This document shows positions 1-35,971 of a DNA stretch of 35,971 nt, piece by piece. The stretch covers positions 1 to 35,971 of the forward strand of contig NZ_BONC01000074.1 of the NCBI RefSeq assembly GCF_016862515.1, in the 5' to 3' direction. Made by a program: the position numbers and the translations under genes. The notes beneath the pieces were generated by a model. The model was not told the origin of the DNA, ran no database searches, and saw only the letters and a program-made list of their open reading frames with translations. How positions within the stretch are numbered: the first letter of the stretch is position 1; every line of letters starts with the position of its first letter. The DNA comes from Asanoa iriomotensis (GTDB taxonomy: Bacteria; Actinomycetota; Actinomycetes; Mycobacteriales; Micromonosporaceae).

Positions 1-2571
1 TGCCATGGGAATCCGGATGTCCTGGAAGCTCGTGGTGATCACCGGACGTGCCCCACCGTCCAAAGTAAAGTCACCGAACACCTTGGTAGAGCCGCCGAGC
101 CCGAGGTTGAAGTGGCTCTGCTCTCCCCCGACCGCACCCTTGACCCGCACCACCAGATAGGTCCGGCTCGACAGGTCGACACCGACGTCAGACCCGAACC
201 AGCCACAGTTGTTGTAACGCAGGCTCAACGCCCCACCGGTCACAACCCCGGAACCACCGCCGTCGAGGAAACAGTTCCCGCCGGTCCACTTGCCCAGATC
301 GTTCTGAGCCGAAGACGGATACGCCGGCGTGCCGTCGAAGTTGTCCAACACCAGACCCGTCGGCGGTGGCGGCGTCGCATCCGTCGTCACCGACACGGTG
401 TTGCTCGCCGCCGACCGGTTCCCCGCCGCATCGCGCGCCCGAACCGTATAACCGTAGGCCGTGGCCGCGGTCAGACCATTGTCCGTGAACGACGTCGCCG
501 TCGGACTGCCCACCAACGTCGCACCACGGAACACCTCGTAGCCCGTCACACCCACGTTGTCGGTCGACGCCGTCCACGACAACGAGACCGACGTATCGGT
601 CTTCCCGGTCGAGGACAACGTCGGCACGCTCGGCGCCGTGCAGTCACCCGCACAACCGGTCGTGGTCGCCGAGACCGTCGCCGACGGCCCCGACACGTTG
701 CCCGCAGCGTCGACGGCCCGCACCTGGTACTGGTAGGTCTGTCCCGGCGAGCGCCCGGTGTCCGTGAACGACGTGCCGGTCGGCGAACCGGCCAGCGTGC
801 CGTCCCGGAACACCTGGTAGCCGGTGACCCCCACGTTGTCGGTGGACGCAGCCCAGGACAGCGAGACGCTCGTATTGGTAGTCCCGGATACGGTCAGACC
901 AGACGGTGCCGACGGCGCGGCGCAGTCACCGGTGCAGGTGCCGGTGGTGGAGAGGCCGCCGAGGTTGACCCAACCGTCGGTGCCCTGGTTGGCGTTGGCG
1001 AACGACAGCGGCAGCGCCGGCCGCCACTGGTCGATGATCCAGTCGGTGAGCCGGCTCGCGGCGGGCCGGGCCCGCAGCACCTCGGGCGTGACCACCTCGA
1101 GCGGGTTGCGCACCTTCAGCACCAGGCTGTAGTTGCCGGCCGGCACACCCGCGGTGCTCAGCGTCGCGGAGAAGTTGACCGGCCGCCCGAAGTCGAGGTA
1201 CGTCGGGTCGCCGCCCACACCCCAGTCCGGGAACGCCCGGATCCGCAGCGGCTGCACCTGGCGCAGGTCCCAGCTCGTGTCCCAGGTCTTCACGATGGTG
1301 CCGGCCGCGTTGCGCAGGCCGACCACGGTCGTCCACGGGTAGTAGAACGGCGCCACACCGTTGTTCTGCATGGTGACGCCGACCTTGAACGTACCCGAGG
1401 CCGTGGCGTTGAAGTTGGCCTGCGGGATGTGCAGGTTGTAGCCCATCTTGCGCACGCCGGCCGAGACCTTCGGGTCGGTGACGCTGTAGCCGCCGGCGCC
1501 GGTCTGGTTGATCATCCAGCTGATGTGGGTGAGCTCGGTCGCGGCGAGCACGTCATCGACCTGCCCGGAGCCCCCGGGCCAGTTCGCGTAGAGGCTGCCC
1601 TGGATCTCCGGCCGGGCCTCGCCGCCGATCGACTGTGTCACCCACCGGTTCTCGGTGGCGGTGTTGAGCTGGAGCTGGAGGAACGCGTCGTCCCAGCCGT
1701 TCATCGACGCGGGAAGGGTCATACCCTTCAACTGGTTGCCGCGCCACTCCTTGTAGGGCCAGGAGTCGTCGTGGAAACCGATGTTGGCGTTCTCGGTGCC
1801 GGCCAGCGGGTACCGCACCTCGAGCTGGACGTTGGCGAACGCGTTGTCGAACGCGGCCATCAGCGTGCGGATCGTGGCGTCGGTCGGCATCAGGTTGGGA
1901 TAGCCGTCCGCCGTGTCACGGTCGTACGGCCAGGTGTGCCACTCGCCCCAGAGCCCGACCAGGCCCATCGTCATGAAGCCGATCCGCGGGTCGGCGGTGC
2001 CGCTGGGACCGGCTCGGTCGTAGCGCGCGGCGAACGCGTTGATGAAGCTGGTCAGCGCCGCGATCACGTCCGGGTCGTCGTAATCCGGGCTGACCGTGCC
2101 CCAGAAGCCGTTGGTGCGCAACGCCATCTTGCCGTTGAGGCACGGCGGGATGCCGTTGCCCGGGTGGGTCCCGCTGCCGCCGGGATACTCGACGTAGAAC
2201 CGGAACGCGACCTGGCGGCCCCAGACCGCGGCCTCGTCGAGGGCCTTCTCGAACACACTCCAGTCGAAGACCGAACAGCTGTTGGGGTCCTTCATCACCT
2301 CGTTGAGCGCGAAGTAGCTCCAGACGAGGCCGCCCGGGTACTTGGCGCCCAGGTTGTCGCCGGGGAAGAGATAGGGCGCGAAGCCCTTGAGCGGCTGGCC
2401 GACCGGCGCGTCGGCGTAGGCGTAGGTGTGCGTGGCCAGGCTGGTGTCGGGGCCGGGGCCGGCCGGCGGGCGGGACGGTGGGCCCGCCGGGGCCCCGGCC
2501 GCGCTGGTCGAGACCAGCACGAGCGTCAGTGCGGCCGCGGATGCGGCCAGCAGCTTGCGTACGGATGGCAT
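1..2571 (-). CDS. Secreted DUF4874/DUF4832 protein with two FN3 domains and a C-terminal carbohydrate-binding-like domain (3' end outside window)
   Basis: The open frame starts at ATG 2571 and is still open at base 1, so at least 857 residues are encoded and the C-terminus is missing. A Sec signal peptide (MPSVRKLLAASAAALTLVLV) is followed by a DUF4874/DUF4832 region to about residue 538, including GLWGEWHTWPYD with Glu210 in the place of a glycosidase-like acid. Two fibronectin-III domains follow (about 548-636 and 640-730; both carry SVSLSWxASTDNVGVTGY), then a Pro linker and, from about 738, a domain opening TGLVLDNFDGTPAYP and containing RYNNCGWFGSDVGVDLSS, like CIA30/CBM11-type beta-sandwich binding modules. 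SD GAAGGGAA precedes the start. It lies 49 bp behind its paralogue at 2621-3982, probably in one transcript. A role in polysaccharide binding or hydrolysis is inferred; the reaction is unknown. Confidence 0.85.
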   Translation of the reverse strand, partial: MPSVRKLLAASAAALTLVLVSTSAAGAPAGPPSRPPAGPGPDTSLATHTYAYADAPVGQPLKGFAPYLFPGDNLGAKYPGGLVWSYFALNEVMKDPNSCSVFDWSVFEKALDEAAVWGRQVAFRFYVEYPGGSGTHPGNGIPPCLNGKMALRTNGFWGTVSPDYDDPDVIAALTSFINAFAARYDRAGPSGTADPRIGFMTMGLVGLWGEWHTWPYDRDTADGYPNLMPTDATIRTLMAAFDNAFANVQLEVRYPLAGTENANIGFHDDSWPYKEWRGNQLKGMTLPASMNGWDDAFLQLQLNTATENRWVTQSIGGEARPEIQGSLYANWPGGSGQVDDVLAATELTHISWMINQTGAGGYSVTDPKVSAGVRKMGYNLHIPQANFNATASGTFKVGVTMQNNGVAPFYYPWTTVVGLRNAAGTIVKTWDTSWDLRQVQPLRIRAFPDWGVGGDPTYLDFGRPVNFSATLSTAGVPAGNYSLVLKVRNPLEVVTPEVLRARPAASRLTDWIIDQWRPALPLSFANANQGTDGWVNLGGLSTTGTCTGDCAAPSAPSGLTVSGTTNTSVSLSWAASTDNVGVTGYQVFRDGTLAGSPTGTSFTDTGRSPGQTYQYQVRAVDAAGNVSGPSATVSATTTGCAGDCTAPSVPTLSSTGKTDTSVSLSWTASTDNVGVTGYEVFRGATLVGSPTATSFTDNGLTAATAYGYTVRARDAAGNRSAASNTVSVTTDATPPPPTGLVLDNFDGTPAYPSSAQNDLGKWTGGNCFLDGGGSGVVTGGALSLRYNNCGWFGSDVGVDLSSRTYLVVRVKGAVGGEQSHFNLGLGGSTKVFGDFTLDGGARPVITTSFQDIRIPMA

Positions 2572-2620
2572 GGACCGTGTTCCCTTCGGGACGGAGTTAG
2601 GAACAGGTGCGCGGGTGCCG

Positions 2621-3982
2621 TCAGCGGGTGGTGACGGCGCCCAGGGTGAGCCAGCCGGACTGGTTGTCCTGGCTGGTGTTGGCGAATCGCAACGGGATGC
2701 CGTTGCGCAGCGGGTTCGCCACGCGCATGACGATCTGGTAGCGACCGGCGCGCAGGCCGCGGGTGTCGATCCGGCTCGACAACGTCACCGGGTCGGCACC
2801 GGGCTGGATGCCGGTCATGGTCCAGGGTGTGTGCCAGCGCCGGACGACCCGGCCCCGGTTGTCGACGGCGGCCAACTCGGTGCGCCAGTCGTAGTAGAAC
2901 GGCGCGACGCCGCGGTTGGCGACGCGGACCGACACGCGGTCGCGGGCGAGCGCGGCCTGCGTCACGGTCAGCTCGTAGCCCAGCGACCGGGACGCGGCCA
3001 GCGCGCGGTCGTAGTTGGCTCCCGTATAGCCCGTGGGCGCGAACGCGGCGTGGTTGATCAGCCAGGAGGCGTGGGTCTGTGCGACCGATGACGCGAAGTC
3101 CTCGTACTGGCCGCAGCTCACCGGCTCGTCCCAGAGGCAGGACTGGATCTCCGGGCGCAGCTCGCCGCCGATCGGCTCCTGCCGCCATTTCTCGGTCACG
3201 CCCTGGTCGATCAGCCGCTGGACGAAGTGCCAGGACTGCACGGGCAGGGTCTCGAAGGCGAACGAGTCGTCGTGGTAGCCGATGCCGAGGTCCTTGTTCT
3301 CCGGGCTGGGATAGCGGGCGAGCAGCCGGGTCCGGTCGAAGGACCGCTCGTAGGCGCCGAGGACCCGGGTGAGCACGCCGGTGGCCGGCATCCAGTTCTC
3401 CGGCTGGGTCCAGCCGTCGTACGGCCAGGTGTGCCACTCGCCCCAGAAGCCGATCAGCCCCAGCGTGACGAACCCGATCCGCGGGTCACCGTCGTACCGC
3501 CGGCCGAAGGCGGTGATGAAGTTCTCGAGCGCGGAGACCAGCCGCGGGTCGTCGTAGTCCGGCGAGACGCTGACGCCGTTGTTGCCGAAGTCCGGGTACG
3601 GGCGGGTGAGCAGGCCCTGGTCGAGCAGGTACTGCGGGATGCCGGTGGGTTTGCCGGGATAGTCCAGGTAGAAGCGGAACACGGCCTGGTGCCCACGGCT
3701 CGCGATGTCGTCGAGCTGGCGTTCGAGGGCCTCCCAGTGGAACTGCCGCGGCCCGGTCATCACGTCGCGCAGCGAAAGGTAGAACCATTCCATGCTGTAC
3801 GGGAACGTCTGGTAGCTGCCGGCGTACGGCAGGAAGCCTTTGAGGGGGTTGTCGGCGGGGGCGGGAGCGTAGGACAGCGGAGTCCACTGGGGACCATTAG
3901 TGGCGGATGCGGGTGCGGGTGTGGCAGCGGCGATCGCGAGCGTCGCCAGCAGGGCCACGCCCAGGCGGAGTGCTCTTCTCAT
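2621..3982 (-). CDS. Secreted DUF4832 family protein
   Basis: This 453-residue protein begins with a Sec signal peptide (MRRALRLGVALLATLAIAAA, likely cleavage after ASA near residue 27). The rest is a DUF4874/DUF4832 protein collinear with the first part of its downstream neighbour. Shared marks are PLKGFLPYAGSYQ, FRFYLDYPG, VSPDYDDPRL and FWGEWHTWPYDG with Glu182. It ends right after the DUF4832 domain, without FN3 or binding modules. Such proteins look like TIM-barrel glycosidases followed by a beta domain, but I know no assigned activity. The gene is divergent from the sugar ABC transporter, and the 134-bp region between them is likely a shared control region. The pair probably acts outside the cell on the polymer whose fragments the transporter imports (inference). 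Confidence 0.85.
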   Translation of the reverse strand: MRRALRLGVALLATLAIAAATPAPASATNGPQWTPLSYAPAPADNPLKGFLPYAGSYQTFPYSMEWFYLSLRDVMTGPRQFHWEALERQLDDIASRGHQAVFRFYLDYPGKPTGIPQYLLDQGLLTRPYPDFGNNGVSVSPDYDDPRLVSALENFITAFGRRYDGDPRIGFVTLGLIGFWGEWHTWPYDGWTQPENWMPATGVLTRVLGAYERSFDRTRLLARYPSPENKDLGIGYHDDSFAFETLPVQSWHFVQRLIDQGVTEKWRQEPIGGELRPEIQSCLWDEPVSCGQYEDFASSVAQTHASWLINHAAFAPTGYTGANYDRALAASRSLGYELTVTQAALARDRVSVRVANRGVAPFYYDWRTELAAVDNRGRVVRRWHTPWTMTGIQPGADPVTLSSRIDTRGLRAGRYQIVMRVANPLRNGIPLRFANTSQDNQSGWLTLGAVTTR

Positions 3983-4010
3983 GACGGTTGGTCAGCCTCC
4001 CCGGCGTTTC

Positions 4011-4070
4011 CGAAGCAATACGAAGAGGTGTTGACAAAATTTCGAAGGACTACATCATTATTCGGGAACG
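4011..4070 (+). promoter_or_regulatory. Probable promoter and operator of the sugar ABC operon
   Basis: A consensus -35 TTGACA lies at 4031-4036; a weak -10 (ATCATT) follows after 17 nt. Three direct CGAAG copies sit at 4011, 4021 and 4043, spaced 10 and 22 nt, close to one and two helical turns. The stretch is clearly AT-rich against its surroundings. Reversed, TTGACAAAAT reads ATTTTGTCAA, which differs by one base from ATTTTGTAAA in front of the ROK repressor gene. Operator function is inferred. Confidence 0.5.
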
Positions 4071-4116
4071 GGCCGGCTGGCAAGAGCCAACCCGGGAGAA
4101 AGATCAGAGGCGATCG

Positions 4117-4998
4117 ATGAGAGCGACGAAACGGCGCGACGACCGTCGCGCGGCCTGGTGGTTCCTGCTGCCGGTGCTGGTGGGCTTCACCGTCTTCTAC
4201 GGCTACCCGGCGGTGCGCGGCCTCTGGTACTCGGTCACGGACTACACCATGCTCAACACTCCGTCGTACGTCGGCGCGGAGAACTACACCGAGCTGATGC
4301 GCGACAGCGAGTTCTGGCACTCGCTGCTCGTCACCGGCTGGTACGTGCTCCTCAACATCGGGTCGCAGACGATCCTGGCGCTGGGCCTCGCCGCGCTCAT
4401 GCACCGGCTGACCCGGTCGGTCGTGCTGCGCGCGACGCTGCTGCTGCCCTGGCTGGTCCCCAACGTCACCATCGGCCTGCTGTGGATGTGGCTGCTGGAC
4501 ACCAACCTCGGCTTCCTCAACCACCTGCTCGGCACGCTGGGCCTGGGCCCGGTCGGCTTCCTGTCCGACGCGACCTGGGCGATGCCGTCGATCGCGGCCA
4601 TCAACACCTGGGCCTACACCGGCTACACGGCGCTGCTGCTCTACGCCGGGATGCTGCAGATACCCCAGCACCTCTACGAGAGCGCCGCGATCGACGGCGC
4701 CAACGAGTTCCGGATGTTCCGCCGCATCACCCTGCCGCTGTTGCGCCCGGTGCTGGCGCTGGTGCTCGTCGTCTCGCTGATCGGGTCGTTCCAGATCTTC
4801 GACACCATCGCGGTGACCACCAAGGGCGACCCGGTCGGTGCGACCCGCGCCATCTACTACTTCATCTACGAGGAAGCCTTCAGGTTCTTCCACCTGGGGT
4901 ACGCCGCGGCGGCGGCGATCTGCCTGGCACTGATCCTCGGCGTGCTCACCGTGATCCAGATGCGCCTGCTGCGCGCGTCCCGGTCGGATCTGGCTTAG
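4117..4998 (+). CDS. CUT1-family sugar ABC transporter permease (MalF/UgpA-like)
   Basis: This is an inner-membrane permease subunit of a sugar importer, 293 residues with about six membrane helices. The first is AAWWFLLPVLVGFTVFYGYP. The EAA loop that contacts the ATPase is seen as YESAAIDGANEFRMFRRITL near residue 190. ATG 4117 is chosen because AGAGG at 4106-4110 is a well-placed ribosome site and because the protein then starts like its family. The frame remains open upstream to 3988, but that extension crosses the promoter. It is first in an operon with a second permease 12 bp downstream, a binding lipoprotein and a GH36 enzyme. No ATPase gene is present, as is usual for actinomycete CUT1 systems sharing MsiK. 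Confidence 0.93.
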   Translation: MRATKRRDDRRAAWWFLLPVLVGFTVFYGYPAVRGLWYSVTDYTMLNTPSYVGAENYTELMRDSEFWHSLLVTGWYVLLNIGSQTILALGLAALMHRLTRSVVLRATLLLPWLVPNVTIGLLWMWLLDTNLGFLNHLLGTLGLGPVGFLSDATWAMPSIAAINTWAYTGYTALLLYAGMLQIPQHLYESAAIDGANEFRMFRRITLPLLRPVLALVLVVSLIGSFQIFDTIAVTTKGDPVGATRAIYYFIYEEAFRFFHLGYAAAAAICLALILGVLTVIQMRLLRASRSDLA

Positions 4999-5010
4999 GG
5001 GGCCCGACGC

Positions 5011-5895
5011 ATGCGTAGGAAAAGGATCACTCTCAGCCGCGCGCTCGGCTGGACCGTGCTCGCCGTGGTCGTCGTGGCCAGCGTCTTCCCGTTCTGGTGG
5101 ATGGTCCGCACCGCGCTGACCCCGGCCGCCGACATGTACACCGACAACTCCGGCCTGCTCCCCGACCACCCGACGATCGTCAACTTCACCCGGGTGCTAG
5201 GCCTGACCACCGAGGCCGAGGCTCGCGCCGCCGGCGGCTCCGGCGCGCACGTCGACTTCGCCCGCTACCTGCTCAACTCGATCGTCTACTGCGCGCTGAT
5301 CGCCGGGTTCCAGACCCTGTTCTGCGCGATGGCCGGCTACGCGTTCGCCCGGCTGCGCTTCCCGGGCCGCGACCTGGTCTTCGGCATCCTGATCAGCGCG
5401 CTGATGGTGCCGCCGATCTTCACGCTGCTGCCCAACTTCGTCTTCGTCAAAGAGCTCGACCTGATCAACACGATGGCCGGCATGGTCGCGCCGACGATCC
5501 TGATGACGCCGTTCGCGGTCTTCTTCCTCCGCCAGTTCTTCCTGTCGCTGCCCCGCGACGTGGAGGAGGCGGCGATCCTCGACGGCAGCGGGCCGTGGGG
5601 CATCTTCTGGCGCATCGCGCTGCCGATGAGCCGCGGCCCGCTGATCACCATCGGGCTCACCACGATCGTCTGGGCCTGGAAGGACTACCTCTGGCCGCTG
5701 CTGGTGGGCCGCAGCGAGGAGAACCGGCTCGTCACGGTCGCGCTCGGCGTGTTCCTCCAGCAGTCGCCCAACACGCAACCCGACTGGACTGGCCTGATGG
5801 CCGCATCCACGCTCTCGGTCCTGCCCGTCCTGATCCTACTGATCTTCATGGGCAAGCGCCTGGTCCAGTCCCTGAACTTCACCGGAAGCAAGTGA
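5011..5895 (+). CDS. CUT1-family sugar ABC transporter permease (MalG/UgpE-like)
   Basis: The second permease has 294 residues and about six membrane helices, the first being LGWTVLAVVVVASVFPFWWM. The EAA motif is VEEAAILDGSGPWGIFWRIA near residue 190. It follows the first permease by 12 bp, with a G-rich SD (TAGGGGG) overlapping that stop. Together the two form the membrane channel of the importer. The order MalF-like, MalG-like, binding protein is common in actinomycetes. The substrate cannot be read from the permeases; the alpha-galactosidase-like enzyme downstream suggests an alpha-galactoside or a plant or microbial oligosaccharide. Confidence 0.93.
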   Translation: MRRKRITLSRALGWTVLAVVVVASVFPFWWMVRTALTPAADMYTDNSGLLPDHPTIVNFTRVLGLTTEAEARAAGGSGAHVDFARYLLNSIVYCALIAGFQTLFCAMAGYAFARLRFPGRDLVFGILISALMVPPIFTLLPNFVFVKELDLINTMAGMVAPTILMTPFAVFFLRQFFLSLPRDVEEAAILDGSGPWGIFWRIALPMSRGPLITIGLTTIVWAWKDYLWPLLVGRSEENRLVTVALGVFLQQSPNTQPDWTGLMAASTLSVLPVLILLIFMGKRLVQSLNFTGSK

Positions 5896-5923
5896 CCCCG
5901 TACCCCGCAGAGAAGAGGATGAG

Positions 5924-7276
5924 ATGATCCGCAGATCACGTGCCGGGGCAGCACTGCTGTCGCTGGCCGTCGTGGCCGGGCTGGCCGCCTGCTCGAAGTC
6001 GGGCGACGACGCGTCCAGCGGCGACGCCGTCACCCTGGACTACTGGCTCTGGGACGACAACCAGAAGGCGTCCTACCAGGCCTGCGCCGACGCGTTCCAC
6101 GCCGACAACCCGAACATCACCATCAAGATCACGCAGTCGGCGTGGGACCAGTACTGGCAGAACCTGACCACCCAGGTCGCCGCCGGCGAGGCGCCCGACG
6201 TGTGGACCAACCAGGGCTCGTACTACCCGCAGTTCGTGACCTCGGGCCAGATCCTGGACCTGCAGCCCTACGTCAAGGCCGACAACGTCGACCTGTCGCA
6301 GTACCAGGCGGGCCTGGCCGAGCTGTTCGAGAAGGACGGCAAGCGGTACGGCCTGCCGAAGGACTGGGACACGATGGCGGTCGTCTACAACACCGACCTC
6401 CTGAAGGCGCAGGGCCTCGACGCGGCCGCGCTCAAGGACCTGACCTGGAACCCGACCGACGGCGGCACCTTCGAGCAGGCGATCGCGAAGGCCACTGTGG
6501 ACGCGAACGGCAAGAACGGCCTCGACCCCGCGTTCGACAAGGGCAAGGTGAAGACGTTCGGCTTCTTGCCCGAGTGGAAGGACGGCTCCCAGGGCCAGAA
6601 CGGCTGGGGCAACTTCGCCGCCATGCTCGGCTTCACCTACCTCGACAAGAACCCGTGGGGCACGCAGTACAAGTACGACGACCCCCGGCTGGCCCAGGTG
6701 ATCGACTGGTACAAGGGCCTGATCGCCAAGGGCTACAGCCCCGCGCTCGACCAGAAGTCGACGCTGGCGAACGACGCGCTGATGAACGCCGGCAAGGGCG
6801 CCATGACCATCACCGGCTCCTGGATGATCAACAGCTACCTAGGTGACAGCGCGAAGGTGAAGTTCGCGTTCGCGCCGCTGCCGGCCGGCCCGCAGGGCCG
6901 CAAGTCGGCGATCAACGGCCTCTCCGACGCGATCTGGTCCGGCACCGAGCACAAGGACGAGGCCTGGAAGTGGGTCAAGTTCCTCGCCTCGACCGACTGC
7001 CAGGACATCGTCGCGAACAACGCGGTGGTCTTCCCGGCCATCAAGACCGCCAGCGAGAAGGCGCTCGCCGCGCACGAGAGCAAGGGCCGGGACGTGCAGC
7101 CGTTCATCGACGAGGCGACGGCGCCCGGCGGCACGTTCTTCCTGCCCATCACCGACAAGGGCAGCGAGGTCAGCCAGATCGTGCAGGACGCCATCCAGTC
7201 CGCGGTGCTCGGCCAGACCGACTCGGCCACCGCGCTGAAGAAGGCGAACGAGCAGGTCAACGCCCTGTTCAAGTAG
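5924..7276 (+). CDS. Extracellular sugar-binding lipoprotein, ABC family 1
   Basis: This 450-residue protein begins with a lipoprotein signal (VVAGLAAC lipobox, Cys near residue 23), then a Ser/Gly/Asp linker and a type-1 solute-binding fold: LDYWLWDDNQ, GEAPDVWTNQG, YGLPKDWDTMAVVYNTDLL, GAMTITGSW. It would be tethered outside the membrane and hand sugar to the two upstream permeases. Its SD (AGAGGATG) is 28 bp after the permease stop. A strong hairpin follows the stop before the GH36 gene and may raise the level of this subunit relative to downstream products. The family call is firm; the ligand is unknown. Confidence 0.93.
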   Translation: MIRRSRAGAALLSLAVVAGLAACSKSGDDASSGDAVTLDYWLWDDNQKASYQACADAFHADNPNITIKITQSAWDQYWQNLTTQVAAGEAPDVWTNQGSYYPQFVTSGQILDLQPYVKADNVDLSQYQAGLAELFEKDGKRYGLPKDWDTMAVVYNTDLLKAQGLDAAALKDLTWNPTDGGTFEQAIAKATVDANGKNGLDPAFDKGKVKTFGFLPEWKDGSQGQNGWGNFAAMLGFTYLDKNPWGTQYKYDDPRLAQVIDWYKGLIAKGYSPALDQKSTLANDALMNAGKGAMTITGSWMINSYLGDSAKVKFAFAPLPAGPQGRKSAINGLSDAIWSGTEHKDEAWKWVKFLASTDCQDIVANNAVVFPAIKTASEKALAAHESKGRDVQPFIDEATAPGGTFFLPITDKGSEVSQIVQDAIQSAVLGQTDSATALKKANEQVNALFK

Positions 7277-7293
7277 GCAACCACGATTCGACC

Positions 7294-7329
7294 GGGTGCG
7301 GCGGGAGCCACGAAGCCCCGCCGCATCCC
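7294..7329 (+). promoter_or_regulatory. Intercistronic hairpin between binding-protein and GH36 genes
   Basis: TGCGGCGGG (7297-7305) pairs exactly with CCCGCCGCA (7317-7325) around an 11-nt loop, and GGG 7294-7296 can pair with CCC 7327-7329 past one bulged T. There is no U tract. Placed just behind the binding-protein gene, it fits an mRNA-stabilising or partial-termination element that makes that gene's product most abundant (as known for malE-type operons). Function is inferred. Confidence 0.55.
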
Positions 7330-7349
7330 CCTACCCGCCAAGGAGAACA

Positions 7350-8846
7350 ATGGCACTGCTCATCGAGCTCGCCGGACGCACCTTCGCCCTCGAACACGAC
7401 GGCCCCGGCAGCCCGCAGCCAGCCGACGGGGGCCTGCTCCTGCCACCGGGCCGCGTCGCGCTGCTGCACGGACTGGGCGACGCCCTGTTCTACCGGCACG
7501 GGCAGAACTCCTGGAGCCCTTGCGGGTGGCGGCGGCTGACCGAGCCGCCGCTGCGCATCGCGAACCCGCAGCGGCGCGTCACGGCCGACGACGACGTCTG
7601 GGACGACCCGGCCCGGCACCATTCGTCGGCGGTGGCCGCGCTCGACGCCGGCGACGGCAACGTCCTGCTGCTCGGCGCGCTCGGGCTCGGCGTGCCGCGG
7701 CTGTCCGCCGACCGCGACGCGATCGCCGGCTGGTACGAGAGCGGTGCCGCGCCCTGGTTCGCCGCGTACGGGCCGGAGGAGGAGGTGTTCGCCGCCTACA
7801 CCCGGCACCTGGCCGCCCGGCTAGGCAGCAGCGACCGGCGCGCGGGCAACGTCTGGTGCTCCTGGTACGCGTACTACGAGACCATCACCGAGCAACAGCT
7901 CGCCAAGGACCTCGACGATTTGCGCGGCCTGCCGTTCGACGTCGTGCAGGTCGACGACGGCTGGGAGGAGCTGGTCGGTGACTGGCAGCCCAACCAGAAG
8001 TTCCCGTCCGGGATGCGGGCGCTGGCCGACCGCATCACCGACGCAGGCATGACACCCGGGCTCTGGCTGGCGCCGTTCATCGCCCTGCCGGGCGCATCGA
8101 TCTCCCAGCGGCGGCCGGAGCTGTTGCTGCGCGACGCCCGCGGTGAGCGGGTGATCGCGGGTTCCAACTGGGGCAGCGGCTACTACGCCCTCGACCTGTC
8201 CCGTCCGGACACATTGGACTACCTCGGCGAGCTGACTCAGCGGGTGGTGCACGACTGGGGTTTCAAGTACCTGAAGCTCGACTTCATCAACGCGGGTGCC
8301 GTGCCGGGATCCCGGCTGGACGGTGCCGAGCGGGAACAGTCCTATCGCGACGCGATCGCGCTGATCCGCCGGGTCGCCGGCGACGACGTCTACCTGCTCG
8401 GCAGCGGCGCGATCCTGCTGCCGTCGCTGGGCATCCTCGACGGCCTGCGCAGCGGGCCCGACGTGGCGCCGATGTGGCAGAACTACGCCAGCGACGACCC
8501 GTCCGACGCGATGGCCCGCAACGCGGTCGTCAACGCCGTGCACCGCCTGTGGCACCAGCCGCTGGTCGAGGTCGACCCGGACGTCGTCTACTTCCGCAGC
8601 CGGCTGAACCTGCTCACCGACCAGCAGTTGGCCTGGCTGCGCGACCTGGCCGACGTCTGCCGGTTCCGGGCCATCTCGGACCCGCCGTCGTGGCTCACGC
8701 CGACCGAGCTCGAAGAGATGACCGGTTACCTGTCGGCGCGGCCGGAGATCGCGCGGTCGGGGCGGTACGCGTACACGATCGACGGTCGCATCGCCGACTT
8801 CACCGCGGCGATCACGCCCGCGGCGGCGGCGTACCCCATCTCCTAG
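7350..8846 (+). CDS. Glycoside hydrolase family 36 alpha-galactosidase-like enzyme
   Basis: A 498-residue cytoplasmic enzyme; no signal peptide. GH36 barrel marks are NVWCSWYAYYETITEQQL, DVVQVDDGWEE, GLWLAPFIA and FKYLKLDFINAG with Asp311 as the presumed nucleophile. GLRSGPDVAPMW carries Asp371 as the presumed acid/base. The N-terminal beta domain is short, so at about 500 residues it is smaller than the roughly 700-residue classical alpha-galactosidases. ATG 7350 is chosen over the in-frame upstream start (7296) because AAGGAGA at 7340-7346 is ideally placed. It is the fourth gene of the sugar-uptake operon and would cleave imported alpha-linked oligosaccharides. Exact linkage specificity (alpha-galactoside or another GH36 activity) is open. 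Confidence 0.88.
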   Translation: MALLIELAGRTFALEHDGPGSPQPADGGLLLPPGRVALLHGLGDALFYRHGQNSWSPCGWRRLTEPPLRIANPQRRVTADDDVWDDPARHHSSAVAALDAGDGNVLLLGALGLGVPRLSADRDAIAGWYESGAAPWFAAYGPEEEVFAAYTRHLAARLGSSDRRAGNVWCSWYAYYETITEQQLAKDLDDLRGLPFDVVQVDDGWEELVGDWQPNQKFPSGMRALADRITDAGMTPGLWLAPFIALPGASISQRRPELLLRDARGERVIAGSNWGSGYYALDLSRPDTLDYLGELTQRVVHDWGFKYLKLDFINAGAVPGSRLDGAEREQSYRDAIALIRRVAGDDVYLLGSGAILLPSLGILDGLRSGPDVAPMWQNYASDDPSDAMARNAVVNAVHRLWHQPLVEVDPDVVYFRSRLNLLTDQQLAWLRDLADVCRFRAISDPPSWLTPTELEEMTGYLSARPEIARSGRYAYTIDGRIADFTAAITPAAAAYPIS

Positions 8847-8888
8847 GCTATTTTGTAAAGGTCAAAGCGTAAAGAAAAAGGGATGAAC
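8847..8888 (+). promoter_or_regulatory. AT-rich operator/promoter candidate before the ROK regulator
   Basis: The short gap after the GH36 stop is AT-rich in a GC-rich region. It holds TATTTT (8849-8854), two GTAAAG direct repeats and the ribosome site AAAGGG (8877-8882). ATTTTGTAAA (8850-8859) matches 9 of 10 bases with the reverse of TTGACAAAAT in front of the ABC operon. I infer an autoregulatory site of the ROK repressor. Confidence 0.4.
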
Positions 8889-10058
8889 GTGACAGAACTG
8901 GCGACGACCGGCGCGGACCTCTCGCGGCTGCGCGAGCTCAACTCGTTGAGCATCGTGCGCGCGCTGCGCGACCACCCGCCGTCCACCGTCACCGAGCTGT
9001 CGCAGCGCACCGGGCTGTCCCGCCCCGCGGTCGACGTGATCGCGCAGGGCCTGGTCACCGACGGCTGGGCGAGCGTGCTGGAGCCCGGCGCGAGCAGTGC
9101 CGTGGGCCGGCCGGCGCGTCGCTACCAGTTCCGGGCGGGCGCGGGCCACGTGCTCGGCGTCGACGTGGGCGTGCACAAGATCCTGGCGTTGCTGGCCGAC
9201 CTCGACGGCAACATCGTGCAGACGGTACGCCGGTCGGTCGCCGCGGACGCCGGGCCGGCCGCCCGTCTCGCCGAGCTCGACAAGGTCGTCAACGCGTGCG
9301 TGGCCAAGGCGGGCAAGACCCCGTCGGACATCTGGGCGGTCACGGTCGGCGTCACCGGCGCCGTCGACGCGGCCGGGCAGACCAGCTTCTTCACGCCGCT
9401 GCCGGGCTGGAAGGGCGTCAACCTGACCACCCACCTGAGCGCGCGGTTCACCTGCCCGGTCATCGTGGAGAACGACTGCAAGCTCGCGGCCCTCGCGGAA
9501 CGCTGGAAGGGCGCGGCCAGCGACGCGGACGACATCGTCTACCTGCTCGCCGGCATGCGCAACGGCGCCGGCCTCATCATCGACGGCGTCCTGCGCCGCG
9601 GCTACGGCGGCGCCGCGGGCGAGATCGGCGCCCTCAAGCAGGTGCGCTGGCTGAACGCACCCGCCCACCTGCAGAACTGCCCCGGCGTCCCCGACACGGT
9701 CAGCCCGGACGACGCGGCGGCCTGGGTCTTCACGGCGGCCCGCGACGGCAACCGCGCGGCCCGCGCGGCGGTCAACCGCTACGTCAAGGACCTGGCCGTC
9801 GGCGCGGCGGCGCTGGTCCTCACCCTGGACCCGCAGGTCGTCATCTTCGGCGGCGGCTTCTCGCGGTCCGCCGACCTGGTGCTGGACCCGCTGCGCACCG
9901 AGTTGTCACGCCTGTGCCTGCGCATGCCGGAGGTCCGCGCATCGACGCTGGGCGCGGACTCGGTCGCGCTGGGCGCCCTGAAACTGTCACTGAACGAAAT
10001 CGACGACCGCCTGTTCGGCGCGGGCCTGTCGGCTCCGGTGGCACCCCGCCGCCAGTAG
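8889..10058 (+). CDS. ROK-family transcriptional repressor
   Basis: About 389 residues. The N-terminus holds a winged helix-turn-helix (VTELSQRTGLSRPAVDVIAQ), then a ROK sugar-kinase-like domain: VLGVDVGVHKILALLADLDG, VTVGVTGAVD, VIVENDCKLAAL, GAGLIIDGVLRRGYGGAAGE and a C-terminal VIFGGGFSRS. The usual zinc motif (CxCGxxGCxE) after the GE-G segment is absent; a single Cys (LQNCPG) remains. AAAGGG at 8877-8882 touches ATG 8883 but is 6 nt before GTG 8889, so GTG is preferred. It lies behind the GH36 gene in the same orientation and probably controls the sugar operon and itself. The last about 19 codons overlap the first unit of a repeat array, so the C-terminus may be a replacement. Confidence 0.9.
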   Translation: MTELATTGADLSRLRELNSLSIVRALRDHPPSTVTELSQRTGLSRPAVDVIAQGLVTDGWASVLEPGASSAVGRPARRYQFRAGAGHVLGVDVGVHKILALLADLDGNIVQTVRRSVAADAGPAARLAELDKVVNACVAKAGKTPSDIWAVTVGVTGAVDAAGQTSFFTPLPGWKGVNLTTHLSARFTCPVIVENDCKLAALAERWKGAASDADDIVYLLAGMRNGAGLIIDGVLRRGYGGAAGEIGALKQVRWLNAPAHLQNCPGVPDTVSPDDAAAWVFTAARDGNRAARAAVNRYVKDLAVGAAALVLTLDPQVVIFGGGFSRSADLVLDPLRTELSRLCLRMPEVRASTLGADSVALGALKLSLNEIDDRLFGAGLSAPVAPRRQ

Positions 10059-10362
10059 TCTGGTGGCCGGCGACCCACCGCCGTGCCTCGCCGGTGACCT
10101 GGTCGCGCGCACCCGGTTCGTCGACGACCGCCCTGTTTCATCGCGGGCCGGCCGGCTCCGGTCGCCCCCGCCGCCCAGTAGCCAGGTGATCCACGAGCCA
10201 CCGCCGCGCCTCGCCGGCGACCTGGTCGCGGGCAATTGGTTCCTCGACCATCGCCTATTCAGCGCGGGCCTGCCGGCTCCCCTGACCCGCCGCCAGTCAC
10301 CAGATAATCCACGAACCAGCGCCCGGCTTCGGCGGTGACCAGGTCCAGGGCGCCCGGCTCCT
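10001..10362. repeat. Three-copy degenerate tandem repeat (about 120 bp each) covering a hydrolase 3' end
   Basis: Units run 10001-10121, 10122-10244 and 10245-10362, each opening CGACSAYCGCC and ending in a similar CCGGYTCST. The third unit is the true 3' end of the minus-strand hydrolase. Read on the minus strand, the middle unit still encodes a homologous tail (EPIARDQVAGEARRW, then LVDHLATG and EPAGPR) and its own TGA. The first unit encodes EPGARDQVTGEARRW with the stop lost, and it overlaps the ROK gene's last codons in antisense. Confidence 0.75.
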
Positions 10363-10909
10363 CGAAGAGGTGTGTGGCGCCCGGGATGACGCGTAGGTCC
10401 GTCGTCGCGGTCATCTTCGCGCGGGCCTGTTCGTTGAGGTCCAGCACGCGGGTGTCGTTCTGCCCCACGATCAGCAATGTCGGCGCGCGGACCCGCGCCA
10501 GAGCAGGCCCGGCCAGGTCGGGGCGGCCGCCGCGGGAGACCACCGCGCGGACCTCGGCGGGGCGCTCGGCCGCGGCGACCAGCGCGGCGGCGGCCCCGGT
10601 GCTGGCGCCGAACAGGCCGACCGGCACGCCGGTGTGTTGGCCCAGCCAGTCGACGATGCCCACCATGCGGTCGGTGAGCAGGTCGATGTCGAACCGGGTG
10701 TCGACCCGATCCTCCTCGGCGGTGAGCAGGTCGGCCAGCACCGTGCCCAAGCGGCGCTCGCCCAGGCCTGCCGCGACCGCCCGGTTGCGTGGGCTGTGCC
10801 GGGAGCTGCCGCTGCCGTGCGCGAACGCCACGACGCCGATCGGGTCCGCCGGCAGGGTTACGTCCGCGTCCAGCGTGACGCCGGCGGTCGGGATCCGAAT
10901 GGTCCCCAT
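10259..10909 (-). CDS. Dienelactone-hydrolase-like alpha/beta hydrolase
   Basis: 216 residues, with an alpha/beta-hydrolase core. GVVAFAHGSGSSRHSPRN forms the oxyanion region, GLFGASTGAAAAL carries the nucleophile Ser (GxSxG), LLIVGQNDTRV the acidic residue and VIPGATHLFEEPGAL the catalytic His. The length fits the small DLH-type hydrolases that actinomycetes often keep beside phosphoribosyltransferases or stress genes; no such partner is present here. It has no signal peptide, so it is cytoplasmic. Its last 35 codons are copied twice just downstream in a tandem array. A nested palindrome lies 47 bp before its ATG and may control it. Substrate unknown. Confidence 0.85.
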   Translation of the reverse strand: MGTIRIPTAGVTLDADVTLPADPIGVVAFAHGSGSSRHSPRNRAVAAGLGERRLGTVLADLLTAEEDRVDTRFDIDLLTDRMVGIVDWLGQHTGVPVGLFGASTGAAAALVAAAERPAEVRAVVSRGGRPDLAGPALARVRAPTLLIVGQNDTRVLDLNEQARAKMTATTDLRVIPGATHLFEEPGALDLVTAEAGRWFVDYLVTGGGSGEPAGPR

Positions 10910-10955
10910 GCCCGCCGACTACCCCACGTGCACTGTCTCAACCACTAACCAGGTC

Positions 10956-11004
10956 TTTGGAAGGTCCTTTGCAATCAGAATCCAATTGCACGGAACCTTC
11001 CAAA
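10956..11004. promoter_or_regulatory. Nested perfect palindrome upstream of the hydrolase gene
   Basis: TTTGGAAGGT (10956-10965) pairs with ACCTTCCAAA (10995-11004). Inside it TGCAAT (10970-10975) pairs with ATTGCA (10985-10990) around 9 nt, with a symmetric 4/4-nt internal mismatch. This AT-rich 49-nt element sits 47 bp before the hydrolase start on the minus strand. It could be a dimer-binding operator or an RNA hairpin. Confidence 0.55.
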
Positions 11005-11179
11005 CAACCCCGAAAACCGGCGGAGCGCGCGTGCGCCGCGGCCCAACGGCAACGTGTTGGCATTGGCCGGGCTCGAAGCGGTGGGCGCCCCTCCGCGCGG
11101 CGGGTCCCTGCGCCTCGCCACCGACCTGCGGCACCCGCACCCTGTCCCCCGCACCACAGCCCGTGCCGGGCGCCGGGCG

Positions 11180-11299
11180 GCTCACCAGCGCAGCCGGCAA
11201 TGCGCTCGGCATCACGGTGAGGCTGACGTCGAACTCGGTCTGGAGCGCGGTCAGGTCGAGGATGGCGCCCTCGGGAAGCTGGCCGGTGACGATCCGGCC
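11180..11299 (-). pseudogene. Remnant of a GntR/FadR-type transcriptional regulator
   Basis: Directly after the DUF2306 stop and in the same frame, the minus strand encodes GRIVTGQLPEGAILDLTAL followed by QTEFDVSLTVMPSALPA. This strongly resembles the winged-helix start of FadR-type GntR regulators (RIVTGxLPPGxxLDLxAL, then EFGVSxTVVREALR). No start codon of its own is seen. After about 40 codons the similarity stops and no effector domain follows, so I read it as a gene relic. The 11005-11179 stretch beyond holds nothing I recognise. Confidence 0.55.
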
Positions 11300-12025
11300 T
11301 CACGGAACCGACGGGACTGACCCCGGCGCGACTCGCGCTCGCGGGCCGGCGGCTGCTCGACGGCGCCGGATGATCCACTCGGCGACGACGACGTTGATCA
11401 GCCAGCCGGCGGTCAAGGTTGCGGTCCGTCCGGTCGTGGTGAGCGGGCCGACCGCGGCGAGCCAGGCCGCGTTCGTGAACGCCTGGGTGCCGGCGCCCAT
11501 CGCGATCGCGTACCCGCGGATCATCCAGGCGCGGTGGCGAGCGAATTCGCGTCGCCGCACGGCGACGAAGCCGCGGACCAGCGCCGCGCCCATCCAGGCC
11601 ACCACGACCACGCGGATGACGACCAACGCCCCGGAGTCGTGGGTGCCGGGCGGCAGGAACAGCGTCAGCCATAGGCCGCTGAGCGCGGCGGTGAGTCCAC
11701 AAGGGACGAGAATCCGGCCCGCGGCGCGGTGCCAACCCCGATTGCGGCGGCGGAACCGGGGCGCGAACTGGAACGCGCCGAGGATGCTGAAGACGGTCAC
11801 GCTGACGATGTGCAGAGCCAGTGCCACGGGAGCGGAGGTGACCCGGTCGCTGTCCGCGATCGTCGCCGGGCCGCCGGCCAGTTCGGCGAGGCGCAGGCTG
11901 CCGGCCGCCACCGGGACGGCGGCGAGCAGGACCAGGCCGGTGGGGATGAGCCAGTTCGAGGACTTCACCCTTTCGATGGTCGCGGCGCGGGCGGTCGGAG
12001 CCATCGGAACGGGGGCCGGTGTCAT
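11300..12025 (-). CDS. DUF2306 family membrane protein
   Basis: 241 residues from ATG 12025, with about six hydrophobic segments (WLIPTGLVLLAAVPVAAGSL, ALHIVSVTVFSILGAFQFAP, WMGAALVRGFVAV, WLINVVVAEWIIR). Family marks are the His in ALHIVSVTVF, RFRRRNRGWHRAAGRI and RREFARHRAWMIRGYAIAMG. DUF2306 proteins are integral membrane proteins of unknown function. The frame is open further upstream to 12343, but that would run through the divergent kinase gene, so ATG 12025 is taken. It is divergent from the two-component pair starting at 12102, and the 76-bp gap must hold both promoters, so it may be a target of that pair. Confidence 0.82.
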   Translation of the reverse strand: MTPAPVPMAPTARAATIERVKSSNWLIPTGLVLLAAVPVAAGSLRLAELAGGPATIADSDRVTSAPVALALHIVSVTVFSILGAFQFAPRFRRRNRGWHRAAGRILVPCGLTAALSGLWLTLFLPPGTHDSGALVVIRVVVVAWMGAALVRGFVAVRRREFARHRAWMIRGYAIAMGAGTQAFTNAAWLAAVGPLTTTGRTATLTAGWLINVVVAEWIIRRRRAAAGPRARVAPGSVPSVP

Positions 12026-12089
12026 ACCGATCAAAGGTCTGGGACGCAGCCCGTACTTTGAGCTAATCCGCTGCGCGGTGCGGCGTGCG

Positions 12090-12095
12090 TACCAT
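12090..12095 (+). promoter_or_regulatory. Leaderless -10 box of the sensor kinase gene
   Basis: TACCAT ends 6 nt before GTG 12102, the TANNNT-N6-RTG layout of leaderless actinomycete transcripts. I see no good -35. Confidence 0.45.
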
Positions 12096-12101
12096 CTGAT
12101 C

Positions 12102-13205
12102 GTGCGCGATCTATGGGCGTGGCCCCGCGTCCCGGACCCGCCGCCGCGGGGCTGGCGGGACTGGCTGCTCGTCGGCCTGGTCGTGACGGCCGTCGTGCTC
12201 GAAGGGCTGCTCGCCGACGACCGGTCGGTGATCGTGGTGGTCACCGCTGCCGCGCTGGCGCCGGCCCTGCTGTGGCGCCGGTCCCGGCCGCTGCTCATGG
12301 TCGCGATCGTGTTCACGACGACCACCGTCGTGCCGGTGCTCATGGGCCACGAGTTCTACCTTTTCGCCGCCGCCTACGTGCTGATCTTCCCGTACGCGTT
12401 GTTCCGCTGGGACTCCGGCCGGGCGGCACTGGCCGGCGTCGCGGTGGTGCTGGCCAAGATCGGCGTGACGGCAGCCGCCGGGCAGCTCAGCTTCACCGAC
12501 GCCGTACTCGGTGTCGTGGTGATGTTCGCCGAATTCGCGCTCGCCGCCGCCTTCCGCTACCGGGCCCTGCTCTGGGTGCGCGGGCTCGACGAGGCCAAGC
12601 TGCGCGAGCGGGAGCGGCTCGCCCGCGACCTGCACGACACGGTCGCGCACCACGTGTCGGCGATGGCGATCCGGGCGCAGGCGGGCATCGCGACGGCCGC
12701 CACGCGACCGGAGGCAGCGGTCGAGGCCCTCGAGGTGATCGAGGGCGAGGCGACCCGCGCGCTGGCGGAGATGCGCACGATGGTGCACGGCCTGCGCCAC
12801 GCCCAGCCGGCGGCGCTGGCGCCGAGCCCCGGGATTCCCGATCTCGCCCGGCTGGCCGGCGGGCCTCAGCCCGGGCCGGTGGTCGACGTGGAGTTGCGCG
12901 GCGACCTCGACGGCATCCCGTCGACGATCGGCACCGCGATCTACCGGCTGGCGCAGGAGTCGGTGACCAATGCCCGCCGGCACGCCCGCCACGCGAGCCG
13001 CATCGAGGTGCGGGTCAGTGCCGACGCGGACGCGGTGCGCCTGCGGGTGAGCGACGACGGCACGCCCCAACCAACCGGCGACGCCGGCTTCGGGATCGTC
13101 GGGATGACCGAGCGGGCGGGGCTGCTCGGCGGCACGCTCGAGGCGGGACCCAACGCCGACCGAGGCTGGACGGTGGCCGTGGCACTGCCGAGGTCCGGAG
13201 CCTGA
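12102..13205 (+). CDS. NarL-type sensor histidine kinase
   Basis: 367 residues from GTG 12102. About four or five membrane helices lie between residues 21 and 153 (WLLVGLVVTAVVLEGLLA; LLMVAIVFTTTTVVPVLMGH; FYLFAAAYVLIFPYAL). A short linker leads to a HisKA_3 domain, LRERERLARDLHDTVAHHVS, with phospho-acceptor His178, and then a HATPase: IYRLAQESVTNARRHA and the G box GFGIVGMTERAGLLGGTL. It has no extracytoplasmic sensor domain, so it likely senses a membrane or cell-envelope signal. Its TGA overlaps the regulator's ATG, so the two are translationally coupled. The upstream in-frame extension to 10335 is antisense to other genes and is rejected. Confidence 0.92.
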   Translation: MRDLWAWPRVPDPPPRGWRDWLLVGLVVTAVVLEGLLADDRSVIVVVTAAALAPALLWRRSRPLLMVAIVFTTTTVVPVLMGHEFYLFAAAYVLIFPYALFRWDSGRAALAGVAVVLAKIGVTAAAGQLSFTDAVLGVVVMFAEFALAAAFRYRALLWVRGLDEAKLRERERLARDLHDTVAHHVSAMAIRAQAGIATAATRPEAAVEALEVIEGEATRALAEMRTMVHGLRHAQPAALAPSPGIPDLARLAGGPQPGPVVDVELRGDLDGIPSTIGTAIYRLAQESVTNARRHARHASRIEVRVSADADAVRLRVSDDGTPQPTGDAGFGIVGMTERAGLLGGTLEAGPNADRGWTVAVALPRSGA

Positions 13206-13864
13206 TGGCCACCAGCGTGGTCGTCGCGGACGACCAGGAGATCGTCCGCACGGGGTTGACCATGATCCTCAACGCCCAGCCGGACATCGAGGTCGTGGGC
13301 GAGGCCGCGGACGGCGACCAGGCCGTCGAGCTGGCCCGCCGCCTGCGCCCTGACGTGTGCCTGTTCGACATCCGCATGCCGGTCCTCGACGGCATCGAGG
13401 CCACGCGCCGCCTCGCCGGTCCGGACGTCGCGGACCCGCTCGCGGTCGTCGTCATCACGACCTTCGACCTCGACGAGTACGTGTACGCGGCGCTGCGCGC
13501 GGGCGCCCGCGGGTTCCTGCTCAAGGACGCCGGCACAGCGCTGCTCACTCAGGCCGTGCACGCGGCGGCACGCGGTGACGCGCTGATCGCGCCGAGCGTC
13601 ACCACCCGGCTGCTGCGGGCATTCGCGGACGCCGCGCCGTCGGCACCGGCCCCGCAGCCGGTCGACCCGCTCACCGACCGGGAGGAGGAGGTGCTCGTGC
13701 TGGTGGCCCGCGGCCGCACGAACACCGAGATCGCAGCCGAGCTCTACATCAGCCTCAGCACGGTCAAGACCCACATCACGAGCCTGATGGGCAAGCTCGG
13801 TGTCCGGAACCGGGTCGAGATCGCGATCTGGGCGTACGACACGGGGCGCGTGCGAAAACGCTAG
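13205..13864 (+). CDS. NarL/LuxR-family response regulator
   Basis: 219 residues. The receiver domain (about 4-120) has the acidic pair in VVVADDQE, phospho-acceptor Asp55 (CLFDIRMP), Thr in VVITTFD and Lys in FLLKDAG. The LuxR helix-turn-helix (about 150-212) reads LTDREEEVLVLVARGRTNTE and ELYISLSTVKTHI. The start overlaps the kinase stop by one base (TGATG). It would be phosphorylated by the kinase at 12102. Candidate targets are the divergent DUF2306 gene and its own promoter. Confidence 0.94.
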   Translation: MATSVVVADDQEIVRTGLTMILNAQPDIEVVGEAADGDQAVELARRLRPDVCLFDIRMPVLDGIEATRRLAGPDVADPLAVVVITTFDLDEYVYAALRAGARGFLLKDAGTALLTQAVHAAARGDALIAPSVTTRLLRAFADAAPSAPAPQPVDPLTDREEEVLVLVARGRTNTEIAAELYISLSTVKTHITSLMGKLGVRNRVEIAIWAYDTGRVRKR

Positions 13865-14027
13865 GGGCTTGCGGGTCACCGCGGCGTGCCCGTCGAGCGC
13901 CGCCTCGGTGGGGTCGGGCTCACAGCGCCAGCTGATCGCAGGCACGAACTGCGATCTCGTGGGTGTTCTCGGCAGTGTCCTTGCGGTTCCACATCCGCGC
14001 GCTGTGCGGCACGCTGGTGTCCGGCAC
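13865..14027 (-). pseudogene. Remnant of a SAM-dependent methyltransferase (DUF574/Methyltransf_19 type), centre deleted
   Basis: From GTG 14027 the minus strand encodes VPDTSVPHSARMWN, the hallmark start of DUF574-type methyltransferases (DTSVPHSARxWNYWLGGKDN), followed by RKDTAEN and a stop at 13920-13922. In another frame at 13865-13936 it encodes SWRCEPDPTEAALDG and HAAVTRKP, close to the usual C-terminal end of that family (WRPDP, then AxVxRKP). Intact members are about 270 residues, so most of the core has been deleted and the frame is broken. Confidence 0.55.
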
Positions 14028-14044
14028 GGGAACGTCTTTGGTCG

Positions 14045-15088
14045 TTATGGGCGTGCCGGGTCGCGCGGATTGTTGCGGCTGACGATCAGCGGATCGACCG
14101 GCGTCAGCGGAAACTGCGGCAGTTCGCGCTCGCGCACGCCGAAGGAGGCCGCGAGCACTTCCCGGGTGAACGCCGACGCGGTGGCGCGGTAGCCGATGTC
14201 GGCCGGCATCGGCTGGTCGAAGAAGATCAGGAAGTGGAAGCCGTCCTCACCCAGCGTCTCGATGTGGTGCGGGTACGCGCGTGGCACGAAGTAGGCCTGG
14301 CCCGGTGAAAGCTCGTATTCCGCGAGACTGCCGTCCGGCGAGAGCACCCGCATCCTCGCGTGTCCACGGTGGACGTAGCCGAGCTCAGCAGTGACCGGAT
14401 GCCAGTGCGGCTCGCGCATGCCGTCGTCGCGCACGGCCAGCGAGTACATCGACAGGTCCTCCAACGCCGCCCAGTACTGCTTGCGGGCCAGCTTCGCCCA
14501 GCCGTACTCGTAGGACAGCGGCGCGACCTGGCCCTCCGCGTCGAACAGTCGGGCATTCGGCAGGCCGGCGGTGTCGGGAATCCGTGGCCGGCCCGCACGG
14601 CGCACGATCTGCGACGAGTGGTGCCGGTCGAAGGCGTCGAAGGCCGAGGACGGCAGGTCGTACGTGTTGCCGAGCACCGCGTTGGTCATCGCGCTGAAGC
14701 TGTCCTGCAGCGAGAAGTGCTCGGGCCGGTCTGTGCGCAGCGCCGCGATGATCTCGGCCTCGCCCTCGCCGACGTTCTCGATGTGGTAGACGGCGCCTGA
14801 CTCGACGTGGTACATCTGCCCGGTCCGCACGACGAACGTCGAGAAGGTGTCGCCGTTGCCGAGCGTCGAGACAAGCACGGTCCCCTTGGACACGTACGCG
14901 ATCTGGTTGGCGTTGACGTTCCACTGTGGCTCGCGGATCGCGCCCTCGGCCAGCGATATCCGCTTGATGGACATGCCCGACAGGATCGGCAGTGATCCCG
15001 CGTCAAGTTGCCTGATGCTGCCGAAGTCGTTCTCGAACACCTGGTCGCCGTCGACGAGCGAGCCGACATAGGATTGCTGGCCGGGCAT
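14045..15088 (-). CDS. Bicupin protein, oxalate-decarboxylase-like
   Basis: 347 residues with two cupin barrels. The C-terminal one has a full metal site (REPHWHPVTAELGYVHRG with His228, His230 and Glu235, and a later His in VPRAYPHHIE). The N-terminal one lacks it: the matching stretch is REPQWNVNANQIAYVSKG, without the two His or Glu. Oxalate decarboxylases and related bicupins normally bind Mn in both domains, so this is probably a one-site relative with unclear activity (dioxygenase, isomerase or decarboxylase). ATG 15088 is 7 nt behind a TAGGCT box. It is convergent with the two-component genes and divergent from the small membrane protein. No signal peptide, so cytoplasmic. Confidence 0.82.
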   Translation of the reverse strand: MPGQQSYVGSLVDGDQVFENDFGSIRQLDAGSLPILSGMSIKRISLAEGAIREPQWNVNANQIAYVSKGTVLVSTLGNGDTFSTFVVRTGQMYHVESGAVYHIENVGEGEAEIIAALRTDRPEHFSLQDSFSAMTNAVLGNTYDLPSSAFDAFDRHHSSQIVRRAGRPRIPDTAGLPNARLFDAEGQVAPLSYEYGWAKLARKQYWAALEDLSMYSLAVRDDGMREPHWHPVTAELGYVHRGHARMRVLSPDGSLAEYELSPGQAYFVPRAYPHHIETLGEDGFHFLIFFDQPMPADIGYRATASAFTREVLAASFGVRERELPQFPLTPVDPLIVSRNNPRDPARP

Positions 15089-15095
15089 GACTCCC

Positions 15096-15101
15096 AGCCT
15101 A
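15096..15101 (-). promoter_or_regulatory. Leaderless -10 box of the bicupin gene
   Basis: On the minus strand TAGGCT lies 7 nt before ATG 15088, and there is no SD. A leaderless transcript is likely. Confidence 0.4.
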
Positions 15102-15188
15102 GCCAGCGCGTCCGGCCGTCGCGGTGAAATCGCGGACACTGTGGACCGACATGAATCGCTTTCGGACGGTCGGCGGCGACCCGCGGTG

Positions 15189-15194
15189 TACGGT
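15189..15194 (+). promoter_or_regulatory. Leaderless -10 box of the small membrane protein gene
   Basis: TACGGT lies 6 nt before ATG 15201 with no ribosome site between. This supports 15201 rather than upstream in-frame starts. Confidence 0.45.
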
Positions 15195-15200
15195 CACCGC

Positions 15201-15506
15201 ATGCGCGTTCCGACCGCCGCGATCACCGCGGGATCCCTCATCGGCGGGTGGCAGGTCGCCCGTCAGACCGGCAACCGACAGCTCGGCGGCGTGGTCCTGG
15301 CGGCCGGCGGCGTGCTGGCCGGCCGGGAGTGGGCCCGGCGGACGAGCCCGGCCGTGACCGGGGCACTGGTGGCGACCTACCTCGGCGCCTTCGGCCTGTC
15401 GCACCCGCTGGCCAAGCGCATCGGTTCCTGGCCGGCGGTGCTCGCGGTCTCGGCGGTGACCGCCGCGGTCTCCTACGCCGCCGCGGATCGCCGCCCGCCG
15501 CGCTGA
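15201..15506 (+). CDS. Small integral membrane protein of unknown function
   Basis: 101 residues, mostly hydrophobic, with about three or four helices: AAITAGSLIGGW, LGGVVLAAGGVLAG, VTGALVATYLGAFGLSHPLA and WPAVLAVSAVTAAVSYAAA. The ends are Arg-rich (ADRRPPR). I do not recognise a named family. The start is fixed by a leaderless promoter. It is followed by a palindrome and then the zinc operon control region, so it may be cotranscribed only by readthrough. Confidence 0.7.
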   Translation: MRVPTAAITAGSLIGGWQVARQTGNRQLGGVVLAAGGVLAGREWARRTSPAVTGALVATYLGAFGLSHPLAKRIGSWPAVLAVSAVTAAVSYAAADRRPPR

Positions 15507-15526
15507 GCATGCACGCATGCGTATGC
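15507..15526. repeat. Near-perfect 20-bp palindrome between the membrane protein and the zinc operon
   Basis: GCATGCACGCATGCGTATGC directly follows the stop codon. Its centre ACGCATGCGT (15513-15522) is a perfect palindrome, with GCAT and ATGC at the outer ends. It could be an operator or a weak terminator stem; it has no U tract. Confidence 0.4.
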
Positions 15527-15537
15527 GACAACCATAA

Positions 15538-15610
15538 TGGAAATCACTTTCATGTGTCTTGTGCGGGGCGGAGGCGTCGCCTAGCGTCCCGGGAATGAAC
15601 ATCATTTCCA
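15538..15610 (+). promoter_or_regulatory. Zinc operon promoter flanked by two Zur-like boxes
   Basis: Box 1 TGGAAATCACTTTCA (15538-15552) and box 2 TGAACATCATTTCCA (15596-15610) both fit the 7-1-7 inverted repeat of actinobacterial Zur sites (TGAAAATNATTTTCA-like). Between them TTGTGC (15559-15564) and TAGCGT (15582-15587) are 17 nt apart and form a plausible promoter with a transcript start near 15594. Box 2 would then cover +1 and beyond, a typical repressor position. Zinc-replete repression by Zur is inferred. Confidence 0.68.
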
Positions 15611-15626
15611 TTAAGCGAATGCTCCC

Positions 15627-16529
15627 GTGACGCCGAGGCCTGGTTTGCTCGGCGCGACGCTGTTGTCTCTCACCCTGCTCGCCTCGGCGTGCGGCTCGGC
15701 CAGTGCGGAAGGCGACGCCGCCGCAGACCCGGACCGCCCCTCGGTGGTCGCCTCGACCAACGTCTACGGCGACATCGTCCGGCAGATCGCCGGCGACCGG
15801 GTCACGGTCACGTCGATCATCAGCGACCCGTCGGCCGACCCACACTCGTACGAGGCGAACACCCGCACCCAACTCGCCCTCGCCGACGCGGACGTGGTCG
15901 TCGAGAACGGCGGCGGCTACGACGACTTCGTCGACACGATGCTGACCTCCGCGAACACCGACGCGACGGTGCTCAACGCCGTCGAGATCTCGGGCAAGTC
16001 CGGCGAGGAGCTCAACGAGCACGTCTGGTACGACCTCCCCTCGATGGCCACGCTCACCGACCGGCTCGTCACCGCCCTGTCCGCGGCGGACCCCGGCGGC
16101 GCGGCCACGTTCAGCACCAACGCCGCCGCCTTCAAGCAGAAGCTGGACGGCCTGGCGCACACCGCGACCGAGATCAAGGCGGCGCACACCGGGGCCGGAG
16201 TCGCCATCACCGAACCCGTGCCGCTCTACCTCCTCGAGGCGTGCGGGCTGGTCGACAAGACGCCCGAGGCGTTCAGCGAGGCGATCGAGGAGGGCACCGA
16301 CGTCCCGGCCACCGTGCTCCAGGAGACGCTGGCGCTGTTCACGGGCAAACAGGTGAAGATGCTCGCGTATAACGAGCAGACCACTGGGCCCGAGACCGAG
16401 AAGGTGCTCGCCGCGGCGAGGGACAACCAGGTCGGGGTCGTCCCCGTGACCGAGACGCTGCCGGCGGGCAAGGACTACGTGGCCTGGATGAGCGGGAACC
16501 TCGACGCCATCAGGTCGGCGCTGGGCTGA
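15627..16529 (+). CDS. Zinc ABC transporter substrate-binding lipoprotein (ZnuA-like)
   Basis: 300 residues from GTG 15627, with a lipoprotein signal LLSLTLLASACGSAS (Cys near residue 22). It is a cluster A-I metal-binding protein: VVASTNVYGDIVRQIAG, DPSADPHSYEANTRT (ligand His) and LNEHVWYDLP (second His). At the usual third His position the sequence is VAITEPVPLYLLEACGL, so Glu replaces His, as in a group of actinobacterial relatives. There is no His-rich loop. It captures zinc (or a related divalent metal) outside the membrane for the ATPase 2 bp downstream and the permease after it. The Zur-like boxes upstream support zinc. Confidence 0.88.
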   Translation: MTPRPGLLGATLLSLTLLASACGSASAEGDAAADPDRPSVVASTNVYGDIVRQIAGDRVTVTSIISDPSADPHSYEANTRTQLALADADVVVENGGGYDDFVDTMLTSANTDATVLNAVEISGKSGEELNEHVWYDLPSMATLTDRLVTALSAADPGGAATFSTNAAAFKQKLDGLAHTATEIKAAHTGAGVAITEPVPLYLLEACGLVDKTPEAFSEAIEEGTDVPATVLQETLALFTGKQVKMLAYNEQTTGPETEKVLAAARDNQVGVVPVTETLPAGKDYVAWMSGNLDAIRSALG

Positions 16530-16531
16530 CG

Positions 16532-17284
16532 GTGCTCGACATCAGCGACGCCGCCCTGCGCTTCGGCCGGCACGAGCTGTGGTCCGGGCTCTCGCTGCGG
16601 GTCGAACCGGGCGAGTTCGTGGCGGTCCTCGGCGCCAACGGCTCGGGCAAGACCAGCCTGGTCCGCGCCATCCTCGGCCTGCGGCGCCTGAGTGCCGGCA
16701 CGCTGCGGGTGACGGGCGGACCACGCAGCATCGGGTACGTGCCGCAGCAACGGCGGATCGACCCGCTCACGCCGTTGCGGGCGCGCGACGTGGTCGGTCA
16801 GGGCCTCGACGGACACCGTTGGGGCCTTGGCCGTCGCCCAGGCCGCGCGGAGCTGATCGGGGAAGCCCTCGACGAGGTCGGCGCGGCCGGATTCGCGGAC
16901 CTGCCGATCGGCCTGCTTTCGGGCGGCGAGCAGCAGCGGGTACGCATCGCGCAGGCGTTGGTCGCCGACCCGCGGCTGCTGCTCTGCGACGAACCCCTGC
17001 TGTCCCTGGACCTGCGCAGCCAGCAGACCGTGACGGCGCTCGTCGACCGGCGACGCCGTCAGAAGGGCACGGCCGTGCTGTTCGTGACGCACGAGATCAA
17101 CCCGGTGCTGCCCTATGTGGACCGGGTGCTCTACCTGGCCCGCGGCCGGTTCCGGACGGGGACGGTCGAGGAGGTGTTCACCTCGGCGACGTTGTCCGAG
17201 CTGTACGACGTACCCATCGACGTGTTGCGTGTCAACGGGCGGATCGTCGTCGCCGGCCTTCCCGCGGAGGCCGCGCATGTTTGA
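16532..17284 (+). CDS. Zinc ABC transporter ATP-binding protein (ZnuC-like)
   Basis: 250 residues from GTG 16532. Walker A is GANGSGKTS (34-42). A Q-loop region IGYVPQQRRI, signature LSGGEQQRV, Walker B LLLCDEPLLSLD and switch VTHE are all present, so it should hydrolyse ATP. It powers import with the membrane partner whose gene starts 8 bp before this one ends. The N-terminus is short before the first strand, as usual for metal-type ATPases. Confidence 0.92.
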   Translation: MLDISDAALRFGRHELWSGLSLRVEPGEFVAVLGANGSGKTSLVRAILGLRRLSAGTLRVTGGPRSIGYVPQQRRIDPLTPLRARDVVGQGLDGHRWGLGRRPGRAELIGEALDEVGAAGFADLPIGLLSGGEQQRVRIAQALVADPRLLLCDEPLLSLDLRSQQTVTALVDRRRRQKGTAVLFVTHEINPVLPYVDRVLYLARGRFRTGTVEEVFTSATLSELYDVPIDVLRVNGRIVVAGLPAEAAHV

Positions 17285-18161
17285 CTTCGCCGACTACGGC
17301 GAGCTGCTCGCGCTCGTGCACAACTCGCTGCTCGCCGGCGCGGTGCTCGGCGTCGTGGGCGGGCTGGTCAGCACGTTCGTGATGATGCGGGACCTGCCGT
17401 TCGCCGTACACAGTGTCAGTGAGCTGTCCTTCGCCGGCGCGTCCGGTGCGCTGCTGCTCGGCACCAACGTGGTGCTGGGCTCGCTGACGGGATCCGTCGT
17501 CGCGGCCCTGCTGATCGGCCTGCTCGGCAGCCGGGCCCGTGACCGCAACTCCGCGATCGGCGTGCTGATGCCGTTCGGGCTCGGCCTGGGCGTGCTGTTC
17601 CTCGCCCTCTACAAGGGACGGTCCGCGAACAAGTTCGGTTTGCTGACCGGGCAGATCGTCGCGGTCGACACCCCGCAGCTCTCGTGGCTCCTGGCCACCT
17701 CGGCGGTCGTCCTGGTCGCGCTCGCGGTGATCTGGCGCCCGCTCGCCTTCGCCAGCGCCGACCCGGAGGTGGCGGCCGCCCGCGGTGTCCCGGTCGCCGC
17801 GCTGTCGACGGTGTTCATGGTGCTGCTCGGCCTGACGGTGGCGATGTCGGTGCAGATCGTCGGCGCGCTCCTCGTGCTCAGCGTGGTCTGCACACCTGCG
17901 GCCGCCGCGATGCGGGTCACGGCCTCGCCTCGCCTGGTCACGGGGCTGAGCGTGCTGTTCGCGACGGTCTCGGTCGTCGGCGGGATCCTGCTCGCGCTGG
18001 GCAGCACGGTCCCGATCAGCCCGTACGTCACGACGATCGCGTTCCTGATCTACCTCGGCTGCCGCGCCGCCGGTGCGTACCGCCGGCGCCGGGGGTGGAC
18101 GGCGGGGGTCCGATTCGTTCAAGACGAGCGCGCGCAGCCATCCGTACCGTCTGGTGTATGA
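17277..18161 (+). CDS. Zinc ABC transporter permease (ZnuB-like, ABC-3 family)
   Basis: 294 residues with about eight membrane helices (LLAGAVLGVVGGLVSTFVMM; LLLGTNVVLGSLTGSVVAAL; VFMVLLGLTVAMSVQIVGAL; VTTIAFLIYLGCRAAGAY). The ABC-3 hallmark MRDLPFAVHSVSELSFAGAS is present, as is VQIVGALLVLSVVCTPAAAA. The coding start overlaps the ATPase gene by 8 bp. The last about 25 residues (Arg-rich, then QDERAQPSVPSGV) look like non-family sequence and overlap the promoter of the next gene. The stop overlaps the next ATG (ATGA). Confidence 0.92.
   Translation: MFDFADYGELLALVHNSLLAGAVLGVVGGLVSTFVMMRDLPFAVHSVSELSFAGASGALLLGTNVVLGSLTGSVVAALLIGLLGSRARDRNSAIGVLMPFGLGLGVLFLALYKGRSANKFGLLTGQIVAVDTPQLSWLLATSAVVLVALAVIWRPLAFASADPEVAAARGVPVAALSTVFMVLLGLTVAMSVQIVGALLVLSVVCTPAAAAMRVTASPRLVTGLSVLFATVSVVGGILLALGSTVPISPYVTTIAFLIYLGCRAAGAYRRRRGWTAGVRFVQDERAQPSVPSGV
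18145..18150 (+). promoter_or_regulatory. Leaderless -10 box inside the permease 3' end
   Basis: TACCGT lies 7 nt before ATG 18158. So the next gene may have its own leaderless promoter besides zinc-operon readthrough. Confidence 0.45.
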
Positions 18162-19024
18162 ACGAACGCTTCGTTAATGGACGGACCTTTCTCATGCGCG
18201 ACGGGCGGCTGCTGGAGCGGCGGCTCTTCGCCACCTGCTTCGAGGGCGCGCCGGGCCAAGGGGTGCTCGACGCGCTGCGCGGCTACGCCAACGACGACGG
18301 CGGCTTCGGCCACGCGCTGGAGCCCGACAAGCGCTGCCCGGCCAGCCTGCCGCTCGACGTCGAGTGCGCGCTGCAGGCGATGGTCACGGCCGGGGTGGCA
18401 GACCTGGCGACGGTGCGGCGAGCGTGCGACTACCTCGCCGGGATCGGCACCGCGGTGCCGCTGGCGTTCCCGGTCGTCGAGGACTATCCGCGGGCCGTGC
18501 ACTTCACGGAGTGGACCTACGAGAGCGCCCTCAACCCGACCGCCGGGCTGGCCGGGCTGCTCTACCAACTCGGCGTCGACCACCCGTGGCTGCCCGCCGC
18601 GGCGGCGTGGTCCTGGAAGCAGATCGACACCGCCGAACTGCCGACCGACGCCCACGCGCTGCGCGAGATCCTGGTGTTCCTGGCGCACACGCCGGAGCGG
18701 GAGCGGGCCATGACCGCGGCGGCCAAGGTCCGTGACGCGCTCACCACGGCCACGCATTTCCGGTTGGATCCCACGGACCCGGAGTACGGGGTCACGCCGC
18801 TGAGCATCGCGCCGTCGGCCGACAGCCCGTGGCGGGCGCTGTTCACCGAGGAGGTCATCCAGGGTCACCTCGACCGGCTGGAGCGCGACCAGCAGGACGA
18901 CGGCGGCTGGCCGATCACCTGGGAACCGCCCGGCCAGGCGGCGGCCCTCGAATGGCGCGGCATCGTCACGCTGGAAAACCTGCGGACCCTCGTGTCGTAC
19001 GGGCGACTCGACCCGCGGCGTTGA
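18158..19024 (+). CDS. Alpha/alpha-toroid (prenyltransferase/terpene-cyclase-fold-like) protein of unknown function
   Basis: 288 residues, soluble, no signal peptide. The repeated pattern of helical hairpins ending in DDGGFGHALEPDKR (near 45) and QQDDGGWPITWEPPGQAAAL (near 250) resembles the QW-type repeats of squalene-cyclase-fold proteins. The catalytic DxDD or zinc ligands of true cyclases and prenyltransferases are not evident. Actinomycete homologues usually lie as single hypothetical genes. The start overlaps the zinc permease stop by ATGA, so it may be translationally coupled and Zur-regulated, but the TACCGT box also allows independent expression. Confidence 0.75.
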   Translation: MNERFVNGRTFLMRDGRLLERRLFATCFEGAPGQGVLDALRGYANDDGGFGHALEPDKRCPASLPLDVECALQAMVTAGVADLATVRRACDYLAGIGTAVPLAFPVVEDYPRAVHFTEWTYESALNPTAGLAGLLYQLGVDHPWLPAAAAWSWKQIDTAELPTDAHALREILVFLAHTPERERAMTAAAKVRDALTTATHFRLDPTDPEYGVTPLSIAPSADSPWRALFTEEVIQGHLDRLERDQQDDGGWPITWEPPGQAAALEWRGIVTLENLRTLVSYGRLDPRR

Positions 19025-19045
19025 GGGGCGTGCCAGGGTGTACGC

Positions 19046-19375
19046 ATGACCCAACAGCAGCCGCCGCCCGCGGCGATCGCGGCCATGATCGACGCGACCA
19101 ACGCCGGTGACACGGAGGCGTTCGTCGCCTCCTTCACCGACGACGCGTACGTGCGGGACGGGAGCCGGGAGTTCCACGGGCACGCGGGGGCCCGCGACTG
19201 GGACCGGACCGACAACATCGGCGTCGGGATGCACTTCGACGTTCTGTCCTGGTCGTCGTCCGGGGCCGAGGACTACGTGGTGACGATCCGCGCGACGAGC
19301 CGGCGGTTCAACGGCACCGGGGACATGCGGGTCACGCTCCGCGACGGGCGGATCGCCCGGCTCGAAGTCGGCTGA
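19046..19375 (+). CDS. Nuclear transport factor 2 / SnoaL-like domain protein
   Basis: 109 residues in a small alpha+beta barrel: AAMIDATNAGDTEAFVASFTDD is the usual first helices, then GSREFHGHAGARDW and LRDGRIARLEVG. Members include polyketide cyclases, isomerases and orphan stress proteins, so function cannot be assigned. It lies 21 bp behind the toroid-like gene in the same direction. A CAGGGT box ends 6 nt before the ATG and may give a leaderless start. Confidence 0.82.
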   Translation: MTQQQPPPAAIAAMIDATNAGDTEAFVASFTDDAYVRDGSREFHGHAGARDWDRTDNIGVGMHFDVLSWSSSGAEDYVVTIRATSRRFNGTGDMRVTLRDGRIARLEVG

Positions 19376-19434
19376 GCGGGGACTATCAGCATTTCCGCAG
19401 CTTCCAGCGGTCGCGCGGACCCGGGAACCTGGGT

Positions 19435-19440
19435 TACGGT
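19435..19440 (+). promoter_or_regulatory. Leaderless -10 box of the VC0807-like gene
   Basis: TACGGT lies 8 nt before ATG 19449, with no clear SD between. Confidence 0.4.
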
Positions 19441-19448
19441 GAGGCTCC

Positions 19449-20156
19449 ATGCCCCCGATCCCCCCGGTGACCATGACTCTCTGTAAAGACGAAGCCTGTC
19501 ACGTCATAGAGGTCGGCGCGCTCCGGCCGGCACTGGTGCGCGCCGCCCGACTGTTCGCGGAGACGGTGCTCGTGCCGACCGGACTCCTCTACATCGTGCT
19601 GCACACCGCCGGGTTGCTCCCCGCCCTGTTGTCCGTGATGGGGTGGTGTGCGCTCACGGTCAGCATCCGCTTCTTCACGGGCCGTCATCTGCCGGGCACA
19701 CTCCTGGTCTGCGCCGGCGCCCTATGCGCCCGTGCCCTGGTCGCCCTGGCGCTGTCGAGCGCACTGGTCTACTTCGTGCAGCCGGTGATCGCCTCGGTGT
19801 TCATGGCGGCCCTGTTCCTGGGCAGCGCCCTGCTCGGCCGGCCGATCACCATGCGCCTGGCCCGCGACTTCGTCTCACTGCCGGCCCAGCTGCACACCCA
19901 CCCGGGCCTGCGCCGGGTGTTCATCCAGACGGCGGCGCTCTGGGGCCTCGGCCGCCTGGTCGACGCGGGAATGAGCATCGGCTTCCTGCACATGGGCCTG
20001 GACCTTGCCCTCCTCTCCCGCCCGGTATTCAGCGGCGCCCTGACGGTCCTGATGGTGGCCATCTGCACGGCCTGGGGGATCCGCTGCCTACGCCGCATGC
20101 CAGACGTGACGTTCCGCTTCGGCGGCATGAAGCCAGCCCAACCCGCCGCGGCCTGA
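19449..20156 (+). CDS. VC0807-like integral membrane protein
   Basis: 235 residues with about five or six hydrophobic segments (VLVPTGLLYIVLHTAGLLPA; LPGTLLVCAGALCARALVAL; YFVQPVIASVFMAALFLGSA; ALTVLMVAICTAWGIRCL). It carries the family-like core GSALLGRPITMRLARDFVSL and LRRVFIQTAALWGLGRLVDA. The function of this family is unknown. A short Cys-containing N-terminus (LCKDEACHVIEVG) could bind metal or be a processed end. The gene is followed by a repeat-rich gap and is convergent with the mrp operon. Confidence 0.72.
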   Translation: MPPIPPVTMTLCKDEACHVIEVGALRPALVRAARLFAETVLVPTGLLYIVLHTAGLLPALLSVMGWCALTVSIRFFTGRHLPGTLLVCAGALCARALVALALSSALVYFVQPVIASVFMAALFLGSALLGRPITMRLARDFVSLPAQLHTHPGLRRVFIQTAALWGLGRLVDAGMSIGFLHMGLDLALLSRPVFSGALTVLMVAICTAWGIRCLRRMPDVTFRFGGMKPAQPAAA

Positions 20157-20590
20157 GCCGGTTGGCAGACCAGCAGGGAGTCGAAGGACCCGACCGCGCC
20201 GTCGCCGAGCACCGGTAACAACGCGATCCGCCCGCCCGCGCCCCCGGCGCCACCCGCAAGCCAAACCTCAAGAACGTCGACCCCAAGCCAGTCATCCGGT
20301 CGATGGCAGACCGCACCGTCGCCGAGGCCCGGCACCAACGCGGCCAACCCACCCGCCGCACCCGCCCGCGCCCCCGGCGCCACAAGCGGGCTCGCCGGGT
20401 CTGTCCGGCGACGGCGACGCCACCACGGATGATCGTGGTGAACGCGGGCCGCCAGATCTTCAACCAGTGACGATCATCCGGGGCCGCCGGGAGGAATCCC
20501 CCCACGCCGAGGGCGGTCGTGGAGGCGTTCGGCCCTGCCTCCGGGGTGACCTGGCACGCGGCCCATCACCGCACGGTCCGGGAGGGCAGT
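20157..20590. repeat. Gene-free convergent gap with long imperfect direct repeats
   Basis: Two related blocks (20165-20253 and 20306-20383) share GCAGACC, then CCGTCGCCGAG, CAACGCG and an exact 23-bp stretch (20231-20253 and 20361-20383, 130 bp apart). No convincing gene is seen on either strand. The gap lies between the VC0807-like gene and the convergent mnhG end. Confidence 0.55.
20425..20480. terminator. Inverted repeat between convergent genes, possible bidirectional terminator
   Basis: CGGATGATCGT (20425-20435) is perfectly complementary to ACGATCATCCG (20470-20480), with a 34-nt spacer. There is no U tract, but the position between convergent transcripts fits a terminator or a protein-binding site. 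Confidence 0.4.
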
Positions 20591-20923
20591 TCACCGATCC
20601 CGGTCGGCCAGCTCGTCTACCACCAGCAGGTCGGGTCGTTGCAGGCCCGAGCGGTAGGCCACCCGGCCCACCATGTGTGCCGCGACCGGGGCCGTGGTCA
20701 GTTGGAAGGCTCCGATCAGTACCAGGGTGGTGATGTCGACCGTGTTGCGGAAGCGGAGCGCGCAGCCGAGCAGGACCAGGAGCAGGCCGAGCACCTGCGG
20801 CTTCGTGGCCGCGTGCATGCGGGACAGGATGTCCGGGAACCGGGTCAGCGCGACCCCCGCGGCCAAGCTGAACAAGGCCCCGGCGACGATGAACGCGGAC
20901 GCGACCGCGTCGATCGCGCTCAC
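20591..20923 (-). CDS. mnhG: Mrp-type Na+/H+ antiporter subunit G
   Basis: 110 residues from GTG 20923, with three membrane helices: VASAFIVAGALFSLAAGVAL, VLGLLLVLLGCAL and ITTLVLIGAFQLTTAPVAAHMV. The motif RFPDILSRMHAATKPQVLG is the family signature (FPDxxxRxHAATK). It is the last subunit of the hetero-oligomeric Mrp antiporter. GTG overlaps the mnhF stop (GTGA). The hydrophilic tail SGLQRPDLLVVDELADRDR is slightly longer than usual. Confidence 0.9.
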   Translation of the reverse strand: MSAIDAVASAFIVAGALFSLAAGVALTRFPDILSRMHAATKPQVLGLLLVLLGCALRFRNTVDITTLVLIGAFQLTTAPVAAHMVGRVAYRSGLQRPDLLVVDELADRDR

Positions 20924-21180
20924 TTGCCGTTCCGGGCGGCGAACCGGGCGACGCTGACCGAGCTGACGAAGCCCAGCACCGACAGGACAACCAACACCGG
21001 CAACGCCGTCGCGTCGCCGGTGAAGGCTGCCTCCGCCGCGATCGCGGCGACGATGATCGCGAGCAACACGTCGGTGGCGACGACCCGGTCCAGGATGGAC
21101 GGTCCACGGACGACCCGCACGAGCGCGAGGAGCGCGGCGCCCGCGAGGATAACGGTCACGGTGACAGCTACGGCGGTCAT
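20920..21180 (-). CDS. mnhF: Mrp-type Na+/H+ antiporter subunit F
   Basis: 86 residues from ATG 21180, with three helices: VAVTVTVILAGAALLALVRV, LLAIIVAAIAAEAAF and LPVLVVLSVLGFVSSVSVA. The conserved RGPSILDRVVATDVL follows helix 1. ATG overlaps the stop of the preceding small repeat ORF (ATGA) and its own stop overlaps mnhG (GTGA). In typical mrp operons F directly follows E; here 271 bp of repeat-built ORF separate them. Confidence 0.9.
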   Translation of the reverse strand: MTAVAVTVTVILAGAALLALVRVVRGPSILDRVVATDVLLAIIVAAIAAEAAFTGDATALPVLVVLSVLGFVSSVSVARFAARNGK

Positions 21181-21455
21181 GCTCGTGCCTCGCTCCGCGG
21201 GCCCCGACCCGACCGCATGCGACCGAACTGACCCCACGAGCACCGCTCACTGACCGCTCGCGCCCCGCTCCGCGACTCCCGACCTGACCCCATGCGACCG
21301 AACTGACCCCGCGAGCACCGCTCGCTCACCGCCCGCGCCTCGCCCCGCAAGCCAGGACCTACCCGCAAAAGCCCGAACCGACCACGCGAGACCCGCCCAC
21401 TCACCGCCCGCGCCTCGCTGCACGAACCCCGACCCGACCGACTGCCTGAGCTCAT
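21177..21455 (-). CDS. Repeat-encoded small protein inside the mrp operon (hypothetical)
   Basis: The frame runs from ATG 21455 to TGA 21177 and encodes 92 residues. Its ATG overlaps the mnhE stop and its stop overlaps the mnhF ATG, both as ATGA. The protein is 3.7 copies of a 25-residue unit. The best unit is QFGRMGSGRESRSGARAVSE followed by RCSRG; the first copies are more degenerate (RFGLLRVGPGLRGEARAVSE). It is rich in Arg, Ser and Gly, very basic, with one Cys in most units and no membrane helix. No family is recognised. Either it is a real coupled polypeptide that keeps ribosomes flowing from mnhE to mnhF, or a DNA repeat that happens to stay open. Its exact fit at both ends favours translation. 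Confidence 0.5.
   Translation of the reverse strand: MSSGSRSGRGSCSEARAVSGRVSRGRFGLLRVGPGLRGEARAVSERCSRGQFGRMGSGRESRSGARAVSERCSWGQFGRMRSGRGPRSEARA
21181..21455. repeat. 75-bp tandem repeat, 3.7 copies, exact period
   Basis: Unit starts are at 21181, 21256, 21331 and 21406, exactly 75 bp (25 codons) apart. Each opens GCYCGYGCCYCGC. Units 1 and 2 share GCGACCGAACTGACCCC. Unit 2 also carries the hairpin GCGAGCACCGCTCGC. The period being a multiple of three keeps the minus-strand frame open. Confidence 0.85.
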
Positions 21456-22000
21456 AACACTCCCCCTTCGGTTGTGCGGCGGACCTCGTCCGGCGAGCCC
21501 ACCGCGGCGACGATGCGTGACTCCAGCGCGAGGACGTCCTGGCGGAAGCGTTCCGCCTCCGCGCGGTCCCGGACGTCCAGGACGTGGATCCAGAGCACCC
21601 CTTCGGCGCGGTCGACCTCGACGATCAGGCTGCCCGGCACCAGTGACAGCGCCTCCGCCGTTAGCGTCAGGTTGAGGTCCGTGCCGACCCGCAGGCCTAC
21701 CCCGATGATCGCGCCGTGTGGGGTGTAGCCGAACCGGAACGCGAGCCAGGCGATCTGGACGCTTGCCACGAACAGGTCGCGGAGGAACCACGCCACGAAC
21801 CGGGCCAGCGGCACGGGTCGCAGGCGGCCCGCGAAGACGACCGGTGGCAGCGGGAAGACCAGCAGCACGATGCCCGCGACGACCAGGCCGCCGAGCAGGT
21901 TGGCCCACGAGAACGTGCCCCACAGCAGGATCCACACGAGCGCCATGCCGAGCACCGCGACCGCGCGGTTGGCTCGGCGTGTCCGGGCGTCGCCGGTCAT
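21452..22000 (-). CDS. mnhE: Mrp-type Na+/H+ antiporter subunit E
   Basis: 182 residues from ATG 22000, which overlaps the mnhD stop (ATGA). Two or three N-terminal helices (VLGMALVWILLWGTFSWANL; LLGGLVVAGIVLLVFPLPPV; FVAWFLRDLFVASVQIAWLA) precede a cytoplasmic domain with TLTAEALSLVPGSLIVEVD and LWIHVLDV, the COG1863 hallmarks. The C-terminus (RFRQDVLALESRIVAAVGSP) is longer than in bacillar MnhE. It is thought to help assemble the Mrp complex. Confidence 0.92.
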   Translation of the reverse strand: MTGDARTRRANRAVAVLGMALVWILLWGTFSWANLLGGLVVAGIVLLVFPLPPVVFAGRLRPVPLARFVAWFLRDLFVASVQIAWLAFRFGYTPHGAIIGVGLRVGTDLNLTLTAEALSLVPGSLIVEVDRAEGVLWIHVLDVRDRAEAERFRQDVLALESRIVAAVGSPDEVRRTTEGGVL

Positions 22001-23496
22001 CGGGCGCTCACCGCGCGGACCGCCTCGACGTACGGTGCGCGGGCCAGCAACTCCGTGGCCGCGTCGAACGTCACGTCGAACAGCGGGCCCGCGAGGACCG
22101 TCAGCGCGAGGCCGCCCACGACCAGCGCGACGGTCGAGGCGACCATCAAGCCGGGCAGACCGGCCTCGAAAGGCGCGGCGGGCGGCCGGCGCCAGAAGGC
22201 GAGGTTCCAGACGCGGGCGACCGCGTACAACGTGAGCAGGCTTGTTGCCAGTCCCGCGGCCACCAGCGCCCACGGCAGGCCGCCGCCCGCCGCGACGCCG
22301 GCCTCGATCAGGCCCAGCTTGCCGAGGAAGCCGGAGAACGGCGGAATGCCCGCCAGGTTCATCGCCGGCAGGAAGAACAGGATCGCCAGCAGCGGCGAGA
22401 GGCTGGCCAGGCCGCCCAGGCGGTCGAGTGACGTGCTGCCGCCGAAGCGTTCGACCAGGCCGACCACCAGGAACAACGTCGTCTGGATGGTGATGTGGTG
22501 GACCGTGTAGAAGATCGCGGCCGACAGGCCGGACGCGCTGGCCAGGCCGATCCCGAACAGCAGGTAACCGATGTGGCTGACCAGCGTGAACGACAGCAGC
22601 CGCTTGATGTCGGACTGCGCTATCGCGCCGAGGATGCCTACCAACATGGTCAGCAGGGCCAGCACGAGCAGCAGGTTCGGGGTCGGTCCGCCGGGGAACA
22701 GCAGCGTCTCCACCCGGATGATCGCGTAGATGCCGACCTTCGTCAGCAGGCCCGCGAACACCGCGGTGACCGGGGCCAGCGCCGTCGGATAGCTGTCGGG
22801 CAGCCACGCCGACAGCGGGAAGACCGCGGCCTTGATGCCGAACGCCAGCAGCAGCACGCAGTTGAGCATCAGCCGCAAACCCGACGGCAGCGCGTCGAGG
22901 CGGCCGGCCAGCTGAGCCATGTTGACCGTGCCCGCGGCCGCGTACACCAGGCCGATCCCGGTCAGGAAGATCAAGGACGACAAGAGGCTGACGACGACGT
23001 ACGTCGTACCCGCGCGAACTCGATCTTCCGTTGCGCCGACGGTGATCAGCACATAGCTCGCCACGAGCAGGATCTCGAAGCCCACGTACAGGTTGAACAG
23101 GTCCCCGGCCAGGAACGCGTTGGTGACGCCGGCGGTCAGCACCAGATACGACGGGTGGTAGATCGACAGCGGCGTCTCCTCGTTGCCGTCCGCCATGCCC
23201 TGGCCGATCGAGTAGACGAGCACGCTGAGCGTGACCGCCGCGGAGACGACCAGCATCAGGGCGGCGAACCGGTCCGCGACCAGCACGATGCCGGTCGGGA
23301 CCGGCCAGCCGCCGACCGCGACCACGAGCGTGCCGTTGGTCGACACCTCCACCAGCAGCGCGACCGACACCCCGAGCACCGCGGTCAGCGCGGTCAGGCT
23401 GACCAGCCGCTGCGCCCGCGGGAAGCGCGTCAACACCAGCGTCACGGCCGCGCCGAGCAGCGGCAGCACGACCGGCAACGGCACCAACGCGGTCAC
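21997..23496 (-). CDS. mnhD: Mrp-type Na+/H+ antiporter subunit D
   Basis: 499 residues from GTG 23496, with about 14 membrane helices. It belongs to the NuoM/N-like family of proton-translocating subunits: LAGDLFNLYVGFEILLVASY, LTKVGIYAIIRVETLLFPGG, AQSDIKRLLSFTLVSHIGYL, FYTVHHITIQTTLFLVVGLV and FFLPAMNLAGIPPFSGFLGK. The conserved Glu in VGFEILL, the Lys in LLTKVG and the HH pair match residues needed for ion transport in this family. The start overlaps the mnhC stop (GTGA). The in-frame extension to 23613 crosses mnhC and is rejected. Confidence 0.94.
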   Translation of the reverse strand: MTALVPLPVVLPLLGAAVTLVLTRFPRAQRLVSLTALTAVLGVSVALLVEVSTNGTLVVAVGGWPVPTGIVLVADRFAALMLVVSAAVTLSVLVYSIGQGMADGNEETPLSIYHPSYLVLTAGVTNAFLAGDLFNLYVGFEILLVASYVLITVGATEDRVRAGTTYVVVSLLSSLIFLTGIGLVYAAAGTVNMAQLAGRLDALPSGLRLMLNCVLLLAFGIKAAVFPLSAWLPDSYPTALAPVTAVFAGLLTKVGIYAIIRVETLLFPGGPTPNLLLVLALLTMLVGILGAIAQSDIKRLLSFTLVSHIGYLLFGIGLASASGLSAAIFYTVHHITIQTTLFLVVGLVERFGGSTSLDRLGGLASLSPLLAILFFLPAMNLAGIPPFSGFLGKLGLIEAGVAAGGGLPWALVAAGLATSLLTLYAVARVWNLAFWRRPPAAPFEAGLPGLMVASTVALVVGGLALTVLAGPLFDVTFDAATELLARAPYVEAVRAVSAR

Positions 23497-23897
23497 GGCG
23501 CCGGCTCCTCGTCGGTGTCTTCGCCGCCCGGCCCGATGTCCCGCTCCGCCCGCTCGATGATCCGGCGGTCCTCGATGTCGTCCTGCACCTCGTCGTGGCC
23601 GACCAGCCGCCAACTCCGGTACGCCAGCGCCAGCAGGAACGCCGTCAGCCCCAGCGTGATCACGATCGCCGTGAGGATCATCGCCTGCGGCAGCGGGTCG
23701 CTCATCTCGTCCTGCGGCGTGGTGCCGACGATCGGCGGCCCGCCGTACCGGCCGCCCGCGAGGATCAGCACGTTGACGCCGTTGGCCAGCAGCACCATGC
23801 CCATCAGCACCCGGGTCAGGCTGCGCTCCAACAGCAGGATCACGCCGCTGGCGAACAGGACGCCGACCACGACGACGTACGTGAGGTTCGGTGTCAC
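23493..23897 (-). CDS. mnhC: Mrp-type Na+/H+ antiporter subunit C
   Basis: 134 residues from GTG 23897. This NuoK-like protein has three helices: YVVVVGVLFASGVILLLE, GMVLLANGVNVLILAGG and PQAMILTAIVITLGLTAFLL. The family motif DPLPQAMILTAIVI is intact. A hydrophilic acidic tail (DEVQDDIEDRRIIERAERDI) extends beyond the bacillar length. The GTG overlaps the mnhA stop (GTGA) and its TGA overlaps the mnhD start. Confidence 0.93.
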   Translation of the reverse strand: MTPNLTYVVVVGVLFASGVILLLERSLTRVLMGMVLLANGVNVLILAGGRYGGPPIVGTTPQDEMSDPLPQAMILTAIVITLGLTAFLLALAYRSWRLVGHDEVQDDIEDRRIIERAERDIGPGGEDTDEEPAP

Positions 23898-26656
23898 GAC
23901 GTCAGCCCCTGGCGGTCGATCTCCGCACCGAGGCTGCGCAAGACGTCCAGCATGAGGCCGACGATCACCAGGTAGACGCCGATGTCGAAGAAGAGCGAGG
24001 TGACGAGGTGGATGTCGCCCAGCACCGGCAGGTGGACGTCGACGATCGCGGTCTGCAGCACCTGGGCGCCCGCGAACATGGCCAGCACCCCCGTGCCCAC
24101 CGCGACGAACAGGCCCGCGCCGAGCACCGCGCCCGCGTCGACCGGCGCCGCCGCCGCGAGCTCGGCCTGGCCGCCGGCCAGGTACCGCACCGCCAGCGCC
24201 AGCCCCGCCACGAGGCCACCGGCGAACCCGCCGCCGGGCGCGTTGTGGCCCGAGAACAGCAGGAAGATCGAGAACAGCACGATCGTGTGGAACACCAGCC
24301 GGGTGACCACCTCGAGGATGACCGACTGCCCGCCCGCACCGGCCCGCAGCCAGCCGGGCGACTGGATCGTGACCGCGCCGCCCCCACGGCGGCGCAGCGC
24401 CGCGGTCCGGCGGTAGATCAGGCTGGCCACGCCGGTGGCCGCCACGACCAGCACCGAGATCTCACCCATCGTGTCCCAGGCGCGGATGTCGACGAGGATC
24501 ACGTTGACGACGTTCTTGCCGCCGCCGAACGAGACCGCCAGGTCCGGGAACGCGACCGACACCGGCGTGGCCTCCCGCCCGCCGACCGCCACGAACGTCA
24601 TCCCGGCCGCGACCGCGCCGACCGCGATGCCGAGCAGGATCCGGCCGACCCGGCTGGTGCGGATCGGCCGCTCCGAGAACTTCGCCGGCAGCCGGCGCAG
24701 CACCAGCACGATCATCGCGATCGTCGCGGTCTCGACCAGGAACTGCGTCAGCGCCAGGTCGGGCGCGCCGTGCAGGATGAACAGCACGGCGACGCCGTAC
24801 CCGGAGACGCCGACCAGGATCATCGCGGTCAGCCGCCGCAGCGCGCGGACCGCGGCCACCGCGGCGACGACGATCCCGGCGCCCACGACGGCCTGCAGCG
24901 ACGTGTCCCACGCCCGGCCCCGGTCGGGCCACGGCGCGGAGCCGGCGAGGATGCCGCCCAGGCCGAAGACGAGCACCAGCAGGATCACGCCCAGGTAGGA
25001 CGGCAGCGAGCCGCGCTGGGTGGCGCCGGTCAACTCGACCGCGCCGCGGTCCAGCCAGGCCATCACGCGCACGTACACGGTCCCGCCGTCGAACGGCAGC
25101 CGCAGCCGGTCCGCCGCCAGGCGCGGACCGACCACCGCGCCGACCACGAGGACCAGCACCGAGAGACCGAGCGGCCCGGTCAGACCGTGCCAGACCGCCA
25201 GGTGGTACGCGGGCCCGCTGGCCGGAAACATGTCCGCGTAGGGCGCGAGCACACCGTCGAGCGGTTTGGCGGCGGCGCCGACCCCGAGGCCCGCGACCGC
25301 GAGGATCGCCGGGCCGACCAGCCAGTCCCTCGCCGGCGCGCGCACCGGCGTCGGCGGCCGGCCGGGCTTGGTGGCGAAGGCACCCCACAGGAAGCGGATC
25401 GTGTACGCGACCGTCAGCGTCGACCCGATCACCAGCGCGGCCAGCACGACGAGGTCGGAGGCGCTGCCGTGCAGGAACGCCGCGAACGCCGCCTCCTTGC
25501 CGACGAAGCCCGCGAACGGCGGCAGCCCGGCCATCGACGCGGCGGCGAGCGCGGCGACCGCCGCCAGCGCCGGGGTCGTTTCGCGCAGCCCGCTCAACGC
25601 CCGCATGTCGCGGGTGCCGGTGCTGACGTCGATGATCCCGACGACCAGGAACAGGGTCGACTTGAACAGCGCGTGCGCGAGCAGCAGCGCGGCGCCGGCC
25701 AGGGCCGCGTTCGCGGTCGAGCCGCCGAAGACCGCGGTGAGCAGGCCGAGTTGGCTGACGGTCCCGTACGCGAGGAGCAGTTTGATGTCGTGTTGGCGCA
25801 GCGCCGCCCACCCGCCGAGCAGCATCGTGACGATGCCGGTGACCAGCAGCAGCGGTCGCCAGGGCGGGTCGCCGCCGACGGTCGGCCCGAACAGCGCGAT
25901 GAGGAAGATGCCGGCCTTGACCATCGCGGCGGCGTGCAGGTAGGCGCTGACCGGCGTCGGCGCGGCCATTGCCGAGGGTAGCCAGAAGCTGAACGGGAAG
26001 ATCGCGGACTTGCTGAGGGCGCCGAGCAGCACGAGCACGAGCGCGGCCGTGAGATGCCGGGCGTCCGGTTGCCGGGCGGCGATCTCCGAGAAGCGGTAGG
26101 TGCCGGCGCCCTCGCCGAGGATCACGAACCCGGCGAGCATCGCCAGCCCGCCCAGGGTGGTGACGAGCAGTGCCTGGGTGGCGGCTGCGCGGTTCGCCCG
26201 CTTCGTCGGGTCCTGCGCGATCAGCAGGTAGGAGAAGACGGTGGTCAGCTCCCAGAACACGTACAACAGGAGCAGGTTGTCGGAGACGACCAGGCCGAAC
26301 ATGGCGCCGGCGAACGCGACGAAGACGCCCGCGTACCGGCCGAGCCCGGTCTGGTCAGGTGGGAAGTAGCGGACGCTGTAGACGAGCACGAGCGCGCCGA
26401 TGCCGCCGACGAGCACGACCATCAGCCAGGACAGCGTCGCCATCCGCAGGTCGATGTCGAGCCCGATGCGCGGCACCCAGGTGTAGCTCTCGGCGACCGC
26501 GCCGCCGCTGTTCATCTTTCTGGTGTGGGCGAGCGCCCAACAGAGCGCGGCGAGCGGCGCGAGCGCCACGAGATAGAGCGCTGGGCGCCCGAGCCACCGC
26601 ACGAGCGCGGGGGCGGCCACGGCCATCACGCCATGGACCACCACCAGCACCAGCAC
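23894..26656 (-). CDS. mnhA: Mrp-type Na+/H+ antiporter subunit A fused to subunit B
   Basis: About 920 residues from GTG 26656 (VLVLVVVHGVMAVAAPALV). The first about 770 are a NuoL-like subunit with more than 16 helices: LLLLYVFWELTTVFSYLLIA, SAYLHAAAMVKAGIFLIALF, AYGTVSQLGLLTAVFGGS and AGLPPFAGFVGKEAAFAAFL. These are followed by the MnhA-specific C-terminal part (HGAPDLALTQFLVETATIAM). The last about 145 residues are a full MnhB domain (LVFHTIVLFSIFLLFSGHNA; GGGFAGGLVAGLALAVRYLA). The A-B fusion is common in actinobacteria. TTG 26683 is an alternative start, directly abutting the upstream hydrolase stop. It is the main ion-translocating subunit. Confidence 0.93.
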   Translation of the reverse strand: MLVLVVVHGVMAVAAPALVRWLGRPALYLVALAPLAALCWALAHTRKMNSGGAVAESYTWVPRIGLDIDLRMATLSWLMVVLVGGIGALVLVYSVRYFPPDQTGLGRYAGVFVAFAGAMFGLVVSDNLLLLYVFWELTTVFSYLLIAQDPTKRANRAAATQALLVTTLGGLAMLAGFVILGEGAGTYRFSEIAARQPDARHLTAALVLVLLGALSKSAIFPFSFWLPSAMAAPTPVSAYLHAAAMVKAGIFLIALFGPTVGGDPPWRPLLLVTGIVTMLLGGWAALRQHDIKLLLAYGTVSQLGLLTAVFGGSTANAALAGAALLLAHALFKSTLFLVVGIIDVSTGTRDMRALSGLRETTPALAAVAALAAASMAGLPPFAGFVGKEAAFAAFLHGSASDLVVLAALVIGSTLTVAYTIRFLWGAFATKPGRPPTPVRAPARDWLVGPAILAVAGLGVGAAAKPLDGVLAPYADMFPASGPAYHLAVWHGLTGPLGLSVLVLVVGAVVGPRLAADRLRLPFDGGTVYVRVMAWLDRGAVELTGATQRGSLPSYLGVILLVLVFGLGGILAGSAPWPDRGRAWDTSLQAVVGAGIVVAAVAAVRALRRLTAMILVGVSGYGVAVLFILHGAPDLALTQFLVETATIAMIVLVLRRLPAKFSERPIRTSRVGRILLGIAVGAVAAGMTFVAVGGREATPVSVAFPDLAVSFGGGKNVVNVILVDIRAWDTMGEISVLVVAATGVASLIYRRTAALRRRGGGAVTIQSPGWLRAGAGGQSVILEVVTRLVFHTIVLFSIFLLFSGHNAPGGGFAGGLVAGLALAVRYLAGGQAELAAAAPVDAGAVLGAGLFVAVGTGVLAMFAGAQVLQTAIVDVHLPVLGDIHLVTSLFFDIGVYLVIVGLMLDVLRSLGAEIDRQGLTS

Positions 26657-26683
26657 ACGCCCAGAGTAGGCGTAAGCAGGCAA

Positions 26684-27493
26684 TTAGGACGTTAGGGCCT
26701 CGCGCAGCACCCGTTCGAACTGCTCCGGCGCCGACAACATCGCGAAGTGGTCGGCCTCGGGGATGACGGTCAGCGTCGCATGGGGCGCCTGCCGCACGAT
26801 CCGCTCGGCCCAGAGGCGGCTACCGGCGAACTCCCGCCCACCGACGACCGCGGTCACAGACACCGTGATCTCGTGGAACCTCGTCTTGACGGGCGGATCC
26901 AACTCACGCCCGTGATAGTGCGCGAGCGTGATCCGATGAGCGTTCGCCACCTGAAGACCAACCAACTTGCGCCGGTGGTACGCGTCGAGCGCGGGCGCCC
27001 ACACGTCGATGTCGATCTCGGCGGCGGCCCGCACACCGTCGGTCTCGAGCGCGTGGTCAATCTTGGCGAACACGGCGTGCATCTCCTGCCGGGCCGCGGC
27101 CTCCTCGGGCGTCGGATCGGGAAACTCCCCGAACGCCCCGCTGACGGCGACGACGCGCCGGACTCTCGCGGCGTGCTGATGCGCGAACGCGAGCGCCCGC
27201 CGCGCCCCTTCGGAGCTGCCGACCAGCACGGCGTCGGTGACGCCGGCAGCGTCGAACACGGCCGCGACGTCGTCGACCTCGCTGTAGGGCGCGGTCCCCG
27301 GAGAGGACAACCCGGTGTCACGACAGTCGAACATGGTCACCCGCGCGACGCCGGCCAGCCAGTCGAGGGTCGACTCCCACATCCGCAGGTCGGCAGTGGC
27401 CCCGTTGAACAGAACGACATCGGGCCCGGCACCCCTCACCTGGTAGTGCAGATAACCACCGGGCACATCGACGAAGCTCCTGATCTCCCCCAT
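26684..27493 (-). CDS. Alpha/beta hydrolase
   Basis: 269 residues from ATG 27493. The core is GGYLHYQVRGAGPDVVLFNG (oxyanion region), TMFDCRDTGLSSPG, DAVLVGSSEGARRALAF (nucleophile Ser in GSSEG) and LTVIPEADHFAMLSAPEQFE (catalytic His). The fold matches haloperoxidase/epoxide-hydrolase-like esterases; no specific substrate can be given. No signal peptide. It ends only 27 bp before the mnhA GTG on the same strand, so the mrp operon may be cotranscribed with it. Neighbouring upstream genes are also on the minus strand. Confidence 0.87.
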   Translation of the reverse strand: MGEIRSFVDVPGGYLHYQVRGAGPDVVLFNGATADLRMWESTLDWLAGVARVTMFDCRDTGLSSPGTAPYSEVDDVAAVFDAAGVTDAVLVGSSEGARRALAFAHQHAARVRRVVAVSGAFGEFPDPTPEEAAARQEMHAVFAKIDHALETDGVRAAAEIDIDVWAPALDAYHRRKLVGLQVANAHRITLAHYHGRELDPPVKTRFHEITVSVTAVVGGREFAGSRLWAERIVRQAPHATLTVIPEADHFAMLSAPEQFERVLREALTS

Positions 27494-27524
27494 CGCCGTA
27501 TCGTCCGGACCTGTCGAGGCGGTG

Positions 27525-28106
27525 TCAATCGCGGCCGAGGTCGGGCAGGCTTTCCCCGGTCCTCGGTGCACGGCGGTGTTCGAGCCAGAATCCATAGCCA
27601 CGTAGGTACGCCTCGAGGCCGTCGTCCAGGTAGCGCGCGTACTCGCGCAGCCCGGAGGCGGCCTCCCGCTCGTCGGCCCGCTCGCTGACCGACCACGTGC
27701 GCTCGGCGGCGCCGATCCAGCCGGCGAGGCGCGCTCGGTCGGCCCACCATTCGCGCACCAGCGACAGGGTCCAGTGCTGGTCCCCGTCGCAGGCGTACGC
27801 GACGAACGGGTCGTTCCACCCGGCGGAGAGGACGAGGTGCACCTCGGCGGCATCGCGCGGCTGCCGGAACACGATCTCGCTGCCGTACTCGTCCTCGTAG
27901 ACGACGTTGCTCGGCGCGATTTCCCGGCCCATCCAGCACGAATCCGTCTGGGCGCCGTAGAACGGGCCGGGCACGTTGCGCCAGTCCCGGTTGGCCCACT
28001 CTCCGCGCAGGTAGGCCTCGGGTGGACCCAACTCCCTGCTGTCCGGATAGTTGGCGATGAACACGTCCGCCGAGTCCGCGACCGTCGGCAAGGGATCCCA
28101 GTACAT
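27525..28106 (-). CDS. Conserved hypothetical protein, Trp/Tyr-rich
   Basis: 193 residues from ATG 28106, which is 7 nt behind a TACGGT box. It is soluble and acidic, with many aromatic residues: ADVFIANYPDSRELGPPEAY, WANRDWRNVPGPFYGAQTDS and ACDGDQHWTLSLVREWWADR. It ends in a helical C-terminus (EAASGLREYARYLDDGLEAY). I recall similar actinomycete proteins only as hypotheticals and assign no function. It lies 22 bp behind the HAD-like gene and 31 bp before the hydrolase gene. Confidence 0.75.
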   Translation of the reverse strand: MYWDPLPTVADSADVFIANYPDSRELGPPEAYLRGEWANRDWRNVPGPFYGAQTDSCWMGREIAPSNVVYEDEYGSEIVFRQPRDAAEVHLVLSAGWNDPFVAYACDGDQHWTLSLVREWWADRARLAGWIGAAERTWSVSERADEREAASGLREYARYLDDGLEAYLRGYGFWLEHRRAPRTGESLPDLGRD

Positions 28107-28113
28107 GGCCGCG

Positions 28114-28119
28114 ACCGTA
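28114..28119 (-). promoter_or_regulatory. Leaderless -10 box of the hypothetical gene
   Basis: On the minus strand TACGGT lies 7 nt before ATG 28106, in the 22-bp gap after the HAD-like gene. Confidence 0.45.
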
Positions 28120-28128
28120 CAGCGAGGG

Positions 28129-28632
28129 TCAACCCGCCGCGGTGCTCAACCGGGCGAGCCAGTCGCGGACAGTCATGAAGTCCGTCGCGGTCAAGCCGAC
28201 GAGCGGATCGACGCGGCGCGGAAGCGCGGGCGCCGGGTGGTGGGCCGCTATCCAGCGCCGGTCGACGTCGGTGATTTCGTCGTCGAGCCAGACGAAAGGA
28301 CGCCCTTCCGACCAGCGGACCAGGTCCGCGGTCTTCCAGTGCAGGCCCCGCTCCGCCGGCTCGTCGCCGTCCGGGAAATCGACGACCGGCAGGTCCGGAA
28401 GGCCGAGCCGAGGTGAGATGACCTCGTTCGCCTCCGCCATCCACGTCGTGGCCCAGACCAGTTGGCAGCCCAGCGCCAGCAGCCGGCGACCGTCGGCCGG
28501 GTCGAGGCGGTCGAGCAGCGGGTTGCCGACATCGTCCGCGAACGGCGCGGCCGGACCGGAGAGCCGTGCTTTGAACGGGATCAGCGGACCGTCCACATCC
28601 AGGAACACCAGCGGGCCAGCGCCGAGCGACAC
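28129..28632 (-). CDS. HAD-like hydrolase
   Basis: 167 residues from GTG 28632. HAD motifs are PLVFLDVDGPLIPF (motif I; the second Asp of DxD fits a phosphatase), QLVWATTWMAEANEVI (motif II Thr) and RPFVWLDDEITDVDR (motif III/IV acidic residues). The small size without a real cap domain fits the short actinomycete HAD proteins found as single genes. Substrate unknown. The GTG start is 6 nt behind a TACGGT box, indicating a leaderless transcript. A minus-strand neighbour lies 24 bp upstream (methyltransferase). Confidence 0.85.
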   Translation of the reverse strand: MSLGAGPLVFLDVDGPLIPFKARLSGPAAPFADDVGNPLLDRLDPADGRRLLALGCQLVWATTWMAEANEVISPRLGLPDLPVVDFPDGDEPAERGLHWKTADLVRWSEGRPFVWLDDEITDVDRRWIAAHHPAPALPRRVDPLVGLTATDFMTVRDWLARLSTAAG

Positions 28633-28638
28633 GAGAGA

Positions 28639-28644
28639 ACCGTA
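28639..28644 (-). promoter_or_regulatory. Leaderless -10 box of the HAD-like gene
   Basis: On the minus strand TACGGT lies 6 nt before GTG 28632. Confidence 0.45.
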
Positions 28645-28656
28645 GCCGCCTTGCGG

Positions 28657-29277
28657 TTAGCCCGGCTTGCGGGCCTGGATGCGTTCGATCGTGCCAGCCT
28701 TCAGGCGTTCCGTCTCCACGATCTCGAAGCCCGCCGCTTCCACCAGTGGGAGTTGGCGCCGGGTGAAGTGTTCGCCGGCCAGCGGGATCGTCAGGCGTTC
28801 CGTCAGCCATTGCGCGGCGTGGAGCGGGGTCGAACTCGCGCCGATGTGGTCCACCAGCAGCAGCGTGCCGCCGGGCGTCAGGACCCGCCACATCTCGCCG
28901 ATGGCCCCGCGTGGGTTCGGGATGCTGCACAACGAGAACGCGCATGCCACCGTGTCGAACGAGGCGTCGCCGAACGGCAGGTGTTCGGCGTCGGCCTCGT
29001 GCAGGTCGGCCGCGCGGCCCAGATCGGCGGCGCGGCGCCGGGCGCGGGCCAGCATCTCCGGGCTCAGGTCCACGCCCGTGACCGTGACCTCGGGGGTGTA
29101 GTGGTCCAGGTTGCGGCCCGTGCCGATGGCCACCTCGAGGACCCGGTCGTGTGCCCGCCGGCCGAGCCAGTCGCGGGCGTCGCCGAACCAGATCCGTTCC
29201 AGGACCGCGATCTGCCGGTCGTAGTTGGGCGCGCTGCGGTCCCACACGCGTCTCTGCTTGGCGGTGGCACCAGTCAT
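28657..29277 (-). CDS. Class I SAM-dependent methyltransferase
   Basis: 206 residues from ATG 29277. Motif I is VLEVAIGTGRNLDHY, motif II VTGVDLSPEMLARAR, then LHEADAEHLPFGDASFDTVA and the post-motif region ALRG-like GAIGEMWRVLTPGGTLLLVD. The closest general type is the UbiE/phospholipid N-methyltransferase-like group (RVWDRSAPNYDRQIAVLERI at the N-terminus). The acceptor is unknown. ATG 29277 follows a TACGTT box by 6 nt; upstream in-frame starts would overlap the preceding gene. It lies 25 bp after the TrkA-C gene. Confidence 0.87.
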   Translation of the reverse strand: MTGATAKQRRVWDRSAPNYDRQIAVLERIWFGDARDWLGRRAHDRVLEVAIGTGRNLDHYTPEVTVTGVDLSPEMLARARRRAADLGRAADLHEADAEHLPFGDASFDTVACAFSLCSIPNPRGAIGEMWRVLTPGGTLLLVDHIGASSTPLHAAQWLTERLTIPLAGEHFTRRQLPLVEAAGFEIVETERLKAGTIERIQARKPG

Positions 29278-29283
29278 GAGACG

Positions 29284-29289
29284 AACGTA
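29284..29289 (-). promoter_or_regulatory. Leaderless -10 box of the methyltransferase gene
   Basis: On the minus strand TACGTT lies 6 nt before ATG 29277. It lies between the two genes. Confidence 0.4.
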
Positions 29290-29302
29290 CCGCCAGAACG
29301 GC

Positions 29303-29734
29303 CTAGCCGAGGGCGTGCGCCAGTTTGTCCACCGCCGTGCGATCGCCGACGACGACCAGCAGGTCGCCAGCAAGCAGGGTCAGGTCGCCGTGTGGGGCGA
29401 TCGCCCGGTCGGCGCGGACCACCACGACCACTTCCGGCGTGCCGCGGGGCAGCAGCCGACCGATGTAAGGGCTGGTCGCCGGCACCCGGATCCGCCAGAC
29501 CGACGTGTCGAGCTGGTCGACCGCGACCGTGCCCGCCAGCAGTTCGGCCACCTGCCTCGCCTCCCGTCCGTCGAGGGCGACCGTGGCCGCCGCCCGGCCC
29601 GGGTCGTCAGGGTCGTAGAGGATCACGTCGCGCTGGCCCGAGTGGTGTGCGACGACGCCGATGCGTTGGCGGCGGCCGGTGGTGACGGCGTGGCTGGCGC
29701 CGACGCCGGGCAGGAGCGTGCGTTCGACGAACAT
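29303..29734 (-). CDS. TrkA-C/KhtT-like cation:proton antiporter regulatory subunit
   Basis: 143 residues from ATG 29734, chosen for the SD GGGAAGGA upstream. The N-terminal KhtT-like domain reads FVERTLLPGVGASHAV and QRIGVVAHHSGQRDVILYDP. The C-terminal RCK_C-type domain reads RIRVPATSPYIGRLLPRGTP and LLAGDLLVVVGDRTAVDKLA; it seems about 10 to 15 residues shorter than usual. Such subunits bind nucleotides and gate a KefB/KhtU-type antiporter normally encoded next door. No such partner is in the window, so it may act on a distant antiporter or on one of the antiporters nearby. Two palindromes lie in the divergent gap to the sensor kinase. Confidence 0.8.
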   Translation of the reverse strand: MFVERTLLPGVGASHAVTTGRRQRIGVVAHHSGQRDVILYDPDDPGRAAATVALDGREARQVAELLAGTVAVDQLDTSVWRIRVPATSPYIGRLLPRGTPEVVVVVRADRAIAPHGDLTLLAGDLLVVVGDRTAVDKLAHALG

Positions 29735-29788
29735 GGCGTCCTTCCCGCCGGGGCCTCCAACCATGGCCCGCGCCGGCGGCCGTCGACC

Positions 29789-29836
29789 ATAGGTGCCGAC
29801 ACCCAATCCCGCCGGGCAATGGGTGCCAGCCCCGAT
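29789..29836. promoter_or_regulatory. Two candidate operators between antiporter-regulator and kinase genes
   Basis: ATAGGTGCCGACACCCAA (29789-29806) and ATGGGTGCCAGCCCCGAT (29819-29836) begin 30 bp apart, about three helical turns. They match the perfect palindrome before the paralogous kinase (ATGGGTGTCAGCACCCAT) at 13 and 15 of 18 positions. NarL-type regulators bind such inverted repeats. Binding by the regulator at 30826 is inferred. Confidence 0.5.
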
Positions 29837-29871
29837 GCACATGGCCGGCCAAGCCACGCAGGCTGGGTGAC

Positions 29872-30822
29872 GTGTCCCTGTTCTGGCGGATCTTCCTGCT
29901 CAACGCCGCCGTGCTCACGGTCGCCACGCTGCTGGTGATGGCCAGCCCCGTGACGGTGTCGACGCCGGTGCTGCTCACCGAGGCGCTGGTGCTCTCGGCG
30001 GGGCTGGCCGCCATGCTGATCGCCAACGCGGTGCTGCTGCGGGTGGGCCTGGCCCCGCTGTCCCGGCTCACCCGCACCATGGCCACCGTCGACCTGCTGC
30101 GGCCCGGGCACCGGCTCGCGGTGACCGGGCGGGCCGGGATCGCCGACCTGATCGCCACGTTCAACACGATGCTCGACCGGCTGGAGGCCGAGCGGGCCGC
30201 CAGCACCGGGCGGGCCCTGTCCGCGCAGGAGGACGAGCGCCGGCGGATCGCCCAGGAGCTCCACGACGAGGTCGGCCAGACGCTGACCGCCGTACTCCTG
30301 GAGCTGAAACGGGTCGCCGACCACGCGTCGCCGGAGGTCCGCGCGGAGCTGCACGAGGTGCAGGAGACGACCCGCAACAGCCTCGACGAGATCCGCCGCA
30401 TCGCCCGCCGGCTGCGGCCGGGCGTACTCGCCGAGCTTGGTCTGGAAAGCGCCGTCAAGGCCCTGGCGACCGAGTTCTCCACCGGTGGCCTGTCCGTCCG
30501 GTACCACCTCGATCCGGACCTGCCCGACCTGGGCGACGACACGGAGCTGGTGGTCTACCGGGTGGCGCAGGAGGCGTTGACGAACGCGGCCCGGCACAGC
30601 GGCGCCCGTACCATCGAGGTGAGCCTGCGCCGGCACCCGGGTGAGGTGCGGCTGCGGATCACCGACGACGGCCGGGGTTTCGGCCGCGCGCCCGAGGGCG
30701 CCGGGATCCTCGGCATGCGCGAGCGGGCGATGCTCGTCGGCGCGGAGTTGACCCTGGGTTCCGCCGCCGGTGGCGGAGCCGACGTGCGCCTGCGGGTGCC
30801 CTGCGACGTAGGAGGTCGCTGA
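29872..30822 (+). CDS. NarL-type sensor histidine kinase (paralogue 1)
   Basis: 316 residues from GTG 29872. Two N-terminal helices (LFWRIFLLNAAVLTVATLLV; LTEALVLSAGLAAMLIANAV) carry almost no outside loop. A HAMP-like linker (LRVGLAPLSRLTRTMATVDL) follows, then HisKA_3 AQEDERRRIAQELHDEVGQT with His131 and a HATPase (VYRVAQEALTNAARHSGA; RGFGRAPEGAGILGMRERAM). It senses an intramembrane or cytoplasmic cue. Only 3 bp separate it from the response regulator. The protein is collinear without gaps for its first about 130 residues with the kinase at 34624, including the same His position, indicating a duplication. Confidence 0.93.
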   Translation: MSLFWRIFLLNAAVLTVATLLVMASPVTVSTPVLLTEALVLSAGLAAMLIANAVLLRVGLAPLSRLTRTMATVDLLRPGHRLAVTGRAGIADLIATFNTMLDRLEAERAASTGRALSAQEDERRRIAQELHDEVGQTLTAVLLELKRVADHASPEVRAELHEVQETTRNSLDEIRRIARRLRPGVLAELGLESAVKALATEFSTGGLSVRYHLDPDLPDLGDDTELVVYRVAQEALTNAARHSGARTIEVSLRRHPGEVRLRITDDGRGFGRAPEGAGILGMRERAMLVGAELTLGSAAGGGADVRLRVPCDVGGR

Positions 30823-30825
30823 CGA

Positions 30826-31470
30826 ATGACCAGGATCCTGCTTGCTGACGACCACGCCCTGGTGCGGCGCGGCGTGCGGCTGATCCTCGACGGCGAGCCC
30901 GACCTGACCGTGGTGGCCGAGGCCGCCGACGGCGCCGAGGCGATCGAGCTGGCGGCCCGGGAGCGGCCGGACCTGGCGGTGCTCGACATCGCGATGCCGC
31001 GGCTGACCGGGCTGCAGGCGGCCCGCGAGCTGTCCCGGTCGATGCCGGAACTGCGGATCCTGATCCTGACGATGTACGACAACGAGCAGTACTTCTTCGA
31101 GGCGCTCAAGGTGGGCGCCTCCGGCTACGTGCTCAAGTCGGTGGCCGACCGCGACCTGGTGGCCGCCTGCCGCGCGGCCATGAGGGGCGAGCCGTTCCTC
31201 TACCCGGGCGCGGTCAACGCGTTGGTCCGCCACTATCTCGAGCGGGTCAAGGACGGCGACGGCGTGCCGGCGCGGGCGATCACCGATCGGGAGGAGGAGG
31301 TGCTCAAGCTCGTCGCCGAGGGGCACTCGTCGCGGGAGATCGCGGACCTGCTCTACATCAGCGTCAAGACCGTCGAGCGACACCGGGCCAACCTGTTGCA
31401 GAAGCTCGGTCTGCGGGATCGGCTGGAGCTGACGCGGTACGCCATCAGGGTCGGACTCATCGAACCGTAA
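30826..31470 (+). CDS. NarL/LuxR-family response regulator
   Basis: 214 residues. Receiver domain: ILLADDHALVRRGVRLIL, Asp54 in AVLDIAMPRL, ILILTMYDNEQYFFEALKVG and the Lys of YVLKSVADR. The LuxR-type helix-turn-helix reads ITDREEEVLKLVAEGHSSRE and LLYISVKTVERHRANLLQKL. The receiver has the MYDNEQYFFEALKxGASGYV stretch typical of DevR/LiaR-like actinobacterial regulators. SD AGGAGG (within GTAGGAGGTCGC) is present. It is the likely partner of the kinase 3 bp upstream, and perhaps also of the second kinase, which has no regulator next to it. It probably controls the antiporter genes around it. Confidence 0.94.
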   Translation: MTRILLADDHALVRRGVRLILDGEPDLTVVAEAADGAEAIELAARERPDLAVLDIAMPRLTGLQAARELSRSMPELRILILTMYDNEQYFFEALKVGASGYVLKSVADRDLVAACRAAMRGEPFLYPGAVNALVRHYLERVKDGDGVPARAITDREEEVLKLVAEGHSSREIADLLYISVKTVERHRANLLQKLGLRDRLELTRYAIRVGLIEP

Positions 31471-31609
31471 GGGTCGCACCACCGCCGATGTGAGGGTCGG
31501 CACCGATGGTAAGGAACGGCCGGCGGGGCGATCGTTTCGCCATGACTTTTGCGCACCACGAACGATCAACCGGCAACGCGTCCGAGACCGGTCCGCCAGG
31601 GCGCCGCCG

Positions 31610-32902
31610 GTGAACGGGTTCGCACCCGTCGCGGCCGTCGTCATCTTCACGGTCGCGTTCGTTCTCATCGCCACCGAACGGATCCACCGGGTCGCCGTGG
31701 TGCTCGGCGCCGCCGGGCTGATGGCCGCACTCGGTCTGCTCCCGGGCGACGACGTCTTCTACGACGAGCACGCGGGCATCGACTGGGGCGTCATCTTCCT
31801 CCTCCTCGGCATGATGATCATCGTTGGAGTGATCAAACAGACCGGGGTCTTCGAGTTCCTCGGCATCTGGGCCGGCAAACGCTCGCGCGGTCAGCCGTAC
31901 CGCCTGCTCGTGTTGTTGATGGTCATCACCGCGGTCGCGTCACCGTTCCTCGACAACGTCACCACCGTGATGCTCGTGGCGCCGGTCACGATCGCCGTCT
32001 GCCGCAAGCTCGGCCTGCCGGTCGCGCCGTATCTGATCGCCGAGGCGCTGGCGTCGAACATCGGCGGTGCGGCCACTTTGGTCGGTGACCCACCCAACAT
32101 GATTATCGGGACCCGGGCCGGGCTGACCTTCAACGACTTCATCGTCCACATGAGCCCGATCGTGGTCGTGTTGTTCGTGCTGTTCGTCATCATGTCCCGG
32201 TTCATGTTCCGCAAGTCCTTTGTGCACAATCCCGACCGGGTCGCGGCGGTGATGGAGCTCGACGGCCGGGCGGCCATCAAGGACAAGGCGTTGCTGGCCC
32301 GCTGCCTCGCCGTGCTCACCCTCGTCACGGTGGGCTTCGCGCTGCACAGCGTGCTGCACCTGGAGCCCGCCATCATCGCGCTGCTCGGCGCGGGCCTGAT
32401 GGTGCTGGTGTCAGGAGTGCGCACGGCCGACTACCTCGCCGAGGTCGAGTGGACGACGCTCGTGTTCTTCATGGGCCTGTTCGTGATGGTCGGCGGCCTC
32501 GTCGAGACCGGCGTCATCCACGCGCTCGGCGGTTGGGCGGTCGAGGCGATCGGCGACAACTACTTCGCCGCCGCCACCGCGCTGGTGTTCGGCTCGGCGG
32601 TGCTGGGTGCGTTCTTCGACAACATCCCGTACGTGGCGACGATGGCGCCCGTCGTCGAGGACCTGGTGGCCCGCGCACCCGACCCGCAGACCGGCGAGTC
32701 GCTGTGGTGGTCGTTCGCGCTCGGCGCGGACCTCGGCGGCAACGGCACCGCGGTCGCGGCGAGCGCGAACGTCGTCGTGCTCGGCATCGCCGCACAGCAC
32801 GGCGAGCCGATCTCGTTCTGGCAGTTCACCAAGTACGGCATCGTCACGACGGTGGTGACGGTGACGGTCGCCTGGGGGTACGTGTGGCTACGCTACTTCT
32901 AA
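31610..32902 (+). CDS. ArsB/NhaD-like ion transporter (SLC13/IT superfamily)
   Basis: 430 residues from GTG 31610, with about 11 membrane helices. Family motifs are GVIFLLLGMMIIVGVIKQTG, VASPFLDNVTTVMLVAPVTI, GGAATLVGDPPNMIIGTRAG and the repeat-related AFFDNIPYVATMAPVVEDLV and GADLGGNGTAVAASANVV. This set marks the ArsB/NhaD group, which exports arsenite or exchanges Na+ for H+. No ars genes are near and three other Na+/H+ systems are in the window, so cation/proton exchange is favoured (inference). The stop overlaps the convergent CPA1 stop by two bases. The in-frame extension to 31490 lacks family similarity. Confidence 0.88.
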   Translation: MNGFAPVAAVVIFTVAFVLIATERIHRVAVVLGAAGLMAALGLLPGDDVFYDEHAGIDWGVIFLLLGMMIIVGVIKQTGVFEFLGIWAGKRSRGQPYRLLVLLMVITAVASPFLDNVTTVMLVAPVTIAVCRKLGLPVAPYLIAEALASNIGGAATLVGDPPNMIIGTRAGLTFNDFIVHMSPIVVVLFVLFVIMSRFMFRKSFVHNPDRVAAVMELDGRAAIKDKALLARCLAVLTLVTVGFALHSVLHLEPAIIALLGAGLMVLVSGVRTADYLAEVEWTTLVFFMGLFVMVGGLVETGVIHALGGWAVEAIGDNYFAAATALVFGSAVLGAFFDNIPYVATMAPVVEDLVARAPDPQTGESLWWSFALGADLGGNGTAVAASANVVVLGIAAQHGEPISFWQFTKYGIVTTVVTVTVAWGYVWLRYF

Positions 32903-34530
32903 CGCGCCGGCAGCAGGCCTTCCTCGTGGTCAAGCTCGCGCTGCAGGACGCGCAGGCCCTCGTCGGGGAGCTGGCCCGCGTCGCGCCAGCGCAGCACCTC
33001 CTCGCGCTGCGCGTCGATCGCCGCCCGGCGCACGCGAAGCGCTGCCTCGTAACGCGGCGAAACCGGCAGCTCCGTCGCGTCCGCGTCCCGGAGGAGGTCG
33101 ATGCGCCCCTGATAGCGGGCCTGGCGCGCGACCAGTTGCGCGCGGGTCGCCTCGATCGCGCGCAGTTCGTCCTCGTCGCCGGCCTCGGCGAGCTCGTCGA
33201 GCCGCTCGAGGGCGGCGGCGACCGAGGCCGAGCGGGCCTCGTTGCGCAGCCGGGCCTGGTCGGAGACGTTGGCGCGCAGGCCGAGCATCCGCACCAGCGG
33301 TGCGAATGTCAGGCCCTGGCCGACCAGGGTGACCAGCACGACGACGAACGTGCAGAACAGCAGCAGATCCCGGTCGGGGAACGGCGCGCCGCTGTCGGTG
33401 GTCAGCGGCAGGGCGAAGATGGCGGCGAGGCTGATCACGCCGCGCGTGCCGGCCCAGCTCAGCGCGACGACCTCGCGCCCGGCGAGACCGCGGGTGGGTT
33501 CGCGTTCCGTGTCGTTGTCGTCCCGGATCAGCCGGGTGTGCAGCGAGCGGGGCAGCGACTGGGTGAGCAGCAGCCACAGCGGCCGCAGCAGCAACACGAC
33601 ACCGACGCTGATCGCGACGGCGGCGACGATCGTCGAGATCGCGTACTGCTGGAGGCCGCTGACGACCCGCGGGAGCTGCTGGCCGATCAGCAGGAACACG
33701 AAGCCCTCGAGGAGGAACTCGACGAGCCGCCAGACCGCGGTGGTCTGCAGGCGGCTGGCACCGGAGCCGCCGGGCGCGTGGTGGCCGATGATCAGGCCGG
33801 CGACCACGACCGCGAGCACACCGGAGACGTGGATCTCCTCGGCCAGCAGGTACGCGCCGAACGGGGTGGCCAGGGAGATCGCGTTCGCGGTCAGCGGGTC
33901 GTCGCGGAGCTTGCGGAGCAGGCGCACGAGCCACGCGACGGCGACGCCGACCAGCACCCCGCCGGCCGCGGCCATCACGAACTGGCTGACCGCCGATCCC
34001 CACGAGAACCCGTCGCCGACGGCCGCGGCGACGGCGACGCTCAGGATGGTCAGCGCGGTCGCGTCGTTGAGCAGGCCCTCACCCTGGATGATCGTGAGCA
34101 GCCGGGGCGGCAGCCCGACCTTGCGGCCGACGCCGAGGGCGGCGACCGGGTCGGGCGGTGCGATCGCGGCGCCGACCGCGATGCCGGCGGCGAGCGTGGC
34201 GCCGGCCACGAACCAATGGAACCCGACACCGATCACCAGCGCGGTCATCAGGACGAGCAGCACGGACAGGCTGACCACGATGCGCAGGTTGCGGCGGATG
34301 GCCATCAGCGACGAGTCGAGGGCCGCGCTGTAGAGCAGCGGCGGGATGATGAACGTCAGGATGATCTCGGGGTCGAGGCCGAGGTTGGGTCCGGGCAGCA
34401 CCGCGTACGCGATGCCGATGAGCGGCAACAGCGCGGCCGCGGGAAGGCCGGTGCGGCCGGCCACCCAGCGGACCAGCACGACCACGGCGACCGCGGCCAG
34501 GACGAATATCAAGATCGTTTCGGCGCTCAC
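32899..34530 (-). CDS. CPA1-family Na+/H+ antiporter
   Basis: 543 residues if started at GTG 34530 (VSAETILIFVLAAVAVVVLV); GTG 34536 or ATG 34560 in the same frame are alternatives. About 12 helices. Motifs are FIIPPLLYSAALDSSLMAIR, IAPPDPVAALGVGRKVGLPP (ion-site Asp), IIQGEGLLNDATALTILSVA (ND pair), VEFLLEGFVFLLIGQQLP and LSWAGTRGVISLAAIFALPL. The C-terminal about 120 residues are cytoplasmic and helical (EARSASVAAALERLDELAEA), as in bacterial NhaP-like YjcE proteins. It is divergent from the second sensor kinase, with a perfect palindrome between them. Confidence 0.93.
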   Translation of the reverse strand: MSAETILIFVLAAVAVVVLVRWVAGRTGLPAAALLPLIGIAYAVLPGPNLGLDPEIILTFIIPPLLYSAALDSSLMAIRRNLRIVVSLSVLLVLMTALVIGVGFHWFVAGATLAAGIAVGAAIAPPDPVAALGVGRKVGLPPRLLTIIQGEGLLNDATALTILSVAVAAAVGDGFSWGSAVSQFVMAAAGGVLVGVAVAWLVRLLRKLRDDPLTANAISLATPFGAYLLAEEIHVSGVLAVVVAGLIIGHHAPGGSGASRLQTTAVWRLVEFLLEGFVFLLIGQQLPRVVSGLQQYAISTIVAAVAISVGVVLLLRPLWLLLTQSLPRSLHTRLIRDDNDTEREPTRGLAGREVVALSWAGTRGVISLAAIFALPLTTDSGAPFPDRDLLLFCTFVVVLVTLVGQGLTFAPLVRMLGLRANVSDQARLRNEARSASVAAALERLDELAEAGDEDELRAIEATRAQLVARQARYQGRIDLLRDADATELPVSPRYEAALRVRRAAIDAQREEVLRWRDAGQLPDEGLRVLQRELDHEEGLLPAR

Positions 34531-34565
34531 CGCCACAATGACACGTGATCGTCCGTACATCTGCC

Positions 34566-34583
34566 ATGGGTGTCAGCACCCAT
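34566..34583. promoter_or_regulatory. Perfect palindromic operator between CPA1 antiporter and second kinase
   Basis: ATGGGTG and CACCCAT form a perfect 7-bp inverted repeat around TCAG. It lies 40 bp before the kinase GTG and about 36 bp before the antiporter start. Near copies occur at the same distance before the paralogous kinase. Confidence 0.55.
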
Positions 34584-34623
34584 TTGTTGGACGAACCCCG
34601 GGCTGCCCAGCAAGCTCGTTGAC

Positions 34624-35607
34624 GTGACCCTGTTCTGGCGGATCTTCGTGCTGAACGCGGCCGCGCTCTCCGCCGGGACGGCGCTGCTGCTGTTCACCCC
34701 GGCCACGGTCTCCACGCTGGCCAAACCCGGCGAGGTGGCGGTGGTCATCGCGGGGCTCGCGGCCCTGCTGGTGGTCAACGCCGTGCTGCTGCGGGTCGGG
34801 CTCGCGCCGCTGTCCCGACTGACCCGCACGATGGCCACCGTTGACCTGCTGCGCCCGGGCCGCCGGCTCGCCGTCGGCGGCAACGCGGGCATCGCCACGC
34901 TGGTGCGCACGTTCAACACGATGCTGGAGAGGCTGGAGGCCGAGCGCGCGACCAGTGCCGGCCGGGCGCTCTCCGCGCAGGAGGACGAGCGGCGGCGGAT
35001 CGCGCAGGAGCTGCACGACGAGGTCGGCCAGAGCCTGACCGCGGTGCTGCTCGAGCTCAAGCGGGTCGCCGACCACGCGCCCGCCGACATCCGGGCGGAC
35101 CTGTGCGAGGTGCAGGAGACGACCCGCAACAGCCTCGACGAGATCCGCCGCATCGCCCGCCGGCTGCGGCCGGGCGTCCTGCACGAGCTGGGGTTGACCG
35201 CCGCGCTGCGGTCGCTGGCGACGGAGTTCTCGACCCGCGGGCTCAGCGTCCGGGCGCGGATCGCGCCCGATCTGCCGTCGCTCGGCGAGGAGGCCGAGCT
35301 GGTCGTCTACCGCGTGGCACAGGAGGGGCTGACCAACATCGCCCGGCACGCCCGCGCGGAGGAGGTCGAGCTGACGCTGCGCGGGGTGGCCGGCGGCGTC
35401 GAACTGCTGGTCCGCGACGACGGGCGGGGCCTGCGGGGCGCGCCCGAGGGCGCGGGCATCCGGGGCATGCGCGAGCGCGCGTTGTTGGCCGGTGCCGACC
35501 TGTCGCTGGGCCGCGGTCCGGCGGGCGGCGCCGAGGTGCGGTTGCGCGTGCCCGTGCAGATGGGTGTCGCCACCGATGCGGAGGCGGTGGGCGACCCGAG
35601 AGGCTGA
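34624..35607 (+). CDS. NarL-type sensor histidine kinase (paralogue 2, no adjacent regulator)
   Basis: 327 residues from GTG 34624. It is closely similar to the kinase at 29872: LFWRIFVLNAAALSAGTALL, VNAVLLRVGLAPLSRLTRTM, AQEDERRRIAQELHDEVGQS with His131, VQETTRNSLDEIRRIARRLR and APEGAGIRGMRERALLAGAD. The second transmembrane part and C-terminal tail (QMGVATDAEAVGDPRG) differ. No response regulator follows; the next gene is a PRC-barrel protein. It either phosphorylates the regulator at 30826 or one outside the window. The in-frame ATG at 34570 would run through the palindrome and gives non-family residues, so GTG 34624 is chosen. Confidence 0.92.
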   Translation: MTLFWRIFVLNAAALSAGTALLLFTPATVSTLAKPGEVAVVIAGLAALLVVNAVLLRVGLAPLSRLTRTMATVDLLRPGRRLAVGGNAGIATLVRTFNTMLERLEAERATSAGRALSAQEDERRRIAQELHDEVGQSLTAVLLELKRVADHAPADIRADLCEVQETTRNSLDEIRRIARRLRPGVLHELGLTAALRSLATEFSTRGLSVRARIAPDLPSLGEEAELVVYRVAQEGLTNIARHARAEEVELTLRGVAGGVELLVRDDGRGLRGAPEGAGIRGMRERALLAGADLSLGRGPAGGAEVRLRVPVQMGVATDAEAVGDPRG

Positions 35608-35639
35608 TAGGTGTCTATCCGCCTGCTCGGGAGGGCCCG

Positions 35640-35951
35640 ATGACCGTATCCACGGAACCCTTGATCGGCCGTGACCTGCGCGACCGCGACAACCGTCCGG
35701 CGGGCAAGATCCGCGCGATCTACCGCTACCCGGCGGAGCTCGACATGCCGTGGGGCGTGGCGGCGGTGGTGAGCGGGCGGTTGCTGCGCTCGATGCACCT
35801 GGTCGACCTGAAGGACGCTGACATCGAGGCCGACGTCATCCGCGTGCGCTACGAGCGCGCCACCATCACCAGCGCGCCGCACTTCATCCCGCTGGTCGGC
35901 GACACCCTGTCGGAGGGCCATGCCAACCAGGTGCGCGAGCACTACGCCTAG
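35640..35951 (+). CDS. PRC-barrel domain protein
   Basis: 103 residues from ATG 35640, with SD GGGAGG 6 nt upstream. The sequence LIGRDLRDRDNRPAGKIRAI, then PWGVAAVVSGRLLRSMHLVD and DADIEADVIRVRYERATI, is a single PRC-barrel beta fold, as in photosynthetic reaction-centre H subunits and RimM. Stand-alone forms in actinomycetes are common in stress-related clusters; their role is unknown. It lies 32 bp behind the second kinase, and that gap contains GATAG-GTGT-CTATC, a small inverted repeat overlapping the kinase stop. Confidence 0.82.
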   Translation: MTVSTEPLIGRDLRDRDNRPAGKIRAIYRYPAELDMPWGVAAVVSGRLLRSMHLVDLKDADIEADVIRVRYERATITSAPHFIPLVGDTLSEGHANQVREHYA

Positions 35952-35971
35952 GGTCTGTGTCGAAGTCATGG

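Follow-up and report, generated by a model that had tools for sequence, protein, structure and literature searches.

The short open reading frame that separates mnhE from mnhF in this mrp operon is a dispersed repeat and not an accessory gene of the operon. With high probability, the frame consists of tandem units of a short mobile repeat, non-autonomous, whose targets are NTGA overlaps and, it appears, certain start codons. The repeat resembles the MIRUs (mycobacterial interspersed repetitive units), reportedly described by Supply et al. in 1997. The array lies in a window of 35,971 nucleotides (the whole stretch of DNA analysed), with the following features:

20920 to 21180, minus strand: mnhF (Pfam, PF04066)
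21177 to 21455, minus strand: fused array of the MIRU-like repeat, one 92-codon ORF between mnhE and mnhF
21177 to 21180, minus strand: ATGA in which the mnhF start overlaps the array stop
21180 to 21254, minus strand: unit 4 (75 nt)
21188 to 21191, minus strand: Shine-Dalgarno-like GAGG core of the last unit, 7 nt upstream of the mnhF ATG
21255 to 21329, minus strand: unit 3 (75 nt)
21330 to 21404, minus strand: unit 2 (75 nt)
21405 to 21455, minus strand: unit 1, shortened to 51 nt, starting with the ATGA common to the mnhE stop
21452 to 21455, minus strand: ATGA in which the array start overlaps the mnhE stop
21452 to 22000, minus strand: mnhE (Pfam, PF01899)
21460 to 21469, minus strand: GAAGGGGGAG, Shine-Dalgarno-like end of mnhE, 4 nt before the array ATG

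The first-pass annotation had described a 92-residue frame with start/stop overlaps on both sides, in an operon whose junctions are all 4-nt overlaps. Both observations held: the frame is bounded by ATGA at 21452-21455 and 21177-21180, and the four other mrp junctions that we read are likewise 4-nt overlaps (GTGA, GTGA and ATGA upstream; GTGA after mnhF). The exact 75-bp period that it reported was recovered by TRF (period 75, 3.4 copies, score 301), and the full units show pairwise identities of 85%, 72% and 71%. This period is, however, exceptional, because units of the wider family measure 71, 74, 77 or 80 bp.

We used BLAST with the window DNA to look for the repeat elsewhere, and found partial copies, the best at E 1.2e-9 in its own genome and at E 2.0e-13 in a genus mate. 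A pattern search then recovered complete copies, the first six of which to be extracted were 74 or 77 bp long; one, between trpC and trpB, translates as MSERSERSQLSRLRSGRGSRSEARA*. Two models were built, R1 from six own-genome units, two genus-mate units and three window units, and R2 without any window unit. Their E-values are rough, and the NTGA ends included in both bias them towards finding NTGA ends. At E<=1e-3, R1 gave 80 matches in the six genomes of the genus (27, 20, 12, 9, 7 and 5). Four of the 27 in the own genome (G000) are the window array, leaving 23 outside it and 76 non-window matches overall, which bears out the earlier suggestion of a repeat element lodged in the operon. Four of the genomes were absent from R1 training, and their best matches reached 1.6e-13, 1.7e-13, 2.8e-10 and 5.1e-10. 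R1, trained on three of the window units, matches all four, and R2 matches two of them (5.3e-12 and 3.8e-7). Because BLAST finds copies elsewhere and R2 detects window units on which it was not trained, the array is beyond chance. The repeat is short and dispersed through the genome between genes, as a MIRU is. A separate tandem array at window positions 10000-10345 (2.9 copies of about 123 bp, 79% matches) has no R1 match.

Copies of the repeat have a characteristic form. We checked 74 of the 76 non-window matches; the two omitted are the leading units of an array of three in G003 and are themselves intact 74-bp mini-ORFs. The first-pass annotation had set its reading against a repeat scattered between genes in all frames: the repeat is indeed scattered, but 66 of the 74 copies are mini-ORFs running from NTGA to NTGA without an inner stop, in a single orientation and frame. 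They measure 74 bp (38 copies), 77 bp (25), 71 bp (2) or 80 bp (1), all 2 mod 3, a length that gives a stop/start overlap at both ends of the copy. Sixty of the 66 run into an open frame that is 100 codons long or longer, five of the other six run into the next array unit, and 56 are preceded by at least 60 open codons up to the overlapped TGA. When all 394 RTGA sites of the window were taken as a control, 39% had a downstream frame of 100 codons or more and 26% had 60 open codons upstream. At such GC content, the open flanking frames are no more than moderate evidence.

The eight exceptions include a copy that has lost its 5' end (L078), a shortened copy (L156), two units inside a fused array (L144) and a 101-bp copy inside which the model misplaces the start (L146). 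In three others (L159, L120 and L162) the copy reads on into the downstream gene. L159 (G001) and L115 (G005) are the same junction in two species, and the former has no 3' half of the repeat, so that MSERSERGQLS is now the N-terminus of the downstream protein; by eye, this protein resembles an ABC ATPase. L162 and L120 are similar fusions. Apparent insertions at a start codon are seen at L068 and L081.

Evidence for movement comes from the trp operon. In all five genus mates trpC and trpB meet in an empty ATGA overlap, reading ...GGCCGGTGCG followed directly by ATGACCGAC... with small differences, and R2 finds no copy at this junction. Between the same flanks, the own genome holds exactly 74 bp extra, second ATGA included, such that the trpC stop overlaps the unit start and the unit stop overlaps the trpB start. 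Three outer relatives read at this place have a gap instead of an overlap. To judge from these filled and empty sites, the trpC/trpB copy is an insertion and the repeat is mobile. The trp operon of one genus mate (G001) carries a copy after trpB and not before it (L233, 2708-2785, the same as L100).

For the junction between mnhE and mnhF, we compared 30 listed of 51 places, 29 of them besides the window. In the mnhE/mnhF region of these 29 relatives among the matches listed, R1 found nothing better than E 0.1; 27 of the junctions are direct NTGA overlaps, in one the genes are separated by 5 nt, and one junction was unassigned. The four genus mates with mnhF all have no copy here, and the fifth has no mnhF match. 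Because its units are only 71-85% alike, the window array is no fresh insertion, and by their divergence it looks older than the trp copy; the mates may have emptied the site by loss of a copy.

These comparisons bear on the proposal that the array is a translational spacer setting the E:F ratio. As a spacer it comes near to what is probably its actual behaviour. That it was positively selected as a regulatory element tuning mnhE:mnhF is unlikely: it does lie between two subunits, and its fused frame saves re-initiation steps, but the same form occurs at unrelated junctions and is absent at mnhE/mnhF from the 29 relatives among the matches listed.

We aligned 52 of 55 extracted genus copies, dropping L101, L108 and L144 for odd length or misreading. 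Each end of the repeat can be drawn as a hairpin that has a GNA loop and a GA/AG step. The 5' end (GCGAGCGNAGCGAGC) hardly varies, and its hairpin is a possible one; the 3' end is variable in sequence while its pairing is kept, with 81.9% of cells paired as opposed to 71.7% in shuffled alignments and 26-46% in slid controls. Double changes fall in 69 cells, against 27.2 in shuffles, and affect nine of the 11 pairs; none of 500 shuffles reaches any of the five observed measures of covariation. Pairing is not universal: three of the 11 pairs fail to form in 29 to 31 of the 52 copies. Whole single copies fold no better than shuffles (z -1.6 to +0.4), and the case for the hairpin thus rests on covariation. 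The 32-nt 3' ends have a mean z of -1.7 by plain letter shuffles, with 46 of 71 below -1, in a set from which one misread copy was dropped and in which four others are one register off. Rfam gave nothing for window positions 20900-22100 at E<=0.1, nor for five loci at gathering thresholds. In 42 of the 52 copies the 3' arm contains GAGG, 7 nt upstream of the following ATG. We infer from this arrangement that the hairpin may conceal a Shine-Dalgarno sequence until the mini-ORF is translated.

The hairpins raise the alternative of a palindromic element of the REP type, mobilised by a Y1 transposase (RAYT/IS200-type) of the host genome, its ORF being incidental. Hairpins with the GNA loop and GA/AG step can be drawn at both ends and the 3' one covaries, as this alternative asks. 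It is nonetheless distinctly improbable: Y1_Tnp (PF01797) has no match in five of the six genus genomes, including the two richest in copies, and the sole match in the genus is partial and has an inner stop (L206, G001:C6:310197-310409). In addition, copy lengths differ in steps of three, which indicates that the reading frame matters.

An added accessory peptide was another possibility offered by the first-pass annotation, in effect a new subunit of the Mrp antiporter retained for its Arg/Ser/Gly-rich sequence. The open frame with ATGA at both ends, placed between E and F, is what such a gene would look like. Comparison of the junction across relatives, one of the checks proposed, did not bring out such a gene among the 29 listed, and the same repeat lies between unrelated genes such as trpC and trpB. 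Pfam has no match to the 92-aa frame. Codon changes between the three full units, also proposed as a check, are 4 synonymous to 12 non-synonymous, 5 to 10 and 5 to 5; there is no synonymous excess between the window units, and the array peptide shows no sign of selection. A functional subunit is therefore very improbable, and the peptide is likely to be inert, a by-product of insertion. A local tandem duplication left open by chance, with no mobile element involved, is scarcely credible. A neutral simulation does keep the array open in 34% of runs (an uninformative figure), but the unit's presence at many unlinked places contradicts this reading, R2 detects the array without window units and the trpC/trpB insertion is exactly 74 bp.

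Within the preferred reading, a tandem array of a mobile repeat, it remains to account for the single frame. The inner junctions of the window array have one base more than those of unfused arrays (GGGCGGTGA as against GGGCGTGA in G002), and this extra base per junction, giving the period of 75, merges the units into a single frame; the last inner junction reads GTCA in place of GTGA. Among extracted 74-bp copies, unit 4 is nearest to L066, L067 and L068 (74%, 73% and 69%). A second fused array, in genus mate G002, has units of 78, 78 and 80 bp that form one 79-codon frame with ATGA at both ends. Unfused arrays in the genus include one of five 77-bp units in G002 and one of three 74-bp units in G003. 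The G002 array (L163, G002:C1:4019678-4020064), whose five units are near-alike, might behave as a variable-number locus. MIRUs serve to type tuberculosis strains.

We propose the following course of translation. Ribosomes terminating on mnhE would re-initiate at once on the unit ATG by means of the Shine-Dalgarno-like end of mnhE (GAAGGGGGAG), which before the insertion would have served mnhF. As they translated the array they would open its terminal hairpin, in which GAGG lies 7 nt ahead of the mnhF ATG; termination at the final TGA would then be followed by re-initiation on mnhF. With a period of 75 rather than 74, the mini-ORFs are merged, and one termination and re-initiation step would replace several. 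The repeat would in this way maintain translational coupling, and its insertion would be nearly neutral for the operon.

We extended the search to 397 genomes of the order, under strict filtering at the cost of weak matches. Fifteen match at 1e-5: the own genome, 12 of another genus in the family and one in each of two other families. Outside the own genome, 23 of the 27 places listed were read; 22 are bounded by NTGA on either side, and the remaining one is cut off by its contig end. One genome, G123 of family f13, has at least 11 matches (for example L121, L135, L138 and L140-L143). Its copies that were read are very alike, start with GTGA, measure about 77 bp and suggest a recent burst. Four species of the other genus (L130, L131, L134 and L122) carry the repeat at one common junction, with the upstream end ...VDVLYAVLDPRIRY (by eye) and the copy doubled in one species; from the shared position, this is apparently an old insertion inherited by descent.

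A more distant form was found in a genus that we take to be mycobacterium-like because of its PPE proteins (six PPE matches in G043, none in the window genome). With the broader model R2, 29 of 40 genomes of this genus match at E<=0.01. We read 23 of the 30 loci listed: many resemble chance, and five are elements of 65 bp bounded by ATGA on either side, a span of 65 bp being found in 15 of the matches tabulated for the genus. Like the window family, these elements have a TGAGCGA...GCGAGCG-like start, a GCGAGG...GCATGA end, a length of 2 mod 3 and a tandem triplet; unlike it, they are shorter and have another middle. In direct comparison with the profile, the five copies match weakly (against 345 residues, E 7e-6 to 0.08). 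The two groups are likely to be of common descent, judging by these shared ends.

Neither plasmids nor phages gave a blastn match to one 78-nt copy, nor did plasmids to one 69-nt copy of the mycobacterial type. In IMG/VR, 24 contigs share a 22-base start pattern and none has the whole element; bare GTGAGCGAGCGNAGCGAGCGAA recurs, without the rest of the element, in unrelated and often AT-rich viral contigs (L207-L230). A literature search, mostly without subscription papers, returned no report of such elements outside mycobacteria.

A broader reading, which we hold tentatively and regard as plausible rather than probable, is that the repeats constitute an undescribed family of non-autonomous mobile 'coupling cassettes', present in several families of one actinobacterial order and related to MIRUs. 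Each would bring its own start, stop and hairpin-held Shine-Dalgarno sequence, jump only into NTGA overlaps or start codons, and be able to expand and fuse into repeat proteins or N-terminal tags of host genes. Were this so, MIRUs would be one branch of an older and wider class. Judging from the literature passages available, little is known of how MIRUs move or affect translation. Both questions become testable in harmless laboratory strains with a relative from other actinobacteria that offers an exact empty site among closely related species and a hairpin apparently carrying the ribosome-binding site. Puzzling short frames and N-termini of the 'MSERSER...' kind in these genomes would also be accounted for by the repeat, and fused arrays offer a route from a repeat to a new small protein.

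The closest known system is the MIRU. MIRUs are described as dispersed, without dyad symmetries, and as carrying small same-direction ORFs whose ends overlap neighbouring ORFs (PMC4473831). At a 4-nt overlap, a ribosome finishing one gene can start the next, and MIRUs are said to be apparently mobile and to insert at start codons, their ORF then being coupled at -4 nt and the gene little affected (PMC12548453). Three 77-bp MIRUs lie between senX3 and regX3 in H37Rv (PMC4213456). A class I MIRU makes up the entire leader, 77 nt long, of a gene whose counterpart in a relative has none (PMC4128351), a case that resembles the apparent start-codon insertions at L068 and L081. Set against these descriptions, the repeat shares the short dispersed form, the small ORF along the gene direction, ends overlapping neighbouring stops and starts at -4 nt, insertion at start codons, tandem arrays and 77-bp units. 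It differs in its covarying terminal hairpin, MIRUs having been described without dyad symmetry, and we therefore class it, by the printed description, as a MIRU-like variant. Its host also lies outside the PPE-rich genus, its commonest unit is 74 bp, and in two of its arrays the units share a single ORF. When the published MIRU4 typing primer was used for a scan, the 12 records retrieved included no mycobacterium. On sequence grounds the repeat probably acts like a MIRU, and kinship with MIRUs is likely.

Two other systems are more distant. Like REP and BIME elements, the repeat is short, dispersed and palindromic; unlike them, it keeps a reading frame, and no intact Y1 transposase was found in the six genus genomes. 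REP elements have no known tie to a reading frame. The Rickettsia palindromic elements are also mobile short repeats that keep reading frames open, but they insert inside coding sequences, whereas the repeat described here inserts between coding sequences and brings its own start and stop.
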